In this document: one piece after another, positions 1 to 58,729 of the stretch | How the letters are laid out: every line of letters starts with the position of its first letter | How positions within the stretch are numbered: position 1 is the stretch's first letter | From: Alphaproteobacteria bacterium | Lineage (GTDB): Bacteria > Pseudomonadota > Alphaproteobacteria > Rickettsiales > VGDC01 | Direction of reading: 5' to 3' | NCBI GenBank assembly: GCA_022450665.1 | Contig: JAKUPQ010000003.1 | Span: 5,054 to 63,782 of the forward strand | Length of the DNA: 58,729 nucleotides | Notes under the pieces: model-generated | What the model was told of the DNA's origin: nothing | Databases searched by the model: none | What the model saw: the letters and a program-made list of their open reading frames with translations, nothing else | Translations under genes and position numbers: made by a program

Positions 1-1
1 G

Positions 2-526
2 GTGATGGGGGGACGTACCTCGCGCAGCCGTGATGCACATATGAAAGATTTGCTGAACAGATCGCTCAACCAGCTTGCTAGTTCCCGCCCACCAATAGCT
101 GTAGTAAAGTTGGCTCAGGACAACCCGCCAGTGCCTGTGTTTAAGCCAGGTACTGAACCTGTAGGTATGGTTGTGATGAACGATGTGGCACCAAAAAACA
201 AACCCATTGCTGCAAATGATAACTACGTTTCTAACGCCGAAACTAACAAGCAGGCGGTGCGGCGCATAGTAAATGGTGGCTGGGGTATTCAGGTGGGGGC
301 CTTTAGTGAATCGCGTGATGCGTTTATGGCGGCGGTGCATGCCATGAATCTAGCCACTCGCGAGTTGCAGGGATCTGAAATTACTGTAATTGACCCGAAT
401 GGCAGCAGCAATCGGGTGTATCGGGCGCGTATAGCTAATATTTCGGAAGTGCAGGCACGCCGTGCGTGCCGAGTTTTGCTGTCGCACAAAGAGGCATGTT
501 TTGTCTATCAGGATACAAACGGATAA
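2..526 (+). CDS. D-alanyl-D-alanine carboxypeptidase, C-terminal part with SPOR domain (5' truncated by window)
   Basis: Only the last 174 codons are present; the reading frame is open to the window edge. The first residues (MGGRTSRSRDAHMKDLL) match the conserved end of the catalytic domain of class A D,D-carboxypeptidases of the DacA/PBP5 family, which trim the terminal D-Ala of peptidoglycan stem peptides in the periplasm. A low-complexity linker follows. Residues about 92-170 (from GGWGIQVGAFSE to the end) look like a SPOR domain, which binds denuded glycan strands at division sites. Serine peptidase plus SPOR is a common alphaproteobacterial arrangement. The catalytic SxxK lies outside the window, so activity cannot be judged. 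The gene converges on motE with a 33-base gap. Confidence 0.8.
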   Translation: MMGGRTSRSRDAHMKDLLNRSLNQLASSRPPIAVVKLAQDNPPVPVFKPGTEPVGMVVMNDVAPKNKPIAANDNYVSNAETNKQAVRRIVNGGWGIQVGAFSESRDAFMAAVHAMNLATRELQGSEITVIDPNGSSNRVYRARIANISEVQARRACRVLLSHKEACFVYQDTNG

Positions 527-559
527 TTCATAAACATTGTTTATTAAATTGATGTCCTG

Positions 560-1393
560 TTAAAGCGGGGGATTGTAATCCATCAGATCTGTAGCAGCGG
601 GGGCTTCTTTTTTCTGATCGGCCAGTTGTTGCGTCACTTCTTTGGCTTTTTGTGGTGACATGGCTGCCAATACAGGTGCAACACGGCGTTCGCTCATGCG
701 GTCTACGACCATAAGCAAGGTGTCCATGTCCAACTGATCAAAAATGCGGGCGGCATCTTTTGGCTTCATGGTTTCATATATTTTTACCAAACTCGAGATT
801 TTGGCATCTTCTTCTTTGTCGTATGTCACAAGAAGCTCTTTAAGCTCGGCGCTAAGGGCATTTAACTCGGTAAGTTTGCCTTCAATGCGCTGCTCGGTCG
901 CGGCGAGAACTTTCTCGCGCAGGGCAATTTCGCTTTCCCATTTATCCAGCTTCTCACGGCGGTTAGACAGGCTTTCCAACACATCAATCTCGCGGGCATT
1001 ATATTGTGTGCCACGGGTTTCTATAATGTCTTGCGGGGGAGGGGCAACCGGCTCGGCCACTTCGCCACTTTCAGGGGTAGTTTCGTCATCTTCAGTTTCG
1101 GCAGTTTCGGTAGCTTCTGTATCTTCTACCTCTCCTTCAGCGTTTTCTGCGGGCACGGTGGTGGGTTGCTCTGATTTTTCCTGTGCCAGAACGGAAGATA
1201 TAAATAATTCTTGGTGCAGGCTACGGCCGCCTTGATAAATCTCGATGGTTTTCAGGCAAAGCAAAGCACTCGCCATGGTCATAGTAATGGGAATGAGGCG
1301 AAATAAAGGTTTTGCCGGACGACTCGACTGAGTCAAAACAACCGATTTTTTTTGCTGTTTGCGTTTGGTGTGTTTCTTGTTGCTACGTGCCAC
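560..1393 (-). CDS. motE: MotE-like flagellar motor/stator-associated protein
   Basis: The 277-residue protein has a basic N-terminus, one membrane segment (about residues 34-52), an acidic Glu/Thr/Pro-rich linker (about 75-120), a coiled coil (about 135-200) and a C-terminal MgtE-N-like helical domain (about 205-262, with KIYETMKPKDAARIFDQLD). This is the layout of MotE, the periplasmic chaperone of MotC in rhizobia, and of related proteins found with motor genes across alphaproteobacteria. The gene is last in a minus-strand run fliL-fliM-DUF6468-motE, 21 bases after its neighbour. The role is inferred from the family and the context. Confidence 0.8.
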   Translation of the reverse strand: MARSNKKHTKRKQQKKSVVLTQSSRPAKPLFRLIPITMTMASALLCLKTIEIYQGGRSLHQELFISSVLAQEKSEQPTTVPAENAEGEVEDTEATETAETEDDETTPESGEVAEPVAPPPQDIIETRGTQYNAREIDVLESLSNRREKLDKWESEIALREKVLAATEQRIEGKLTELNALSAELKELLVTYDKEEDAKISSLVKIYETMKPKDAARIFDQLDMDTLLMVVDRMSERRVAPVLAAMSPQKAKEVTQQLADQKKEAPAATDLMDYNPPL

Positions 1394-1414
1394 AATGCTA
1401 TCCCAAAATATATG

Positions 1415-2119
1415 TTAGCGACTCGACTTTAGTGAATCAAAAAGTTCTTGCTCTGCTTTAGAACGAATACGGCTGCTTGTTTTGTTTTCGCCGGGCTTGT
1501 TAGCCGGGTTATTACGATTTGCCATTTGTTCCAATACCGATTCCAGTGAAGCCGTGCGCGATGCGTTGCTTTGTTCTTTGCGCGGTGGAATTTTATGGCC
1601 ACTGATAGGTGGTTTGCCGGGTTTGTCACTCTCGGTTCCAAAAGGATTAGCGGGCGATATATTAGCGGCAGGTTTAACAGCCGTTGGTGTAGAAACGCGC
1701 TGCGGTGCCACCGGAGGAGATTGCTGGGTTTTTTGCACAGTGCTTGTTGTAGCGGCAGACTTTGGTCTTACATCTGACGGTGCGGTGCTGTCACGCCCGT
1801 GCTTGAGTCCGGTTTCTATCTGGTCGGCAGTTTTGTTGCCTCGCTCAATCATAAATGCAAGATCATCGGCAATACCATTGGCAGTATCCAGCTTTTTTTG
1901 CAGCGACTCTTCGCTTGTCTTGGTTGCATCTTTTAATTCGCTGACGCTTTTTTGCGCGGCTTCGATCGATTCATCAAACTGGGCAAATAGCTTCGCCATA
2001 TCGCTTTTGCTGTCTTGCAACACACGAATATTACGGCTGAGCTTTTTACAATAAACTATAACCGCGAGTAACAGCACTGCCACACTAATATTAATGATAA
2101 AATCTATTAACAGCATCAT
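1415..2119 (-). CDS. DUF6468-like membrane-anchored coiled-coil protein of the fliM operon
   Basis: This 234-residue protein starts with a membrane segment (about residues 4-24), followed by a coiled coil to about residue 105 and then a long Pro/Ser/Thr/Lys-rich, probably disordered tail. The N-terminal third resembles the DUF6468 domain that sits between fliM and motE in many alphaproteobacteria. Its start overlaps the fliM stop by four bases (ATGA), so it is translationally coupled to fliM. A structural or targeting role at the flagellar base is plausible from context only. No catalytic motif is visible. Confidence 0.7.
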   Translation of the reverse strand: MMLLIDFIINISVAVLLLAVIVYCKKLSRNIRVLQDSKSDMAKLFAQFDESIEAAQKSVSELKDATKTSEESLQKKLDTANGIADDLAFMIERGNKTADQIETGLKHGRDSTAPSDVRPKSAATTSTVQKTQQSPPVAPQRVSTPTAVKPAANISPANPFGTESDKPGKPPISGHKIPPRKEQSNASRTASLESVLEQMANRNNPANKPGENKTSSRIRSKAEQELFDSLKSSR

Positions 2120-3177
2120 GACAACGACTCCTTAGCGCTTTGGCTGACGGGTTTGCTGAGTTTTATGGCCACTCGATCCTCTATACGTCCTAAGCTGCCG
2201 GAAGTAAGTTTGACGGAGCCGCATTTAAGGGCGACATCATCATCGGGTTTGCAGTTTAAAATAACCGTACTGCCCACTTTAAAATGCATCACTTCACCTA
2301 GCGTCATGCGGGTTTCATGCAATACAGCATTCACATCCACATCGGTATGGCGTACTTCTTTACCAAAATGCGAGTTCCACACGATATCCTGACCAAAGTT
2401 TTCGCCGGTGAACATTTGTAGCAATAACTCGCGTATAGGTTCTAAAGTGGCGTGTGGCAAGAGTATATCGATATTGCCGCCGCGATCTTCCATCTCTACG
2501 CGCAGGCGCACGAGTAAGGCGGCGTTGGCATTGCGACTAATGGTGGCAAAGCGAGGATTGGTTTCTAAACGGTCGGTTTTAAAGGTAGCAGGACAAATGG
2601 GATCGAAGGCGGCAGACAAGTCTGCCAGCACTACATCTACCATGCTTTTCACAATATCTTGTTCGATAGTAGTGTAAGGGCGGCCTTCTATGCGAATGGG
2701 GCGCTTGGTACGGCGTCCCCCCAGCAGCAAATCGACAGTTGAGTAAATTTGCGATGAATCAACGGTTACCAAACCATAATTTTCCCATTCTACGGCGCGG
2801 AATACAGTGAGTAGTGCGGGAAGGGGAATAGAGTCCAGATAATCGCCAAAGCGTAAGGACGTCATTGATTCGATGCTGACTTCCACGTTATCGGACATAA
2901 AGTTACGCAGCGAAGTTGCCATCATGCGCACTAAGCGGTCAAACACCACTTCGAGCATGGGCAATTTTTCGTAAGCCATGAGGGCTTTGTCGAGAATGGC
3001 GTGAATACCAGCATTTTTATTGTCGGCATCATCGTCAAAATCGAACCCTAGAAGGCTGTCGATTTCGTCCTGATTTAAGACGCGACGATCACTATCATCG
3101 TCTTCTTCTCCCAGCACCTCGTTCCAGTCTTCACCTTCTGCTTCGCTGTCGGATTTATTTTTTTCTTCATCTGCCAT
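2116..3177 (-). CDS. fliM: Flagellar motor switch protein FliM
   Basis: FliM is the middle component of the C-ring; it receives CheY-P and sets the direction of rotation. The protein has 353 residues. The CheY-binding peptide LNQDEIDSLLG is visible at residues 34-44, pushed inward by a 33-residue Asp/Glu-rich leader that is absent from enterobacterial FliM. The CheC-like middle domain (about 60-255) and the C-terminal SpoA domain (about 270-345) follow. The gene lies 104 bases downstream of fliL and overlaps the next gene by four bases, so the four minus-strand genes probably form one operon. A partial CtrA-like match (TTAA-N7-ATTA, 3197-3211) lies just upstream, but it is imperfect. Confidence 0.95.
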   Translation of the reverse strand: MADEEKNKSDSEAEGEDWNEVLGEEDDDSDRRVLNQDEIDSLLGFDFDDDADNKNAGIHAILDKALMAYEKLPMLEVVFDRLVRMMATSLRNFMSDNVEVSIESMTSLRFGDYLDSIPLPALLTVFRAVEWENYGLVTVDSSQIYSTVDLLLGGRRTKRPIRIEGRPYTTIEQDIVKSMVDVVLADLSAAFDPICPATFKTDRLETNPRFATISRNANAALLVRLRVEMEDRGGNIDILLPHATLEPIRELLLQMFTGENFGQDIVWNSHFGKEVRHTDVDVNAVLHETRMTLGEVMHFKVGSTVILNCKPDDDVALKCGSVKLTSGSLGRIEDRVAIKLSKPVSQSAKESLS

Positions 3178-3281
3178 GGGCGTAATGCAATATCCGTTAA
3201 ACTAAAGATTATTTTGGCTAGTTTACACTATTTCTTACTGGAATACCAAGCAATAGCCGTGCCAATGCAGACAAGCGCCGG

Positions 3282-3863
3282 CTATTGAATAAGAATTTCA
3301 GTGAACAGAATTTTATCTACTTGCGCAGCAGGAGATAAAATTCGGTTTGCACGCGCCAGCAGCTCTTCTTGTAAGCGATACATACCCGCAGAGCCTGCCA
3401 GATCGCTGGCACGCAAATCACGCAGATAGGTATTAAATTCATTTTGTAGCTCTGGTAGCCGCTGCACCACCACTTCCTGATCTTTTTCAGAGGGCAGCTT
3501 GAGGCTGATTCGCATTTTAATGAAGCTGGTCTGGCTGGTGTTACTGCTTAAGTTGATAAGAAATTCCGGCATGGCAAAATAGGTGGCATGCGCAATGATG
3601 GGGTTGCCTTCTTCATCAAGGGTTACTTCTGTATCGCTTTCTTCAGTATCAGCGGCTTCTCCGGTTTCTTCTGCTCCGCCCAGAAAAGAGTCTAGCAGCC
3701 CGAAATACCATGCGGCGCCTGCACCGCCACCAATCAGCAAAACAGCCAATATGATAATGATGCCCATCTTTTTTCCGCTACGCGAACCGGCTTCGCCTTC
3801 ACCTTCTGCTTCGCCGTCCACGGCTTCGGCTTCGGTGTCGCCCTGTTCTATATCTTCTGCCAT
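3282..3863 (-). CDS. fliL: Flagellar basal body-associated protein FliL
   Basis: FliL is a single-pass inner-membrane protein that surrounds the stators and stabilises torque generation. I chose the ATG at 3863 (193 residues) because AGGAG lies at proper distance upstream; an upstream in-frame start at 3947 has no such support. After an acidic cytoplasmic head there is a membrane helix (about residues 34-54), an acidic linker, and the periplasmic FliL domain from about 90 to the end, including FLINLSSNTSQTSFIKMRISL. It heads the minus-strand switch/motor operon and diverges from flgF. Confidence 0.9.
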   Translation of the reverse strand: MAEDIEQGDTEAEAVDGEAEGEGEAGSRSGKKMGIIIILAVLLIGGGAGAAWYFGLLDSFLGGAEETGEAADTEESDTEVTLDEEGNPIIAHATYFAMPEFLINLSSNTSQTSFIKMRISLKLPSEKDQEVVVQRLPELQNEFNTYLRDLRASDLAGSAGMYRLQEELLARANRILSPAAQVDKILFTEILIQ

Positions 3864-4071
3864 GCGATCTCCTAATGAATGGGATGATACCACGCAAGAA
3901 CTGCGCTGCACCCTATCAGATGTAATATAAATCCCCCGTGGCTGCAACCCTCCTTAGCATATATAGCGTAAAAAACGCCGACTGCATTTATTGCCCATTT
4001 ATAAACGTAGGGTGAAGTTGAAATTAGACGGCAATTAAAATTAAATTATATAATACAGTGTATTAATTGTT

Positions 4072-4090
4072 TTGGCACAGTATATGCATA
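4072..4090 (+). promoter_or_regulatory. Sigma-54 (-24/-12) promoter for the flgF-flgG-flgA-flgH operon
   Basis: The sequence TTGGCACAGTATATGCAT has GG at 4074-4075 and GC at 4086-4087, exactly ten bases apart, matching the consensus TGGCAC-N5-TTGC at nearly every position. Transcription would begin near 4099, about 50 bases before flgF. A nearly identical element stands before flgI and a weaker one before fliK. In Caulobacter such promoters are activated by FlbD. A TTAACCAT half-site (4108-4115), resembling a CtrA half-box, lies just downstream. Confidence 0.8.
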
Positions 4091-4149
4091 GTAGTTGGCA
4101 GAATTGTTTAACCATGTTTTGCCACTGCATTACATCAAAGGATAAAAAG

Positions 4150-4869
4150 ATGGATAACGGGATTTATATAGCACTGTCGCGCCAAATGGGACTGTTCCGC
4201 GAGATGAACGCGACAGCCAATAATATCGCCAATTCTGACACTGCTGGCTACAACGCCGAAAAAATCATGTTTGAGGATTATTTGGTCAAAGGCGGCAGTG
4301 GCCCTAAGCATGCCTATGTACATGACGTTGCTTCTTACCGCGACACTTCCGAAGGCCCCATGAAAATGACAGGAAATCCTATGGATATGGCCATTAGCGG
4401 CCCTGCGTATTTCATGGTCGATACCCCATTAGGTGTGCGCTACACCCGCGCAGGTAATTTTCAGATTGATCTGGATGGCAATATGGTCACCAAAGAAGGA
4501 TATACCGTATTAGATGACGGCGGCGCTCCCATAGTGTTTTTGCCCGAGGATGGTGAAGTAAGCATAGGCGAGGCGGGCAATATTTCTGTCAATGGCGAGG
4601 CTCGCGGCAATATTGCCATGATGGAATTTGATAACCCGCAAATGCTGGAACGGTTGAATGCCACCATGTTTAAGTCCGATGCACCGGGTCGCCCTGCCAC
4701 CGAATCACGGATGCTTCATGGCATGATTGAAGGTTCTAATGTGCAACCGGTAATGGAATTAACGCGCATGATGACGGTGACACGCAGTGTTTCCAGCACA
4801 GCCAAGCTGATTGAAGCACAATATGAATTACAACGTAAAACGTCCAATACCTGGGCGCGTAACGAATAA
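4150..4869 (+). CDS. flgF: Flagellar proximal rod protein FlgF
   Basis: FlgF is a rod protein exported by the flagellar type III apparatus. The start at 4150 (MDNGIYIALSRQ) is preceded by AAAGGA with a seven-base spacer. An earlier in-frame ATG at 4072 falls inside the sigma-54 promoter and is excluded. The protein has 239 residues. The N-terminal rod signature (ATANNIANSDTAGYNAE) and the C-terminal heptad region (EGSNVQPVMELTRMM, then SVSSTAKLIEAQYE) form the coiled coils of the rod/hook family. It is first in the flgF-G-A-H operon. Confidence 0.93.
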   Translation: MDNGIYIALSRQMGLFREMNATANNIANSDTAGYNAEKIMFEDYLVKGGSGPKHAYVHDVASYRDTSEGPMKMTGNPMDMAISGPAYFMVDTPLGVRYTRAGNFQIDLDGNMVTKEGYTVLDDGGAPIVFLPEDGEVSIGEAGNISVNGEARGNIAMMEFDNPQMLERLNATMFKSDAPGRPATESRMLHGMIEGSNVQPVMELTRMMTVTRSVSSTAKLIEAQYELQRKTSNTWARNE

Positions 4870-4919
4870 TCAGAAGAAACAGCCTTAGGGCTAAGAATAT
4901 TTACATAAGGAGAATTGCT

Positions 4920-5705
4920 ATGCGTTCAATGAATATTGCAGCAACGGGCATGCAAGCCCAGCAGACTCAGGTAGATACTATCTCGCATAACCTTGCGAAC
5001 ATGTCTACCACTGGCTATAAACGCCATCGCACCGAGTTTCAGGATCTGATGTATCAGGATTTACGTCGCGTTGGTACGAACTCATCTGATACCGGAACAA
5101 TTGTGCCAACAGGGGTGCAGATTGGTTTAGGTGTAAAGGTGGCTGCAGTGTCGCGGGCGCATGAACAAGGCACCATGCAAAACACCAGCAATCCTTTGGA
5201 TGTGGCGGTGCAAGGGCGAGGATTTTTTCGTATTGAGTTGCCAACCGGCGAATTTGCTTATACCCGCGATGGCCAGTTCCAGCTTAGCCCCGAAGGCGAA
5301 ATTGTGACGAAAGATGGCTATATCGTAGCGCCAAATATTGTAGTGCCCGACGAGGCGATAAGCATCAGCGTAAGCAAAGAAGGGCAAGTGCAGGCGGTAC
5401 TGGATGGACAGATTGCACCCGTGGATCTGGGGCAGTTTGACCTTGCAACCTTCATCAACCCCGCTGGTTTAGACGCTATTGGCGATAACATGTATCTGGC
5501 CACAGAAGCCTCCGGTGATGAAATTATCGGCCTTGCAGGACAAGAGGGCTTTGGCTCTTTGCTACAAGGGTTTTTGGAATCGTCGAACGTAAATCCAATT
5601 TCGGAAGTAACCAATATGATTGTGGCACAGCGTGCCTATGAGATGAATTCCAAGGTGATCAGCGCATCGGATGAGATGCTGCAAAACCTTAACCAAAGTG
5701 CATAA
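4920..5705 (+). CDS. flgG: Flagellar distal rod protein FlgG
   Basis: FlgG forms the distal rod that crosses the periplasm inside the P- and L-rings. The 261-residue length is typical. The N-terminus has the signature MRSMNIAATGMQAQQ and SHNLANMSTTGYKRHR; the C-terminus has LESSNVNPISEVTNMIVAQR, YEMNSKVI and ASDEMLQNLN, all characteristic of FlgG. An AAGGAG ribosome-binding site lies seven bases before the start. The gene follows flgF by 50 bases in the same operon. Confidence 0.96.
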   Translation: MRSMNIAATGMQAQQTQVDTISHNLANMSTTGYKRHRTEFQDLMYQDLRRVGTNSSDTGTIVPTGVQIGLGVKVAAVSRAHEQGTMQNTSNPLDVAVQGRGFFRIELPTGEFAYTRDGQFQLSPEGEIVTKDGYIVAPNIVVPDEAISISVSKEGQVQAVLDGQIAPVDLGQFDLATFINPAGLDAIGDNMYLATEASGDEIIGLAGQEGFGSLLQGFLESSNVNPISEVTNMIVAQRAYEMNSKVISASDEMLQNLNQSA

Positions 5706-5825
5706 GCAGGAAAAAATTGCCGCTTAAGGCAAGATAATGGCCATTAGAGCCACTAACCGCAAGTAAGGCAAAAGCCATGGCGGAACAACAAGACCGTAAA
5801 GACTATAGCATCCGAGGAGGATATT

Positions 5826-6629
5826 ATGATTTGGGCTAAACCACAGAAAAAGCGCTTCTTTCAGCGTCCACGCATGGCGATGATGACTATATACACCATT
5901 GGGCTGTGTATGTTGTCGCTGGCGGCGTTCGCGCAAACGGCACCGATTGCGGCAGATTATCGTATTACTCTGGCCGAAGCTGAGCAGCAAATCGCACAAG
6001 AGCTTATGCGCAGTGGCCACGGAGATGACATACAGGCCAATGTGATAGGTCGCCGCAGTCAGGACTTGGTGCGTCGCAATCATCCGGTGGTGATGGAGGT
6101 GGTAGATGTGCAAACGCAAAACAACAACCGTTTTTCAGCCACATTACTATTCACTACTGAAGCAGATTTGAACCGCCCTGCACAAAAACTCGGCAATATT
6201 GTCCTGTCTGGCCGTTTTGATGAAATGGTGGATGTGCCAGTAGTGAAGTTTCGCTTGAGTTCGGCAGATATTATTCGTGAGCAGGATATGGAATGGTTGA
6301 AATTGCCGCAAAATCGGATTAAGCGCGAAACTATCACCGAGATGGCACAGCTTATTGGTAAATCTCCGGTTCGTGGATTGTCGCCAAACCGCGCTATTGA
6401 AAGCGATGAGGTGCAAAGCCCGCCGCTGGTAACGCGCCGTATGCCGGTGCGTATGCGCTATAATACCGAGAATATTTCAATTCAGGCCGTTGGCACCGCC
6501 ATGCAGGATGGTGCCATGGGCGAGCGCATTAAAGTTCGTAACGACGACAGCGGCGTTGAAGTAGATGCAACGGTGGTAGATCGTGGCCACGTTGAAGTGT
6601 TGCCCGCGCTGGCATTTAATAATGGATAA
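5826..6629 (+). CDS. flgA: Flagella basal body P-ring formation protein FlgA
   Basis: FlgA is the periplasmic chaperone for P-ring (FlgI) assembly. The 267-residue product has a somewhat long N-terminal region with a Sec signal (hydrophobic stretch about residues 19-38, ending AFAQTA). The C-terminal half is the SAF-type domain of FlgA, with the conserved stretch VKFRLSSADIIREQDMEW and later VGTAMQDGAMGERIKVRN. A strong GAGGAGG lies before the ATG. It is third in the flgF-G-A-H operon; the 120-base gap from flgG holds no other gene. Confidence 0.9.
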   Translation: MIWAKPQKKRFFQRPRMAMMTIYTIGLCMLSLAAFAQTAPIAADYRITLAEAEQQIAQELMRSGHGDDIQANVIGRRSQDLVRRNHPVVMEVVDVQTQNNNRFSATLLFTTEADLNRPAQKLGNIVLSGRFDEMVDVPVVKFRLSSADIIREQDMEWLKLPQNRIKRETITEMAQLIGKSPVRGLSPNRAIESDEVQSPPLVTRRMPVRMRYNTENISIQAVGTAMQDGAMGERIKVRNDDSGVEVDATVVDRGHVEVLPALAFNNG

Positions 6630-6682
6630 AAAAACATAATAAAAAAACCGATAAGACCGCAGATAGAAAGAGGGATATAATT

Positions 6683-7453
6683 ATGATACAGCAATTACAC
6701 ACCGCCTTTACGCGCATTGGGCTTGGACGCGCATTATTGATAACCGTTCCGATGCTGGGGCTTTCGGCCTGTGCAGATAAGCTGGATCGCTTGTCGCATG
6801 TGGGCGAAGAAGCGCCGCTTACTGCATTGTATAACCCGGGCACCCAGCCCGGTTCTAAGCCATTGACATGGCCATTGCCCCGCGAGGAAACACCGCCACT
6901 GCATTATGCAAACTCGTTATGGCAGCAAGGATCGAACACATTTTTCCGCGATCAACGTGCCTCGCGGGTGGGGGATATCTTGAAGGTAGTGATGAACCTT
7001 AAAGATAAAGGAAAACTCGAAAACAGTACCGACCGTACCCGCACTGGCAACGAAAATTTGGGCGTGGCAGCACTATTTGGGTTAGAAAAAATTATTCCCG
7101 GCCAGGGTGGGCCATCAGGCACACTGAGCCTCAACAGCAATTCCACCACGCAGGGTGACGGCCAAATCGAACGTAAAGAAGAAATTCAGACCCAGTTTGC
7201 CGCCACTGTTACACAGGTATTGGCCAATGGCAATTTGGTGATTGATGGCAGACAGGAAATTCGTATTAACGATGAAGTGCGCGCCATATCGGTGCAGGGC
7301 GTGGTGCGTCCCGAAGATATAGGATCGAGCAACACCATAGATTACAGTCTTATTGCAGAGGCGCGTATATCTTATGGCGGGCGCGGATTTATCAGCGATG
7401 CGCAGCGTCCACGCTATGGACAAGAGGTGGTAGATGTAATTTCACCCTTCTAA
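6683..7453 (+). CDS. flgH: Flagellar L-ring lipoprotein FlgH
   Basis: FlgH forms the outer-membrane L-ring bushing around the rod. The 256-residue product has a lipoprotein signal: a hydrophobic segment and the lipobox LSAC, giving the lipidated Cys near residue 30. Conserved FlgH features follow: SLWQQGSNTFFRDQRASRVGD, GNLVIDGRQEIRINDE and VVRPEDIGSSNTIDYSLIAEARISY. The SD sequence is AGAGGGA. It is the last gene of the operon; a strong terminator begins 70 bases downstream. Confidence 0.95.
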   Translation: MIQQLHTAFTRIGLGRALLITVPMLGLSACADKLDRLSHVGEEAPLTALYNPGTQPGSKPLTWPLPREETPPLHYANSLWQQGSNTFFRDQRASRVGDILKVVMNLKDKGKLENSTDRTRTGNENLGVAALFGLEKIIPGQGGPSGTLSLNSNSTTQGDGQIERKEEIQTQFAATVTQVLANGNLVIDGRQEIRINDEVRAISVQGVVRPEDIGSSNTIDYSLIAEARISYGGRGFISDAQRPRYGQEVVDVISPF

Positions 7454-7523
7454 GCGCCGTACAAGTTTCGAACGGTGTAACCCGCCGTTCGTCCACAGGC
7501 CCATCTGGGCGGTCTTGTCACTT

Positions 7524-7554
7524 GGGGGAGTTGCATTGCAGCTCCCCTCTTTTT
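7524..7554 (+). terminator. Rho-independent terminator after flgH
   Basis: GGGGAG (7525-7530) pairs with CTCCCC (7542-7547), with a further inner TGC/GCA pairing and a three-base loop. A T-rich tract runs to 7554. This closes the flgF-flgG-flgA-flgH operon and separates it from the repeat-module gene cluster. Confidence 0.85.
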
Positions 7555-7635
7555 GTCGCAATACAGCAGAAATTCACAAAAGCTTCACATTTATGCAAAG
7601 GGAATTGTTGTATGTTGGCAATGGAAAATTTCAAC

Positions 7636-7654
7636 TGCCCCTATTGGGCGGTGC
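7636..7654 (+). promoter_or_regulatory. Duplicated 19-bp hairpin element upstream of repeat-module gene 1 (copy 1)
   Basis: The 19 bases tgcccctattgggcggtgc occur here, 46 bases before the start of the first repeat-module gene, and again identically at 8571-8589 before the second one. GCCC/GGGC can form a short hairpin with a five-base loop. It matches no sigma-70, sigma-28 or sigma-54 consensus that I know. Promoter, leader hairpin and binding site are all possible. Confidence 0.55.
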
Positions 7655-7700
7655 TTAGCTTATTATGAAAAGTAGCTTATTATAGAAAAAGGATTGATGT

Positions 7701-8504
7701 ATGTCTGAAGAAACCAACGGAAAGCCTGAGAGTATTGAACAAAACCCTACGGCAGCGGATAATTATAGTTATAAAGATGGACAGCTTCAGGTTGATGGCA
7801 AGCCATGCCCAGCGGTTTTAATAACAGATGATAAAAGAGGCACAGTTTTTGTTTTAAGTGCTACAGAGATTGATGGCGAAACGGGAGAAGTCGTAGACGC
7901 ATCTCTGAGTTCGAAACCCTCATTACACGCAAAGCAAACGGCTGAAGTTGTTCCTTCCAGCGTGCTGCCTGAAGAGGTGCGCAAAAAAGCAAGCGCGATG
8001 TGGCAAGAAGCCACTGCAAATGCCTCGGAGCAAGGCGCCCCCCCCATTGCCCCTGAGGTGATTGAAAACTTTGAAAATGGTGAGCGCAGCCTCAAAGCTC
8101 CTGACCCTCAACAGCGCCGTATCAATAGTGAGTTTCGTAATATTACACGAAAGTTTGACTATGATGCAGGGCTTACAAAACTTACTGCGGAGGAAACATT
8201 TAATGTATTATATGATGCGATTGAGAATGCTACTACACCTGAAGCAAAAGCCGCAGCCGAGAAAAGACTTGTAGAATATACTACGCCTAACGAAGAAGGG
8301 GTAACCCAACAACATGAAATTGCTGAAGCGGCGGAACAGTTTGGTAAGCCTATCGGACATTACACCCGTGATGCAGCCGAAGAAAAAATCGCCCCTGACG
8401 TTGCTGCTGGCACTCAACAAGAAGATAGCCATATTGCAAGGCTTAAAGCAAAGATAGCGGCAGAAGAGGCAGAAGCCAAAGAGGATAAAGGACCTAGCCG
8501 TTAA
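7701..8504 (+). CDS. Repeat-module protein 1 (unrecognised family, one module)
   Basis: I do not recognise this 267-residue acidic protein. It has no signal peptide or membrane segment. Residues about 38-134 form a module shared with four other genes in this window: a strand-rich part (PAVLITDDKRGTVFVLSA, then DGETGEVVDASL) followed by a helical part (LPEEVRKKASAMW, then IAPEVIENFENGERSLKAP). The C-terminal region is helical and charged (HIARLKAKIAAEEAEA) and ends in a basic residue after a polar tail. The start has a good AAGGA site. It is the first of four tandem paralogs that probably share a transcript ending at the 11.9 kb terminator. Function is unknown; location in a flagellar region is the only hint. 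Confidence 0.75.
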   Translation: MSEETNGKPESIEQNPTAADNYSYKDGQLQVDGKPCPAVLITDDKRGTVFVLSATEIDGETGEVVDASLSSKPSLHAKQTAEVVPSSVLPEEVRKKASAMWQEATANASEQGAPPIAPEVIENFENGERSLKAPDPQQRRINSEFRNITRKFDYDAGLTKLTAEETFNVLYDAIENATTPEAKAAAEKRLVEYTTPNEEGVTQQHEIAEAAEQFGKPIGHYTRDAAEEKIAPDVAAGTQQEDSHIARLKAKIAAEEAEAKEDKGPSR

Positions 8505-8570
8505 TAATGTATGTAACACAGCAAATCATCTGTAAGCCAATATTGCCAATGATATGTCAGGAAATATTAA

Positions 8571-8589
8571 TGCCCCTATTGGGCGGTGC
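8571..8589 (+). promoter_or_regulatory. Duplicated 19-bp hairpin element (copy 2)
   Basis: This is an identical copy of the 19 bases at 7636-7654, here 23 bases before the start of repeat-module gene 2. The following ribosome-binding region AAGGATTGAT is also shared between both genes, so the whole 5' region was probably duplicated with the gene or kept by selection. Confidence 0.55.
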
Positions 8590-8612
8590 GTATTTTGAAC
8601 AAGGATTGATAC

Positions 8613-9995
8613 ATGTCGGAAGAAGTAAATGATGCTATATCAGTAGATTCTAAGGTGGCTAATTATAACTACCTCCTACAGTCATGCAAAGAGGAAGGTA
8701 TTGAATACCCTGGCGTTGTCATCACTGATATGGATAATGATACAACCTATATTCTGGCGGCGAATCAGAAGGATTCAGAAACGGGTGAAATCACAAATGC
8801 AGCTTTTTATTGTTTTGAAGAGCGTAGTTATACCTCCCCTGACAGATTGCCATCCGAAGTGCGTGAAGAAGTAAGCGCTTTATGGCAAAAATCCATTGAT
8901 GAAGCGGTGGGAGACCATGAAATTGCGCCGATTGCTCAGGAAGTTGTTGAAAACTTTGTGGCAGGAAAAGAAAATCTTGAAGCTCCGCCTGCTGCAATTC
9001 GTGTGGGTAACAATCTAGTTCGTGGTGTCTTGGATATACCAAATAGCGAAAAGCAAATAGGTAAGGAATTAGACGAGTTAACGTTGCAAGATAAAATGGA
9101 CAGCCATAAGCGCAGAGTTGATTTATCTCTTGATACTGAAGATCCTTCTGGTGCATTCCAACCACTTGTTTCGGATGAAGAAATTCATTCTTTAATGGAG
9201 GCGGGCGCAGAGGCGTATAAAGCAATAGACCCCGTAACCGCACAGCGCGCTGAGGATGCGGCGATTGGCAATGCGGCTAAGGTGTTAAAAAATGTTCAAT
9301 CCCCTTCAGAGCAGCAAAGTATTGCTGTTGAGACAGAAAAAGGTCAGACATATACCATCCATCAGGCTTCTGATAGATCTGCGATAGAAGTGACTTCGGA
9401 GTCAGAACTTGATCGTTATGTAACCAGAGGAAAATTAACCTATAATGGCGATGAAATAAGTGAAAGCCTCGCGCAAGAGCTGCCTTTAGCGGAGCTGGAT
9501 AAAGTAGCTATTACCGGATTGTCGCTGCATTTTAAGCATAAAGATCAGGCGCTTGATGGTAAGCATTCTTTGATAAATACTCCTAAAGAAGTGCGCGAAG
9601 CGGTGGCGAAGCAATATAGCGAGATGATGGAAGAAAAAGGCTTTTCGGTTGTGCCTGAAGTTTTGGAGCGGTTTAAAGAGGGCAAGCGTAACGGGGCGCA
9701 GGCTTCCGAGGCAGAAGTTGATGAGCATATAGCGCGTAAATTAGAAGAGCAAATAATGCGCAAAATTATTGTGAGACAAAATAGGCAAAACCCCGATATG
9801 CAGGAGAACCCCATAACCGTCTCTGAATTAGGGGAGCAGAGCGAAAATGATGTGTCTAGTCTTTACGGCGATAAAGAGCTTATTTATAAAACAATTGTAG
9901 CTGAAGATAGAAAGTCTGAGCCGAATTTTGCAGAGCAAATTGAAGCGCTCCGCAAACAGGCACTACAAGATAATAGTAAGGGTAGAGATAGATAG
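8613..9995 (+). CDS. Repeat-module protein 2 (two modules)
   Basis: This is the largest member of the unrecognised family, with 460 residues and no signal peptide. Module A (about residues 33-125) is the closest match to protein 1: PGVVITDMDNDTTYILAA, DSETGEITNAAF, LPSEVREEVSALW, APIAQEVVENFVAGKENLEAP. Module B (about 245-362) is more divergent: TYTIHQASD, TPKEVREAVAKQYSEMMEEKG, VVPEVLERFKEGK. After module B comes a charged helix DEHIARKLEEQIMRK similar to one in protein 1, and the protein ends NSKGRDR. Its N-terminus (MSEEVND) also resembles that of protein 1. No function is assigned. Confidence 0.75.
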   Translation: MSEEVNDAISVDSKVANYNYLLQSCKEEGIEYPGVVITDMDNDTTYILAANQKDSETGEITNAAFYCFEERSYTSPDRLPSEVREEVSALWQKSIDEAVGDHEIAPIAQEVVENFVAGKENLEAPPAAIRVGNNLVRGVLDIPNSEKQIGKELDELTLQDKMDSHKRRVDLSLDTEDPSGAFQPLVSDEEIHSLMEAGAEAYKAIDPVTAQRAEDAAIGNAAKVLKNVQSPSEQQSIAVETEKGQTYTIHQASDRSAIEVTSESELDRYVTRGKLTYNGDEISESLAQELPLAELDKVAITGLSLHFKHKDQALDGKHSLINTPKEVREAVAKQYSEMMEEKGFSVVPEVLERFKEGKRNGAQASEAEVDEHIARKLEEQIMRKIIVRQNRQNPDMQENPITVSELGEQSENDVSSLYGDKELIYKTIVAEDRKSEPNFAEQIEALRKQALQDNSKGRDR

Positions 9996-10040
9996 CTCTA
10001 CGCCATCAATAACATACACAGGTAATTAAAAGGATACGCA

Positions 10041-11144
10041 GTGTCAGACACACCTTCGGAAAAATCTAATTCAAGCGAGATGCGTATTCAGGTAGGTGAA
10101 GATCAAACCTATGTGTTAACCACCGAGATAGCTACGCAGCTGCCGGGCGCGAGAAATGCGCATATTCCGTTGGTTACGCTTCATGCGGAAGGCGTTGATG
10201 CATTGCAAGGCTCATATAAAACAGCGCTGAGAATTGCTGAGCCTTTCGATGAACCGGAGCTGTCAGAGGAGCAACAAAGCAAGATACAAAAACCCGAAAT
10301 ATGCGGGATAGAATTTACTTCGCAAACGCCGCAAAACCCCACCTCTTTGGAGGATGAAACAGCGCTGGTGATTGAAAATACTCCGAAAGAGGTGCGTGAC
10401 GCTATTGCAAATATATTTGAAAAAAATGCAGAAGATTATCAGATTGCCGATGGTTTGATGCAGAAAGTTCGCACAGGCGAAATGCCGTTGCAGGCGTTTG
10501 ATTCTGATCTGAGTGATGGGCTGGTGGCTACGCTGACTGTCAATAACCAGCATTATGGGCTGGCGCGGGGTTTTAGGGATGTGGCAGATGATGTTAACCC
10601 TGAACTTATTGAAGGTTTGGAAGCGATAGATATAAGAAATACCATTATAGTACGCGATGTTAGCGGAGAAGATTTATATCAATGTTCGGGTATTGTGTGC
10701 GATGTTAATGGAAAAGAAGTTATTCAGGCAGAGCTGGTGCCGCCCCATGACTCTCCTAAGTTGGTTACTGATATGACCGTGCAGGAAATAGTGGATGATG
10801 TCGCCCTTGAAGAAGCATATGAAATCAGTAAACTCAACCCCATGTTGCGCGATGCCATAGCCACTACATATGAAGAATATATGGCGCAAGACGGTGTGGA
10901 AGTGGTGCCGCAGGTACTGCAACGATTCCGCGACGGAGAATCAGATTTGGCGGCAAAACCCAAAGAATTGGCAAAGATTAAACAAGAAGCCGAAAAAAAA
11001 GCGCAAGAAGCTGATCCAAACTATTGGCAAGATTTAATGAATGCAGAACTTACAAAACCAAATAGAGATGGACAAGTTGTGGAAGGATATTTGAAGAAGC
11101 TGCGCGAAACTCGCGGCGATGATCCACGAGAACGCGGCATATAA
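10041..11144 (+). CDS. Repeat-module protein 3 (two modules)
   Basis: This is a third family member of 367 residues, starting at GTG 10041 behind AAAAGGA. The helical half of the module is seen twice: residues about 113-153 (NTPKEVRDAIANIFEKN, then ADGLMQKVRTGEMPLQAF) and 265-306 (LNPMLRDAIATTYEEYMAQDG, VVPQVLQRFRDGESDLAAKP). The strand-rich halves before them are strongly diverged. The C-terminus is a charged helix ending DDPRERGI. There is no signal peptide or membrane segment. It follows protein 2 by 45 bases and is probably in the same operon. Confidence 0.72.
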   Translation: MSDTPSEKSNSSEMRIQVGEDQTYVLTTEIATQLPGARNAHIPLVTLHAEGVDALQGSYKTALRIAEPFDEPELSEEQQSKIQKPEICGIEFTSQTPQNPTSLEDETALVIENTPKEVRDAIANIFEKNAEDYQIADGLMQKVRTGEMPLQAFDSDLSDGLVATLTVNNQHYGLARGFRDVADDVNPELIEGLEAIDIRNTIIVRDVSGEDLYQCSGIVCDVNGKEVIQAELVPPHDSPKLVTDMTVQEIVDDVALEEAYEISKLNPMLRDAIATTYEEYMAQDGVEVVPQVLQRFRDGESDLAAKPKELAKIKQEAEKKAQEADPNYWQDLMNAELTKPNRDGQVVEGYLKKLRETRGDDPRERGI

Positions 11145-11169
11145 TTTTAGGCTAAAAGAGGATGATAGT

Positions 11170-11868
11170 ATGGCAGTAGCCGCACCTATAGTACCAAGAG
11201 TTAAAGGTAATTTTAGCCATGACGGTCAGGAATGGGTGTCGTTGGAGTTGTCCGATTCCAAAAATGGCGGCGATAAATTTTATCCCGCTATTGTTGAAAA
11301 AGATACGAAGCAAGCGTTGTATCTCGATCCGCAAATTGATAGCGCGAGTAATACAGTGACGGGTGCACGGCTAATGCGTAAATCGGCAGAAGGTGAATTT
11401 AGTGAAGTGCCGCTGGATACGATAGATGCCCCCTTGCGTGAAATTTTAGCAACATCGCTAGAATCCTCGGCAAAATCAGCGGGTCATAATGTTGAGGCTG
11501 AAGTGCCACAGGCGATCAGACAAGGCGTTGACCTGAAAAAAGAACGGGCTATCGACGCGCAGGTAAAAGATGAAACGCGGAACTTTGACCCAGATTTAGT
11601 GCTGGCGCAGATGATGCGTAATGAAACAAGTGCCCAAGTACGAGTGGAAACGAATTGCGACGGCGCCCCTCATCCTCATACGCAAGAATTGCTTAGCAGG
11701 CGGCAAGAGGCTGTTGCAGCAGCTTTAGATGATTCCCCCTCTCGCATGGCTGAGCGGCTAATAAATGAAGTGGGCACCTTTCTTCGGGATTCAGATTCAC
11801 CATCAGCAGATGGCTTTGCCGAAGGCGTCAGGCGTTCTCAAGCTCCTTCATCAGAACGTGAGCGTTAG
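11170..11868 (+). CDS. Repeat-module protein 4 (one module)
   Basis: I chose the ATG at 11170 (232 residues) because AGAGGA stands eight bases before it; an earlier in-frame ATG at 11119 lies inside the preceding gene and lacks a site. Residues about 38-124 carry the module: FYPAIVEKDTKQALYLDPQ, TVTGARLM, DAPLREILATSLESS, EVPQAIRQGVDLKKE. The rest is helical and polar, and the tail ends SSERER. It is the last gene of the four-gene cluster and is followed by a terminator. Confidence 0.72.
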   Translation: MAVAAPIVPRVKGNFSHDGQEWVSLELSDSKNGGDKFYPAIVEKDTKQALYLDPQIDSASNTVTGARLMRKSAEGEFSEVPLDTIDAPLREILATSLESSAKSAGHNVEAEVPQAIRQGVDLKKERAIDAQVKDETRNFDPDLVLAQMMRNETSAQVRVETNCDGAPHPHTQELLSRRQEAVAAALDDSPSRMAERLINEVGTFLRDSDSPSADGFAEGVRRSQAPSSERER

Positions 11869-11893
11869 AAATTTATCAAATAAATTAGCACAT

Positions 11894-11928
11894 AAAAAAG
11901 AGCCGATCATTACGATGCGGCTCTTTTT
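11894..11928. terminator. Bidirectional Rho-independent terminator between repeat-module cluster and dksA
   Basis: AAAAAGAGCCG pairs with CGGCTCTTTTT around a 12-base loop, giving a G+C-rich stem flanked by A and T tracts on both sides. It can stop the plus-strand repeat-module operon and the minus-strand dksA transcript. Confidence 0.9.
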
Positions 11929-11950
11929 ATTATAGCTGCAGAAAAAGCAA

Positions 11951-12382
11951 TCAATCGTCGTCGTTATGTTGCTTTTCCATTTTTTCGTGGCGCTCTTGCG
12001 CTTCAATGCACATGGTGGCAACCGGACGTGCTTCTAAACGGCGCACACCAATAGGTTCGCCGGTTTCTTCGCAATAACCATATTCGCCTTCGGATATACG
12101 GCGCAAGGCTTGATCGATCTTATTGATCAGTTTGAAATAGCGGTTGCGTGTTTTGAGCTCAAGCTCTGCTTCGGTTTCCAGCGATGCACGGTCGGCAATG
12201 TCTGGCTCGCGCCAGTTTTCTTCGCGCAGATGTTCCATAGTTTCGCGGGACTCATCGAGTAATTCTTTTTTCCAATCCTGTAGCTTCTGGCGAAAATATT
12301 CCAGCTGCTGTTCATTCATGTATTCTTCATCTTCAGAGGGGCGGTAGCCTTCGGGAAGTTTTGTGGCTGCTGCAGTGTTCAT
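11951..12382 (-). CDS. dksA: RNA polymerase-binding transcription factor DksA
   Basis: DksA binds the RNA polymerase secondary channel and, with ppGpp, resets rRNA and stress transcription. The 143-residue product has the N-terminal coiled coil (about 25-105, including DIADRASLETEAELELKTR with the tip acidic residues) and the C-terminal finger. Only two of the four zinc cysteines of E. coli DksA remain: the finger reads YGYCEETGEPIGVRRLEARP and later TMCIEAQ, so the second Cys of each CxxC pair is Thr or Ala. This pattern is known from other alphaproteobacteria and zinc-sparing DksA proteins. A TTAACCAT half-site lies upstream (12398-12405, minus strand). Confidence 0.93.
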   Translation of the reverse strand: MNTAAATKLPEGYRPSEDEEYMNEQQLEYFRQKLQDWKKELLDESRETMEHLREENWREPDIADRASLETEAELELKTRNRYFKLINKIDQALRRISEGEYGYCEETGEPIGVRRLEARPVATMCIEAQERHEKMEKQHNDDD

Positions 12383-12532
12383 AAATACACTCCCACCTAT
12401 GGTTAATTGTTATGAGTTTTCATGCACGATGAAAAAATGAGCTTCGTTTATACTGGGATGGCATAAAAAAAGCAAGCGTGTTTGCATTATGCGGTTTGGT
12501 AATCGTGCTGTGGGTGGGGTAAATAAATGTTA

Positions 12533-12958
12533 TTAGCGGGATTTATTCTGCCGCATTTTAGCGAGCTCTACTGCGGCGCGCAGTTCTATTTCGTCTAGCA
12601 ATGCACTCAGGCGTGGATCGGTGAATACTTCACGTTTTTTTGCCACGATGCCTTCAAGCTTTAACAAAGTGGCTTCGGGAATCTGACCAAATAGTAAATC
12701 GCGGTGCAGCTGCTCTAGCGCCTGAATGGCGGTTTTACCTTGATGTAGTGCCTTTTGACGTTTTACTTCTTCATCGGACACTTCCTGCATAAAAAGAAAG
12801 TTGTTAACGCCATGCGCACCACTGCTTTTTTGTGTTTCGGATGCCTCGTCTGCGCCCCCCAGAAAACCTGTGAAATCCACATCGGACGAAGAAGACGAAG
12901 ACTTCTTTTTCCCTGTCTTTTCTGTGGGTTTGATCGGTGGGGTGTTGTTAATACGCAT
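12533..12958 (-). CDS. fliX: Flagellar assembly regulator FliX
   Basis: FliX is an alphaproteobacterial regulator that links basal-body assembly to the activity of the sigma-54 activator FlbD. The start at 12958 (MRINNTPPIKP) gives 141 residues, as in the family; the upstream extension to 13120 has no family match. The C-terminal two thirds (LFMQEVSDEEVKRQKALHQG, LEQLHRDLLFGQIPEATL, and DPRLSALLDEIELRAAVELAK) are characteristic. The middle is Ser/Lys-rich. It diverges from flgI, as in Caulobacter, where fliX and flgI are adjacent and divergent. Confidence 0.88.
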   Translation of the reverse strand: MRINNTPPIKPTEKTGKKKSSSSSSDVDFTGFLGGADEASETQKSSGAHGVNNFLFMQEVSDEEVKRQKALHQGKTAIQALEQLHRDLLFGQIPEATLLKLEGIVAKKREVFTDPRLSALLDEIELRAAVELAKMRQNKSR

Positions 12959-13034
12959 AAATTTGCATGTTCTTTCCAAAATAGGCCGCTCAGGGCGGCA
13001 ACACCCTATGAGGTTAATACAAATTACAACGTTA

Positions 13035-13051
13035 TGCAAATGCTCTACCAC
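13035..13051 (-). promoter_or_regulatory. Possible sigma-54 promoter for fliX
   Basis: On the minus strand TGGTAGAGCATTTGCA has GG (13049-13048) and GC (13037-13036) ten bases apart and keeps the TTGCA of the -12 element, but the -24 element lacks CAC. It lies about 80 bases upstream of the fliX start. It is weaker than the plus-strand elements. Confidence 0.35.
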
Positions 13052-13160
13052 CTTGGGCGGATGGCAAAATTTACCTAGTGGCATACGAAAAGCCTCATAG
13101 CTGACGTAAGTCGATTGCATAAGTTGTTGTAATTAAGTGGTAAATATCTGAATTAGAATT

Positions 13161-13179
13161 TTGGCACAGTTTTCGCATA
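13161..13179 (+). promoter_or_regulatory. Sigma-54 (-24/-12) promoter for the flgI operon
   Basis: TTGGCACAGTTTTCGCATAG has GG at 13163-13164 and GC at 13175-13176 with exactly ten bases between. It shares TTTTGGCACAGT and GCATAG with the flgF promoter at 4072, which supports one common activator. The predicted start site, near 13188, is about 58 bases upstream of the flgI ATG. Confidence 0.8.
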
Positions 13180-13245
13180 GTAAATAGCGAAAAACAATAT
13201 GGCACATGATGCCAGCAAGACCGACAGACAGCAAAGGATATAACC

Positions 13246-14742
13246 ATGCAAGCAGCAACTGCACAGCAAAACCCAGCGGAATCCGGCCATTTGGCAGGAC
13301 AGGCTATGGGTGATTCACGGCGTCTGCGGGCAGAGCGTTTATTGGATGAGCGCAGCCAGCATCCCGCTAAAGCTTCGAAACCTCAGGCGGCAGAAAATGC
13401 AGCATCGCGTTTAGCAGAGTTGCGCAGCCGCAACAAAAAAACGCCGCTAGCTACGAATGCGAAGAATATTCAGGAAAATAAGCAAGCGGCTGAGGCGGTA
13501 GAGCAGGCCGCAATAACAGAAGGTGTTGCTGAGTCGCATAAACATTACATACCCAAGCGCAGTCATGGCCGTACTTTACGCTCGATTGGCGTGTGGATTT
13601 GCGGCACCGATCTGGTGCGTTTTGCGCTCTCGGCAATTATAGTCATCATGTTGGGGCAGGTGCTGTCGATCGTCGCTTCCGCGCAGGCAAACGCTGCCAC
13701 GCGCATTAAAGACATCGTAGCGGTAGAGGGCGTACGTGATAACATGTTGGTAGGCTATGGTCTGGTAGTGGGCTTGGACGGCACCGGCGATAAGCTGCGT
13801 AACAGTGCATTTACCGAACAAAGCCTGGTGGCGTTTTTAGAGCGTCTGGGCGTGAACACCCGCGAATCGCAACTAAAAACCAAAAACGTTGCCGCCGTAA
13901 CCGTTACCGCAACATTGCCGCCATTTTCCCGTCAGGGTAGCCGTATTGATGTGAGCGTAAGTGCCATGGGTGACGCGGCGAGCCTGCAAGGCGGAACATT
14001 GCTTGCAACCCCGCTTTATGCCGCAGATGGGCAAGTATATGCTGTGGCACAAGGCGCAGTAGCCGTGGGCGGATTTTCTGCGGGCGGTGAGGCGTCGATG
14101 GTCACAAAAGGCGTGCCAACCAGCGCTGCGATTGCCAATGGCGCGATTGTTGAGCGTGAAATTGCATTCGATATTAATTCGCTGCCACAGATTGATTTGG
14201 CATTGCGAAACCCCGATGTAACCACTGCAACCCGTATTGCAGCAACCATTAATAATCGTATGGGCAATGGCGTAGCTATTTTACGTGATCCCGCCACTGT
14301 GCGCGTGAAAATTCCCAAGCAGTATGAAGGCAATATAACTATGTTGCTGGCACAAATAGAGCAGTTGCCAGTAGAAACCGATCAGATTGCTAAAGTAGTT
14401 ATTGATGAAGCCACCGGTACTATCGTTATGGGCGAGAATGTGCGTGTTGATACCGTGGCCATCGCACAAGGCAATCTGGTGGTAAAGGTAGAGGAAACGC
14501 CGCAGGTTTCGCAGCCGGGTGCATTTGCCCCTCCGGGTGCACAAACGGTGGTAGTGCCACGCACAAATGTAGCAGTGGATGAAGAAGCTTCTAATCAGAT
14601 GGTGGTATTAAACCGAGGCGCAACCCTAAATGAATTGGTAGCTGGCCTGAATGCTTTAGGTGTTGGCCCCCGCGATCTGATTACGATTCTACAAACGATT
14701 AAAGCGGCTGGTGCTTTACAGGCCGACATAGAAACCCGATAG
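13246..14742 (+). CDS. flgI: Flagellar P-ring protein FlgI with a long N-terminal extension
   Basis: FlgI forms the periplasmic P-ring. The mature part (from about residue 151, ATRIKDIVAVEGVRDNMLVGYGLVVGLDGTGD) is typical through to the end. The product is 498 residues against about 370 in most species. The extra part is a polar, Ala/Gln/Lys/Arg-rich stretch of about 120 residues ahead of a hydrophobic segment (about 123-146) with an AQANA cleavage site. I kept this start because AAAGGA precedes it and the sigma-54 start site lies only about 58 bases upstream. No good ribosome-binding site lies before the internal candidates (ATG 13648, GTG 13591). How such a signal is exported is unclear. 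Confidence 0.92.
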   Translation: MQAATAQQNPAESGHLAGQAMGDSRRLRAERLLDERSQHPAKASKPQAAENAASRLAELRSRNKKTPLATNAKNIQENKQAAEAVEQAAITEGVAESHKHYIPKRSHGRTLRSIGVWICGTDLVRFALSAIIVIMLGQVLSIVASAQANAATRIKDIVAVEGVRDNMLVGYGLVVGLDGTGDKLRNSAFTEQSLVAFLERLGVNTRESQLKTKNVAAVTVTATLPPFSRQGSRIDVSVSAMGDAASLQGGTLLATPLYAADGQVYAVAQGAVAVGGFSAGGEASMVTKGVPTSAAIANGAIVEREIAFDINSLPQIDLALRNPDVTTATRIAATINNRMGNGVAILRDPATVRVKIPKQYEGNITMLLAQIEQLPVETDQIAKVVIDEATGTIVMGENVRVDTVAIAQGNLVVKVEETPQVSQPGAFAPPGAQTVVVPRTNVAVDEEASNQMVVLNRGATLNELVAGLNALGVGPRDLITILQTIKAAGALQADIETR

Positions 14743-14747
14743 GAACA

Positions 14748-15092
14748 ATGGCAATGGATAACGCACAGTCATTACAAATGAACAATATGCTCCAAAGCGA
14801 CGCAATTCAGCTGCGTGCAAAATCAATGCAGCTGCGTGGCGCACCAAAAGCAACTGAGGCGCAGATTGCCGCCAAGGCAGAGGAGTTCGAGGCTGTGTTT
14901 CTAAGCCAGATGTTATCGCATATGTTCGATGGCATAGAAACCAATGAATTGTTTGGCGGTGGTGCAGGTGAAGACACCTATAAATCTATGTTGGTAGAGC
15001 AATATGGCAGCATCATTGCCAAAACCGGCGGTGTAGGAGTTGCCGATCATGTAAAAGCAGAAATGTTGCGACTGCAGGAAATGCAGCCATAA
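14748..15092 (+). CDS. flgJ: Rod-binding protein FlgJ (rod-cap domain only)
   Basis: The 114-residue protein matches the N-terminal rod-binding domain of FlgJ (EEFEAVFLSQMLSHMFDG, GGGAGEDTYKSMLVEQYG, and GVADHVKAEML), which caps the growing rod. The muramidase domain of enterobacterial FlgJ is absent, as usual in alphaproteobacteria, so another lytic enzyme must open the peptidoglycan. It follows flgI by five bases with AGGAAC before the start. Confidence 0.9.
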   Translation: MAMDNAQSLQMNNMLQSDAIQLRAKSMQLRGAPKATEAQIAAKAEEFEAVFLSQMLSHMFDGIETNELFGGGAGEDTYKSMLVEQYGSIIAKTGGVGVADHVKAEMLRLQEMQP

Positions 15093-15113
15093 ACCTATAT
15101 AGGAGTAAGAATA

Positions 15114-15629
15114 ATGGAAAACCCAAATCAATCGCAACAAGACGTTGTTAATGTTGCCCCCGCTACGCAAATGCGGATGAGCAAAAGCGAAAACGGCGTT
15201 GGTCGTGCACAGATTAAATTGCCAGATATGATTGCGATCACTGCCCGTTTGGCACAAATCCTTGCAGAAGAAGTGGATTGTCTTGATGAAATGCGTATTA
15301 GCGATATTGAAGACCTGCAAGAAGAGAAGCGCCGCTTGAGCCGCACATTAGAAATGATGAAGCGCGAAGTGGATCGCCGCCCAGAGCTGCGGGAAACTTT
15401 TGATGATGAAGATATAGCCACCTTTACCGAAGTATCGGAAATTTTTAATGAGGTGCTGCAAGAGAACCATCGCAAATTGCTGATTGCGAAAGAAATTAAT
15501 TTTCGCGTTGTGCAGGCAATTTCGGATGTGGTGAAAGATGAAATGATACGCCATGGCTATAACAAGCGCGGCACTACAGGGGCGTTGCGCGATGGCGCTC
15601 CTTCTATCAGCCTGAACGAGACGATATAA
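15114..15629 (+). CDS. flgN: FlgN-like flagellar export chaperone candidate
   Basis: This 171-residue, mostly helical cytoplasmic protein lies between flgJ and flgK, the usual place of the FlgN chaperone that keeps the junction proteins FlgK and FlgL soluble and delivers them to the export gate. Helical heptads are clear (ITARLAQILAEEVDCLDEM, DLQEEKRRLSRTLEMMKREV, ENHRKLLIAKEINFRVVQAI). Sequence similarity to FlgN is modest by eye, so the call rests on fold character and position. The gene is spaced 21 bases from flgJ and 22 from flgK. Confidence 0.7.
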   Translation: MENPNQSQQDVVNVAPATQMRMSKSENGVGRAQIKLPDMIAITARLAQILAEEVDCLDEMRISDIEDLQEEKRRLSRTLEMMKREVDRRPELRETFDDEDIATFTEVSEIFNEVLQENHRKLLIAKEINFRVVQAISDVVKDEMIRHGYNKRGTTGALRDGAPSISLNETI

Positions 15630-15651
15630 GCAGGAATGCAGGAGAAATTCT

Positions 15652-18360
15652 ATGTCACTAACACTTGCACTGAATAATGCCTTAAGCGGAATGAATGTCG
15701 CCCAGCGTTCTTTGGGGGTGCTTTCTAATAACGTAGCAAATGCTAATACCGTGGGCTATTCGAGGCAAACAGCGGAGCTTTCGCCGCAAGTTACCGGCTC
15801 TCAAGGGGCCGGCGTGCGTATTGATCAGATTGTGCGCAAGATTGATGAATATCTCACCCGCGCCGTACAAGACCAGACCTCTAATGTTGGATCTACACAA
15901 GTAATTTCGGATTATATGTCGCGCATACAAGTGATGATGGGTGAGCCAGGAGGCAGTAATAGCTTAGATGAATATGTAGAAAACTTTTTTAATGTATTGC
16001 AATCGCTTGCCGAATCTCCGGAGCTTAGCTCTTTTCGTGCGCAGGCGGTGAATGCAGGGGTGATTCTGGCCCGAGAAGTGTCTAATCTGGCGCAGGGGCT
16101 TGAAGATTTGCGCTTTCAGGCAGATGTGGATCTTAAGTCAGGGCTGAACACCGTAAATAATGAAATTATGCGATTGTCGGAAATTAACCAATCTATTTAC
16201 CGTGCGCAATCAATGGGGGATTCTACAGCGAATTTTCTTGACCAACGGGATTTATCCTTAAAGAAAATTGCTGAATTTGTAGACATTAAAGTCAATGAGC
16301 TGGATAACGGAGAAGTATATGTTTATACCAGCAAAGGATCGGCTTTGCTTGAGTATCAGCCGTATCAGTTCCAGTATAACGGCGTAAGCTCACTCACAAC
16401 CTTTACCAGTGACAGCCCGTTGGGTTCGATTACCCTTGATGCGGTGCGCGATGATGGCACATTTATTGGCCGCCCAGAAACGGTGGTTACCTCGGGTGTT
16501 AATCACGATATCACCACTACGCTCGTTAGCGGGAAACTGACGGGTTTGCTGGATTTACGCGATAACACCATTCCTAATATGTTGGATCAGCTGGATGAAA
16601 TTGCCGCAAAATTGCGCGATGAGATGAATGCTATTCATAATACCGGATCGGGTATTCCCGCTGCGGGAATTATGACTGCCGAGCGTCCTTTGGGATATGA
16701 CGATGCAACCGAATGGACAGGGTCTGCACGTATTGCCATTTTGAACGAAGATGGTACATCACCGGCTTCGCGCTACAGCAATACCGACTTTGGTTTTATG
16801 GCGTTGGATTTAGATTTTGATGCCATGCGTAGCCAATATGGCGATTTATTGACAACACAGAACATTATGGATGAGATAAACCAGCATTTTGCACCGCAAA
16901 ACAAAGCGGTTGTTAATAATATGGATAACCTTGGACTGGCGGCAATTTCCAATACTATACCGGATACGGGAAACACCTTTACCTTTGATGTGGAGATGCA
17001 GAATATCTCTGCTACCAACAGCAATCTATGGGTAACGAATCTGGAAGTGCTGGATAGTTTGGGCGCAAGCATTGATAATCAGAATCTTGCCCCTGCGAAT
17101 ACCATAACGCTTAATGCTGCCAATACGTTTGCGACCAGCGCTGGAAGTAATGTTATCACGGTAGCAGCAACCGGCCATGGCTATAGTAATGGCGATGTGA
17201 TTTTTCTGAACAATGTGGCGGGGCCTGTTGATGGTATACCGGCGGCAGAATTTAATGGTAGGGCATTTAAAGTTACTAACGTGACGGCTAACAGCTTTGA
17301 TATTGAAGTGACCACCAATGCGGCGCTGGGGCTGAGTACCAGCATGGCGGGTGTAACAAGTCTGGTTAATGATGCCACACAAATTCCGGGTGTTAAAAGT
17401 CGCACAGGTGGTGCAGGCTATACGGTGGATTTATCCGGTGCGCCTGCTTCGGTGTTTTATACGGTGCGCGCTTCGGTAATTGTAGAAGATGATCGGGGCA
17501 ATCTGGTTACTACTACCGTTGATTATCGGGTGGATAATCTGGAAAATAATGTAGTGAACCAACGTTATGCGGCACGCGCTGTAGGTGCGGGAGCAACATT
17601 GGAGGTGCCAATTTCTCCACGCCCCATGGTAGTGGCGCAATTGGTGGATGAAGATGGAAATATCGCCTCGGCCAATGAAAAAGGCTATCTGCAACTTGTA
17701 GCGCAGAAAGTGCCGGGTGAGCCAGAAAAGAAATATACCATTGCCATTGATGATTTGGACAGTAAGCAAATTGGACGCCCCAATGAATCTCCCATAGTGC
17801 AGGGCAGTAATCAGGGTTTTTCACATTATTTTGGAATGAATAACTTTTTCAGCAGCAACGTGCTTTCAGTTGATGGCGACACGGTGGCGGGTTCGGCGCT
17901 GGCACTTAAAGTGCGCGATGACATCATAGATAACCCTAACTTGGTGAGCATGGGTACATTATCGCGTACTCCAAGCACCGTGGCCGATGGACAGCCTGTT
18001 GACTTTAGTTATGAGCGTACTACCGGTGAAAACTCGGTGGCGCAGCGTCTGGCGAAGCTTGGTATCAATCAGTTGCAGTTTGATGCAGCCGGCGGCTTAC
18101 CCAGCACCAATAAAAGTTTTAATGGCTATGCTGCAGAAATATTAGGCTTTACCGCTGCCACTGCATCCAGCGCTACGGCTAACGCCTCGGACGAACAAAC
18201 CCTGCTTTCGGGCTTTGAGGAGCGAGTGAACTCCGTAAGCGGTGTAAATATTGATGAAGAAATGGCCAACACCATCATTTTCCAAAATGCATATTCTGCA
18301 TCAGCGCAAGTAATTCGCACAGTAAAAGAGCTGTTTGACACGCTGATAGGGGCATTTTAA
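15652..18360 (+). CDS. flgK: Flagellar hook-associated protein 1 FlgK (oversized)
   Basis: FlgK joins hook and filament. The N-terminal signature (LNNALSGMNVAQRSLGVLSN, VANANTVGYSRQTAELS) and the C-terminal coiled coil (GVNIDEEMANTIIFQNAYSA, SAQVIRTVKELFDTLIGAF) are canonical. At 902 residues it is much longer than E. coli FlgK (about 547). The added mass lies in the middle (roughly residues 330-780), in beta-rich, Asn/Thr/Ala/Gly-rich surface domains, as expected for exposed D2/D3 insertions. An AGGAGAAATT ribosome-binding region precedes the ATG. Confidence 0.95.
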   Translation: MSLTLALNNALSGMNVAQRSLGVLSNNVANANTVGYSRQTAELSPQVTGSQGAGVRIDQIVRKIDEYLTRAVQDQTSNVGSTQVISDYMSRIQVMMGEPGGSNSLDEYVENFFNVLQSLAESPELSSFRAQAVNAGVILAREVSNLAQGLEDLRFQADVDLKSGLNTVNNEIMRLSEINQSIYRAQSMGDSTANFLDQRDLSLKKIAEFVDIKVNELDNGEVYVYTSKGSALLEYQPYQFQYNGVSSLTTFTSDSPLGSITLDAVRDDGTFIGRPETVVTSGVNHDITTTLVSGKLTGLLDLRDNTIPNMLDQLDEIAAKLRDEMNAIHNTGSGIPAAGIMTAERPLGYDDATEWTGSARIAILNEDGTSPASRYSNTDFGFMALDLDFDAMRSQYGDLLTTQNIMDEINQHFAPQNKAVVNNMDNLGLAAISNTIPDTGNTFTFDVEMQNISATNSNLWVTNLEVLDSLGASIDNQNLAPANTITLNAANTFATSAGSNVITVAATGHGYSNGDVIFLNNVAGPVDGIPAAEFNGRAFKVTNVTANSFDIEVTTNAALGLSTSMAGVTSLVNDATQIPGVKSRTGGAGYTVDLSGAPASVFYTVRASVIVEDDRGNLVTTTVDYRVDNLENNVVNQRYAARAVGAGATLEVPISPRPMVVAQLVDEDGNIASANEKGYLQLVAQKVPGEPEKKYTIAIDDLDSKQIGRPNESPIVQGSNQGFSHYFGMNNFFSSNVLSVDGDTVAGSALALKVRDDIIDNPNLVSMGTLSRTPSTVADGQPVDFSYERTTGENSVAQRLAKLGINQLQFDAAGGLPSTNKSFNGYAAEILGFTAATASSATANASDEQTLLSGFEERVNSVSGVNIDEEMANTIIFQNAYSASAQVIRTVKELFDTLIGAF

Positions 18361-18394
18361 TCACATGAATTTTTATTGATCAGAGGATCTTAAT

Positions 18395-19303
18395 ATGGCT
18401 ATCACACGTGTAAGTACCTATGCAATGCATCAAACCACATTAGGAGATGTAACACGCTTGCAGGCGAATTTGGCAAAATTGCAAAACCAAATTTCCAGCG
18501 GCGTAAAGGCAAATGATTTTGAAGGGCTTAACGGTCAGGTCGAAACTTTTGTACAATTTGAAGGTAAAATCAAAAAAACCCAGACGTTTATTGAAAACAA
18601 CACGGTAACGCTTTCGCGGATGCAAACCACCGATGTGGCATTGGATCAGATTATTTCAATTGCAGACGATTTTCAGGATCTGCTGATTCAGCGCCGTAAT
18701 CCTGTTTCGGGTGATTCATTGCAGTTTGAAATATCAGCACGGGCAATGCTTGAGGCAACCGCTGCACAGTTAAATACAGCACAAGAGGGGCGCTTTTTAT
18801 TTGGTGGAACACGAACAAATATTCCACCTGTGACCACCCCCGTACCGGGGAGCAATAGCATTGGTGTGCCAGATGATGGATATTATGTGGGCAATGACAC
18901 GAATTTATTCGCTCGTGTGCAGGAAACCTTCGAGGTGCAATATAATGTACGTGCGAATGAAGCCGGATTTCAAAAGCTCTTTGCTGCCATGAATATGGGC
19001 TTAAGTGCCGATGCCAGTGGCAGTCAGGATCAGCTGGTAGCAGCGACCACGCTGGTGACCGAAGCGCTGGATGAAATAATTTCAGTTCGGGCGCGTGTTC
19101 AGCAAAATATTGTAAATGTCGAAGAAATTAATGAACGGCATGAGCAGCTTAACCTATATTGGAAAGGGCTGAACGAAAAAATTATCAAAACAGATTTGCT
19201 GTCTGCTTCAACTGAAGTGGCGATGGGCGAGGCAATATTGCAAGCGTCATTCTCATCGTTTTCGCGGTTGAATCAGCTACGGCTTACAGATTTCTTGCGT
19301 TAA
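18395..19303 (+). CDS. flgL: Flagellar hook-associated protein 3 FlgL
   Basis: FlgL is the second junction protein and is structurally related to flagellin. The 302-residue product has the N-terminal helical motif LQANLAKLQNQISSGVKANDF and the C-terminal helices DLLSASTEVAMGEAILQASF and SFSRLNQLRLTDFLR. The middle includes RFLFGGTRTNIPPV, typical of the family. It follows flgK by 34 bases with AGAGGA before the start. It is probably the last structural gene of the flgI operon. Confidence 0.93.
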   Translation: MAITRVSTYAMHQTTLGDVTRLQANLAKLQNQISSGVKANDFEGLNGQVETFVQFEGKIKKTQTFIENNTVTLSRMQTTDVALDQIISIADDFQDLLIQRRNPVSGDSLQFEISARAMLEATAAQLNTAQEGRFLFGGTRTNIPPVTTPVPGSNSIGVPDDGYYVGNDTNLFARVQETFEVQYNVRANEAGFQKLFAAMNMGLSADASGSQDQLVAATTLVTEALDEIISVRARVQQNIVNVEEINERHEQLNLYWKGLNEKIIKTDLLSASTEVAMGEAILQASFSSFSRLNQLRLTDFLR

Positions 19304-19443
19304 GGCTAGTGAAATAATTAGCGCAAGAATGCAGCACTTCGCTGCAATCTAAGGTGAGAGCGGCTATAAAAGCTGTATTCACCATAACAATGCCACCGCG
19401 CAACTTGCGTTGCAACGTGTGCAAGTGAGGAATGGAGGTGAGT

Positions 19444-20046
19444 ATGTATGCTACAACACAAACGGATGCATCAAAAGTAATGATTGCAAACTCAACCACA
19501 GTAGGGCTAGATTCAAATGAAGATGAATCAAAGAGTAATCGCATGACAACACCTGAAGGTACGTCCCAAAAACCCGCTGGGCCGCAAATTGAAAAAATTA
19601 CAACCCGTTTTGGTGCAATCACGGTAGATACGGCGAAAGCCATGCTGTTTCCCGTAGGATTGCTGGGTATGCCTGATAAACACCACTTTGTGTTAACGGC
19701 GTTTCCTAACCCAAAGCTAGGGCAATTTAAGCTGTTGCAGTCGTTGGATGATCATGAGCTATCGTTTATTACTTTACCCATCGAGGTGGATAATGCGATC
19801 GTTGATCGTGTTGATATCGACAATGCTTGCAAAGATATGGAAATTGCACCAGAGAATCTTGCAATTGCACTTATTGTTTCTGTGCATCGCGGTATGACCA
19901 ATGTGCAGCTTTCTGTGAATGCGCGTGCGCCAATTTTTATTGACACCAATAGTCAGGCTGCCGCGCAATATGTGTTCACATCCAGTAAATATAAAGTGCA
20001 GCATTTTATAACTGGCGAAAAAGAAAAGGACGCAGCTGCTGAATAA
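19444..20046 (+). CDS. fliW: Flagellar assembly factor FliW
   Basis: FliW binds flagellin and the translational regulator CsrA, so it couples flagellin synthesis to export. The start at 19444 is preferred because GGAGG lies five bases before it; the ATG at 19432 is in frame but precedes this site. The 200-residue protein has an unusual polar N-terminal extension of about 55 residues, then the FliW fold (TTRFGAITVDTAKAMLFPVG, LPIEVDNAIVDRVDIDNA, SVNARAPIFID). No csrA gene is in this window. It is followed by fliB after 15 bases. Confidence 0.88.
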   Translation: MYATTQTDASKVMIANSTTVGLDSNEDESKSNRMTTPEGTSQKPAGPQIEKITTRFGAITVDTAKAMLFPVGLLGMPDKHHFVLTAFPNPKLGQFKLLQSLDDHELSFITLPIEVDNAIVDRVDIDNACKDMEIAPENLAIALIVSVHRGMTNVQLSVNARAPIFIDTNSQAAAQYVFTSSKYKVQHFITGEKEKDAAAE

Positions 20047-20061
20047 GCGGCGTGGAGCATT

Positions 20062-21246
20062 ATGGTGCATCATCCCTTGCATAGCACCGCATTTGTAGCG
20101 CAATTTTCATGTTTGGGTGACAAATGCGAAGATACCTGCTGCAAAAGCTGGAGTATGCAAGTGGATGACGCAACCTATGCGCGTTATGAATCTGAAGCCC
20201 CCGAATTAAAAGAAGCCGTTATTCAAGGCGCTGATGGCGGCCATATTATGCGGCGCGACGAAAAAAGCGACTTTTGCGTTAAATTCACCGATGGATTATG
20301 TGGCATCCATCGCGATTATGGCAGTGATTTTTTAGGCGACGCCTGCCATTTTTATCCGCGTGTTACCAGAAAAATTGCGGGTGAAGCGGTGATGACCGGC
20401 CTTATGAGTTGCCCGGAAATTGCGCGTATTGCACTTCTGGAATCTGACATGCTGACCTTTAATGAAGGTGTGGTAGATCGTTTGCCTGAAACATTGAAAG
20501 ATTATGCCCCCCAAGGATTAACAGCTGAAGATGCCCGTAGCATTCATGCCGCATTTATTGATGCAGCACTGGATGAAAGTTATTCTGCTGCCCATAATAT
20601 GGCGCGGGTAGTGTCAGTGGCGCATTCGCTTGAATCATTGGATGTAGCCTCGTGGCCACTTGCGGTGCCATTTTACCTTAAAAGTGCCAGCGAGCGACTT
20701 TTTGCACCGGAGCCTAGCGAAGTTGATCCGTTTAACTTGCTACATGCCCTGATGGGCATTGTATCTGCGGCTGGTGTACGCAACCGTGCGCGCCTGCGTG
20801 ATACGATGGCAGATATGGAAAAGGCGCTGGAAGTGGCGCTGGATTGGGAAAGTTTGGGCATAAGCACCACGGGCGATAGTGTGCAAGCATTTAAAGCGAT
20901 AGAGGCCGAATGGAATGCGCATTATGCGGCGCAATTTGAGCCTGTTTTGCATCGTTGGATTGCGGTGCAGCTAAGCGTGGCACTCTTTCCTTTTGCGGGG
21001 TTTGGAGCAGATGCCAAAGAGCGCGCTATGATTTTGGGTGTGCGCTTTGCTACAGTCCGGCTTGCGCTCATGAGTGCGTGCCACGTAGCTGGAGCAATGA
21101 TTAACGAAGCGCAGATTATACGGATTGTGCAGAGTCTGGCGCGTGTGCTGGATCATTTGGCAGATCCCGAGCTTTCGCTAAAAATATATCACGAGCCGGG
21201 CTGGCTTCGTGAGCCACGGCTGCGCGCTTTAATAGGCGATAATTAA
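20062..21246 (+). CDS. fliB: Flagellin lysine-N-methylase FliB
   Basis: FliB methylates lysine side chains of flagellin. The 394-residue product carries the conserved N-terminal cysteine cluster (C17, C22, C26, C27 in FSCLGDKCEDTCCKSW), then FCVKFTDGLCGIHRDYG and FLGDACHFYPR, and CPEIARIAL. Such cysteines in the family are proposed to hold a metal or Fe-S centre. GGAG lies before the ATG. The position between fliW and flagellin, beside another methyltransferase, supports a role in modifying the flagellin at 23.4 kb. Its stop overlaps the convergent neighbour by four bases. Confidence 0.88.
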   Translation: MVHHPLHSTAFVAQFSCLGDKCEDTCCKSWSMQVDDATYARYESEAPELKEAVIQGADGGHIMRRDEKSDFCVKFTDGLCGIHRDYGSDFLGDACHFYPRVTRKIAGEAVMTGLMSCPEIARIALLESDMLTFNEGVVDRLPETLKDYAPQGLTAEDARSIHAAFIDAALDESYSAAHNMARVVSVAHSLESLDVASWPLAVPFYLKSASERLFAPEPSEVDPFNLLHALMGIVSAAGVRNRARLRDTMADMEKALEVALDWESLGISTTGDSVQAFKAIEAEWNAHYAAQFEPVLHRWIAVQLSVALFPFAGFGADAKERAMILGVRFATVRLALMSACHVAGAMINEAQIIRIVQSLARVLDHLADPELSLKIYHEPGWLREPRLRALIGDN

Positions 21247-23114
21247 CCCGCTTTTTTCAACCAAAATTCATACATACCGCGAAATGCGTTGGGCGTAGCT
21301 TGTTCATAGGTATTCCATTCATCCAACGTGCCGGGGAGTGTGCTTTGCGGAAACATTTCCAAAAACGACCGGTTGAGCGCCGCATGGTTTTCTACCTCAA
21401 AGCCAAGAAACTCTAACCCCAGTTCATCTATTGCAGCTTTGATTTTAGGGATGGTAAACTGATGCTCCTGTACGTGGAACAGTAGGTCGCGGCAATCGGA
21501 AAGGGTGTAAAAATCGAATAATACTGTCACCCATGCATATTCGGCGCTGTCGGGTCGCGCTTTGATATATTGCCGTAATGTGCGTATGCCTTCCGGCGTG
21601 GAAGGAATATTATCGGCGGCAATTTTCTCGCGCAATTGTGTTACTACTTTGCGCGCATGCTGGCTGTAGAGGCCAATTTTCATCAGTCCATGGGGTTTGA
21701 GCAATTTGGTGATTACTCTCCACCCTGCCATAGGATCCGCCATGTGGTGCAATACGCCAGAACTTGCGATGATGTCAAAAGATTCCGGTTCAAATGCTTC
21801 ACCAAGACGCAGAATATCCGCCTGTGCAAAGCTTACTTCTGCTTTAGGAGCGAGAGTGTGCTTTTTGCGCTGGGCATAAGCAAGGCTTGCCAAGCTTAAA
21901 TCTACGGCTGTGATTTTATGGCCTTTAAAAATTTGCGCGTGCTGTAAGGGTTGATGTCCTGTGCCACAACCGGCAATTAATACTTTTGGTGTATTGGGAA
22001 GGCGGTTAAAAATTTCGGGATTTAAATAATTGAAACGGTCTTTCATTTGATTTTTAAAATCAATCTCCGAAATATGCTGAATTGCCTTCCATCGTGGGTA
22101 AGGATTGTCTTCGTATTGCGCCTGTACTGCCTGTGAAATTTTGTCATCAATAGACGTGAGCTGAGGAATGTTAGGTTTAATTGCCAGCTCTTCAAACGGT
22201 TCTGCCACTTGTTGCACCCATACATTATGGCCAAAACCCGTGGTATCTTCGGTAATCAGACTTTCATATTGCGCAATAGATTCTACCCGCTGTAAAGGCA
22301 TATACGCAGCAAGGAGTAGTAGCTCATGCAAATCACTTTTGCCGGCCTCGGTTTTTGCCAGCAATGCATCGAGAGCGGCGGTTTCTTCGGCACTGATGTC
22401 CCATATATATTCATTATGGAAGTTTTGCAGTGCGAGTGCTGCCAGAAAAGCGATGGAAATGTCGCGGGGCAACAGGTGCATTAATATATTTTTGCGCAAA
22501 TGCACCAGCAAATGCTCAAACTCTATATTCATAATCAACACATAGCACAGCCCCATAATAAATGTTTGATCGTTGACGGCGGCATTTATCTGCTCTGCAC
22601 TTGGCTGGCGTGTTTTTGTTAGCGCTAATAATGTTTGATATGCGGCGCTATGCTGAAACAGTGAAATCCACACGCCTGACAGTCGATCTGATTCAATATT
22701 TTTATGAGGTAGTATCTCGGTAACGCTTTCAAGTACTGGTGTGTTTTCTTGCAAAAAGCTAAGATTCTTTATGGTGTTCGCAAATACATATGCATAGCGA
22801 GCATTTTCTGGCTCGCGCTTTAATGCGTTGAGGTAATAGGAAACAGCGCTTTCTATGTCGCCTGTTTCTTCATACACCAGCCCAATAATAAAATAGCCCT
22901 TAGCAAACTGTGGTTCGCTATTGATGGCGCGGTTAAACAAATTAAATGCGGCGGCGTAATCGCGACGGCTGCGTGCGGCAAGCCCTAAGTAATAAAGAGC
23001 GTCTACGTGATTGGGATCCAGCGATACAATCTCTTTATATAGGGCGAAGGCTTGCGCATTCTTTCCCGATTCGCGTAACGAATTGGCTTTTTTGAGTTTT
23101 TTAGAAACAGACAT
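21243..23114 (-). CDS. TPR-repeat class I SAM-dependent methyltransferase
   Basis: This 623-residue cytoplasmic protein has N-terminal tetratricopeptide repeats (about residues 1-125, e.g. AFALYKEIVSLDPNHVDALYYLG), a helical middle, the motif QYEDNPYPRW (333-342) and a Rossmann methyltransferase domain with motif I IAGCGTGH (about 380-387), an acidic motif II ITAVDLS and HHMADPMAGW. TPR-methyltransferases of this kind occur near flagellin or glycan loci, but substrates vary. Its location between fliB and flagellin makes flagellin, or a modification on it, a possible target; this is inference. It converges on fliB. Confidence 0.85.
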   Translation of the reverse strand: MSVSKKLKKANSLRESGKNAQAFALYKEIVSLDPNHVDALYYLGLAARSRRDYAAAFNLFNRAINSEPQFAKGYFIIGLVYEETGDIESAVSYYLNALKREPENARYAYVFANTIKNLSFLQENTPVLESVTEILPHKNIESDRLSGVWISLFQHSAAYQTLLALTKTRQPSAEQINAAVNDQTFIMGLCYVLIMNIEFEHLLVHLRKNILMHLLPRDISIAFLAALALQNFHNEYIWDISAEETAALDALLAKTEAGKSDLHELLLLAAYMPLQRVESIAQYESLITEDTTGFGHNVWVQQVAEPFEELAIKPNIPQLTSIDDKISQAVQAQYEDNPYPRWKAIQHISEIDFKNQMKDRFNYLNPEIFNRLPNTPKVLIAGCGTGHQPLQHAQIFKGHKITAVDLSLASLAYAQRKKHTLAPKAEVSFAQADILRLGEAFEPESFDIIASSGVLHHMADPMAGWRVITKLLKPHGLMKIGLYSQHARKVVTQLREKIAADNIPSTPEGIRTLRQYIKARPDSAEYAWVTVLFDFYTLSDCRDLLFHVQEHQFTIPKIKAAIDELGLEFLGFEVENHAALNRSFLEMFPQSTLPGTLDEWNTYEQATPNAFRGMYEFWLKKAG

Positions 23115-23250
23115 AGGGTGCTTGCAGTATGGTCGTTGAAGGGAATAAAATCATAGCATCAAATTTGCTGTGCTGGCAAAATAAATAGATAGAATGCAAA
23201 ATGCTAGACTATGTTAATATGAAACGATACTATCTATACTATTACCAACA

Positions 23251-23265
23251 TTAACCATTTATTAA
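23251..23265 (+). promoter_or_regulatory. CtrA-type box upstream of flagellin
   Basis: TTAACCATTTATTAA is a perfect TTAA-N7-TTAA box and also contains the TTAACCAT half-site form. A weak -10 (CATGAT, 23277-23282) follows at about the spacing seen in the fliS promoter. Transcription from it would start near 23289. CtrA is the master regulator of flagellar genes in many alphaproteobacteria; its presence here is inferred. Confidence 0.55.
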
Positions 23266-23292
23266 ACTTTATGGTGCATGATGGAACAAGAT

Positions 23293-23331
23293 AGACAGAG
23301 TGTCTGTCTTTTATTGTAGGGCATGTAGCCC
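23293..23331 (+). promoter_or_regulatory. Two stem-loops in the flagellin mRNA leader
   Basis: AGACAGA (23293-23299) pairs perfectly with TCTGTCT (23303-23309) around GTG, and GGGC (23319-23322) pairs with GCCC (23328-23331). If the transcript starts near 23289, the first hairpin caps its 5' end. Flagellin leaders in alphaproteobacteria are known targets of FlbT-type and CsrA-type control; this one could serve stability or translation control. Confidence 0.5.
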
Positions 23332-23362
23332 AATTGTTAACTTCCATGTAGGAGATGCTGTT

Positions 23363-25051
23363 ATGGCTCTTAATTCAATTAACACAAATGTTGCTGCTTA
23401 TTTCGCGCAGCAAAATATCAACAAAGCCAACTCCATGACTTCTTCGTCTATTGGTCGCTTGTCGAGCGGTAATCGCATCGTACGCGCTTCTGATGATGTT
23501 GCAGCTATGTCTGTTGGTACTTCACTAAGAACAACTGTTTCTACACTTAAAGTTGGCCTTCTTAACGCATCGCAGGGTACTTCGATGTTGCAGGTTGCTG
23601 ATGGTGCGCTGGGCAAAATGCAGGACATGCTTCTGCGTCAGAAAGCTTTGGCTACTCAGGCAACTTCAGGTTCGCTGACTTCCGCAGAACGCGGCTTCCT
23701 TAACCAAGAATTCCAGCAGCTCTCTCAAGAGATTGATCGTCTGGTAGACAACACCAACTTTAACGGTGTGAATTTGCTTGGTGGCGGATTAGGTACCGAG
23801 GCAGAATTGCTTGGCACAAACGCTATCGTGGCTTCCAGCTTCAACACTGCAAACGCAACGAACACGCAGAGTTCTGCTGCTGCTACCTTGGCTATCCAGT
23901 CCATTAACCAAACCACTGGTGCAGTAGTAGCTGCAGCGGCGGCTACGAGTATTTCTCTGGTGGACAGTGCTAACGCTGACCTTACCAACGGCGCATTTTT
24001 GAATGTGAACAAAGCAGTTGCAGGTACGGTAGATAAATTTGCATTCTCGAATGTAAACTACGGTGCAGGTGCTGCAGGTAATGCTACTTTAACAGTAACC
24101 ATGAACGGTGTTGACTTTACCGGTACGGTTTCTGGTGGCGCCGCAACCTTGTATGTGGAAAATGGCACTACCCGTCTTGAGTTAGTTATGGCTGCGAACA
24201 CCAACTTTGCAGATGCTTTGGCTACTTCTGATACCCTGAACAGAATGTATGATGATTTCCAAGATACAATCATGCTTCATACTACCGCTGTTAATGGTGT
24301 TAGCTTCAATGATGGTCCTTTGACCGGTATTGAGGGTGCTGCAGGTACTGGTGTTGCAACATTGCGTACTGCTAGTCCAGCCGATGTAGACATTGGTAAC
24401 TTCAAGTTTGTAACCCGTGCAGGTGCTAACTTGAACACCTATACAGTAGAAGTTAACGGGGAAACCTGGACTGCTGTTGGTGTGACCGATGCCATTGCCG
24501 CTACAACCAATATTATCTTTGAAAAAGGTAATGGTGAAGCATTGATGGTTCGCTTTACTGGTATGGATGCCGCATCTAACCTTAACTTAAGCACTAACCC
24601 GGGTGACCGTAAGGTGCTTGAAAATGCGATGAATCTTGCATTTTCTAAAGCAGGAAGTGGCGTTGATTTTGCATTAGGTACTGAAAAGTCGGATTCACTT
24701 CGTGTGCAACTCGCAGACTCTTCAACCACAGCGTTGTTTGGTGGACAAGAACTGGATATTACCAGTGTTGGCTCTGCACAAACAGCCGGTGAAGCACTTA
24801 ACATTGCTATCGACAGAGTAACGGCTATCCGTGCTGATGTGGGTGCTTTGATGAGCCGTTTTGATTTCGCTACCGCGAACATCGAAATTGCGATGCAAAA
24901 CCAGGATGCCGCACGCGGTACACTTCTGGATACCGACGTAGCCGCTGAGTCAAGCGCGTATGCAACAGCTCAGGTACAGCTACAGGCCGGTATTGCCGTA
25001 CTGGCTCAGGCTAACCAGCTGCCGCAGAACTTGCTGAAGCTGATCGGCTAA
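23363..25051 (+). CDS. fliC: Flagellin (filament protein)
   Basis: The start at 23363 (MALNSINTNVAAYFAQQ) has AGGAG upstream and matches the flagellin N-terminus; an ATG at 23300 in frame is upstream of that site and excluded. The protein has 562 residues. D0/D1 helices are canonical: SSSIGRLSSGNRIVRASDDVA, FQQLSQEIDRLVDNTNFNGVN, and at the C-terminus AAESSAYATAQVQLQ and ANQLPQNLLKLIG. Many alphaproteobacterial flagellins have about 280 residues, so the Ala/Thr/Asn-rich middle (about 165-475) is a large surface D2/D3 insertion. Only one flagellin gene is present in this window. Lysines in it are potential FliB substrates. Confidence 0.95.
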   Translation: MALNSINTNVAAYFAQQNINKANSMTSSSIGRLSSGNRIVRASDDVAAMSVGTSLRTTVSTLKVGLLNASQGTSMLQVADGALGKMQDMLLRQKALATQATSGSLTSAERGFLNQEFQQLSQEIDRLVDNTNFNGVNLLGGGLGTEAELLGTNAIVASSFNTANATNTQSSAAATLAIQSINQTTGAVVAAAAATSISLVDSANADLTNGAFLNVNKAVAGTVDKFAFSNVNYGAGAAGNATLTVTMNGVDFTGTVSGGAATLYVENGTTRLELVMAANTNFADALATSDTLNRMYDDFQDTIMLHTTAVNGVSFNDGPLTGIEGAAGTGVATLRTASPADVDIGNFKFVTRAGANLNTYTVEVNGETWTAVGVTDAIAATTNIIFEKGNGEALMVRFTGMDAASNLNLSTNPGDRKVLENAMNLAFSKAGSGVDFALGTEKSDSLRVQLADSSTTALFGGQELDITSVGSAQTAGEALNIAIDRVTAIRADVGALMSRFDFATANIEIAMQNQDAARGTLLDTDVAAESSAYATAQVQLQAGIAVLAQANQLPQNLLKLIG

Positions 25052-25126
25052 TAGCTAATTAGGAACGGGTGGGAGGTGCTGCCTCTCACCCAGACCTAAA
25101 AAGCCTGATAGGTATGGAGAAGAACA

Positions 25127-25528
25127 ATGGATACGAACATGGTACAATTGGGATTGCCAACCACGGCTAGCTCTGTGCCAGACGCTGTTCTTAATACAGG
25201 GGCAGGGAAAGCCGAAGCGCTTCCGCTTAAGAAAATGGAAGTTGCCCAAGCCCAACCTAAGCCAGTTAAAGAACAGGTGGCATTTGATGCCGGCAAATCG
25301 GATGAAACACGGTTTGAGAATATGCGACAGGCGTCGCAGCTTTTTAAAGATGTGTTCGCGGTTAGCGATACCAAGTTCTCAATCTATAAAGACTTTAAAG
25401 GGCAATTTGTTACCCGCTTTACCAACCTGCGTGATGGGTCGGTGTCATACATTCCGGAACCGGATATGATGCTGTATCTTGAGCAACGGGGCAAAGCACG
25501 CAAAGCGCTCCTTAAAATAGACGTTTAA
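25127..25528 (+). CDS. flaG: FlaG-like flagellar protein
   Basis: This 133-residue protein lies between flagellin and fliD, the usual position of flaG, which influences filament length. The N-terminal 70 residues are polar and probably disordered. The C-terminal half (TKFSIYKDFKGQFVTRFTNL, DGSVSYIPEPDMMLYLEQRG) matches the short strand-rich FlaG domain with its Ile-Pro motif. The call rests on this motif and the location. Confidence 0.75.
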   Translation: MDTNMVQLGLPTTASSVPDAVLNTGAGKAEALPLKKMEVAQAQPKPVKEQVAFDAGKSDETRFENMRQASQLFKDVFAVSDTKFSIYKDFKGQFVTRFTNLRDGSVSYIPEPDMMLYLEQRGKARKALLKIDV

Positions 25529-25596
25529 CAATTAGATAAAACAGATTCATCAACCCAAGTTATAATAATATTCGATGACTGTTTAAGGTAAAGATC

Positions 25597-27324
25597 ATGG
25601 CAACAATTAGTTTAGGAAGTATATATAACCAAGGAGGCAAAACCATTGTAGGTGGTGGTAGCTCCAACTTGGATACTGACAGTCTGATTAACAGCCTGGT
25701 TGAAGCCAAACGCCTTCCTGCAGTACGCCTCGAAAGTAACATCGAGAAAAATACTGCAAAGATTGATGCACTTAATGAATTGAGCGGCATCCTGGAGACT
25801 TTCCGCGATGCCGCCAATTTTTTACGCAATCCGCCGGGCGTTGGCAATACGACAGAAAACATTTTTAATTATCGCAGTGCAACGGTGTCATCTAATACCG
25901 GCAGTGCAAGTAATTACCTTTCTGCTACGGTAGAAACCGGAACAGACCCCAGCAGCTATTCGATGACGGTAGATCAGCTGGCAACGAAACAAACCCGTGT
26001 TACCAATACATTCGGCGTGGCAGACCAAGACACGCAGGTAGTAGGAGGCGGTGGGCCTTTTAACGCAGGTACGCTCACCCTTGGCCCCAGCGGTATAACT
26101 ATTGAACTTACCGATGGCGATACTATCAATCAAATGCTCAGCAAAATAAATGCTGTAAAAGCCGATAGTGGCGTTGAGGTAAACTCGGTGAAAGTGGCCG
26201 ATGGCAGCTATCGTCTCACATTCAAGGCAACAACCACCGGCACAGATCAGAATTTTGATTTTACTGCCGCAAACCCTGCGTTCTTCAGTGGCGGATTAGG
26301 GTTCTTTTCTGAAACAGACGCAGTGAATGCCAATGTTACTATTGATGGTACACAGGTGACGCGTCAAACCAATAATATCAGTGATTTGGTAGATGGCATT
26401 ACCTTTAGTGCCACGCAGGAAACTCCACCAGGTACGACATTAACGGTTGGCGTAACCGCTGATACGGAGCTTGCAAAAAATGCCGTGCTCAACTTTGTGG
26501 ACGCTTATAATGAGTTTCGTGTTTTTGCTTCGCGGCAAACTGAAACCAATGATGATGGGGAGCGTGTGAGTGAAGCAGTTATCGGCTCTAACAATTCTCT
26601 GCGCTCACTGATTAATTCAGTTGGCTCTGAAATTTCTGCCATTGTAAGTGGGGTTGCTGGCAATAACTCGCTAGATGCGATTGGTATTGAATTAACGGAT
26701 TTTGCAGGCGATGATGAAACCCCGTTTACCCGTAATATTTTGCAGGTAGATGACGGAAAACTCGATGCCGCATTCGCCTCAGACTTTGAAGCAGTACGTA
26801 AGGTATTCGAATTTAATGCAGTGGCTGACAACCCCAATCTTGTAGTGTTTTCTCGCACGAATGGATTAAACACTAATGATATTAGCTATAATATCGACCA
26901 AACCAATGGTGTTTATGAAGCTACCGTAGATGGAACGACTTATACACTGGAATCTTCGCCTTTAACCAGTGGCGGCGTATCACTTACTGGGCCGGACGGA
27001 TCTCCGCTAGCGGGGTTGAATGTATTGTATACCGATACAGATGATGTGACGGTAAATCTAAGTCTGACGCAAGGTGTGGCAGATCGCTTATATAACATTA
27101 TGAGCGTGTCGCTGAATGATGAAGATGGCATTGTAGCACAGGAAATTGATTCTTTAGACGAGCGTAATGTTCGCCTTGAAGAGGATATCGCCAGAATTGA
27201 TACCATAGTAGAAAATTATCGTTTTACTCTGCTGGAAAGATTTTCGGCACTTGAAGCGGCAATTTCGTCTGTAAACTCGATTTTACAGCTATTAGATGCT
27301 CAGGCGGAGGCGCGTTCAGCATAA
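25597..27324 (+). CDS. fliD: Flagellar filament cap protein FliD
   Basis: FliD caps the filament and folds flagellin subunits at the tip. The 575-residue product shows the N-terminal family motif (GGGSSNLDTDSLINSLVEAK, then ESNIEKNTAKIDALNELSG), the strand-rich middle with VTIDGTQVTRQTNNISDLVDG, TLTVGVTADTELAKNAVLNFVD, and the C-terminal coiled coil from about residue 515 (IDSLDERNVRLEEDIARID). The N-terminal 15 residues before GGGS are unusual but are expected to be disordered. It precedes fliS by 85 bases. Confidence 0.92.
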   Translation: MATISLGSIYNQGGKTIVGGGSSNLDTDSLINSLVEAKRLPAVRLESNIEKNTAKIDALNELSGILETFRDAANFLRNPPGVGNTTENIFNYRSATVSSNTGSASNYLSATVETGTDPSSYSMTVDQLATKQTRVTNTFGVADQDTQVVGGGGPFNAGTLTLGPSGITIELTDGDTINQMLSKINAVKADSGVEVNSVKVADGSYRLTFKATTTGTDQNFDFTAANPAFFSGGLGFFSETDAVNANVTIDGTQVTRQTNNISDLVDGITFSATQETPPGTTLTVGVTADTELAKNAVLNFVDAYNEFRVFASRQTETNDDGERVSEAVIGSNNSLRSLINSVGSEISAIVSGVAGNNSLDAIGIELTDFAGDDETPFTRNILQVDDGKLDAAFASDFEAVRKVFEFNAVADNPNLVVFSRTNGLNTNDISYNIDQTNGVYEATVDGTTYTLESSPLTSGGVSLTGPDGSPLAGLNVLYTDTDDVTVNLSLTQGVADRLYNIMSVSLNDEDGIVAQEIDSLDERNVRLEEDIARIDTIVENYRFTLLERFSALEAAISSVNSILQLLDAQAEARSA

Positions 27325-27353
27325 TAAGAAAACTGCCAAAGTATGGCAGGCTA

Positions 27354-27386
27354 TTAAGGATTGCTTAACCCGAAGTGGTCTATAAT
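27354..27386 (+). promoter_or_regulatory. CtrA-type promoter for fliS
   Basis: TTAAGGATTGCTTAAC (27354-27369) is a perfect TTAA-N7-TTAAC box that covers the -35 region, and TATAAT stands at 27381-27386. The layout of a CtrA box over -35 plus a good -10 is that of CtrA-activated sigma-70 promoters in Caulobacter. The start site would be near 27393, close to the strong AAGGAGG ribosome-binding site of fliS. Confidence 0.6.
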
Positions 27387-27409
27387 GCAAAGTATGCAAG
27401 GAGGAATAA

Positions 27410-27883
27410 ATGTATAACACATCGAAAAACATGCACCAGTACAAGGCTTATGCCACGGCAAACATGACCGTTGGAAAAACCCGTCAGGTAGTAATGTTAT
27501 ATGATGGTGCCTTGCGCTTTATTCAGCAATCCATCGAAGCAATTACGCGTGAAGATTATGAAACGCGCTACAATTTGCTGGCAAAAACATCTGAAATTAT
27601 CAGCGGACTTCAAAATTCACTCGATTTTGAAAATGGCGGCGATATTTCCAAATTATTATATGATTATTATGCTTCATTAGACGCACGCTTATTTACCGTT
27701 CACCGCAGCAATGATGTTGCAATGTTAGAAGCGGTATCGAAAGAAATTCGCATGATGCGCAATGTCTGGCATGAAATTGACCAAGAACAGTCCGGAGCAG
27801 CAAAAACATCTGCTGAGGCAGATTCCAGCGCTCCAGTAATGCCCACTACCGAAGCATATAGCGGTGTTGGCGTATCGGCATAA
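27410..27883 (+). CDS. fliS: Flagellin export chaperone FliS
   Basis: FliS binds the C-terminal helix of flagellin and keeps it unfolded for export. The 157-residue product has the family signatures HQYKAYATANMTVGKTRQVV, MLYDGALRFIQQSIEAI, and helices through RLFTVHRSNDVAMLEAVSKE. A polar tail of about 30 residues extends past the usual end. A strong AAGGAGG precedes the start. It has its own CtrA-type promoter besides probable read-through from fliD, and a terminator follows. Confidence 0.93.
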   Translation: MYNTSKNMHQYKAYATANMTVGKTRQVVMLYDGALRFIQQSIEAITREDYETRYNLLAKTSEIISGLQNSLDFENGGDISKLLYDYYASLDARLFTVHRSNDVAMLEAVSKEIRMMRNVWHEIDQEQSGAAKTSAEADSSAPVMPTTEAYSGVGVSA

Positions 27884-27917
27884 ATTTGATTCATTAACTT
27901 TCCTTTATCTTCACTTG

Positions 27918-27945
27918 GCCCTCGATTTATCGGGGGCTTTTTTTT
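27918..27945 (+). terminator. Rho-independent terminator after fliS
   Basis: GCCCTCGA (27918-27925) pairs with TCGGGGGC (27930-27937) with one T-G wobble and a TTTA loop, followed by eight T. It closes the flagellin-flaG-fliD-fliS unit. Confidence 0.9.
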
Positions 27946-28060
27946 AGCCTTTTTTGAGGCGGGCAATAATTGCCCAGTCATGCCTTGGCGACATCTGAAA
28001 ATTTAATGACGGACTATGCATAACATTAATATATAGCTATTTATCAACGTATTAATATGT

Positions 28061-28078
28061 TTGGCATGGGGCTTGCAT
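28061..28078 (+). promoter_or_regulatory. Sigma-54 (-24/-12) promoter for fliK-flgD-flgE
   Basis: TTGGCATGGGGCTTGCATT has GG at 28063-28064 and GC at 28075-28076 with ten bases between and a perfect TTGCA -12 element. The -24 element is TGGCAT rather than TGGCAC. The predicted start is about 45 bases upstream of the fliK ATG. Confidence 0.75.
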
Positions 28079-28132
28079 TGTTAATGGTGCCTAAGAGCGC
28101 AATAATAAAAACGCAAGTGAACAAGGTATATT

Positions 28133-29860
28133 ATGACCGTTTCGTTGATGAATATGTTAGGAGGCATTGTAGCCCCAGCCGGAGCCAAGCTAGGCGATGG
28201 TGCGGGTGGCATGATTCTTGGTAGTGAAGGCGGCGCCGCATTTAACAATGCTATGGCGGCTACCGATACACAAGGCATCTCGATAGAGCAATTACGTTCG
28301 TTCTTTGTTACCCATGGCGCTAAAATTCCTGCCGCTTTGAATAACAGCGAAGGGCAGACCGCAACTCAGGTGCTGGCGCAAATGTTCTCGGCGCAAGATG
28401 GGAAAAAACTGCCGGGCGATATGGCGTTAGCTTTACAAGAAATTTTACCGCAGGAAATGGTGGCTACCATCAAAACCGCGCTGGATAATTTGCAAGGGAC
28501 TGCTGCAGCAGAACTGCAAAGTGACAATACCATTAATACAGATTTGCTGGAGCAGCTTCCGCAGCGCGAATTAACGCCCGAAGAGCTTTCGCAACTGGTG
28601 CAGGAAACAGGTTTACCGCCAATCGTTATTTTTGCTGCACTTCAAGATACTCCCGCCGCATCTCCTAACCTTGCCTTTGCAATGGTGGAAGATATGGGCG
28701 CAGCCGAAGCTGATGCAAATTTGCCTTTGCCACGGGTAACGCCTAATCAGGCAGCGGCATCGTCAGCGCTGGATACTGGCTTGAAAGCGAATGTTGGGCA
28801 AGTAGCAGATGCAGCCAGTAAGAATAATGATGCACAGCAACCCGCAGCGCAGGCTAGTGCCGCAGAAAATAAAAATGCTCTCGGCGCGCAACTCACCAGT
28901 CAACTGGCAGCAGTGGATTTTTCTGCTATGGAGCAGAATAAGCGTGATGTGATTAAACGCATGGTAGAAGTGCTGCGTGGCAATGCAGAGCAAAGCGAAT
29001 TTAATTTAAATGGACAAGCAAAGCAGGCGGCTGCAAACGGAAATGAGAAATCTGCAGAAATGCTGGCAAAAGCAACGCCAAATGCCAACGCCAAAGCAAA
29101 TGTCGCTCAGCCAGCGCCGCAGATGCCAACGTTTGTGGCTACGAATGACGCTACTGCAACCGCTTCGCCTAATGGCCAGCCGCAGCAACAGGCCGCACTA
29201 AATGCAGAGGGTGTAATGTTGCAGCAAGCAGCCCGCTCTAATGGTGACAATCCTACGCAGCCAGCGCCGCAAACGGCAAGTCAGGCAACCGATGCGCCGC
29301 AACAAAATACGTTTGCCGCCAGCTTAGAGCAAAGCTCGGCACTGAGAGGAGCAGGAACTTCGGACACGATGAACGCACATTTACGTCATCAGCCGCAAGC
29401 GCAGCAGCCAGCACCGGCAGATCAGGTGGCAGTTCACATTAGTAAGGCCATTGCAGATGGCAGTTCTAAAATGGAAATTCAGCTAAAACCTCACGAAATG
29501 GGTCGGGTAGATGTGCGCATTGAAACCGATAGTGATGGGCGCTCGCAGGTGATTGTTACCGCAGATAAGCGCGACACTCTTGAGATGCTCCAGCGTGATG
29601 CACGTGGATTAGAGCGCGCACTGGCCGATGCCGGACTTAAGACCGATAGCAACAGTCTGAGTTTTAATTTGCGTGGCGGTGACGGACAGCAGCACGCACA
29701 AAGCGAACGTGACAATAACAGTAACAAGCCCGCTTTCGATATGAATGCAAACTATGCCCAGATTGACGAAAAGCTTGGTGAAAGTGAAATGGCGCTGACC
29801 TATGACGCAGGAAGGGCATATCGCCTGAATGTGGATTGGGGTTTAGACATCAGCGTATAA
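28133..29860 (+). CDS. fliK: Flagellar hook-length control protein FliK
   Basis: FliK is the secreted ruler that measures hook length and switches the export gate to late substrates. The 575-residue product has the expected layout: a long Ala/Gln/Asn/Pro-rich, poorly conserved N-terminal and middle part, and a globular C-terminal domain (about 430-545) with MEIQLKPHEMGRVDVRIET and DTLEMLQRDARGLERALADA. It is first in a sigma-54-driven hook operon with flgD and flgE. Confidence 0.9.
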   Translation: MTVSLMNMLGGIVAPAGAKLGDGAGGMILGSEGGAAFNNAMAATDTQGISIEQLRSFFVTHGAKIPAALNNSEGQTATQVLAQMFSAQDGKKLPGDMALALQEILPQEMVATIKTALDNLQGTAAAELQSDNTINTDLLEQLPQRELTPEELSQLVQETGLPPIVIFAALQDTPAASPNLAFAMVEDMGAAEADANLPLPRVTPNQAAASSALDTGLKANVGQVADAASKNNDAQQPAAQASAAENKNALGAQLTSQLAAVDFSAMEQNKRDVIKRMVEVLRGNAEQSEFNLNGQAKQAAANGNEKSAEMLAKATPNANAKANVAQPAPQMPTFVATNDATATASPNGQPQQQAALNAEGVMLQQAARSNGDNPTQPAPQTASQATDAPQQNTFAASLEQSSALRGAGTSDTMNAHLRHQPQAQQPAPADQVAVHISKAIADGSSKMEIQLKPHEMGRVDVRIETDSDGRSQVIVTADKRDTLEMLQRDARGLERALADAGLKTDSNSLSFNLRGGDGQQHAQSERDNNSNKPAFDMNANYAQIDEKLGESEMALTYDAGRAYRLNVDWGLDISV

Positions 29861-29871
29861 GGAGAAAGACT

Positions 29872-30558
29872 ATGGTAGAAGCAGTTACATCAACCAATCC
29901 AGCGGTAACCACTAAGGATTCTGCAGCGGAAAAAGCCCGTACGCAGCTTAGCGGCGATTTTGATACATTTTTGCTGTTGTTAACCACACAGCTAAAAAAT
30001 CAGGATCCGGCAGATCCTATGGATAGCAGCGAGTTTACTTCGCAGCTGGTGCAGTTTGCTAATGTAGAGCAAGCGATTGCCACCAACGAAAACCTCGAAA
30101 AAATGCTGGCAGCGGATCGTAACGATCAGATCAGTACGGCAGCCAATTATATTGGTAAATTTGTAGAAGCTAGTGGAGATTCTTCGCGTCTGAGTAACGG
30201 AGTGGCATCATTTTCATACAGCTTGCCAGCAACGGCATTTGAGGCCGAGGTGGTGATTACCGATGATTTGGGGCAAGTGGTATATAAAGGCGCCGCACCC
30301 ACCGAGAAAGGTAAAAACGATGTGTTATGGGATGGTACCAGTAATATTGACGGCCAAACCAAACCCGATGGTACGTATCATATCAATATTATAGCTAAAG
30401 ATACGCAGCAAAAAGCCATCGAAGCCACCACATTCACCACTGGCTTTGTTTCAGAGGTAAATCTGGAAGGTGGCGAAATGGTGCTGAAGATTGGCGACAT
30501 TGAGTTAGCGCTCGACAAAATCAAGGCGGTACGTGACCCCGCAGACTTTGTGAGCTGA
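29872..30558 (+). CDS. flgD: Flagellar hook assembly scaffold FlgD
   Basis: FlgD caps the growing hook. The start at 29872 has AAGGAG upstream; an in-frame ATG at 29836 lies inside fliK and is excluded. The 228-residue product has the N-terminal motif DTFLLLLTTQLKNQDPADPM and SSEFTSQLVQFANVEQAIATN, then two beta domains (FlgD Ig-like, VVYKGAAPTEKGKNDVLWDG and GTYHINIIAKD). It lies 11 bases after fliK and 51 before flgE. Confidence 0.94.
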   Translation: MVEAVTSTNPAVTTKDSAAEKARTQLSGDFDTFLLLLTTQLKNQDPADPMDSSEFTSQLVQFANVEQAIATNENLEKMLAADRNDQISTAANYIGKFVEASGDSSRLSNGVASFSYSLPATAFEAEVVITDDLGQVVYKGAAPTEKGKNDVLWDGTSNIDGQTKPDGTYHINIIAKDTQQKAIEATTFTTGFVSEVNLEGGEMVLKIGDIELALDKIKAVRDPADFVS

Positions 30559-30609
30559 GATTAATTATTATTTTTTAGACGATTTTATAGGGATGAACGG
30601 GAGGATACT

Positions 30610-32865
30610 ATGAGTTTATATGGAGCACTTTTCGCCGGTGTAGGCGGCCTGAAAGCACAAGGTACCAAAATTGGTATTATTTCGGATAACATAGCAAACG
30701 TAAACACTACAGGCTATAAAGCCACTAAAGCGGCATTTGAAACACTGGTAGTAAATTCTACTTCGAATGTTTCTTATGCGCCGGGCGGTGTTGTTGCCAA
30801 CAGTGTGCAGCTGGTAGATAAGCAGGGCATTTTGACTGCTACCGATGCCCCCACCGACATTGCTATGTCAGGTAACGGATTTTTTGCAGTAAACGCACAG
30901 CCCGATGGATCAGGCCAGCCACTTTATACCCGCGCTGGTGCATTTCGTCAGGATGAGTTGGGTAACTTCAGAAATTCTTCGGGGTTCTTTTTACAAGGCT
31001 GGCCTCTTGATCGTGAAGGCCGTTTGCCAGGTGCGCCGGGTAACCTGAACACCACATCTTCGGCAAACCTTGATTCTTTGGAAACGGTGAATATCGAAAC
31101 CCAAAGTGGGGTAGCCAGCGGCACGACTCAAATTGAAATTGGTGCAAATCTGGATGCGGGCGAAGGCATTTATCCGGGTTCGGGTGTAGATATTGCAATG
31201 GATATTAATAACCCCGTAAACTATGGAATTTCAGCATCCAGTGTGATTGTGCCGGATACCGCAGCTACGGGTAATGGTATTGTATCAGGTGACGCTATTA
31301 CGGTGCAAACCGGTGGTGGCTTGACCTATACCTACGAATATGGCGGATTTGATGAGGGTAATGATATTGCCGCAGGTATCGTAAATGCGACCACTGCAAC
31401 ACAATCGTTCTTGTCTTCTGCCGGTGGTTTCAGCGCTGCTGAGTTAAGCTTTAACATTGATAGCGGTGGACAGCTATACACTTTCACGTATGTTGCAAGC
31501 TCACCAAACGCAGAAGAACTGGAATTTAATAACCTTACCAATTTAGCTGCCGCCATTAATGAAACCGGCGCATTAAGTGCCCGTGTGGAAAATGGCCGCT
31601 TATATATTGCGCCTATTGATGCAAATGACGCGATGACCTTCACTAATACTGCCGCTGCTCCTTATGGTGCGCTTGCTGGTGGCCCATATGCACCAGGCGC
31701 GACTCCACCAGATTGGGTAAATGAAATTGGCTTAACCGATACTTTGGTGAGCGCTACCCCACGTTTCGCAAGTTTACAAGGCCTTGCAGATCTGGTGAAT
31801 GATTCTACAGGTATATCTGCGGTAGTATCTAATCCACTATCCGATGCCAATATTCAGATTTATGTAGATGATCCATTGGATGAAATTGGTTATTACGATG
31901 GTACCGACGCAGATGCAACCACGGTAGAAAACACAGGTAGCTTAATTTTGGAATTTGGTTTGGCAACAAATGCTAATTTCAATGGCAATAATACTGCTAC
32001 GCCTACGGCGCTTTCGGCGAACTCAAACTTTGTGTCACCATTGGCTGCTGCGTATAATGCTGCGGCAGATGGTACCGGCACAAACGGTGAAAATATGGCC
32101 TCCGGCGATATTGTGGCAGATTTCAGCCGGAACGTACGGGTATATGATGCTCTGGGAGCCGGCCATGATTTGCGGGTTAGTTTCTTAAAAATTGGTGAAA
32201 ACAACTGGGCGTTAGAGGTGCATTCGCTCCCTGCTTCGGAAGTAAATACTAATCTGGTAAACGGACAGGTATCTACAGGGGTTATTACCTTTAACGGAGA
32301 CGGTTCTTTACGCTCGCTGAGTACTGGCTTGACAGAACCTATCGACATTACGTGGAATAATGGCGCACAGGCAAGCAACATTACCTTCGATTGGGGTAGC
32401 GCTGGGTTGCCATTTGGAACGCTAAATGCCGCAGCAATTGGCCAAACGGATGGTTTGTCGCAGTTCGATTCGGCCTATAACGTAGCATTTGTAAACCAGA
32501 ATGGTGCGCCGGTAGGTGAGTTGATTGGAGTTGTAATTAACGATGAAGGCTTCGTAATTGCCAGCTATTCCAATGGTGAAACGCAAAGCTTGTATAAACT
32601 TCCGGTAGCAGACTTTACCAACCCTAACGGATTGGCAGGTGTATCGGGTAACGTGTATGCACAAACTCAGGAATCAGGAGAGGTGAACTTACGCGAAGCC
32701 GGCAGTAACGGTACGGGTACTATCGTATCGGCATCGTTGGAGTCTTCTAACGTAGAGTTGGCGGATGAGCTTACCGACATGATTGTTGCGCAGCGCGCCT
32801 ATCAGGCCAGTGCAAAAGTAATTTCTACCAGTGATGAGCTGCTAGAGGAGTTGAACAGACTCTAA
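30610..32865 (+). CDS. flgE: Flagellar hook protein FlgE (oversized)
   Basis: FlgE builds the hook. The N-terminus (LYGALFAGVGGLKAQGTKIG, DNIANVNTTGYKATKAAF) and the C-terminus (ASLESSNVELADELTDMI, AQRAYQASAKVISTSDELLE) are canonical, with the RAGAFRQDELGNF and GFFLQGWPL motifs in between. At 751 residues it is nearly twice the enterobacterial length; about residues 180-520 form a large Ala/Asn/Thr/Gly-rich insertion typical of extended alphaproteobacterial hooks. GGGAGGA precedes the ATG. A chain of stem-loops begins directly after its stop. Confidence 0.95.
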   Translation: MSLYGALFAGVGGLKAQGTKIGIISDNIANVNTTGYKATKAAFETLVVNSTSNVSYAPGGVVANSVQLVDKQGILTATDAPTDIAMSGNGFFAVNAQPDGSGQPLYTRAGAFRQDELGNFRNSSGFFLQGWPLDREGRLPGAPGNLNTTSSANLDSLETVNIETQSGVASGTTQIEIGANLDAGEGIYPGSGVDIAMDINNPVNYGISASSVIVPDTAATGNGIVSGDAITVQTGGGLTYTYEYGGFDEGNDIAAGIVNATTATQSFLSSAGGFSAAELSFNIDSGGQLYTFTYVASSPNAEELEFNNLTNLAAAINETGALSARVENGRLYIAPIDANDAMTFTNTAAAPYGALAGGPYAPGATPPDWVNEIGLTDTLVSATPRFASLQGLADLVNDSTGISAVVSNPLSDANIQIYVDDPLDEIGYYDGTDADATTVENTGSLILEFGLATNANFNGNNTATPTALSANSNFVSPLAAAYNAAADGTGTNGENMASGDIVADFSRNVRVYDALGAGHDLRVSFLKIGENNWALEVHSLPASEVNTNLVNGQVSTGVITFNGDGSLRSLSTGLTEPIDITWNNGAQASNITFDWGSAGLPFGTLNAAAIGQTDGLSQFDSAYNVAFVNQNGAPVGELIGVVINDEGFVIASYSNGETQSLYKLPVADFTNPNGLAGVSGNVYAQTQESGEVNLREAGSNGTGTIVSASLESSNVELADELTDMIVAQRAYQASAKVISTSDELLEELNRL

Positions 32866-32873
32866 TACGTGAT

Positions 32874-33006
32874 TCCCACCAGAGATAGCCTCTTTGGTGG
32901 GATATACCAAAACTAATGCGGTCTGTTGGCCGCGACAGGTAGGGGTGGACAGTAGACCACATTAGTTTTGGAGTGTGCTTATAAACACGCAGTTTGCCAA
33001 GCACAC
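32874..33006 (+). other. Chain of three strong stem-loops after flgE (possible structured RNA)
   Basis: Hairpin 1: TCCCACCA (32874-32881) with TGGTGGGA (32895-32902), extended inward by four more pairs. Hairpin 2: 18-base arms 32907-32924 and 32954-32971 that pair at 17 of 18 positions around a 29-base loop. Hairpin 3: GTGTGCTT (32973-32980) with AAGCACAC (32999-33006). The hairpins are nearly contiguous and are followed by a classic terminator, so the region may be a small RNA or a structured 3' end of the flgE transcript. I do not recognise a known RNA family. A short inverted-repeat mobile element is an alternative for hairpin 2. Confidence 0.5.
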
Positions 33007-33044
33007 CGACACAAGATTTACCTTGGGTCAATGATGAGCAACTC

Positions 33045-33074
33045 GGCGGGAAGGAAACTTCCCGCCATTTTTTT
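33045..33074 (+). terminator. Strong Rho-independent terminator after the flgE stem-loops
   Basis: GGCGGGAAG (33045-33053) pairs perfectly with CTTCCCGCC (33058-33066) around a GAAA tetraloop, followed by seven T. It ends the fliK-flgD-flgE transcript or a separate small RNA. Confidence 0.95.
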
Positions 33075-33129
33075 ATGATTCACCTACGCGAAAGTTGCGT
33101 TATACTGATAAAAACACTTAGGATTATAT

Positions 33130-33672
33130 ATGACTTGCTTTCAGAAAACTTCTCACAAAAGACCTATGGTTGTATGGCTTTGTATTGCCTCGATGCTGTG
33201 TGCCAACGCGGCTCAAGCACAAAGCATGGCGGATAAAACAAAAAATGCGGTGGCAAGCGCGGTAAGTGAGCATGTGGATGGCGATGCAATGGTATATTAT
33301 GGCACGGGCATTAATCCACAAGCATATCCTTGTGCACGTGCGGGGATTATACATTTATATCAGCAGCGCGAAGAAATCAGTAGTTTGGGAAAATTTCACC
33401 CCAAGCGTATTTTTGCATGGGTGCTGGAAACCTCAAGCTATTACATGATGCGCTTTGTGGATTTTTTGAAAGGGCTGTTTAATCGCGGTTCGATAGAGCG
33501 CGGTATACAAGGAATTCAATCCATGGCGAAAGGGGGGAATCCGCTTAAGGGTATGGATGGCAAAGTGGAAGGTTGGATGAGTGATTTAAGCCCGAAAGGA
33601 GAGTTTGTGTTAAAGCGGAAAATGCATAACACAATACGCAACACCACAAATGAAGACGGTAGTTGTAAGTGA
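33130..33672 (+). CDS. Secreted protein of unknown function
   Basis: This 180-residue protein starts with a Sec signal peptide (hydrophobic about residues 13-24, cleavage near AAQAQS). The mature part has a single pair of cysteines (in YPCARAG and the C-terminal GSCK), which could form a disulfide, and a Met/Gly-rich middle. AGGA precedes the start and a possible -10 TATACT lies at 33101. I recognise no domain. It stands alone between the flgE terminator and the convergent acyl-CoA dehydrogenase. Confidence 0.65.
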   Translation: MTCFQKTSHKRPMVVWLCIASMLCANAAQAQSMADKTKNAVASAVSEHVDGDAMVYYGTGINPQAYPCARAGIIHLYQQREEISSLGKFHPKRIFAWVLETSSYYMMRFVDFLKGLFNRGSIERGIQGIQSMAKGGNPLKGMDGKVEGWMSDLSPKGEFVLKRKMHNTIRNTTNEDGSCK

Positions 33673-33690
33673 TAGCCACAGTGCTTAGAC

Positions 33691-35499
33691 CTAAGGTTTT
33701 ATTACTTCTTCACCAAGTTTCACGCGTTTTTCCAGCGTTTCGGTTTCCAGTAAAATATCCCTTAGCATGAATTGCGCAAGGTATAGCTTATGCGCCAGAA
33801 ATTCCTGACTGAATTGTGTTGCGCATTGATTGGCAGGTGCTTTGGCATATAGCGCTTGTTCTGCCATGAGCCAACCTTCCGTTACCAAGCCTAATAAACG
33901 TAAATAGGCTACTGCTGAAGCGGTGGCGGGTGCTTCGCCGTTGCTATTAGATGCGGTGTGAGCAACCTGCTTAAGCATGGCCCGAGTTGCATCTTGTAAA
34001 TGTGTGGCAGAGGCTGCGAGCGTATTACCCATAATTTTTAACATGCCATCGTCACTGCTTCGCATAAGCTGGGCGGTGTCGCTAATAGTTTTTATATAGC
34101 GCTCTATTACTTGCCCGTTTTGCATAGGAAGCTTGCGCATGGCTAAATCGAGCGCCTGTATACCATTGGTGCCTTCATATATCATGGCAACGCGAATATC
34201 GCGCAATTGCTGCGCAATGCCCGTTTCTTCTATATAACCTAACCCGCCATGGACTTGGATGGCTTCGGAGGCAATATCAAATGCAAGCTGTGTGGTGTGG
34301 GCTTTCATCACTGGTGTGAGCAAATCGATGGTTGCTTGCGCTTGCTTAGCCTCATCGGTATTTTTGCTGTTACTGCTGATGTCGATTTGTTGGTTAACGA
34401 ATATGGAGAGCGCACGTAATGCGTGTGTGTGTGATTCCATCCATGCGAGCATACGCTGCACATCACGGTGCTGGTCGATGGTTACTGCTTTTTTGCTACT
34501 GCTGGCTGTGGCGCGTCCTTGAATACGCTCAGTAGCATAGCGCCGCGCTTTTTGGCTGGCGGCTTCGGCAATGCCCAGCCCTTCCATGCCCACAGCAATG
34601 CGCGCCGAGTTCATCATAATGAACATAGCTTTCATGCCTTCATTGGGGGCGCCAATCAATGTTGCATAGGCGCCTTCGTTATCGCCAAAAGCCATAACGG
34701 CTGTCGGGCTACCATGCATACCCATTTTGTGCTCCAGCGAAACGCAATGCAGGTCGTTTGCTGTCCCAAGGCTGCCATCTTCATTCAGCAGAATTTTTGG
34801 TACCATGAATAAGCTCAGCCCTTTTGTACCTTCGGGAGCATCAGGTAGACGAGCAAGCACCATATGTATAATATTTTCTGCTGCGTCATGATCTCCGGCA
34901 GAAATAAATATTTTATTTCCTTTTAAGCGGTAGCTTCCATCAGGTTGGGGCAGGGCTTGGGCGCGGTTTGCACCTACATCCGAGCCTGCCTGCGGCTCTG
35001 TCATGCACATAGTTCCACACCATTCGCCGCTTACTAATTTTGGCAAAATATGCTGGCGCTGCCACGGTGTACCATGATGCATAAGTAAATGAATGGTACT
35101 TTGGGTTAATAATGGAGTAAGCGCAAAAGAAAGATTTGCTCCATGCCAGATTTCCTGTAACGCGGCGCTCACACAGAAGGGCAGACCTTGGCCGCCATAT
35201 TCTGCCGGAAATGGCGCGGCATTCCAGCCCTGCGCAACAAAATGTTTATAGGCTTGCACAAACCCCTCAGGGAGTTTTACCTCGTCGTTCTCTAAACGAC
35301 AGCCTTGGCGATCTCCGCTAAAATTCAGCGGTGAAAGTTCGCTTTGTGCGAATCGGGCGGCTTCATCTAATGCTGCATTGATAACATCGTCATTGAACTC
35401 ATGATAAGCTGAGAATTTCATTAAATGCGGTAGTTTCGCAGTGCAGCTTAGCGCAAAGCGTATGTCTTCAAGGGGGGCAATATAAGCGGCATCTGCCAT
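33691..35499 (-). CDS. Acyl-CoA dehydrogenase (long form with C-terminal extension)
   Basis: This FAD enzyme oxidises an acyl-CoA to the 2-enoyl-CoA. The 602-residue product belongs to the long subfamily with an extra C-terminal domain, which includes DmdC-type enzymes. Visible motifs are MCMTEPQAGSDVGANRAQA (FAD/substrate loop), FISAGDHD, the helical C-domain with QVHGGLGYIEE, and the catalytic Glu in MIYEGTNGIQALDLAMRK. AAGGA lies before the ATG. Substrate is not determinable. It has no obvious link to its flagellar and pseudopilin neighbours. Confidence 0.9.
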   Translation of the reverse strand: MADAAYIAPLEDIRFALSCTAKLPHLMKFSAYHEFNDDVINAALDEAARFAQSELSPLNFSGDRQGCRLENDEVKLPEGFVQAYKHFVAQGWNAAPFPAEYGGQGLPFCVSAALQEIWHGANLSFALTPLLTQSTIHLLMHHGTPWQRQHILPKLVSGEWCGTMCMTEPQAGSDVGANRAQALPQPDGSYRLKGNKIFISAGDHDAAENIIHMVLARLPDAPEGTKGLSLFMVPKILLNEDGSLGTANDLHCVSLEHKMGMHGSPTAVMAFGDNEGAYATLIGAPNEGMKAMFIMMNSARIAVGMEGLGIAEAASQKARRYATERIQGRATASSSKKAVTIDQHRDVQRMLAWMESHTHALRALSIFVNQQIDISSNSKNTDEAKQAQATIDLLTPVMKAHTTQLAFDIASEAIQVHGGLGYIEETGIAQQLRDIRVAMIYEGTNGIQALDLAMRKLPMQNGQVIERYIKTISDTAQLMRSSDDGMLKIMGNTLAASATHLQDATRAMLKQVAHTASNSNGEAPATASAVAYLRLLGLVTEGWLMAEQALYAKAPANQCATQFSQEFLAHKLYLAQFMLRDILLETETLEKRVKLGEEVIKP

Positions 35500-35542
35500 A
35501 GCGAATCCTTATGTACGGCAATCGTGGTTTAGGGGGCAATGC

Positions 35543-36424
35543 TTAGAATGGCAAACGAAACAATAACATGCACTCGTTTTCTGTATTTGCAACATCATAA
35601 ATCGCCACATCTGGATCGGTATCGGTGGCGCAATCATTTTTGTTGTTCCACGTAGTAACGGCCACTGGCTCAATGGTCATGATATGTCCTTTGCCCGGCA
35701 ATCCATCATCGGCCTTATAGTCAAGATTCCATGCTTCTTTTGGAATTAACATACGACCAAATGGCATGTCGTTGCCTGCATTCTCTCCCCCATAATACAT
35801 TACATGGCGATATTGCGACCCTGAAAAAATATAGCTGGGAATGGCGGCAAGCGATGCCATGTCGAACAATGCCCATGTGGTGTTGCGCAAATCGGATAGC
35901 GGGGCGTTTTTTCCGGCTTTGTAACATGCAATGCCGCCGCCGGTGGTGTCGCATTCATTAACGCCGCTAAAGCTTCCTTCTATCAGTCCGGCATTGGCTA
36001 AATGCTGCCAGGCGCGGAAATATTCGTGGCGAATTTCATCGCCGCCGCTTGCCATGATAGATTCTGGCACTTGAGCAATACTGTCATCGCCATCGCCATC
36101 GCAGGTGGCTTTAGTGGTGCTGGGAGTAGTTAGCAGTGCACAAGCGGTAAAGTCTGCATTTTCGGCGCCCCAGATTTGTGTGGCATTCGCCATATCGCCA
36201 GGCAAAGATTTATATTTGGTTTTAAATTGCTCTACGGCATTTACGTATTTTTCTTTGTCACTCAGAATTGTGCCAAGTCTTGCATTGCGCAATAAATTAT
36301 TACCCACCAATACACCGCCTACCACAATGGCAATAATGACCATAACAATCGAAATTTCGATGAGGGTAAACCCTCGGCTACCAGGAGAGGAAGATGAGGG
36401 ATTATGCATGTGTGAAATAGGCAT
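35543..36424 (-). CDS. Pseudopilin-like protein 1 (type IV prepilin N-terminus)
   Basis: The start at 36424 (293 residues) is set by AGGAG five bases upstream. The prepilin peptidase site reads RG|FTLIEISIVMVIIAIVVGG, with Gly before the cleavage and Glu at position 5 of the mature chain, followed by a hydrophobic helix. The body has KTKYKSLPGDMANATQIWG and FRAWQHLANAGLIEGSFSGVN, shared with four other proteins in this window. It is probably assembled or displayed by a type II secretion or type IV pilus-like system whose core genes are not in this window. It is paired with pseudopilin 2, thirteen bases away. Confidence 0.85.
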   Translation of the reverse strand: MPISHMHNPSSSSPGSRGFTLIEISIVMVIIAIVVGGVLVGNNLLRNARLGTILSDKEKYVNAVEQFKTKYKSLPGDMANATQIWGAENADFTACALLTTPSTTKATCDGDGDDSIAQVPESIMASGGDEIRHEYFRAWQHLANAGLIEGSFSGVNECDTTGGGIACYKAGKNAPLSDLRNTTWALFDMASLAAIPSYIFSGSQYRHVMYYGGENAGNDMPFGRMLIPKEAWNLDYKADDGLPGKGHIMTIEPVAVTTWNNKNDCATDTDPDVAIYDVANTENECMLLFRLPF

Positions 36425-36437
36425 ATACTCTCCTGAG

Positions 36438-37349
36438 TTAATATGAATCACCGGTAGGGCCGCGCAGCTCTGTGGGCAGGGTGAACACGAGCGCACAAGC
36501 AATTTCTTCGCTGGCAGTGTTATAGGTAACATCTGTCAGATTACTATCCCCAGCCGCAGAAGTGCAGTCTGCTGTTGGTGAGGCGCTGTCTAAAATCACT
36601 GTGATTACCCCCTCTGACGCAACGGTGTCATCTGCTTTACTATCAAGGTTACGTGCTTCTGCAGGTGTTAAAATAGGGCCTAGTGTAGGATCGCCATCGA
36701 CCTCTGCACCAAAAATCAAAACATTGCCATAGCTTTTATTAAATACCGGATTAGCGCTTCCGCCGTCTCCGGTGTAATCTTTGATACGCATCAACGTCCA
36801 GCCAGAGCCGCCAAGAGCGCCGGTAGGAATGTTATTGTTCGCTTCGGCATCGTCGCTGCTTGTGCTTCCGGCAACGCCTGTATAAGCGCGGGAAACCAAC
36901 CCCGCATTATATAGATGTTGCCACGCACGGAACATCTCATGATGCAGGTCGGGCACATCCATATCGCCAATTTTATCGTCGTCATTTCCATTGCATGTGG
37001 CTGTGCCAGTGCCACTGGCAAAGCTGTTGCCACTAACGCCGCCATCTGCCACTACCCCTGGCGAGATACAACCCTCTGTTCCGCTCACCTCTCCCCAATA
37101 TTCGGTAGCGTTGGGTATATCGCCTGGCAATGCGCCATAGCGCTCGGTAAACATAGTCATAGCGGCAGTGTAGGTTTGATAAGATTCTAAGATTTTACTC
37201 AGTCGCATGGAATGAATCAAATGCTGACCCGAAACCACCGCGCCAACTAAAATTCCTATAATTACCAATACGATAGAGATTTCCATCAGCGTAAAGCCAT
37301 GCTGGCGTGATGAAAGGGAGGAGGAAGAAATATTATTAAATTGCTGCAT
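36438..37349 (-). CDS. Pseudopilin-like protein 2
   Basis: This is a 303-residue paralog with the processing site HG|FTLMEISIVLVIIGILVGA, then ERYGALPGDIPNATEYWGE and FRAWQHLYNAGLVSRAYTGV. The ATG at 37349 was chosen over a TTG one codon earlier. The C-terminal part contains several cysteines, as in its paralogs. It is upstream of pseudopilin 1 in a two-gene unit and diverges from motA. Confidence 0.83.
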   Translation of the reverse strand: MQQFNNISSSSLSSRQHGFTLMEISIVLVIIGILVGAVVSGQHLIHSMRLSKILESYQTYTAAMTMFTERYGALPGDIPNATEYWGEVSGTEGCISPGVVADGGVSGNSFASGTGTATCNGNDDDKIGDMDVPDLHHEMFRAWQHLYNAGLVSRAYTGVAGSTSSDDAEANNNIPTGALGGSGWTLMRIKDYTGDGGSANPVFNKSYGNVLIFGAEVDGDPTLGPILTPAEARNLDSKADDTVASEGVITVILDSASPTADCTSAAGDSNLTDVTYNTASEEIACALVFTLPTELRGPTGDSY

Positions 37350-37557
37350 CAAATAACTATACTACCAGTGTTGCTTTGTTGTGCTGTATTTTCAACGCAT
37401 TGTTTATAGTCTAGTAGTCATTATAGCGGGATACAACAAAAAAAGCGAACGTCAGTTTTCATTTACTATTTATGAAAAAACATTGACTCTGCCTAGCCTC
37501 ACCACCTAAAAAGAAATGACCACCTCCATTATCTTCCATTATCGGGATTAGGCGCAT

Positions 37558-38418
37558 ATGAAGTTTATCATTGGTTTTGTAATGGTTTTGGGGTGTGTGC
37601 TTGGCGGCTATGTGCTCCACCACGGAAAGCTTTCCGTATTGTGGCAGCCCACAGAATATCTGATTATTCTTGGCGCCGCATTTGGTTCGTTTATTATTGG
37701 AACTCCCGGCTACCAGATTAAAGACACGCTCAAAGGCCTGAAGCTGCTGCTAAAGGGTATGCCTTATGGCAAAAATGAATATACTGAATTGCTGGTAATG
37801 CTGAATACCACCTTTAAAACCATGCGTTCTAAAGGCATGCTGGAAATTGAAACGCATATTGAGACTCCCGAAGAAAGCAGTATTTTTCAGCTTTCGCCTT
37901 CGTTTATGAAAAACCACCATGCGGTGCATTTTTTATGCGATTATTTGCGTATTATGACCATGGGTATGGAAGATCAATATCAGTTAGACGATATGATGGA
38001 GGCCGATATAGAAGGCCATCGCGCCCATGGTGATCATATTGCACATGGCGTGGTGAATCTGGGCGATTCCATGCCTGCGCTGGGCATTGTGGCGGCAGTT
38101 CTAGGTATTATTGTAACCATGGGCAGTATTTCGGAGCCACCAGAAATTTTGGGCGCACTTATTGCTGCAGCATTGGTGGGAACATTTTTGGGTATTTTGA
38201 TTTCGTATGGCTTTGTGGCACCCATGGGGCGCTATATGGGCGAACAATATGCGGCACAGGTGAATTATCTCGCAACGATTAAAGTGGCTATCATGGCACA
38301 TGTAAAAGGCAATGCACCGGTGGTGTCTATTGAGTTTGCCCGTAACTCTATTGCAGAGCATGATCGCCCCGGCTTCAAAGAAATGGAAGAAGCGCTTGCG
38401 GCTACCCCTGCGGCTTAA
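37558..38418 (+). CDS. motA: Flagellar motor stator protein MotA
   Basis: MotA and MotB form the proton-driven stator. The 286-residue MotA has four membrane segments (about residues 2-20, 30-50, 165-190 and 198-220), the cytoplasmic loop between segments 2 and 3, and the conserved HGVVNLGDSMPALGIVAAVL with the key Pro at the start of segment 3. GGHRAHGDHIAHG-type residues before it are typical. motB follows after 30 bases. Confidence 0.95.
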   Translation: MKFIIGFVMVLGCVLGGYVLHHGKLSVLWQPTEYLIILGAAFGSFIIGTPGYQIKDTLKGLKLLLKGMPYGKNEYTELLVMLNTTFKTMRSKGMLEIETHIETPEESSIFQLSPSFMKNHHAVHFLCDYLRIMTMGMEDQYQLDDMMEADIEGHRAHGDHIAHGVVNLGDSMPALGIVAAVLGIIVTMGSISEPPEILGALIAAALVGTFLGILISYGFVAPMGRYMGEQYAAQVNYLATIKVAIMAHVKGNAPVVSIEFARNSIAEHDRPGFKEMEEALAATPAA

Positions 38419-38448
38419 ACCGCTACTCTAGCTTATCAGGATTTAGTA

Positions 38449-39486
38449 ATGGCCGGTAACGACGACCAAACAATCATTATCAAAAAGATTAAAAAAGGCG
38501 GCGGCGGCCACCATGGTGGCGCGTGGAAAGTTGCCTATGCAGATTTTGTAACAGCGATGATGGCGTTTTTTTTGCTGCTATGGCTTTTAAATGTGACAGA
38601 TAAGGTGCAAAAAGAAGGCATTGCCGAGTATTTTACCCCCACAGTGGGTTTGCGCGACAGTTTAGGCATTGGCTTTGAGGGAGGGGAGTCCCCTTCAGAA
38701 GATGGTATTAAAAAGGACGATCTCACCCCTGTTGGTATTATTCAAAATTCCAGCACTCCCGGTCAAAGCCCTGATAAGAGAAAAGATGCACCCATAGAAG
38801 GTGAAATGGAATCTCAGCTTTTTGAGCAAGCACGCGAAGAAATTAAACGTGCTTTTGAAGACGACCCAAGTCTCAGAGAATTTACCGACCAAATCATAGT
38901 TGAACAAACCCCCGAAGGCCTGAAAATTGAAATTCAGGATTCGGATAAAAAGCCTATGTTCCTTAGTGGCAGCACAGCCATGTCGGAATTTGGTAAGGAA
39001 GTGCTTGCTAAGCTTTCGGTAATTATCGAAAAAATGCCTAACCATATTTCGGTTACGGGGCATACGGATGCCGAACCGCTAAATGCAAAAAATGGCACCT
39101 ATACCAATTGGGAGCTTTCGGCAGATCGTGCAAATTCTGCACGGCGGGAATTGGTGCGTACAGGTATGCAAAAAGACCGTGTAGGCAAAGTGCAGGGCTT
39201 GGCTGCGCAAGACTTGTTGTTACCAGAAGACCCTACCTCGCAGCGTAACCGGCGCATCACCATTATTTTGCTCAAAGGTTCACATTTTGGGGCTTCTACG
39301 TATATACAAAGTCGCCAAGGCTCTATACTCAGTGTGCCAGAGGCGGGTAATGTGATAAATAATTCGTCTGAACTACTGCAAGAGCAGCCTAAGCAAAAGT
39401 CTGGTGCCACACCGGCAAACCCTGAAGTTAAAACACCTGCCCCCGCCGCAACTAAGCCTAGCAACACATTTAAACTTGGACAATAA
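38449..39486 (+). CDS. motB: Flagellar motor stator protein MotB
   Basis: The 345-residue protein has the N-terminal GGGGHHGGAWKVAYADFVTA, where the Asp at position 32 is the proton-carrying residue equivalent to E. coli MotB D32. One membrane helix follows, then a plug/linker and a C-terminal OmpA-like peptidoglycan-binding domain (about 180-290; HISVTGHTDAEPLN and ELSADRANSARRELVRTG). A Pro/Ala/Lys-rich tail of about 50 residues follows. It lies directly before rsmC (four bases). Confidence 0.95.
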   Translation: MAGNDDQTIIIKKIKKGGGGHHGGAWKVAYADFVTAMMAFFLLLWLLNVTDKVQKEGIAEYFTPTVGLRDSLGIGFEGGESPSEDGIKKDDLTPVGIIQNSSTPGQSPDKRKDAPIEGEMESQLFEQAREEIKRAFEDDPSLREFTDQIIVEQTPEGLKIEIQDSDKKPMFLSGSTAMSEFGKEVLAKLSVIIEKMPNHISVTGHTDAEPLNAKNGTYTNWELSADRANSARRELVRTGMQKDRVGKVQGLAAQDLLLPEDPTSQRNRRITIILLKGSHFGASTYIQSRQGSILSVPEAGNVINNSSELLQEQPKQKSGATPANPEVKTPAPAATKPSNTFKLGQ

Positions 39487-39490
39487 TCCC

Positions 39491-40531
39491 ATGGCAAAGC
39501 TGCAAAATGCTATTTTAAATGCGTTGTTTCTGGGGCTGCATGAGCTTGCGCCCCTCGATACCCCAAAAGATTCTGTGGTATTTTTGCGTGCTATGTATCA
39601 CCCTGAATTGAGCGACATGGCCAAATCCACAGCCTTTCAATTAGAACAAAGCTTTGCGCCCTATGCCAACCAATTGCAAGAGCGCGGTTTATCGGTAAGT
39701 CCCGAAAAAATCACCCCCTCTCAACCCGTGCAGCGGGTGTTGTTTGCTGCTACCCGCTTTAACGAAGAAAATCTTGCAACATTGGCACGGGCATGGGAAA
39801 TGCTGGCGCCGGATGGTTGGCTGATAGCCGCACAACATAACGATTTAGGCGCGAAGCGATTAGATGCGGCTATGAAAAAAATAGCTCCGAACCATCATGT
39901 GCTAAGCAAATTTCATTGCCGCGCTGTGGCTGTGCAAAAAACGTTGGATACACCACCAGAAGTCACCCAGTGGCTAACAGCCGATGCACCGCAACCGGTT
40001 GCAGATACCGGGCTGATTGCGGCGCCGGGTATGTTCAGCTGGCGTAAAATAGATAAGGGATCGCAGCTACTCATTGACACGCTACCTATGAGCCTTGCGG
40101 GGCGAGGAGCAGATATTGCCGCTGGATGGGGGTATTTAAGCTGGGCAATTTTGCAACAACGCAACCAAGTACAGAATATTACACTGTATGAAGCAGAAAA
40201 ACGCGCATTGGATATAGCGCAAGTTAATCTTGCATCTCACAGCGACGCATGCCGTTTTGTTTGGGCAGATGCTACGAGAGCGTTGGATAATCAAGGGCAG
40301 CAATACGATTGGGCGGTGATGAATCCCCCCGCCCACGACATGTTGCAAAGCGCCCCCGAAGCTACTGTAGCCATATTCATGAATGCTGCCAAAGCGTTGA
40401 AGGCGGGTGGTAAACTATATATTGTAGCGAACCGCCATTTACCTTATGAGCGGGTATTGGATGAAATTTTTGCGTCCCATCTGACAATCAGCGAAACCAA
40501 TGAGTTTAAGGTTATCGAGGCGGTGCGGTGA
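39491..40531 (+). CDS. rsmC: 16S rRNA (guanine-N2)-methyltransferase RsmC-like
   Basis: RsmC methylates G1207 of 16S rRNA. The start at 39491 (346 residues) was chosen because an earlier ATG at 39404 lies inside motB. The length equals E. coli RsmC. The N-terminal half is the degenerate domain; the C-terminal half has the SAM site (MSLAGRGADIAAGWGYLSWA), the acidic residue in LYEAEKRALDIA and the catalytic NPPAHD. The stop overlaps the start of the next gene by four bases (GTGA), so it is coupled to rsuA. Confidence 0.82.
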   Translation: MAKLQNAILNALFLGLHELAPLDTPKDSVVFLRAMYHPELSDMAKSTAFQLEQSFAPYANQLQERGLSVSPEKITPSQPVQRVLFAATRFNEENLATLARAWEMLAPDGWLIAAQHNDLGAKRLDAAMKKIAPNHHVLSKFHCRAVAVQKTLDTPPEVTQWLTADAPQPVADTGLIAAPGMFSWRKIDKGSQLLIDTLPMSLAGRGADIAAGWGYLSWAILQQRNQVQNITLYEAEKRALDIAQVNLASHSDACRFVWADATRALDNQGQQYDWAVMNPPAHDMLQSAPEATVAIFMNAAKALKAGGKLYIVANRHLPYERVLDEIFASHLTISETNEFKVIEAVR

Positions 40532-41262
40532 CAAGCAAACACGGAGATTCTGTCAAACCGCAACGTTTGTCGCGCTGGCTAACCCAGTTGGGCTATGTGG
40601 AAACCCGCCGCGAGGCCGAGCTGTTTATAGATGAGTTTCGCGTGGAAATTGATGGTAATCCCGTAAGTCGTGGCGATATAAAATGCATACCCCAGCACGT
40701 CACCATCGACAATGAGCCTATGGATCCGGCGCGTTTAGTGCTAATGCTGCACAAGCCCACCGGATATGTATGTAGCCATGAAGACTCGGGTTTGCGGGTA
40801 TACGATCTGCTTCCAGATCGTTATCGCTTTCGTAACCCCAAGCTTGTGACCGTGGGGCGGTTAGATAAAGATACAACCGGTTTATCGCTTTTTACCGATG
40901 ACGGAGCGCTCACCCATAAGCTTACCCATCCACGCTATCACGTACCCAAGACCTATGAAGTCACGCTGCGGGATAGCTTAAAAGGCAATGAGGCAGCGTT
41001 ATTTGCAAAAGGTAAACTAATGCTGGACGGAGAAACTACGCCGCTACAGCCTGCGCAAATGGAAGTGCTGGGTGAAAATCAGGCAAGGCTTATTCTGCAT
41101 GAAGGGCGTTACCATCAGGTGAAGCGCATGTTTGCAGCTACAGGCAACGAGTTGACTGACTTGCATCGCGCTTCTCAGGGAACGCTGACTCTGGGCGATC
41201 TGGCTGAGGGCGAATGGCGTATGCTGGACATTGGCGAAGAAGCCTTGTTGCTACCAGAGTAA
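40528..41262 (+). CDS. rsuA: 16S rRNA pseudouridine synthase RsuA family
   Basis: The 244-residue protein starts with GTG at 40528. It has an N-terminal S4 RNA-binding domain (SRWLTQLGYVETRREAELF) and the RsuA catalytic core with GRLDKDTTGLSLFTDDG, which contains the catalytic Asp, then HPRYHVPKTYEVTL and EGRYHQVKRMFAATGN. The last motif and length match RsuA (pseudouridine 516 of 16S rRNA) better than RluB, RluE or RluF. It is translationally coupled to rsmC. Confidence 0.85.
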   Translation: MTSKHGDSVKPQRLSRWLTQLGYVETRREAELFIDEFRVEIDGNPVSRGDIKCIPQHVTIDNEPMDPARLVLMLHKPTGYVCSHEDSGLRVYDLLPDRYRFRNPKLVTVGRLDKDTTGLSLFTDDGALTHKLTHPRYHVPKTYEVTLRDSLKGNEAALFAKGKLMLDGETTPLQPAQMEVLGENQARLILHEGRYHQVKRMFAATGNELTDLHRASQGTLTLGDLAEGEWRMLDIGEEALLLPE

Positions 41263-41292
41263 AAAATACGTGCAATTTTGCAAATTTTCATG

Positions 41293-41395
41293 TATATTAG
41301 CACCGTATTTTAGCCGCAAGGGCAGCCTTGGCGGCAGTTACGCTTGGAAATGATAGTTGCCTCGTGAGGGCAAGCGAATATCAGGATAACCCTGA
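41293..41395 (+). promoter_or_regulatory. Candidate -10 and structured leader of clpS
   Basis: A TATATT hexamer (41293-41298) could be a -10; the -35 is weak. The next 100 bases fold into three elements: a nine-pair stem with one bulge and a GCAG loop (41313-41335), CGCTTG/CAAGCG (41341-41346 with 41371-41376), which overlaps an alternative TTGCC/GGCAA pairing (41357-41361 with 41369-41373), and TCAGG/CCTGA (41381-41385 with 41391-41395). The mutually exclusive pairing is reminiscent of a switch. No known riboswitch class is recognised. Confidence 0.4.
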
Positions 41396-41432
41396 AATAT
41401 TAAACACGTAAAAACAAAAAATAGATATAAGG

Positions 41433-41753
41433 ATGGCTCCTATGGGTGTGGCGCATAAATATGATAATTTGGCTGTATTAGAACCTCAGGTAGAAACCCG
41501 CAAACCACAGCTTTATAAAGTGGTGATGATGAACGATGATTACACGCCTATGGAGCTGGTAATCGAGATTATCAAAACGGTTTTCAATAAAACCACCGAG
41601 GAAGCAAACCGCCTGACAATGGAAGTGCATAACCGTGGTGCGGCAGTGTGCGGAGTGTATACTCGCGATGTGGCTGAAACCAAATCGGATTTGGCGATTG
41701 ATATTGCCCGCCGTGAAGAGCATCCATTGCAGTGCCTTATAGAAAAAGAATAA
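41433..41753 (+). CDS. clpS: ATP-dependent Clp protease adaptor ClpS
   Basis: ClpS delivers N-end-rule substrates to ClpAP. The 106-residue product has the typical core: LYKVVMMNDDYTPMELVIEI, FNKTTEEANRLTMEVHNRG and CGVYTRDVAETKSDLAIDIAR. The Asn-Asp pair and the Met/His pocket residues that bind the N-terminal hydrophobic residue are visible. AAGGA lies before the ATG. It has its own terminator and is followed by clpA. Confidence 0.95.
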   Translation: MAPMGVAHKYDNLAVLEPQVETRKPQLYKVVMMNDDYTPMELVIEIIKTVFNKTTEEANRLTMEVHNRGAAVCGVYTRDVAETKSDLAIDIARREEHPLQCLIEKE

Positions 41754-41776
41754 CGATCATTTTCTATGTAGTTCTT

Positions 41777-41816
41777 AAAAAAAGCCTCTCCAGACGTACT
41801 GTGAGAGGCTTTTTTT
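41777..41816 (+). terminator. Rho-independent terminator after clpS
   Basis: AAAAAAAGCCTCTC (41777-41790) pairs with GAGAGGCTTTTTTT (41803-41816) around a 12-base loop. It separates clpS from clpA. Confidence 0.93.
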
Positions 41817-41877
41817 GGGCTAAAATAACGCGATTGCAATAAAAATGATGGAAATACCAGCAAAACTTTGTTTCTCA

Positions 41878-41892
41878 TTAAGGGAAATTTAA
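41878..41892 (+). promoter_or_regulatory. CtrA-type box upstream of clpA
   Basis: TTAAGGGAAATTTAA is a perfect TTAA-N7-TTAA box. A weak -10 (GATGAT, 41905-41910) lies sixteen bases from the second TTAA, the same offset as in the fliS promoter. The region also forms a near palindrome (GGGA...TCCC). A chance match is possible. Confidence 0.4.
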
Positions 41893-41963
41893 TATCCCCT
41901 ATGCGATGATAGCACTATCGAATACTAAATATTCAAGGCGCTTATCAGTACGGGATAGATATT

Positions 41964-44360
41964 ATGATGTTGTCGAAAAATCTGGAATTAACGCTTCACC
42001 GCGCATTAGCTTTGGCCAAAGAATACAGCCATGAATATGCCACATTGGAGCATTTGCTGTATTCACTCATAGATGATCCCGATGCGGGTTCTGTTATGCG
42101 TGGATGTGGCGTTAACGCCGCCGAGCTGAAAAGTGCGCTTTTAGAATTTGTAGAAAATGCACTAGTGAGGCTGGTTGTGCCCGGTGGGCAGGAAGCAAAG
42201 CCAACGGCTGGGTTTCAGCGGGTAGTGCATCGCGCTGCGGTACATGTGCAATCGGCAGGAAAGCTGGAAGTGACAGGTGCCAATGTGTTAGTGGCCATGT
42301 TCTCTGAACGCGAAAGTCATGCGCTGTATTTTCTGCAAGAGCAAGGGCTCACACGTTTAGATGTAGTGAACTATATATCGCATGGCGTAGTGAAATATGG
42401 CGATTTCATGCGCATTGGCAGTATCCGCGCTGAGATGAATGAAGATGACGATGAAAGCGCCAAAAACAACGCGGCAAAAGCGGGCGCTACTCAAGGCACA
42501 GTAAATAAAAAAGATGGCGGACAGGAAGCACTCAAGCAGTATTGCGTAAACCTAAACCGTAAAGCCGAAGAAGGCAAAACCGACATTTTGGTGGGACGTG
42601 AAGAAGAAATTGAACGTACCGTACAGGTGTTATGCCGTCGTACCAAAAACAATCCAATTTTTGTTGGCGAGGCAGGCGTGGGCAAAACCGCTATTGTTGA
42701 AGGTCTGGCGCAACGTATAGTGCGCAAGGAAGTGCCGGATGTGCTGCGCAAAGCGATTATCTATTCGCTGGATATGGGTGCACTATTGGCGGGAACGCGC
42801 TATCGCGGCGATTTTGAAGAACGCATGAAAGCCGTGATTTCCGATGTGGAAAAAATGCCCGGTGCGATATTATTTATTGATGAAATACACACCATCATTG
42901 GTGCTGGCTCAACAAGCGGCGGTGCGCTGGATGCGTGCAACCTGCTGAAACCTGCGCTTGGGCGAGGGAATTTCCGCTGTGTAGGATCAACTACTCACAA
43001 AGAATATACCAATTATTTTGAAAAAGACCGTGCCTTAGTGCGCCGTTTCCAAAAGATTGATGTGAATGAGCCTTCCATCGAAAATACGTATAAAATTCTT
43101 TCTGGTCTTAAGCCATATTATGAAGAACATCATAATGTGCATTATACCCAAACTGCACTGAAGGCTGCGGTGGATCTTTCTGCACGCTATATCTACGATC
43201 GCAAATTACCCGATAAAGCGATTGATGTGATAGATGAAGCAGGAGCTGCGCAAATGCTTGTGCCAAAAAACAAACGCAAAAAAACCATTAATGTGCGCGA
43301 GATAGAAGAAATTATCGCCAAAATGGCACGTATGCCGGCCAAGAATGTATCGCTGGATGATAAAGAAATTCTGCGTAATCTCGAAAAGAATCTGAAGCTG
43401 GTTGTTTTTGGACAAGACAATGCGATTGATGCACTTGCAAGCGCCATTAAAATGTCGCGGGCAGGGCTGCGCGAAGATGAAAAACCCATTGGTTGCTATT
43501 TGTTCTCTGGCCCCACAGGCGTGGGAAAAACCGAAGTGGCAAAGCAACTTGCTGATATCATGGAAATGAAACTGCATCGTTTTGATATGTCGGAATACAT
43601 GGAAAAACACACGGTATCACGGTTGATTGGAGCGCCTCCGGGCTATGTGGGGTTTGATCAGGGCGGTATGCTTACTGATGCCGTAGACCAGCATCCGTAT
43701 TCGGTGGTGCTGCTGGACGAGATTGAAAAGGCGCATCCGGATGTATTTAATTTGCTGTTGCAGGTAATGGATAACGGTACGTTGACCGATCATAATGGCA
43801 AGGTTGTGAATTTCCGCAATTGCGTCATTATTATGACCAGCAATGCAGGAGCGGCTGAAATGAGCCGTCCACCGGTAGGATTCAGCCGCGAAGAACGCTC
43901 GGGTGAGGATAAAGAGGCGATCAATCGCCTATTTACCCCAGAATTCCGCAACCGTTTGGATGCCATTATCGGCTTTGAACACCTGACGCCTGCTGTGGTT
44001 GCTTATGTGGTGAACAAGTTCATTTATAAGCTTGAGTCACAGCTTTCTGACCGGAATGTCACGATAGAGCTAGACAAAAAATCCCGCAAATGGCTGGCAG
44101 ATAAAGGCTATGACCGTGCGAATGGCGCCCGCCCGCTGGCGCGCTTGATTGCAGAAAAAATCAAGAAGCCACTAGCAGAAGAAGTGTTATTTGGCAAACT
44201 GAGCAAAGGCGGCGTGGTTGAGGTAACGGTGGATAAAGGCGATGAATTAGCATTCGAGTTTCCGCAAGGAAAAATCGCCAGCCGCAAGCCACGTAAACAG
44301 CTGACGGATCAATCGAAAAACAATAAAAAAGATAAGCCCGAGGAAGAACTGGCGGACTGA
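41964..44360 (+). CDS. clpA: ATP-dependent Clp protease ATP-binding subunit ClpA
   Basis: ClpA unfolds substrates for ClpP. The 798-residue product has the N-domain that binds ClpS (about 1-150), a charged linker, AAA+ module 1 with Walker [18 protein letters not shown] and Walker [14 protein letters not shown], and module 2 with Walker [17 protein letters not shown], Walker [14 protein letters not shown] and GFDQGG. The C-terminal tail is Lys/Glu-rich and longer than in E. coli (758 residues). In Caulobacter ClpAP degrades flagellar FliF. Confidence 0.96.
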
Positions 44361-44366
44361 ACAATA

Positions 44367-45434
44367 TTAGCGTGAGTGGCCGGGATTGGGATCTTGCTCA
44401 TTATAAGGCGTAGAACCATTTCCGATTCTTTCCCCCCAACTTGTATCTGTTTTAGCCAGAGCTTTTTCCAATTCTTTAAGCTGTGCTGAAAAACCACCTA
44501 CTATATTGTCTTCTTGCTCTGTATCACGAGCACGTTTAGGGGCTTGTTCTCCCGTTATAGCTGCTAGGCCATTATCTATATCCTGCTGCGATACTGCGCG
44601 TTCGCCTAATATGACTTCGCGTGTATCCTCAGTTAACTCAAAGCCTGGGAGTTCAGTATATTTCTCCATTTTATTGTGTAGCTCTTTACGAACATTATCA
44701 GGAAGTTCGCTGATATTTGCTTCGCTGATCTCATCATGTGTAATTTTAGTGAGAGAGAAACCATTTACGGTGCCTTGCTTGTTTTCGATATCCGCTAATT
44801 CTACTTTATAAACGGTGTCGGTAGAAAAATCATCCACTTGGAAACTCAGTTCCAGACCATTTTTTTGTGCTGTAGCGGTGGTAGAAACCTGCCATTCAGG
44901 ACCGGTGCGCGATGTATTTGCTGGTGGAGTATGGTCTTCCTCCTCATTTACTAATGGGGTTGACGGGGGAAGTATGTCTTTATTTTGAACTGGATCCAGT
45001 AAATCATCTACGGACAGGTTGCTTGCCCCTATAAAATATTCTTGTGCTTGGTCGCTTAAAGTAGCACCCGCTTGATTGAGCCGCGCTTTAGTAATTTCAA
45101 GCAATCCTGTGCGAATTTCATCGGGTAAATCCACATCTAATGGATCCACATCTGTTACAGCAGTAATATGTTCCTGAGTTTCTTGGTCGTTATGTGCCAT
45201 TGGCTGGGTTAGCAGATCTATTGTATTATATTGTTGTGTTTTCTCGTCAAAACCATCTAGATGCGCCCAATAATATTTATCATTTTTGCTATCGTAGGCG
45301 GCGGCGTTAATGCTTAGATAATCGCCGCGAGAAAAAACGGCTTCACCGATTTCCCAGTTTTCTTTAGCGTCAGTTTGTAGATAATCTTCATAGACTTCTA
45401 AGTTGCTCGGCACAGCATTAAATTGTTCAGTCAT
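44367..45434 (-). CDS. Repeat-module protein 5 (two modules)
   Basis: This is an isolated fifth member of the unrecognised family, 33 kb from the other four. The 355-residue protein has no signal peptide. Module A (about residues 48-141): AYDSKNDKYYWAHLDGFDEK, LPDEIRTGLLEITKARLNQAG, DQAQEYFIGASNL. Module B (about 199-281): QVDDFSTDTVYKVELADIENK, ELPDNVRKELHNKMEKYTEL, EDTREVILGERAV. The tail ends DPNPGHSR. AAGGA precedes the start. It converges on clpA and lies next to the ppa terminator. Confidence 0.75.
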   Translation of the reverse strand: MTEQFNAVPSNLEVYEDYLQTDAKENWEIGEAVFSRGDYLSINAAAYDSKNDKYYWAHLDGFDEKTQQYNTIDLLTQPMAHNDQETQEHITAVTDVDPLDVDLPDEIRTGLLEITKARLNQAGATLSDQAQEYFIGASNLSVDDLLDPVQNKDILPPSTPLVNEEEDHTPPANTSRTGPEWQVSTTATAQKNGLELSFQVDDFSTDTVYKVELADIENKQGTVNGFSLTKITHDEISEANISELPDNVRKELHNKMEKYTELPGFELTEDTREVILGERAVSQQDIDNGLAAITGEQAPKRARDTEQEDNIVGGFSAQLKELEKALAKTDTSWGERIGNGSTPYNEQDPNPGHSR

Positions 45435-45496
45435 AGCAAATCCTTTAATTTCGTATGTAATTTAGCATATGCAGATGACAATTTTATTACGGGAAT

Positions 45497-45526
45497 AAAA
45501 AAAGGCGGCATGTAGCCGCCTTTTTT
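45497..45526 (-). terminator. Rho-independent terminator after ppa
   Basis: GGCGGC (45504-45509) pairs with GCCGCC (45515-45520) around a five-base loop, flanked by seven A and six T. It would end the minus-strand ppa transcript 18 bases after its stop. Confidence 0.92.
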
Positions 45527-45543
45527 GTGTTGTTTTAAATGGA

Positions 45544-46086
45544 TCAGGCGGCGCTGGTTTGCTTTTTGGCGTTTTCAATGCCTTCTTCAATCAGTTTGGC
45601 TGCTTCTTCGGGGCCAACCCATTTATTTACTTTTACCCATTTATTAGGCTCTAAATCTTTGTAATGCTCAAAAAAGTGGGTGAGGGCACCACATACGATT
45701 TCTGGCAGATCTTTATAAGATTTTACGCCTGAATAAAAGGAATGTAGCTTATCTACAGGTACGGCGAGGATTTTTTCATCATGGCCGGATTCATCTTCCA
45801 TAAGCAGCGCACCAATGGGACGAGAGCGAATTACGGAGCCTGGCACAACCGGCATATGCGTAATTACAATCACATCTACCGGATCGCCATCATCCGACAA
45901 GGTGTGAGGAATAAAGCCGTAGTTTTCGGGATACACCATTGAGGTGTGCAAAAAGCGGTCTACAAACAATGCGCCGGAATCTTTATCGATTTCGTATTTA
46001 ATGGGCAGGCCGCCCTTAGCGATTTCGATAATTACATTAACGTCGTTAGGCGCATCTTTGCCAATGCTGATTTTGCTGATATCCAT
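45544..46086 (-). CDS. ppa: Inorganic pyrophosphatase
   Basis: This soluble family I enzyme hydrolyses pyrophosphate to drive biosynthesis. The 180-residue product has the usual length and the signature DGDPVDVIVIT with metal-binding aspartates, plus KYEIDKDSGALFVDRFLHT and YPENYGFIPHTL. It is downstream of arsC, 80 bases away, on the same strand. Confidence 0.96.
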   Translation of the reverse strand: MDISKISIGKDAPNDVNVIIEIAKGGLPIKYEIDKDSGALFVDRFLHTSMVYPENYGFIPHTLSDDGDPVDVIVITHMPVVPGSVIRSRPIGALLMEDESGHDEKILAVPVDKLHSFYSGVKSYKDLPEIVCGALTHFFEHYKDLEPNKWVKVNKWVGPEEAAKLIEEGIENAKKQTSAA

Positions 46087-46166
46087 AACAGAAGCCTTTA
46101 TTTGGGGTGTAGATTAATGCCCCTGTTGTACGCGAAAAGGCACCAAAATCAACAAAAATATAAGAA

Positions 46167-46517
46167 TTATAAAATTGCCAAAATATTTTCGGGTGGGCGA
46201 CCAATGGCGGCTTTATCGCCATGAACTACAATTGGACGCTCAATAAGTATGGGGAATTCACACATATATTCAATCAAACCTTCTTCGGTTACGCGGCTGG
46301 AGAACAAATTCAGCTCGGCATATTTTGGCTCGTTAGTGCGAATAATCTGTGTGGCGTTCATGCCGAGTTTTTCTAAAATCTGCATAAGTTGCTGTGGCGT
46401 GGGTGGGTTTTTTAAATATTCAATGACTTCCGGATCAAAGCCTTTTTCTTTAAGCAACTCAAGCGTCTTGCGAGATTTTGTGCAGCGGGGATTATGATAG
46501 ATAGTGATAGAAGACAT
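46167..46517 (-). CDS. arsC: Arsenate reductase family protein (ArsC, glutaredoxin type)
   Basis: The 116-residue protein matches glutaredoxin-coupled ArsC: IYHNPRCTKSRKTLELL contains the catalytic Cys, and the C-terminal ERPIVVHGDKAAIGRPPENIL contains the conserved Arg that binds the oxyanion. Proteins of this family reduce arsenate, but many members outside ars operons have unknown substrates; there is no other ars gene here. It lies 10 bases downstream of pseudopilin 3. Confidence 0.88.
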   Translation of the reverse strand: MSSITIYHNPRCTKSRKTLELLKEKGFDPEVIEYLKNPPTPQQLMQILEKLGMNATQIIRTNEPKYAELNLFSSRVTEEGLIEYMCEFPILIERPIVVHGDKAAIGRPPENILAIL

Positions 46518-46527
46518 ATAATTTCAC

Positions 46528-47445
46528 TTACTTAATGGAGAAAATCAGGGCGCATCCATTTTGCTTTTCGTTCACACTATAGTCAAGCTGGGTAGTGTAG
46601 CCTGCACCATTGGGATCGGAGGCTTCAAAGCAATCGGCCACGGTATTGGCATCGGCAGCGTAATCTCCTGCGGCAATAATACTACCGCTGGCAGGGAGGC
46701 CATCATCGAATTTATTATCTAACGAATCGGCATCCTGAGGAGGAATGATAGGCTGCATGGCATAATATCCTTCATATTGCGCCCCTAAAACCAATACATT
46801 GCCATAGTTAATTTCGGTAAATATCCACACATTATCGGCGGCAATAAAACGACACATGCCTTTGGTAAAACCGCCGCTGGCACTTATGCTGCGGCATGTG
46901 CCTGTGGCTTCGGTGCTATGGGGAATGTTAAGGATGCTCCAGCCTGCAGCTTTGTTGTAGTTTGAGCGTGGGATGTTGGTGCCAACCACTGCATCACGAT
47001 CGCTTGCAGCGCCGGGAACGCCAGTAACTTCGGCACGCAGCAAACCCATATTATGCAAGTGGTTCCATGCATAAAAACCTTCAGCTTCTTCGCCGCTTAA
47101 TCCTAGGGTTGTAGTGGTGGGAGCAATGAGCTGATTGCCGTTCCCGTTGCAGGTTTCGGTGCCTACGCCAGCATCATCAGGGCAGGTGTCGCCGCTGTTA
47201 GTGTCGCCTACTGCGCCCCAGATATACTCGGCATTATTCATGTCGCCGGGTAGTGCGTGAAAGCGCTCTTGAAATGCGGCAATAGCCGTACGGTATTCAT
47301 TCACTTCGGTGTTAATGGATTTTAACTCCATCGAGCGAATAAGATTTGCCCCTGCGAAAATCCCTCCGGTAAGTAATCCTAAAATTACTAAAACTACGGA
47401 AATTTCTAAAAGGGTGAATCCTGAACGTGATGTAGCGTTATGCAT
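46528..47445 (-). CDS. Pseudopilin-like protein 3
   Basis: This 305-residue paralog has the processing site SG|FTLLEISVVLVILGLLTGG, then ERFHALPGDMNNAEYIWGA and FYAWNHLHNMGLLRAEVTGV. The C-terminal part has paired cysteines. It is the third gene of the minus-strand unit pseudopilin 5-4-3, with a 12-base gap from pseudopilin 4. Confidence 0.85.
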   Translation of the reverse strand: MHNATSRSGFTLLEISVVLVILGLLTGGIFAGANLIRSMELKSINTEVNEYRTAIAAFQERFHALPGDMNNAEYIWGAVGDTNSGDTCPDDAGVGTETCNGNGNQLIAPTTTTLGLSGEEAEGFYAWNHLHNMGLLRAEVTGVPGAASDRDAVVGTNIPRSNYNKAAGWSILNIPHSTEATGTCRSISASGGFTKGMCRFIAADNVWIFTEINYGNVLVLGAQYEGYYAMQPIIPPQDADSLDNKFDDGLPASGSIIAAGDYAADANTVADCFEASDPNGAGYTTQLDYSVNEKQNGCALIFSIK

Positions 47446-47457
47446 AAGAAGCTTCGT

Positions 47458-48315
47458 TTAAAAGGCGTTGTAAAAAATGGGTGTACACACCGCCTGATCC
47501 ATATCAGCGTTGACGACATAATCAGCATCTCCACTAACCATTGCAGTAGCGACTGATATTTCATAAAACGCCGTGCCTGGTGTACCTAAAATGCTAGCGT
47601 CTGTGCAATTGGGGTTGCCAAATAAATTGACGCGTAAAATACCTTTTAGAGGCTTGCCATCATCTATTTTAATATCTATTCCCAAAGTATCTGCTGCGGA
47701 GATGATAGGATTAATACCATCGCTATCCGGTTCCCCACTATACTCTAACGTGCGGCTAGACATGCCGACATAAGACCAATCTGACCCAGAAGAAAAGTAA
47801 ACTAATTGTCCATACGTGCCAAATAACCAGCGGGCGCTGCCAATTTTACCTTCAGGCACATTTTGACCAACGATTTGTGTTAACCCATCATTCAGGCCGC
47901 TATATGTTCCATCTACTAGCCCTGCATTGCTCAAATGCTGCCATGCCAATAATGTTTCGTTGATTGCATCGCCGCTTACATCATATTTTTCATAAACGCC
48001 GTTACCATTACCACTACATGTGGCCGACATGGATGTGTCGGCGCCACTGCATGCGGTGGAGATGCCCCAATTATCGGTGGCTGTTGCGTGATCGCCCGGA
48101 TAGGCGTTGTAACGGGTTGTATAGCTATTAACCATGGCAACGTATTTTTCTTTTTCGTTTACAATGGAACGCAGTTCATAACTATGAAGCAGTGATTGGC
48201 CCGCGAAAATGCCACCAGCAACTAAGCCGAGAATTACCAGCACGATAGAAATTTCAACCAGAGTAAAGCCATGTTGAAATTGCGGATTGCGTATGGATGT
48301 TGTTGTTGGTTGCAT
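47458..48315 (-). CDS. Pseudopilin-like protein 4
   Basis: This 285-residue paralog has the processing site HG|FTLVEISIVLVILGLVAGG, then TTRYNAYPGDHATATDNWG and LLAWQHLSNAGLVDGTYSGL. Its start codon overlaps the stop of pseudopilin 5 by one base (TAATG), showing translational coupling. Confidence 0.85.
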   Translation of the reverse strand: MQPTTTSIRNPQFQHGFTLVEISIVLVILGLVAGGIFAGQSLLHSYELRSIVNEKEKYVAMVNSYTTRYNAYPGDHATATDNWGISTACSGADTSMSATCSGNGNGVYEKYDVSGDAINETLLAWQHLSNAGLVDGTYSGLNDGLTQIVGQNVPEGKIGSARWLFGTYGQLVYFSSGSDWSYVGMSSRTLEYSGEPDSDGINPIISAADTLGIDIKIDDGKPLKGILRVNLFGNPNCTDASILGTPGTAFYEISVATAMVSGDADYVVNADMDQAVCTPIFYNAF

Positions 48316-49118
48316 TAGCGGCCTACAATGTTTTTAAATATTATTGTGCAGGTAGGCGTTTCTAATCCTTGCGTATAAGTTGCGGTATCCGTGTCGCTAT
48401 TGATTGCAGAAACGTTACGTGCGGTCGCACAGCCGCCCAGTTGGGTTACAATATTCCCTTTGCCTGCCATGCCGTCGTCGTATTTTTCGTCAAGGGAACG
48501 CATTTCGGCTGGATATAATATGCTAGTGAATACAGCACTATCGCCTAGTGCAGATTGTGAAGGGTTAATGCCTAATACCAATATATGGCCATAACGGGCG
48601 TTGAAAAATGCGCTGCTTCCCGAAACGTTGCCTACCGAATCGCCCAGCCAAAATAATCCCCATTTTCCGGTGGGTATATCAGATTGTGGCTCATCATTCA
48701 CCCCATTGAACTTGCCTTTAATCAGCTCAGCATTGCTTAGATGCTGCCATATGCGATACCGCTCGGCCTCTTGACCCACAGGGCCAATTTTGCCATCAGC
48801 ATTACCATCACAAGTAGCTTTGCCGGTTTCGGCCACGGCGCAACTTGCCGCAGCACCCCATAATTCGGTGGCGCGGCGAAAATCGCCGGGTTTGGCAGAA
48901 AAGCGATCGGTAAATTGTGTGATTGCGGCATCGAAGGTGTTTTTTTCTTCGATCATGTTTTTGATGCGGGTAGAGCGGATTAAGTCGCGCCCTACTAAAA
49001 CACCACCTGCGATTACGCCAATGATAACCAGCACAATGGAAAGCTCCACCAGTGTGAAGCCTCGTTGTTGTGGCTTAGATGAATAAGGCGTTGTGGCTGT
49101 CAATAGTGTATTAACCAT
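48315..49118 (-). CDS. Pseudopilin-like protein 5
   Basis: This 267-residue paralog has the processing site RG|FTLVELSIVLVIIGVIAGG, then TDRFSAKPGDFRRATELWG and YRIWQHLSNAELIKGKFNGV. It is first in the three-pseudopilin operon and diverges from the protease gene; the 104-base gap between them should hold both promoters. No clear ribosome-binding site is visible. Confidence 0.84.
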   Translation of the reverse strand: MVNTLLTATTPYSSKPQQRGFTLVELSIVLVIIGVIAGGVLVGRDLIRSTRIKNMIEEKNTFDAAITQFTDRFSAKPGDFRRATELWGAAASCAVAETGKATCDGNADGKIGPVGQEAERYRIWQHLSNAELIKGKFNGVNDEPQSDIPTGKWGLFWLGDSVGNVSGSSAFFNARYGHILVLGINPSQSALGDSAVFTSILYPAEMRSLDEKYDDGMAGKGNIVTQLGGCATARNVSAINSDTDTATYTQGLETPTCTIIFKNIVGR

Positions 49119-49222
49119 TCATATGCTATAGTGTCGTTAATGAACTTTTTAAAACCGAAGATGCAGCAGGGCATTTTTTATTACCTATAACCCTGAATCA
49201 TTTTCATTTTACAGTAAATTAA

Positions 49223-49984
49223 ATGATAAGCAAACAGTTAAACATGACGGTATTTTGCCAAAGGCTTGTAATGGCTATCTTCTTGTGTTTTATGGCGTGG
49301 CCTATGTACGCACAGGAAGGCGAAATGGTCTATGTGAATAGCGGAACAGGATTTTTTGTCAGTAACAGTGGCCATGTGATTACAAACCACCATGTGGTTG
49401 AAGGCTGCAAAGAGGTGGTATTACAAGGAGCCGTGCCTCGTAGTATGGGCAAAGTGGTGGCGGTAGATAAAGATTATGATTTGGCGCTGATTAAGGCCAA
49501 AGATCGCCCGCGCCGTATTGCTACGATTCGCCATCCTGATGCAAGCAAATTGCGTATGAACGAACCGTTATTGGTAATGGGTTATCCGTTAGACAGTTTT
49601 AAAACCGCGCAATATCAAATAGAAGAAGCAAGAATTGTTGGTTTGAAAGGCCCCACAGAAGAACCGCATTGGATACAATTCTCGGATTCCGCGCAGCATG
49701 GCAATAGCGGTGGCCCTTTGCTTGATTCAAGTGGAAATGTGGCAGGAGTTGTGGTGGGAAAATCACAACTGGTACAGGAGCGTGGACGTAATGGCCGACC
49801 CGAGGTGATTCAACGTTCTGATGTGGCAATAAGCCTGCCTATACTCATGCGGTTTTTAGACCGGCATTACATTGCCTATCGCTTTAACGGATCATATTCA
49901 TTCCGACTGAGTAAGCAGGTGGAAGATATGGCTAAGGGCTATATTGTCAATGTGCTGTGCTATCAGGGTGAAATGCCGGCGTAG
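49223..49984 (+). CDS. Secreted trypsin-like serine protease
   Basis: The 253-residue product has an N-terminal signal (hydrophobic about 10-28, ending MYAQ) and a single trypsin-like domain of the DegP type without a PDZ domain. The catalytic triad is visible: His in VITNHHVVEG, Asp in DKDYDLALIKA, and Ser in HGNSGGPLLDSSG. It is predicted to act in the periplasm or outside. There is no good ribosome-binding site before the ATG at 49223; an ATG seven codons later is possible. Confidence 0.85.
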   Translation: MISKQLNMTVFCQRLVMAIFLCFMAWPMYAQEGEMVYVNSGTGFFVSNSGHVITNHHVVEGCKEVVLQGAVPRSMGKVVAVDKDYDLALIKAKDRPRRIATIRHPDASKLRMNEPLLVMGYPLDSFKTAQYQIEEARIVGLKGPTEEPHWIQFSDSAQHGNSGGPLLDSSGNVAGVVVGKSQLVQERGRNGRPEVIQRSDVAISLPILMRFLDRHYIAYRFNGSYSFRLSKQVEDMAKGYIVNVLCYQGEMPA

Positions 49985-50106
49985 CGTCACTAAAGTTTCA
50001 CATACAAGCACTTGAGTACGTTAGCCTATGTACTTATACTTGGGCGCATATTAAACACTGGCAGTATTGTATAATGCTGCTGATTTACAGGTGAGATCAA
50101 TATTTG

Positions 50107-50964
50107 ATGCAGGATAAATTCACAGATAACGCAGCCCTATTAGCGGTTGAGGCTATTGACAACAACGACGTCGAAGCAATTAATCAATTGTTTGAGCAAG
50201 GTATGCATCCCGATTTGTTATTGGGCGAGGGGGTTAAGAAAACTCTTGGCGCGACATTGGCCGTGAAATTGGACGATCCCGCCATATTTAATAGCTATGT
50301 AGAGCATGGCGCAAATCTGGATCATTATAGCGGTGCGGCGGATACTAATCCGCTGCATGCCAGTGTGTTAAATAACGATATTCGCGGTGTAGATCGTGCG
50401 TTGGCTGCCGGAACAAATGTTGCCAAAACCAAAGTTATGCAAGGCTTGGTGAATAATGCCGCGCCTGAGGGAGAGGTGCTATCGCATGTGATTGATGGCG
50501 GTGGATGGAAGGCGCTTGATGTAGAAAAAGGTGTGCATAACAAGGTGTCGGATCGTTTAACACAGGCAATTGCTAATAGTGAAGAGGCAGGAAACCACGC
50601 ACGGGTAGAAAGTTTAAGCAATATTCTCGAGGTGGTAGAATCTTATGAAACTATGCCGCGTATTCAGATAGATGAGCATTTAACAAAAGCGGTATTGTTT
50701 GAAAAAGACGATAAAGGACAAACGCCTTTATCGCATCCCGAACCTTGGGCGCGGTGGAAAGAAGTTACTGCGCAATTAGCAGAAAATGGGGAGGCTATGA
50801 CACATGAAGATTTGCAGCAAGACGTAGGCAACGGTAAAACCGGATTGCAACGCGCTGCAGAATGCTTTGTGCAGCCAGAGGCCGAAATTGCTGATAAAGC
50901 AACAAGTTGGGCGAGAAGAACACAGCAAGCTGCACCCACTAGTCGCGGTTCATCACTTGCCTGA
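50107..50964 (+). CDS. Ankyrin-repeat-like protein
   Basis: The 285-residue protein has ankyrin-like helices in its first half: AVEAIDNNDVEAINQLFEQG, YVEHGANLDHY, and NPLHASVLNNDIRGVDRALAAG. No signal peptide is visible. The second half is helical and lacks repeats. The tail TQQAAPTSRGSSLA is polar. AGGTGAGA lies upstream of the ATG (a TTG one codon earlier is also possible). Protein-protein binding is the likely role; the partner is unknown. Confidence 0.65.
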   Translation: MQDKFTDNAALLAVEAIDNNDVEAINQLFEQGMHPDLLLGEGVKKTLGATLAVKLDDPAIFNSYVEHGANLDHYSGAADTNPLHASVLNNDIRGVDRALAAGTNVAKTKVMQGLVNNAAPEGEVLSHVIDGGGWKALDVEKGVHNKVSDRLTQAIANSEEAGNHARVESLSNILEVVESYETMPRIQIDEHLTKAVLFEKDDKGQTPLSHPEPWARWKEVTAQLAENGEAMTHEDLQQDVGNGKTGLQRAAECFVQPEAEIADKATSWARRTQQAAPTSRGSSLA

Positions 50965-51336
50965 AAAGCATATTCATGCTCTAGCCATATAAAATAACTC
51001 ATCAAAATTATAATTTGCTTCACGAGGTGGCGGCGAACATGTCGCTATCAAACAATATTAGCGCGGCAAAGCTTATGTTGTGTTTTGTCGGTGCAATTTA
51101 TACGTCGCTTACATTTTCTATGAAACCGTGGTTGCTGCACAATGCAGATGTAAGAACTCAGAAGATAGCTGTGAGGGCGCATGCGCGCAGTCTCTTATTC
51201 TGCGACCCTTCCGGCCAGTGCAATATCATGTTGAAATAACATCTATACCGCTTGTGCTGATATTCAGCCAAGCGTTGGGTTTAGAGGTTTATCACGCTGG
51301 ATTGCAATTCGGCACTATATTCATGGGATTCAAATT
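50965..51336. other. Intergenic stretch before the phage-like cassette, no gene supported
   Basis: These 372 bases contain two overlapping short reading frames (51015-51239 and 51080-51340) without recognisable domains or clear ribosome-binding sites. I see no terminator, tRNA fragment or obvious attachment-site repeat. It may hold the promoter of the cassette or be the eroded left edge of an integrated element. Confidence 0.4.
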
Positions 51337-53247
51337 ATGATGTTATTTCCTTTCGGGCATTTTTATGCACCTGACGATGCATTTTCGCCACTATCCCTAT
51401 CACCCTCCTTCTGGATGGACCCGAGTGACGAAACTACGATTACGCATAGCGCTAACGCGGTGAGTGCGATTAGCGATAAGAGCGGCAATGCTAACCACCC
51501 CTCCGGCATTACGGATGTGGTAACGGGCGGGAGCATTAAAACTAAGAATGCGCTGGTATTTAATGGCACTAGCAGTGTGATTACATTGCCTTCCAGCCTG
51601 TATGGCGTTCCGGCAGGAAACAACACCGTGTTTGTGGTGTTTCAGTCCGATTCTGCCTCGGCTACAAGTCGCCGTTTGTTCAGCGGCACTACATCGGGAA
51701 CGCGTTGGGGGCTGTTGCTGGAATGGCAGAACACAGAGTTTTCTGTGGTGAATGCAAATTCATACAATCCGCTTACCATTACCAATGCGCCCAACACTGA
51801 TATTCACGTTGCAGGGTTAATGCGCGAGGGAACAACGCTCACCTCGATTATGGATGATGCGGAAACAACAGCGGCAAAAGGTGCGGATGTGACAGCTACC
51901 GCGCTTACCATAGGTAACTATCCTATAACGCCTAATGGTTTTTACTCCGGTGCGATTGGCGAGGTGTTGATCTTTCCACGGGCGCTTACAGCGGCTGAGA
52001 AATCCGAGGTGGTTACTTACCTGATGCAAAAATGGACATATATCCCGCTTTACGATCTGGCTACCTCAGGCAGCGTTGCGGCTAATGGCGCGATTGTGCC
52101 GCTGCTGAATTTCCCTTCAGGAGTGTATGATTCCTCGCAAGATACCACCTTTTTGGCATGGCAGGACACGCCGGACGGAACAAACACCAGCTACAGCATT
52201 GTGGAATACGATCACGCAGCCGGAACCTTTGGCACAGTGAACACGCAAAATTCTACATCGCTTTACAGTGTATCAAATTATCATGGCCCACCTTCGCTAT
52301 GCATAGATTATGAAGGCTATGTGCATGTGTTCAACGGCTCTCATAACAGCGATCAGCGCCACAGCGTTAGCAGTGCGGCTTATGATACCAGCACCATGAC
52401 GCAGCAGACAGATATTGCCGGAAGCTATACCTATCCACGGCCTATTCCTGTGGGCGAGGATATTTATTTATTCTTGCGCGGCAACTATACGGATTTTGAT
52501 TTGTATCTTCGCAAAACGGCATCGCTTAGCAGTGGCGCAGCAACATGGGACGCGCATGTAGAAATTGCCACCATGGGTAGCTCTACGCGGTTTTATATGG
52601 GCGAAGTGAAAGCGGTTGGAACGGATATTTACATTCCGGCGTTTAAGGCCAATATTGGCGATACGCAGCGCGATAATGTGTATTTAATAATTTACGACAC
52701 TCTCACAAGCGGCGTGAAGAATATTGGCGGGACACATACCGTTGCCAGCGGTAGCTTGCCTGTTTCTGGCGCGGATATGGACACTTATTTCCGTGTACGC
52801 GATATGGGAACAAATGAGGCATCCGGCGAGCCAGCTATGGCCATTATTGATGGCAAACCGCATATCGTTTATTGGGAGGGCGTTAACCCCACCTTCACGC
52901 TCTATCACATCTATTGGACAGGCTCTGCATGGTCTACGCCAGAAGCGCTGGACACAGGGGCAGGGCGCTATATTGGCGTAACGCTGGCCACCCATGCCAA
53001 CGGAGATTTAGAGGTGTTGTATAACGCAGCACCCACCCGTACCTATCGCCGCATACGCTCCGGCGGCACATGGCAGGACATAGAGCTGGTGTTCGATAAT
53101 ATGGCTGATGTGAATAACAAAATCAGCGCGGTATTAAACGGCAAAGACGAGTTGCTGTATATCACCACAGAGCGTTCACTGAGTACTAGCGATGTAGACG
53201 GAACGCATAGAATTTTTGCACTGGGAACGGGCGGGTTTTTGGGGTGA
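51337..53247 (+). CDS. LamG-like / BNR-like repeat protein, probably phage-derived structural or receptor-binding protein
   Basis: The 636-residue protein begins with a concanavalin-like jelly-roll domain (about residues 20-230); the opening LSPSFWMDPSDETTITHS and AISDKSGNANHPSG is the typical start of LamG domains in phage tail appendages. The rest (about 245-636) resembles BNR-type beta-propeller repeats (PPSLCIDYEGYVHVFNGSHN, YPRPIPVGEDIYLFLRG). No signal peptide is visible. It leads a tightly packed cassette with lysis genes, so a phage or tail-like particle origin is likely. A surface carbohydrate-binding role is inferred. Confidence 0.7.
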   Translation: MMLFPFGHFYAPDDAFSPLSLSPSFWMDPSDETTITHSANAVSAISDKSGNANHPSGITDVVTGGSIKTKNALVFNGTSSVITLPSSLYGVPAGNNTVFVVFQSDSASATSRRLFSGTTSGTRWGLLLEWQNTEFSVVNANSYNPLTITNAPNTDIHVAGLMREGTTLTSIMDDAETTAAKGADVTATALTIGNYPITPNGFYSGAIGEVLIFPRALTAAEKSEVVTYLMQKWTYIPLYDLATSGSVAANGAIVPLLNFPSGVYDSSQDTTFLAWQDTPDGTNTSYSIVEYDHAAGTFGTVNTQNSTSLYSVSNYHGPPSLCIDYEGYVHVFNGSHNSDQRHSVSSAAYDTSTMTQQTDIAGSYTYPRPIPVGEDIYLFLRGNYTDFDLYLRKTASLSSGAATWDAHVEIATMGSSTRFYMGEVKAVGTDIYIPAFKANIGDTQRDNVYLIIYDTLTSGVKNIGGTHTVASGSLPVSGADMDTYFRVRDMGTNEASGEPAMAIIDGKPHIVYWEGVNPTFTLYHIYWTGSAWSTPEALDTGAGRYIGVTLATHANGDLEVLYNAAPTRTYRRIRSGGTWQDIELVFDNMADVNNKISAVLNGKDELLYITTERSLSTSDVDGTHRIFALGTGGFLG

Positions 53248-53250
53248 TGA

Positions 53251-53553
53251 ATGAAACATATCAGCGAGGAAGACGGAACGGTACGCACGATAGAGATTTT
53301 TTCAGATGATATAAGCCGCCACGTTAAATACGAGTTTAGTGATTTCGGCTTTCATCCCCACGATAAAAAAGAGGTGATTTTAGACATGGCGTTTTTGCGG
53401 GAGATGCGCAGACAGCAAGAAAAAGCCACCAAAGAAAAAGAGAAATATTTTAATGCGATGTGGGCGTTTGGTGTGACCGTGTTGCAAAAAGTTGGTTCAA
53501 TCGTGGGCGGCGCAGTGGCTGGCTACATTATTGCAAAAGGGAAGTTTTTATGA
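53251..53553 (+). CDS. Small membrane protein of the lysis cassette (holin-like position)
   Basis: The 100-residue protein has a polar N-terminal 65 residues with a charged helix (MRRQQEKATKEKEKYF) and one C-terminal membrane segment (about 72-95, VLQKVGSIVGGAVAGYIIA) with glycine-rich packing. Position ahead of an endolysin and a single membrane helix suggest a holin or a related lysis-control protein, but the topology is not that of a classic holin. The stop overlaps the next start by four bases. Confidence 0.55.
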   Translation: MKHISEEDGTVRTIEIFSDDISRHVKYEFSDFGFHPHDKKEVILDMAFLREMRRQQEKATKEKEKYFNAMWAFGVTVLQKVGSIVGGAVAGYIIAKGKFL

Positions 53554-53954
53554 GGCCGGTAAAGATATTGAGCATCGAGGATGATCAGGTTCAGGCAGAT
53601 ATGCTGGAATATCACTTGTTGCAATTGAATATGTGCAACGAGGTGGTGACAGCCCCAACCTTGGCAGCGGCGCGAGAGGCTTTGGAATCAGATACATTTG
53701 ACCTGATTATTTCCGACATTCGCTTGCCCGATGGAAACGGCATTGACTTTATCGAGGAAACTCGCGCCAAGCATCCGCATTTGGCGTTTATTGTGCTGAG
53801 TGCTTTGAACGATATGGATTATGTGGCAAAGGCCGACAGACTGGGCGTGGTGCTGTATGTGCGCAAGCCCATTACCGTGGCATTGGTTGCTGAAATTGCC
53901 AAGGAGTTTGAAAAAATCAACTTTGGCCTGATGACCAGCGAGGCGGCGCTATGA
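53550..53954 (+). CDS. Single-domain response regulator (CheY-like receiver) within the lysis cassette
   Basis: The 134-residue protein is a complete receiver domain: the acidic pair in LSIEDDQVQ, the phospho-acceptor Asp in DLIISDIRLPDGNG, the Ser in FIVLSALND and the Lys in YVRKPITVA. There is no output domain. Both ends overlap neighbours by four bases (ATGA), so it is translationally coupled to the membrane protein and to the endolysin. It needs a cognate histidine kinase that is not in this window. A signalling gene inside a lysis cassette is unusual. Confidence 0.88.
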   Translation: MRPVKILSIEDDQVQADMLEYHLLQLNMCNEVVTAPTLAAAREALESDTFDLIISDIRLPDGNGIDFIEETRAKHPHLAFIVLSALNDMDYVAKADRLGVVLYVRKPITVALVAEIAKEFEKINFGLMTSEAAL

Positions 53955-54439
53955 GCAAGGCAAAAGCAGCCGTAGCGGCGGCTTCACTGGCAGCAATCTT
54001 AGGCGGCGTGACCATGTATGGCGATGGTTACGATTTTATCAAACATTATGAAGGCGTGAAGTTGAAGCCTTATGTGGATGTGGCGGGGGTAAAAACCATT
54101 TGTGCCGGCCATACCGGATATGGCGTGAACAGGCAGGTTGCTACGCAGGAGTTATGCAACGAATTGATGCACGTGGATTTGGCCAATGCCCATGCGGCTA
54201 TTGAGCGGCATGTAACCGTGGCACTACCACAAAGCCGAGGCATGGCGCTGTTGAGCTTTGTGTTTAATTTGGGCGAGACGCAATTTAGAAAATCTACCCT
54301 GCTTAAAAAGCTGAACGCTGGCAATACCCGCGCCGCTTGCGATGAGCTGATGCGCTGGATTTATGCAGGGGGCAAAGTGCGCCACGGGTTGGTGTTGCGC
54401 CGTGCTGATGAGAGGGCGCTATGTTTAATCAACTCGTAA
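53951..54439 (+). CDS. Phage-type lysozyme (GH24 endolysin) with N-terminal membrane segment
   Basis: This enzyme cuts the beta-1,4 bond of peptidoglycan. The 162-residue product has an Ala-rich weakly hydrophobic N-terminus (KAAVAAASLAAILGGVT), as in SAR endolysins that are released from the membrane when the holin triggers. The catalytic Glu, Asp and Thr lie in HYEGVKLKPYVDVAGVKTIC (E-8-D-5-T), and the motif SFVFNLGETQFRKSTLLKKL is present. It overlaps the response regulator and the Rz gene (19 bases). Confidence 0.88.
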   Translation: MSKAKAAVAAASLAAILGGVTMYGDGYDFIKHYEGVKLKPYVDVAGVKTICAGHTGYGVNRQVATQELCNELMHVDLANAHAAIERHVTVALPQSRGMALLSFVFNLGETQFRKSTLLKKLNAGNTRAACDELMRWIYAGGKVRHGLVLRRADERALCLINS

Positions 54440-54870
54440 CCATTGCTGCTGTGGCATTTATATTGGGCGGTGCGGCGGCAGGGCTGGCACAAGGCTGGCG
54501 ATACGGTGCGAAAATCAGTGCCATGGAACGCCATCAAGCCATGGCAATGGCCTCTGCCCATAACAGAGCCGTCGAAACAAGCCAGCGTGTTGCCGCGCTT
54601 GATGAAAAATATCATACAGAGCTGGAGAAAGCCCATGAAGAAAACCGCGATCTTATGCGCGATGTTGAGTCTGGCCGTAAGCGCTTGCACGTCAAAGCCC
54701 GTTGCCCCGCAATGCCCCAAGCTACCACCCGTTCCGGCGTGGGTGATGCAACCAGCCCCCAACTTGATGCAGCCGCTAAACAGGATTATTACACCCTCCG
54801 AGAGGGAATCCGGCAAGTAACCACACAGCTAGGCGCGTGTCAGGAAATTCTAAAGCAGGAGCGGGGATGA
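54421..54870 (+). CDS. Rz-like inner-membrane spanin
   Basis: The 149-residue product has an N-terminal membrane segment (about residues 5-25), then a long charged coiled coil (RAVETSQRVAALDEKYHTEL and EKAHEENRDLMRDVESGRKR), typical of phage Rz i-spanins that connect inner and outer membranes during lysis. It begins inside the endolysin gene and contains Rz1 in the +1 frame. Cysteines are present near residue 94 and at the C-terminus. Confidence 0.8.
   Translation: MFNQLVTIAAVAFILGGAAAGLAQGWRYGAKISAMERHQAMAMASAHNRAVETSQRVAALDEKYHTELEKAHEENRDLMRDVESGRKRLHVKARCPAMPQATTRSGVGDATSPQLDAAAKQDYYTLREGIRQVTTQLGACQEILKQERG
54635..54820 (+). CDS. Rz1-like outer-membrane lipoprotein spanin, nested in Rz
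   Basis: The 61-residue product starts MKKTAILCAMLSLAVSAC, a lipoprotein signal with the lipobox AVSAC. The short mature part is Pro-rich (PVAPQCPKLPPVPAW), which is typical of Rz1. It lies entirely inside the Rz gene in another frame with GGAG upstream of the ATG, the classic nested Rz/Rz1 layout. Confidence 0.8.
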   Translation: MKKTAILCAMLSLAVSACTSKPVAPQCPKLPPVPAWVMQPAPNLMQPLNRIITPSERESGK

Positions 54871-54935
54871 TGGAGCAGTGGCATTATCCGCTATTGGCAG
54901 CGATTATGCTAGGGCTGCTGGCTTTTTTGGTGTGA
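54867..54935 (+). CDS. 22-residue membrane micropeptide after Rz
   Basis: An ATGA overlap with the Rz stop starts MMEQWHYPLLAAIMLGLLAF and one more Leu-Val before the stop. It would be a single membrane segment with almost no loops. The overlap pattern matches the rest of the cassette and supports translation, but a chance frame is possible. It ends two bases before the tRNA gene. Confidence 0.4.
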   Translation: MMEQWHYPLLAAIMLGLLAFLV

Positions 54936-54937
54936 AG

Positions 54938-55012
54938 TGGTGGCTCGAGAGGGATTTGAACCCCCGACCAAGGGATTATGATTCCCCTGCTCTACCACTG
55001 AGCTACCGAGCC
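54938..55012 (-). tRNA. tRNA-Met (anticodon CAT)
   Basis: A 75-base cloverleaf reads on the minus strand: acceptor GGCTCGG/TCGAGCC with a terminal wobble, D arm GCTC/GAGC, anticodon stem GGGGA/TCCCT with loop ATCATAA (anticodon CAT), T arm GGGGG-TTCGAAT-CCCTC, discriminator A and encoded CCA. The 3' end faces the phage-like cassette. Elongator Met is the likely identity; an Ile tRNA with modified C34 cannot be excluded from the sequence. Confidence 0.93.
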
Positions 55013-55064
55013 ACGCTAGCAACAGGCTAAGCTAAATATCAAACAACGGGCAGTTTGTCACGTA

Positions 55065-55469
55065 TTATTTAATGTGCTGTCGTAGCTTGGCTATCAGCTG
55101 GGTGGCAGCGGTAGAATCATAGGCATTGCTTTGCGCGCCCCAAACGGGATGCGGCCATGCTATATCGTGCGAAAAGCGCGCTATAACGTGAATATGCAAT
55201 TGTGAGACCATGTTGCCTATTGCCCCAATGTTCATTTTTTCTGCGCCGGTAATTTGCTGCAAAACAGTGCTAATTTTGCATATCTCAAGCATAAGCTGTT
55301 GCTGATCTGAGGTTGAAAGATCGGTAAACTCTCGCAGATTGTCTTGGCGGGGAATAAGCAAAGCCCATGGAAAATTTTTATTATTTATTAGCCGTATCTG
55401 ACATAAATTCAGATTGCCAATGTAAAGGCTATCCGCTTCCAGCCGAGGATGGAGAGTAAAATCAGACAT
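55065..55469 (-). CDS. HIT family protein
   Basis: The 134-residue protein has the HIT motif QLHIHVIARF (H-x-H-x form) with ENLREFTDLS-like and WALLIPRQDNLREFTDL segments before it. HIT proteins hydrolyse dinucleoside polyphosphates or nucleotide-linked adducts. The substrate is unknown. It is next to the tRNA and transcribed in the same direction. Confidence 0.88.
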   Translation of the reverse strand: MSDFTLHPRLEADSLYIGNLNLCQIRLINNKNFPWALLIPRQDNLREFTDLSTSDQQQLMLEICKISTVLQQITGAEKMNIGAIGNMVSQLHIHVIARFSHDIAWPHPVWGAQSNAYDSTAATQLIAKLRQHIK

Positions 55470-55531
55470 GCTTAAGCCTTGTGCTACCGCGGGGGGTGGT
55501 GTAAAATAATGGCTCTTTAAGTGGAGGTATC

Positions 55532-55657
55532 ATGGTACGTATTGCAATGATTGGTTCTATGGTTTTGCTGTTGAGTGCTTGTGGCATGAAAGGCAGCTGT
55601 AGCTATTATAATAATTGCGGTTGTACTGATTGGTATAACACCTGTTCGCTGCATTAA
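55532..55657 (+). CDS. Small Cys-rich lipoprotein (41 residues)
   Basis: GGAGG lies four bases before an ATG that encodes a 41-residue product with a hydrophobic N-terminus (MIGSMVLLLSAC) and a lipobox LLSAC with the lipid-attachment Cys at position 17. The mature part of 25 residues contains four further cysteines, Asn/Tyr-rich (YYNNCGCTDWYN). The stop overlaps the purB stop by four bases in convergent orientation. It is similar in size to entericidin-like lipoproteins but is not an obvious member. Confidence 0.65.
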   Translation: MVRIAMIGSMVLLLSACGMKGSCSYYNNCGCTDWYNTCSLH

Positions 55658-56949
55658 CTTTCAAAAACGCGTTTGAAAATCGTATCTACATGCTTTGTGT
55701 GATAGTTAAGGTCAAACAGGGCCTCAAGCTTATCACGTGGCAGTGCAGCGGTTACTTCGCCATCGGCATTTAGCTCGGTTAAGAAATCCTTTCCCTGTTC
55801 CCATACTTTCATGGCGTTGCGTTGCACCAGACGATAGGCATCTTCGCGGCTTACGCCGGCTTGAGTAAGCGCCAGCAATACGCGCTGTGAAAACACTAAT
55901 CCGCCCAGTTTGTTCATGTTTTCTTCCATGCGTTCTGGATACACTATGAGTTTATCCAGCATAACAGTGAGGCGTGCGAGAGCAAAATCGAGAGTAACGG
56001 TGGCATCGGGGCCAATCATCCGTTCTACTGATGAATGCGATATATCGCGCTCGTGCCACAATGCCACATTTTCCAAGGCGGGGGTAACATAACCACGCAC
56101 CAACCGCGCTAAGCCGGTGAGGTTTTCGCTTAGCACCGGATTGCGCTTGTGCGGCATGGCGCTACTACCTTTTTGCCCAGCTGAGAAATATTCTTCAGCT
56201 TCTAGTACCTCTGTGCGTTGCAGGTGGCGTATCTCGACTGCAATATTTTCTACCGAAGAGGCAATTACCCCCAAAGTTGCAAAAAACTGGGCATGACGAT
56301 CACGGGGAATCACCTGAGTAGAAACTGGCTCTATGGCAAGATCGAGTTGCTTGGCGACATATTCTTCTACAAACGGATCGATATTAGCAAATGTGCCTAC
56401 GGCGCCCGAAATGGCACAGGTGGCTATTTCATCACGAGCCGCTTTCAGGCGAATGCGGTTACGGTGCATTTCTGCATAGAAACGTGCAAATTTCAGCCCC
56501 ATTGTCACCGGCTCTGCATGGATACCATGGCTGCGGCCAACGCATACCATGTCTTTGGTTTCTAGTGCGCGGCGTTTTAAGACATCGAGTAAAATATCGA
56601 GATCTTCCAGCAACAGATCTGCTGCTTGTTTGAGTTGTACCGAAAGGGTGGTGTCCAGCACATCGGAGCTGGTCATGCCCTGATGCACAAACCGCGCTTC
56701 GTCGCCCACATATTCTGCCAAGTTGGTGAGAAATGCGATGACATCGTGTTTGGTAACCGCTTCAATCTCATCAATACGCGCAATATCAAATTTTCCACGC
56801 TCCCATACTGCTTGTGCGGCAGCCTCAGGAATAACGCCCAATTTGGCTTGGGCATCGCAAGCATGGGCTTCAATTTCAAACCAAATGCGAAACTTGTTTT
56901 CGGCTTCCCAGATAGTGGTCATTTGCGGGCGAGAATAGCGGGGTATCAT
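55654..56949 (-). CDS. purB: Adenylosuccinate lyase PurB
   Basis: PurB cleaves adenylosuccinate to AMP and fumarate and also acts on SAICAR in purine synthesis. The 431-residue product has the signature GSSAMPHKRNP with the active-site loop, the His motif MTSSDVLDTTLSVQL, and GRSHGIHAEPVTMG. Length is typical. It is transcribed divergently from no close gene; 101 bases separate it from the lysozyme gene on the same strand. Confidence 0.96.
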   Translation of the reverse strand: MIPRYSRPQMTTIWEAENKFRIWFEIEAHACDAQAKLGVIPEAAAQAVWERGKFDIARIDEIEAVTKHDVIAFLTNLAEYVGDEARFVHQGMTSSDVLDTTLSVQLKQAADLLLEDLDILLDVLKRRALETKDMVCVGRSHGIHAEPVTMGLKFARFYAEMHRNRIRLKAARDEIATCAISGAVGTFANIDPFVEEYVAKQLDLAIEPVSTQVIPRDRHAQFFATLGVIASSVENIAVEIRHLQRTEVLEAEEYFSAGQKGSSAMPHKRNPVLSENLTGLARLVRGYVTPALENVALWHERDISHSSVERMIGPDATVTLDFALARLTVMLDKLIVYPERMEENMNKLGGLVFSQRVLLALTQAGVSREDAYRLVQRNAMKVWEQGKDFLTELNADGEVTAALPRDKLEALFDLNYHTKHVDTIFKRVFES

Positions 56950-57050
56950 ACAGACTTCCTTATGCGTTAGGTTGCATCGGCGAGGACAGGGATAAGCGTA
57001 TGCCCCTTTATTTAACGGATGCAGAGCGCCGACTCAAGCGCTATGTGCCA

Positions 57051-57935
57051 TTAGCTTTCAAACAAGGATTGTTCGGCAAGGCGTCTGCGGGTTAATCCGC
57101 GTAATGTGGTGGTGCCTACTTTGTTCCAGCGCGGGAACTCACTGGCTGCGCGATCGCCTTTGCCCATATTGAGCAATGTCAGCATGGTGCTGTTGCGGAA
57201 GTTACCCGGGCCAATGTTATATCCCCGCGAACCCAATGCCGAAAACTGGTTGTGGTTGAGTTTTACATGTACATAACGTTTTACATATGCCTCGGCTACA
57301 CGCACATCTTCGCGCAATAAGGCATGGGCTTCTTCTTCGGTAATAGCGGTAAAATATTCGCCGGGTTTAATGAGATGGCCATAGCCTATGGTGAGTTTGC
57401 CACCAGCGTCTTCATAAGGCTCTAACCGCAAGCCTTCGAAAGATTTAATTAACTCCAACCCTGCGCTATTGATTTCGCGTTTTGCAATGGGACTGTTGAG
57501 CGGAAAGGCTACGGTTTCGGACGTAGCTGAGGGCAGGGCATATTTAAGCATTTCGCGATAAGATGCGCTGGAGTAATATTTTGCATAAAACTCAGCATAA
57601 TAATCGGCATAATAATCTGCCAGATAGGGCGATTGGGTTTTGATGTATTCTTCATGAAAATGCGCGTAATAATTGGAGTATACATCGCGATAATGCATCC
57701 AGTTACGAATATTGCCATAAGAAAACATGCCAATAATAAGCAATATTACAACGGCGAACTTTCCCCATTTTAGTAAGGGGGGCAAGCGCCACCATGTGCG
57801 TAATGTCCAACGGGCTAATATCCATAGCCGGTGCAAGGTATAGCGCAGGCTTTTCCACGTTAGTCGCAAAAATGGAATAGCCATGCGGCGGCATTGCACG
57901 ATTTTGGGGTGCGATAAAAAGCGTTTTATGGCCAT
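57051..57935 (-). CDS. Membrane-anchored GH24 lysozyme with Tyr-rich stalk
   Basis: The 294-residue protein has a basic N-terminus of about 55 residues, a membrane helix (about 60-75), a Tyr-rich stalk (about 83-125, e.g. YLADYYADYYAEFYAKYY) and a C-terminal GH24 domain from about 150. The catalytic Glu, Asp and Thr lie in SFEGLRLEPYEDAGGKLTIG with GYGH following. The later family motif reads GSRGYNIGPGNF instead of the usual SFxFNxG. It is unrelated in domain layout to the phage-like endolysin at 53.9 kb and looks like a cellular cell-wall enzyme, perhaps for flagellar or secretion gaps, which is inference. Confidence 0.82.
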   Translation of the reverse strand: MAIKRFLSHPKIVQCRRMAIPFLRLTWKSLRYTLHRLWILARWTLRTWWRLPPLLKWGKFAVVILLIIGMFSYGNIRNWMHYRDVYSNYYAHFHEEYIKTQSPYLADYYADYYAEFYAKYYSSASYREMLKYALPSATSETVAFPLNSPIAKREINSAGLELIKSFEGLRLEPYEDAGGKLTIGYGHLIKPGEYFTAITEEEAHALLREDVRVAEAYVKRYVHVKLNHNQFSALGSRGYNIGPGNFRNSTMLTLLNMGKGDRAASEFPRWNKVGTTTLRGLTRRRLAEQSLFES

Positions 57936-57961
57936 AGGATCAGTATATCATAATTGGTGCA

Positions 57962-58594
57962 TTAATAGGCTACCGCTACCGGATCGAGGCTACGCCATAA
58001 ATACCAAGTAGCAACGCTACGCCAAGGGCGCCATAGCTCTCCATGGTTACGCAGAATTTTTAGGGGTTGTTTTTCGCCAGCAAAATAGTGTTTCCAAACT
58101 GCTTTTTGTAGGCCAATGTCATCCACAGGGAACACATCGGGGCGTAACAAATGAAATATCAGAAACATTTCTGCCGTCCAGCGGCCTATGCCGCGTATAG
58201 AGGTGAGGCTGGAAATTAATTCATCATCGCTCATGTGCGACCAATTTTTTATGGTGTATTGTTGATCGTTGAAATAGCGCGACAGATCGTGCAAATACAG
58301 GGCTTTTTGGCGCGATAAACCAAAACCACGCAACTCTTCTTCGGTTTTACTTAAAATTTGTTCTGGTGTGATGTGCGAATCTAATCCCGCTTCAAGCCGA
58401 AACCATACGGCATCGGCGGCCTTTACAGAGATTTGCTGCCCTACAATAGCGCGGGCGAGAGTGAGGAAGGCATTGCCTTTTCCAACCAGCGTTTCTCCCT
58501 CATAGCTTGCGATAATGCTCGCCATTATAGGATCAGCAGCTGATAATTCGACAATGCTTTGTTGCCAGAATGCTGGAATATTGAGTTGGGACAT
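57962..58594 (-). CDS. alkA: DNA-3-methyladenine glycosylase (AlkA-like, HhH-GPD family)
   Basis: This base-excision enzyme removes alkylated purines. The 210-residue product is the short form lacking the N-terminal domain of E. coli AlkA. The helix-hairpin-helix SIRGIGRWTAEMFLIF and the catalytic Asp in VFPVDDIGLQKAV are present, with ARAIVGQQISVKAAD earlier. It precedes the lysozyme gene with a 26-base gap on the same strand. Confidence 0.85.
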   Translation of the reverse strand: MSQLNIPAFWQQSIVELSAADPIMASIIASYEGETLVGKGNAFLTLARAIVGQQISVKAADAVWFRLEAGLDSHITPEQILSKTEEELRGFGLSRQKALYLHDLSRYFNDQQYTIKNWSHMSDDELISSLTSIRGIGRWTAEMFLIFHLLRPDVFPVDDIGLQKAVWKHYFAGEKQPLKILRNHGELWRPWRSVATWYLWRSLDPVAVAY

Positions 58595-58708
58595 GCAAAT
58601 GCCTATCTTAACATAAAACTACCACAAGAATTCTTGCAGAAATTTGGGGTTTGGTTAAAGTGGCGTCATTATTATGGCAAAACCGCACAGCTACAAGGAA
58701 TAAAGCCC

Positions 58709-58729
58709 ATGTCTTCTCAAAATATACGT
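58709..58729 (+). CDS. Start of a further gene, truncated by the window end
   Basis: An ATG behind AAGGAATAAAGCCC opens a frame reading MSSQNIR to the window edge. The ribosome-binding site and divergent position to the glycosylase gene suggest a real start. Too little is present to identify it. Confidence 0.35.

What the first reader, a model, noticed from the sequence alone, without database searches (positions are those of the whole stretch)
7701..11868. Unrecognised repeat-module protein family in an operon inside the flagellar region
Four tandem genes (7701, 8613, 10041, 11170) and a fifth at 44367-45434 share a module of about 90-110 residues: a strand-rich half (xAVxITDxxxxTxYIL, then DxETGEVxxAxL) and a helical half (LPxEVRxxxxxxxx, then xxPEVxExFxxGxxxLxAxP). 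I count eight copies: one in proteins 1 and 4, two in 2, 3 and 5. None has a signal peptide. All are acidic and soluble, and all end in a short polar tail that is Arg-rich or ends in Arg in four of five. I know no named domain with this pattern. Four genes lie between the flgH terminator and dksA/fliX. Possible roles are export substrates, chaperones or binding scaffolds; none is shown.
Basis: partly seen in the sequence, partly recalled or inferred. Interest (0 to 1): 0.85.

Follow-up and report, generated by a model that had tools for sequence, protein, structure and literature searches.

The report
Orphan family of probable secreted proteins
Five related genes in a free-living cousin of the typhus bacteria encode a protein family that no database knows, and their tails resemble those of toxins and proteases in the same organisms, so they are probably cargo of a protein-secreting machine rather than flagellar parts.

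Summary
P1-P4 (7701-11868) and P5 (44367-45434) form one divergent family with no match in Pfam, NCBIfam, PHROGs, PADLOC, PDB, phages, plasmids or viral contigs. A module is predicted as six antiparallel strands plus a helix (pLDDT 85). The family occurs only in the window's genome and one sister-genus lake MAG (344 genomes of the order; scan of 84,980 species). There, three tandem relatives again follow flgH; two lie elsewhere. The order behaves as Rickettsiales; both genomes carry two VirB4 genes (rvh-type T4SS).

The new lead is the C-terminus: an aromatic-xx-[RKQ]-aliphatic stretch and a polar tail, usually ending in Arg. Similar tails end metalloproteases, a lipase-like protein and a GH-E nuclease beside a SUFU immunity gene, the last in both genera. 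Best explanation: secreted effectors, probably of the rvh T4SS (confidence about 0.5). The tail evidence is suggestive, not proven; one strict held-out test failed. A flagellar role is not supported.

The parts
7701..8504 (+). P1, 267 aa: module (about 7761-8126), helical C-terminal domain, tail SHIARLKAKI...KGPSR (8430-8501)
8613..9995 (+). P2, 460 aa: two modules (about 8661-8975 and 9333-9725), tail NFAEQIEALR...KGRDR (9924-9992)
10041..11144 (+). P3, 367 aa, GTG start: one module (about 10527-10982), a helical half only at about 10368-10472, tail GYLKKLRETR...RERGI
11170..11868 (+). P4, 232 aa: one module (about 11197-11529; predicted fold for 11185-11484), tail GFAEGVRRSQAPSSERER
44367..45434 (-). 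P5, 355 aa: one clear module (about 44574-44921), first module not confirmed, tail SWGERI...GHSR (44370-44441)
7524..7548 (+). terminator-like hairpin between flgH and P1

Best explanation
P1-P5 are a lineage-restricted, fast-diverging family of soluble effector proteins built from a six-strand-plus-helix module, a helical C-terminal region and a short C-terminal export tail. They are made in the cytoplasm without a signal peptide. The tail (an aromatic residue, then xx[RKQ] and an aliphatic residue, then a polar stretch usually ending in Arg) is read by the coupling ATPase of the cell's rvh-type type IV secretion system, which passes them to another cell, a rival bacterium or a protist. Shown: the family, its modules, a predicted fold, its restriction to two genera, and VirB4 pairs in both genomes. 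Inferred: that the tail is a signal, that the T4SS reads it, and the target cell. The activity of the module is unknown; its repeated, variable, tandem form suggests that it binds a target protein.
For: Family confined to two genera and strongly diverged between them, as tandem paralogs. Tails of P/Q proteins resemble tails of reprolysin/M10-like and M48-like proteases and of a lipase-like protein in these genomes. A profile trained on P/Q tails alone ranked the GH-E nuclease second of 671 and first of 514 ORFs before its nature was known; it lies beside a SUFU immunity gene in both genera, a listed toxin/immunity pairing (PMC3482391), and is the only GH-E protein in 301 genomes of the order. 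Protease homologs of the window's genome, chosen by domain, carry NWTDRV and PFATRI tails (top 0.9% and 2.6%; combined P over six homologs 0.019). Both genomes have two VirB4 genes, and the window's genome has VirB2-B11/D4-like genes in order. C-terminal tails of RalF and RARP-2 bind RvhD4 (PMC11077975).
Against: The tail profile is not enriched at C-termini overall. The strict pattern fixed before sample 3 found 0 of 16. Likeness tests are partly circular and some patterns were refined after looking. P3 ends in Ile and several tail-bearing proteins do not end in Arg. A DEAD-box helicase and an oxidoreductase also fit the pattern, so it is not specific. Nothing links the tail to the T4SS rather than to another exporter.
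Confidence: 0.48

Rival explanations
1. The same proteins are secreted by a type I system (ABC transporter, adaptor and TolC), whose substrates also carry an uncleaved C-terminal signal with an amphipathic helix and are typically acidic (own knowledge).
For: All five are acidic. The tail is C-terminal and uncleaved. Tail-bearing proteases resemble serralysin-type proteins with repeat-like glycine/aspartate segments.
Against: P1-P5 have no GGxGxD repeats in their sequences. No type I genes were seen in the stretches around the protease cluster, though the genome was not searched for them. The tail lacks the hydrophobic DxxV ending of serralysins.
Confidence: 0.2
2. The proteins stay in the cytoplasm and act as adaptors or binding proteins with lineage-specific housekeeping or regulatory roles; the tail likeness is chance plus shared composition.
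For: The tail statistics are weak in several tests. The module is a small beta-alpha unit that could bind proteins. No activity is recognised.
Against: The blind ranking of the GH-E nuclease in both genera and the tails of protease homologs chosen by domain are hard to explain by chance. Divergence to about 30% between sister genera is unusual for housekeeping proteins: ClpA is 87% identical between the same genomes.
Confidence: 0.24
3. The proteins are flagellar export substrates, chaperones or regulators.
For: Four genes lie between flgH and dksA/fliX; Q1-Q3 also follow flgH in the sister genus.
Against: Flagellated relatives of other families have no family member there; in one, dksA and fliX follow flgH directly. 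A terminator-like hairpin separates flgH from P1. P5, Q4 and Q6 lie away from flagellar genes. No match to a flagellar family.
Confidence: 0.06

Closest known systems
rvh type IV secretion effectors of Rickettsiales (RalF, RARP-2, Pat1/2)
   Same: Soluble, no signal peptide, C-terminal tail as the likely recognition site; same order with a two-VirB4 T4SS
   Different: No sequence or domain relation; binding to RvhD4 not tested; basal lineage without ATP/ADP translocase
Bacteria-killing T4SS effectors of Xanthomonadales (X-Tfes, XVIPCD)
   Same: Modular cargo with a shared C-terminal recognition region; toxin/immunity pairs (PMC6536674)
   Different: Their XVIPCD is a domain of about 120 residues with a Gln-rich end; here the shared part is about 25 residues, and Pfam gave no XVIPCD match
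Polymorphic toxin/immunity systems (Tox-GHE with Imm-SuFu)
   Same: A GH-E nuclease beside SUFU in both genera ends in the same kind of tail
   Different: P1-P5 have no recognised toxin domain and no recognised immunity neighbour
Polo-box fold
   Same: Same order of elements: six antiparallel strands then a helix, also found in tandem
   Different: Best Foldseek E 0.08, TM-score 0.34: not significant; no homology claimed

Membership tests
rvh T4SS substrates | genome encodes an rvh-type T4SS | tested here: met
   two VirB4 per genome; VirB2-B11/D4-like genes in order by sequence
rvh T4SS substrates | C-terminal signal shared with other cargo | tested here: inconclusive
   supporting; against:
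rvh T4SS substrates | binding to RvhD4 and T4SS-dependent delivery | not testable with these tools
   needs experiment
X-T4SS effectors (XVIPCD) | C-terminal XVIPCD domain | tested here: not met
   no match in Pfam scans at E up to 1
Polymorphic toxins | recognised toxin domain and immunity neighbour | tested here: not met
   for P1-P5; met for the GH-E protein only
Type I (RTX) substrates | GGxGxD repeats | tested here: not met
   absent from the translations
Type I (RTX) substrates | linked or dedicated type I exporter | not tested
   no genome-wide search was made
Flagellar proteins | match to a flagellar family, or presence beside flgH in flagellated relatives | tested here: not met
Polo-box fold | significant structural match | tested here: not met
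   E 0.08, TMq 0.34

The most novel reading that the evidence does not exclude
A previously undescribed short C-terminal translocation signal marks the cargo of the rvh type IV system in a basal, free-living Rickettsiales family: a nuclease with an immunity gene, metalloproteases, a lipase-like protein and the orphan P/Q module proteins. It would be a first cargo list for the system before it was turned on eukaryotic hosts.
Probability: 0.33. Interest if true: 0.82.

Novelty: new variant of a known kind. Interest (0 to 1): 0.6.

Why it matters
Free-living basal Rickettsiales carry the rvh T4SS, and published work could assign no verified effector to it and suggested bacteria killing or defence against protists (PMC9352585). 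A tail shared by an immunity-paired nuclease, proteases and an orphan family would give testable cargo and show how the ancestral system worked. The family itself adds an unrecognised small module.

Tried and rejected
Known-domain explanation: no hits in Pfam, NCBIfam, PHROGs, PADLOC or PDB. Phage or plasmid origin: no match in viral contigs, phages or plasmids. Flagellar role: see rivals. Fold assignment with the two-module model and the single module, PDB and viral libraries: nothing significant. A degraded-copy reading of Q6 (a stop inside the match) was dropped: the frame simply ends there and Q6 is a short intact protein. Strict tail pattern on a third sample: negative. A second tail class (LxxLxQQ[LM]RPxxxxGIGR) on LRR- and ankyrin-like proteins of the sister MAG was not pursued.

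Full report
What is there. P1-P4 are spaced by 108, 45 and 25 bases, each with a GGAT-type ribosome site, after a terminator-like hairpin that separates them from flgH; they look like one operon. P5 lies alone between clpA and the pyrophosphatase gene (those two names are mine, from sequence). All are acidic (pI 4.27-4.87) and hydrophilic, and no N-terminal hydrophobic stretch is visible.

Homology. P1-P2 and P2-P3 are linked directly (E 5e-18 and 4e-8). Leave-one-out profiles recognise the module in P1, P2, P4 and P5 far above shuffled sequences, and P3 as a whole at 17.5 bits. The first modules claimed in P3 and P5 are helical halves only. So the window holds six modules plus two doubtful halves.

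Distribution. A module profile finds the family in two of 344 genomes of the order with real scores; three other hits at E 0.005-0.006 look like noise. A profile of the C-terminal region finds only the window's genome among 385 genomes of the class, and a scan of 84,980 species finds only one sister-genus MAG, Alphaproteobacteria bacterium M_DeepCast_400m_m1_040. In that MAG flgH is followed by Q1, Q2 and Q3 up to a contig end; Q4 ends another contig beside a D-Ala-D-Ala carboxypeptidase-like gene, and Q6, which has the C-terminal domain but no module, lies beside a malate synthase-like gene. P1 shares the helical C-terminal domain with Q2, Q3, Q4 and Q6, with 15 invariant columns. In other families flgH is followed by other genes; in one it is followed directly by dksA and fliX. 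Between the two genera ClpA is 87% identical while P1's best relative is 36%.

Structure. Q2 is predicted as two modules of six strands and a helix followed by helices (mean pLDDT 72.9). The P4 module, with 12 aligned modules, is predicted well (pLDDT 85, pTM 0.70). The order of elements is that of a polo box and polo boxes top the PDB list, but E is 0.08 and TM 0.34, so this is a resemblance of topology only.

Organism. Finished genomes of 1.2-2.0 Mb in one genus of the order carry five ATP/ADP translocases each, as Rickettsia does (own knowledge), while the window's family has none. Both genomes of the window's family have two VirB4 genes, and the window's genome has several VirB6-like genes in tandem and VirB8-B11 and D4-like genes in order (named by sequence and order, not by profile). 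This fits a basal, free-living Rickettsiales lineage; such lineages are reported to have flagella and an rvh T4SS without the translocase (PMC9352585). The order's name was inferred, not read from a record.

The tails. P and Q proteins end in related short stretches: SWGERI...GHSR (P5), NFAEQIEALR...GRDR (P2), SHIARLKAKI...GPSR (P1), SWAQKAID...APSR (Q1), GHLERLKFER...RFSR (Q2). Unrelated proteins of the sister MAG end alike: four tandem reprolysin/M10-like proteins (SWTDRV, SHVEALRARV, TFAGRI, TWKERV; their Pfam protease matches are below the curated cut-offs), an M48 protease (GHFARRVLREREQA...SPSR) and a weaker M48-like protein. A profile trained only on P/Q tails ranked a protein of the window's genome second of 671 non-family ORFs and one of the sister MAG first of 514 ORFs in a second sample. 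Afterwards both proved to be GH-E nuclease plus exonuclease proteins, each beside a SUFU gene; they are the only GH-E proteins found in 301 genomes of the order. Tox-GHE with Imm-SuFu is a listed toxin/immunity pair (PMC3482391).

Tests of the tail. Against: the profile is not enriched at C-termini in general, its top scores in single samples are near chance, and a strict pattern fixed before a third sample found 0 of 16 Arg-ending ORFs. For: in that third sample the top profile hit ends SFASRVQAQKQLAASKEYGNARG; in the second sample the strict pattern found 4 against 0.32 expected in the sister MAG, but it had been refined after looking at that sample, and two of the four are a helicase and an oxidoreductase. 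Protease homologs picked by domain and not by tail gave a combined P of 0.019 and, with a simple pattern written after seeing them, 3 of 6 against a 4.7% background, P 0.002. A profile from non-family tails ranked eight of nine family proteins in the top 65 of 1342, but those tails had partly been chosen by likeness to the family, so this is partly circular. I judge the signal probable but unproven.

Mechanism. The most likely course is cytoplasmic synthesis, recognition of the C-terminal tail by a secretion ATPase (RvhD4, by analogy with RalF and RARP-2; PMC11077975) and delivery outside the cell. Restriction to two genera, tandem copies and strong divergence fit effectors aimed at varying targets. 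A type I exporter remains a real alternative, and a purely cytoplasmic role is not excluded.

Noticed in passing
window 50104-50964 (+): A 286-aa protein that looks ankyrin-like, without Pfam match, ends ATSWARRTQQAAPTSRGSSLA, a tail of the same look as the P family.
   Followed up: partly
L127:7263-9410 and L188:6261-8208: GH-E plus exonuclease protein with an adjacent SUFU gene in both genera: a probable toxin/immunity pair.
   Followed up: partly
L144:4220-12759: Four tandem reprolysin/M10-like proteins of 586-734 aa in the sister MAG, with homologs on three contigs of the window's genome.
   Followed up: partly
L134:14300-18282, L147:4403-8589, L152:6696-10574: Tandem LRR- and ankyrin-like proteins of the sister MAG sharing a second tail class, LxxLxQQ[LM]RPxxxxGIGR.
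   Followed up: no
L184:141-3765: Three tandem orphan genes ending RFASVVAGAQKSHGSQVGR, RFADKLSQQRRQPEGGFPSR and SHVQAVTQQREQAQHQSLSV.
   Followed up: no
window 46528-49118 (-): Three neighbouring proteins with the prepilin N-methylation motif.
   Followed up: no

Follow-up and report, generated by a model that had tools for sequence, protein, structure and literature searches.

The locus described here raises the question of what a single-domain response regulator receiver is doing among the genes with which a phage lyses its host, given that the timing of lysis is usually described as set within the phage itself, by the holin and membrane energy. The locus lies in a 58,729-nt stretch of alphaproteobacterial DNA (hereafter the window) belonging to a 2.48-Mb Rickettsiales draft genome (154 contigs, 99% complete), where positions 51337–54870 of the forward strand form an intact and tightly overlapped operon whose ORFs are all unbroken by ORF reading, Pfam and PHROG. 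The cassette is phage-derived; its lysis genes are of an ordinary kind, and it is the receiver that is unusual.

Each of the named genes in the original prediction (LamG/BNR protein, membrane protein, receiver, GH24 endolysin, Rz and Rz1) was recovered intact by Pfam, PHROG and ORF reading. The operon begins with a tail-spike or fibre-like LamG/BNR protein of 636 aa (51337–53247, forward strand, as are all features of the cassette) that matches BNR_4 (3e-9) and Laminin_G_3 (3e-8) in Pfam and a virion structural protein in PHROG (2e-16); residues 257–532 additionally show weak similarity to the ulvan lyase PL25 (1.6e-4), and the combination of a virion structural score with this C-terminal match fits a tail spike. 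It is followed by a small membrane protein of 100 aa (53251–53553) with one C-terminal membrane segment (hydropathy peak at residues 77–95) and no Pfam family above cut-off, which shares a D-x-x-[LFA]-R-x-x-R motif with the protein preceding the holin and endolysin in related elements. Next come the 134-aa receiver (53550–53954; Pfam Response_reg, 3e-19) and a 162-aa GH24 endolysin (53951–54439; Pfam Phage_lysozyme, 1e-38; PHROG endolysin, 6e-53), which retains its catalytic triad (E34-x8-D43-x5-T49) and carries an N-terminal hydrophobic, Ala/Gly-rich, SAR-like segment at residues 4–24. The inner-membrane spanin Rz (54421–54870; Pfam Phage_lysis, 2e-26; PHROG Rz-like spanin, 4e-32) contains, nested in another frame, an ORF for the outer-membrane lipoprotein spanin Rz1 (54635–54820) with a VSAC lipobox and a Pro-rich region. 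Elsewhere, at two chromosomal loci with no phage genes nearby (L324 and L325), sequence reading identified LamG proteins that either precede SGNH-hydrolase-like parts or are fused to them; these could be isolated spike loci.

The ATGA packing described in the original prediction holds at three of the five junctions, which in order are a 3-bp gap, two ATGA overlaps that contain the receiver and endolysin starts, a 19-bp overlap between endolysin and Rz, and a further ATGA. This last one leads into a hydrophobic 22-codon ORF (54867–54935) that had been listed as a cassette gene and that we regard as doubtful and do not count, because it coincides with a weak terminator-like hairpin whose fold is no better than that of shuffled sequences (z −0.18). 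A promoter scan likewise returned sites no more numerous than in shuffles. In its GH24 triad, SAR-like N-terminus, Rz with nested Rz1 lipoprotein and overlapping genes, the lysis part resembles lambdoid-type endolysin-Rz-Rz1 cassettes, but differs from them in having a single-pass membrane protein and a receiver upstream, in lacking a surrounding phage, and in containing no holin or pinholin recognisable by Pfam or PHROG, the sole membrane candidate being the single-pass protein without a known family.

To place the receiver in context, we searched for the same gene order in other genomes, with a divided outcome: a similar insertion was present in two other families, but the receiver was missing from most comparable loci. 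Across 55 genomes of the order, the only match to the receiver at E ≤ 1e-12, besides itself, is a gene in a lysis operon of a genome of another family (G040). There the row reads GTA_TIM, DUF2793, membrane protein, receiver, GTA 3-TM holin (scoring below the Pfam cut-off) and endolysin, the last four genes are linked by ATGA overlaps, and the whole sits in a GTA-like tail/lysis module at hfq/hflX. A third family is represented by a prophage of G327, with genes for capsid, tape measure and tail, whose lysis end consists of receiver, membrane protein, endolysin and an Rz-like gene; the same receiver is also found in an IMG/VR viral contig. Another contig of that genome (G327-C26) ends in a fourth pair of membrane protein and receiver, and all four loci show an overlap between the receiver gene and the gene for the membrane protein. 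Among Rickettsiales endolysin loci that are distinct and have 900 bp or more of DNA upstream, 3 of 52 carry a receiver within the lysis operon, one in each of the three families. The original prediction had named absence of the receiver from homologous cassettes as counting against it, and this is partly what we found: the other 49 lack one, among them the corresponding locus of G020, a congener of G040, where only membrane protein, holin and endolysin occur. No receiver occurred in 112 unrelated viral lysis loci (46 + 66; the IMG/VR contig above was fetched separately) or in the lysis operons of 80 other genomic loci, and the small membrane protein is also found in receiver-free cassettes. 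Since most lysis loci do without it, the receiver is not needed for lysis; being rare and absent from a congener, yet always beside the membrane protein, it is an accessory gene that is often gained or lost and whose placement is not random. The receiver in the lysis operon is a recurrent but rare feature within the order Rickettsiales.

Wider searches gave no further case. Viral contigs queried with the window receiver, membrane protein, LamG protein and a receiver alignment contained no relative, and a class-wide receiver search found receivers, apart from that of the window, solely in longer open frames. Among GenBank phage records with receivers, the four examined all showed the receiver in a bacterial-type context with no GH24 gene in the stretch. 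Two receivers near endolysins were also set aside, one in Pseudoxanthobacter that proved to be an OmpR-type regulator of the chromosome accompanied by its kinase, and one in Ancylobacter that is longer than a single receiver domain and that we judged to lie outside the cassette. A phrase-based literature search yielded no named phage-encoded response regulator, and the nearest text concerned regulation of gene transfer agents (GTAs) rather than a receiver-carrying lysis operon.

As predicted, Pfam and alignment with the cassette receivers of G040 and G327 show a complete phospho-acceptor pocket in the window receiver, consisting of the E10/D11 acid pair, D56, S84 and K106; in G040 the second acidic position of the receiver is occupied by Asn. 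With Response_reg spanning residues 6–111 and no output domain, the protein resembles other single-domain CheY-like receivers in its acid pair, phospho-acceptor Asp, Ser and Lys, but is unusual in being encoded in a lysis operon and in ending in a short C-terminal tail with a G-x-M motif that aligns among three cassette receivers (window, G040 and G327-C26). The partner histidine kinase that the original prediction called for was not recognised near the cassette, a further departure from usual CheY-like receivers. In one tree the same three receivers formed a clade with support of only 76/30, and a fuller set placed the window receiver elsewhere, so a shared clade of cassette receivers is neither shown nor rejected by the trees. 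Position and overlap support the receiver as a member of the operon.

The gene content, the intact residues, the overlaps and the recurrence of the receiver next to the membrane protein at four loci are observed; that the receiver gates lysis is a reasonable inference. Its constant neighbour being the membrane protein, the simplest reading is that the receiver modulates that protein's part in lysis. Expression of the operon would produce the receiver together with the membrane protein and endolysin, and a host histidine kinase would then phosphorylate it. The receiver, in either its phosphorylated or unphosphorylated form, may bind either the membrane protein or some partner from the host, thereby changing the time or threshold of lysis; the membrane protein itself would act in lysis or its timing, with the receiver modulating it on phosphorylation. 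Our preferred, though tentative, reading (probability roughly 0.42) is that the cassette is an intact module from the late end of a phage-derived element, made up of the tail spike and the lysis genes and isolated next to the 3′ terminus of tRNA-Met, and that an accessory single-domain receiver was added to its lysis operon beside the membrane protein, where it would shift the time or threshold of lysis by phosphorylation. We consider it doubtful that this extends to a general pattern in which Rickettsiales phages and a domesticated GTA repeatedly recruited a single-domain receiver to work alongside the small membrane protein of lysis, leaving a host kinase to time bursting and particle release. 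Conversely, a receiver placed by a chance rearrangement and without function would be consistent with the rarity of the insertion and with how common receivers are in these genomes (20 receiver-type matches at E ≤ 1e-3 in this one), but it is hard to square with an intact pocket, overlaps on both sides and the same neighbour at four loci in three families, and we regard it as very improbable.

The setting of the cassette bears on where it came from. Immediately to its right lies a tRNA-Met(CAT) gene on the reverse strand (54938–55012, by ARAGORN), a possible integration site absent from the original prediction, and the 22-codon ORF stops 2 bp short of the CCA end of the tRNA. The genes to the left are of host type, namely type IV pilin-like genes, a trypsin-like protease and an ORF that resembles ankyrin but matches nothing in Pfam, and the G+C content is about 50% in the cassette versus about 45% leftward. 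A genome of the same family (G001) keeps the order tRNA-Met, HIT, purB and membrane-anchored GH24 gene, but beyond the tRNA's 3′ end it has cheB (in an operon) and another gene, which places the cassette at a synteny break. These features would suit a surviving prophage end at tRNA-Met in which the receiver is a passenger (a moron), acting for example as a phosphate sink on host signalling or having no role in lysis, and such a passenger would also agree with the unrelated genes that occur inside the lysis regions of relatives and with the many cassettes that lack a receiver. Nevertheless, the tRNA 3′ end matched only itself when searched against the window and the full genome assembly (allowing up to 3 mismatches in 25), although the att core might be shorter than 25 bases; no integrase was found nearby, the ORFs are all intact, and the receiver recurs specifically next to the membrane protein. 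On balance a prophage remnant with a passenger receiver seems unlikely.

Two other features of the neighbourhood deserve mention. The membrane-anchored GH24 gene (57051–57935, reverse strand) is syntenic in G001 (L095:4723-5694), which marks it as a resident gene outside the cassette. Arrays of type IV pilin-like genes occupy 35543–37352 and 46528–49118 on the reverse strand, and among the loci examined this family was otherwise seen only at the GTA-type terminase and portal of the same genome (L109, L331), at the G327 membrane-protein/receiver pair (L158, L333) and in G038 (L161).

The original prediction noted the absence of capsid, terminase and integrase genes and suggested a search for particle genes elsewhere. 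None of the three was found near the cassette, but phage structural genes are present elsewhere in the genome, where GTA-type head and tail genes occur in separate blocks that make up a multi-locus RcGTA-like element: terminase, portal-capsid-tail tube, and a GTA_TIM tail module. One contig (C91) carries the only HK97 capsid gene of the genome along with portal, S78 protease, connector, head-completion and tail-tube genes; the first part of the portal lies at the end of a second contig (C17), on which a Terminase_6C gene stands alone amid pilin-like genes. A third contig (C23) carries DUF2460, hub, NlpC/P60, GTA_TIM and a DUF2793-like protein adjoining hfq and hflX. Six other genomes, from two further families, have a GTA tail or lysis module in this same neighbourhood, so that the block on C23 looks vertically inherited rather than newly inserted; altogether, a GTA-like tail/lysis module has been kept beside hfq/hflX in seven Rickettsiales genomes of three families (L087, L093, L100, L103, L119, L085, L291). 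In the relatives this module ends in a holin and an endolysin, both of which are missing there in the present genome.

Two further GTA_TIM elements of the genome are prophage-like. One (C39) has a different capsid type and its own holin and endolysin, and the other (C32) is perhaps joined to a contig that starts with a holin/endolysin pair (C10), so that it probably has that pair across a contig break. In the C39 element a two-gene insertion on the opposite strand, encoding a Fic-like and an HTH protein by sequence reading, splits the tail module (L090:1722-2765).

With these lysis sets accounted for and the hfq/hflX module left without one, the cassette could, by elimination, be the lysis and spike locus of a multi-locus domesticated RcGTA-like element, in which case the receiver would couple particle release to host signalling. 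In Rhodobacter, the CckA-CtrA phosphorelay affects particle release. Having structural clusters elsewhere and an isolated tail-spike/lysis locus would match RcGTA-like agents with separate loci, as the tail-fibre and lysis genes of RcGTA are located outside its main cluster (PMC8601537), and G040 offers a GTA-type hfq/hflX module with the receiver inside it. The cassette nevertheless differs from such agents in its receiver and in the type of its lysis genes: it has no GTA holin by Pfam, Rz/Rz1 and a phage-type endolysin stand in place of the GTA holin/endolysin pair, this endolysin is only 33% identical to the G040 GTA endolysin, and the endolysin type together with Rz/Rz1 argues for a phage source. 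The link is moreover made by elimination within a fragmented assembly, the joint working of the loci is putative, and a survey of 70 Rickettsiales genomes reported no RcGTA-like cluster (PMC6821227). We therefore hold a GTA assignment to be somewhat unlikely.

Under our preferred reading of an intact late-end module with an accessory receiver, what is already known is a lysis part of ordinary kind and what is new is the receiver inside the lysis operon. A regulatory layer over the release of a domesticated phage, of the sort that the receiver may provide, has a parallel in Caulobacter, where LypABC controls GTA lysis and canonical holin-endolysin genes are reported to be absent (PMC13236601); the proteins are unrelated to those described here. 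If the reading is correct, two-component signalling would be wired straight into lysis through a receiver that the lysis operon supplies, with a bearing on how domesticated particles keep down the number of cells they kill, and in these Rickettsiales the bursting of cells or the release of particles might be linked to signalling in the host.
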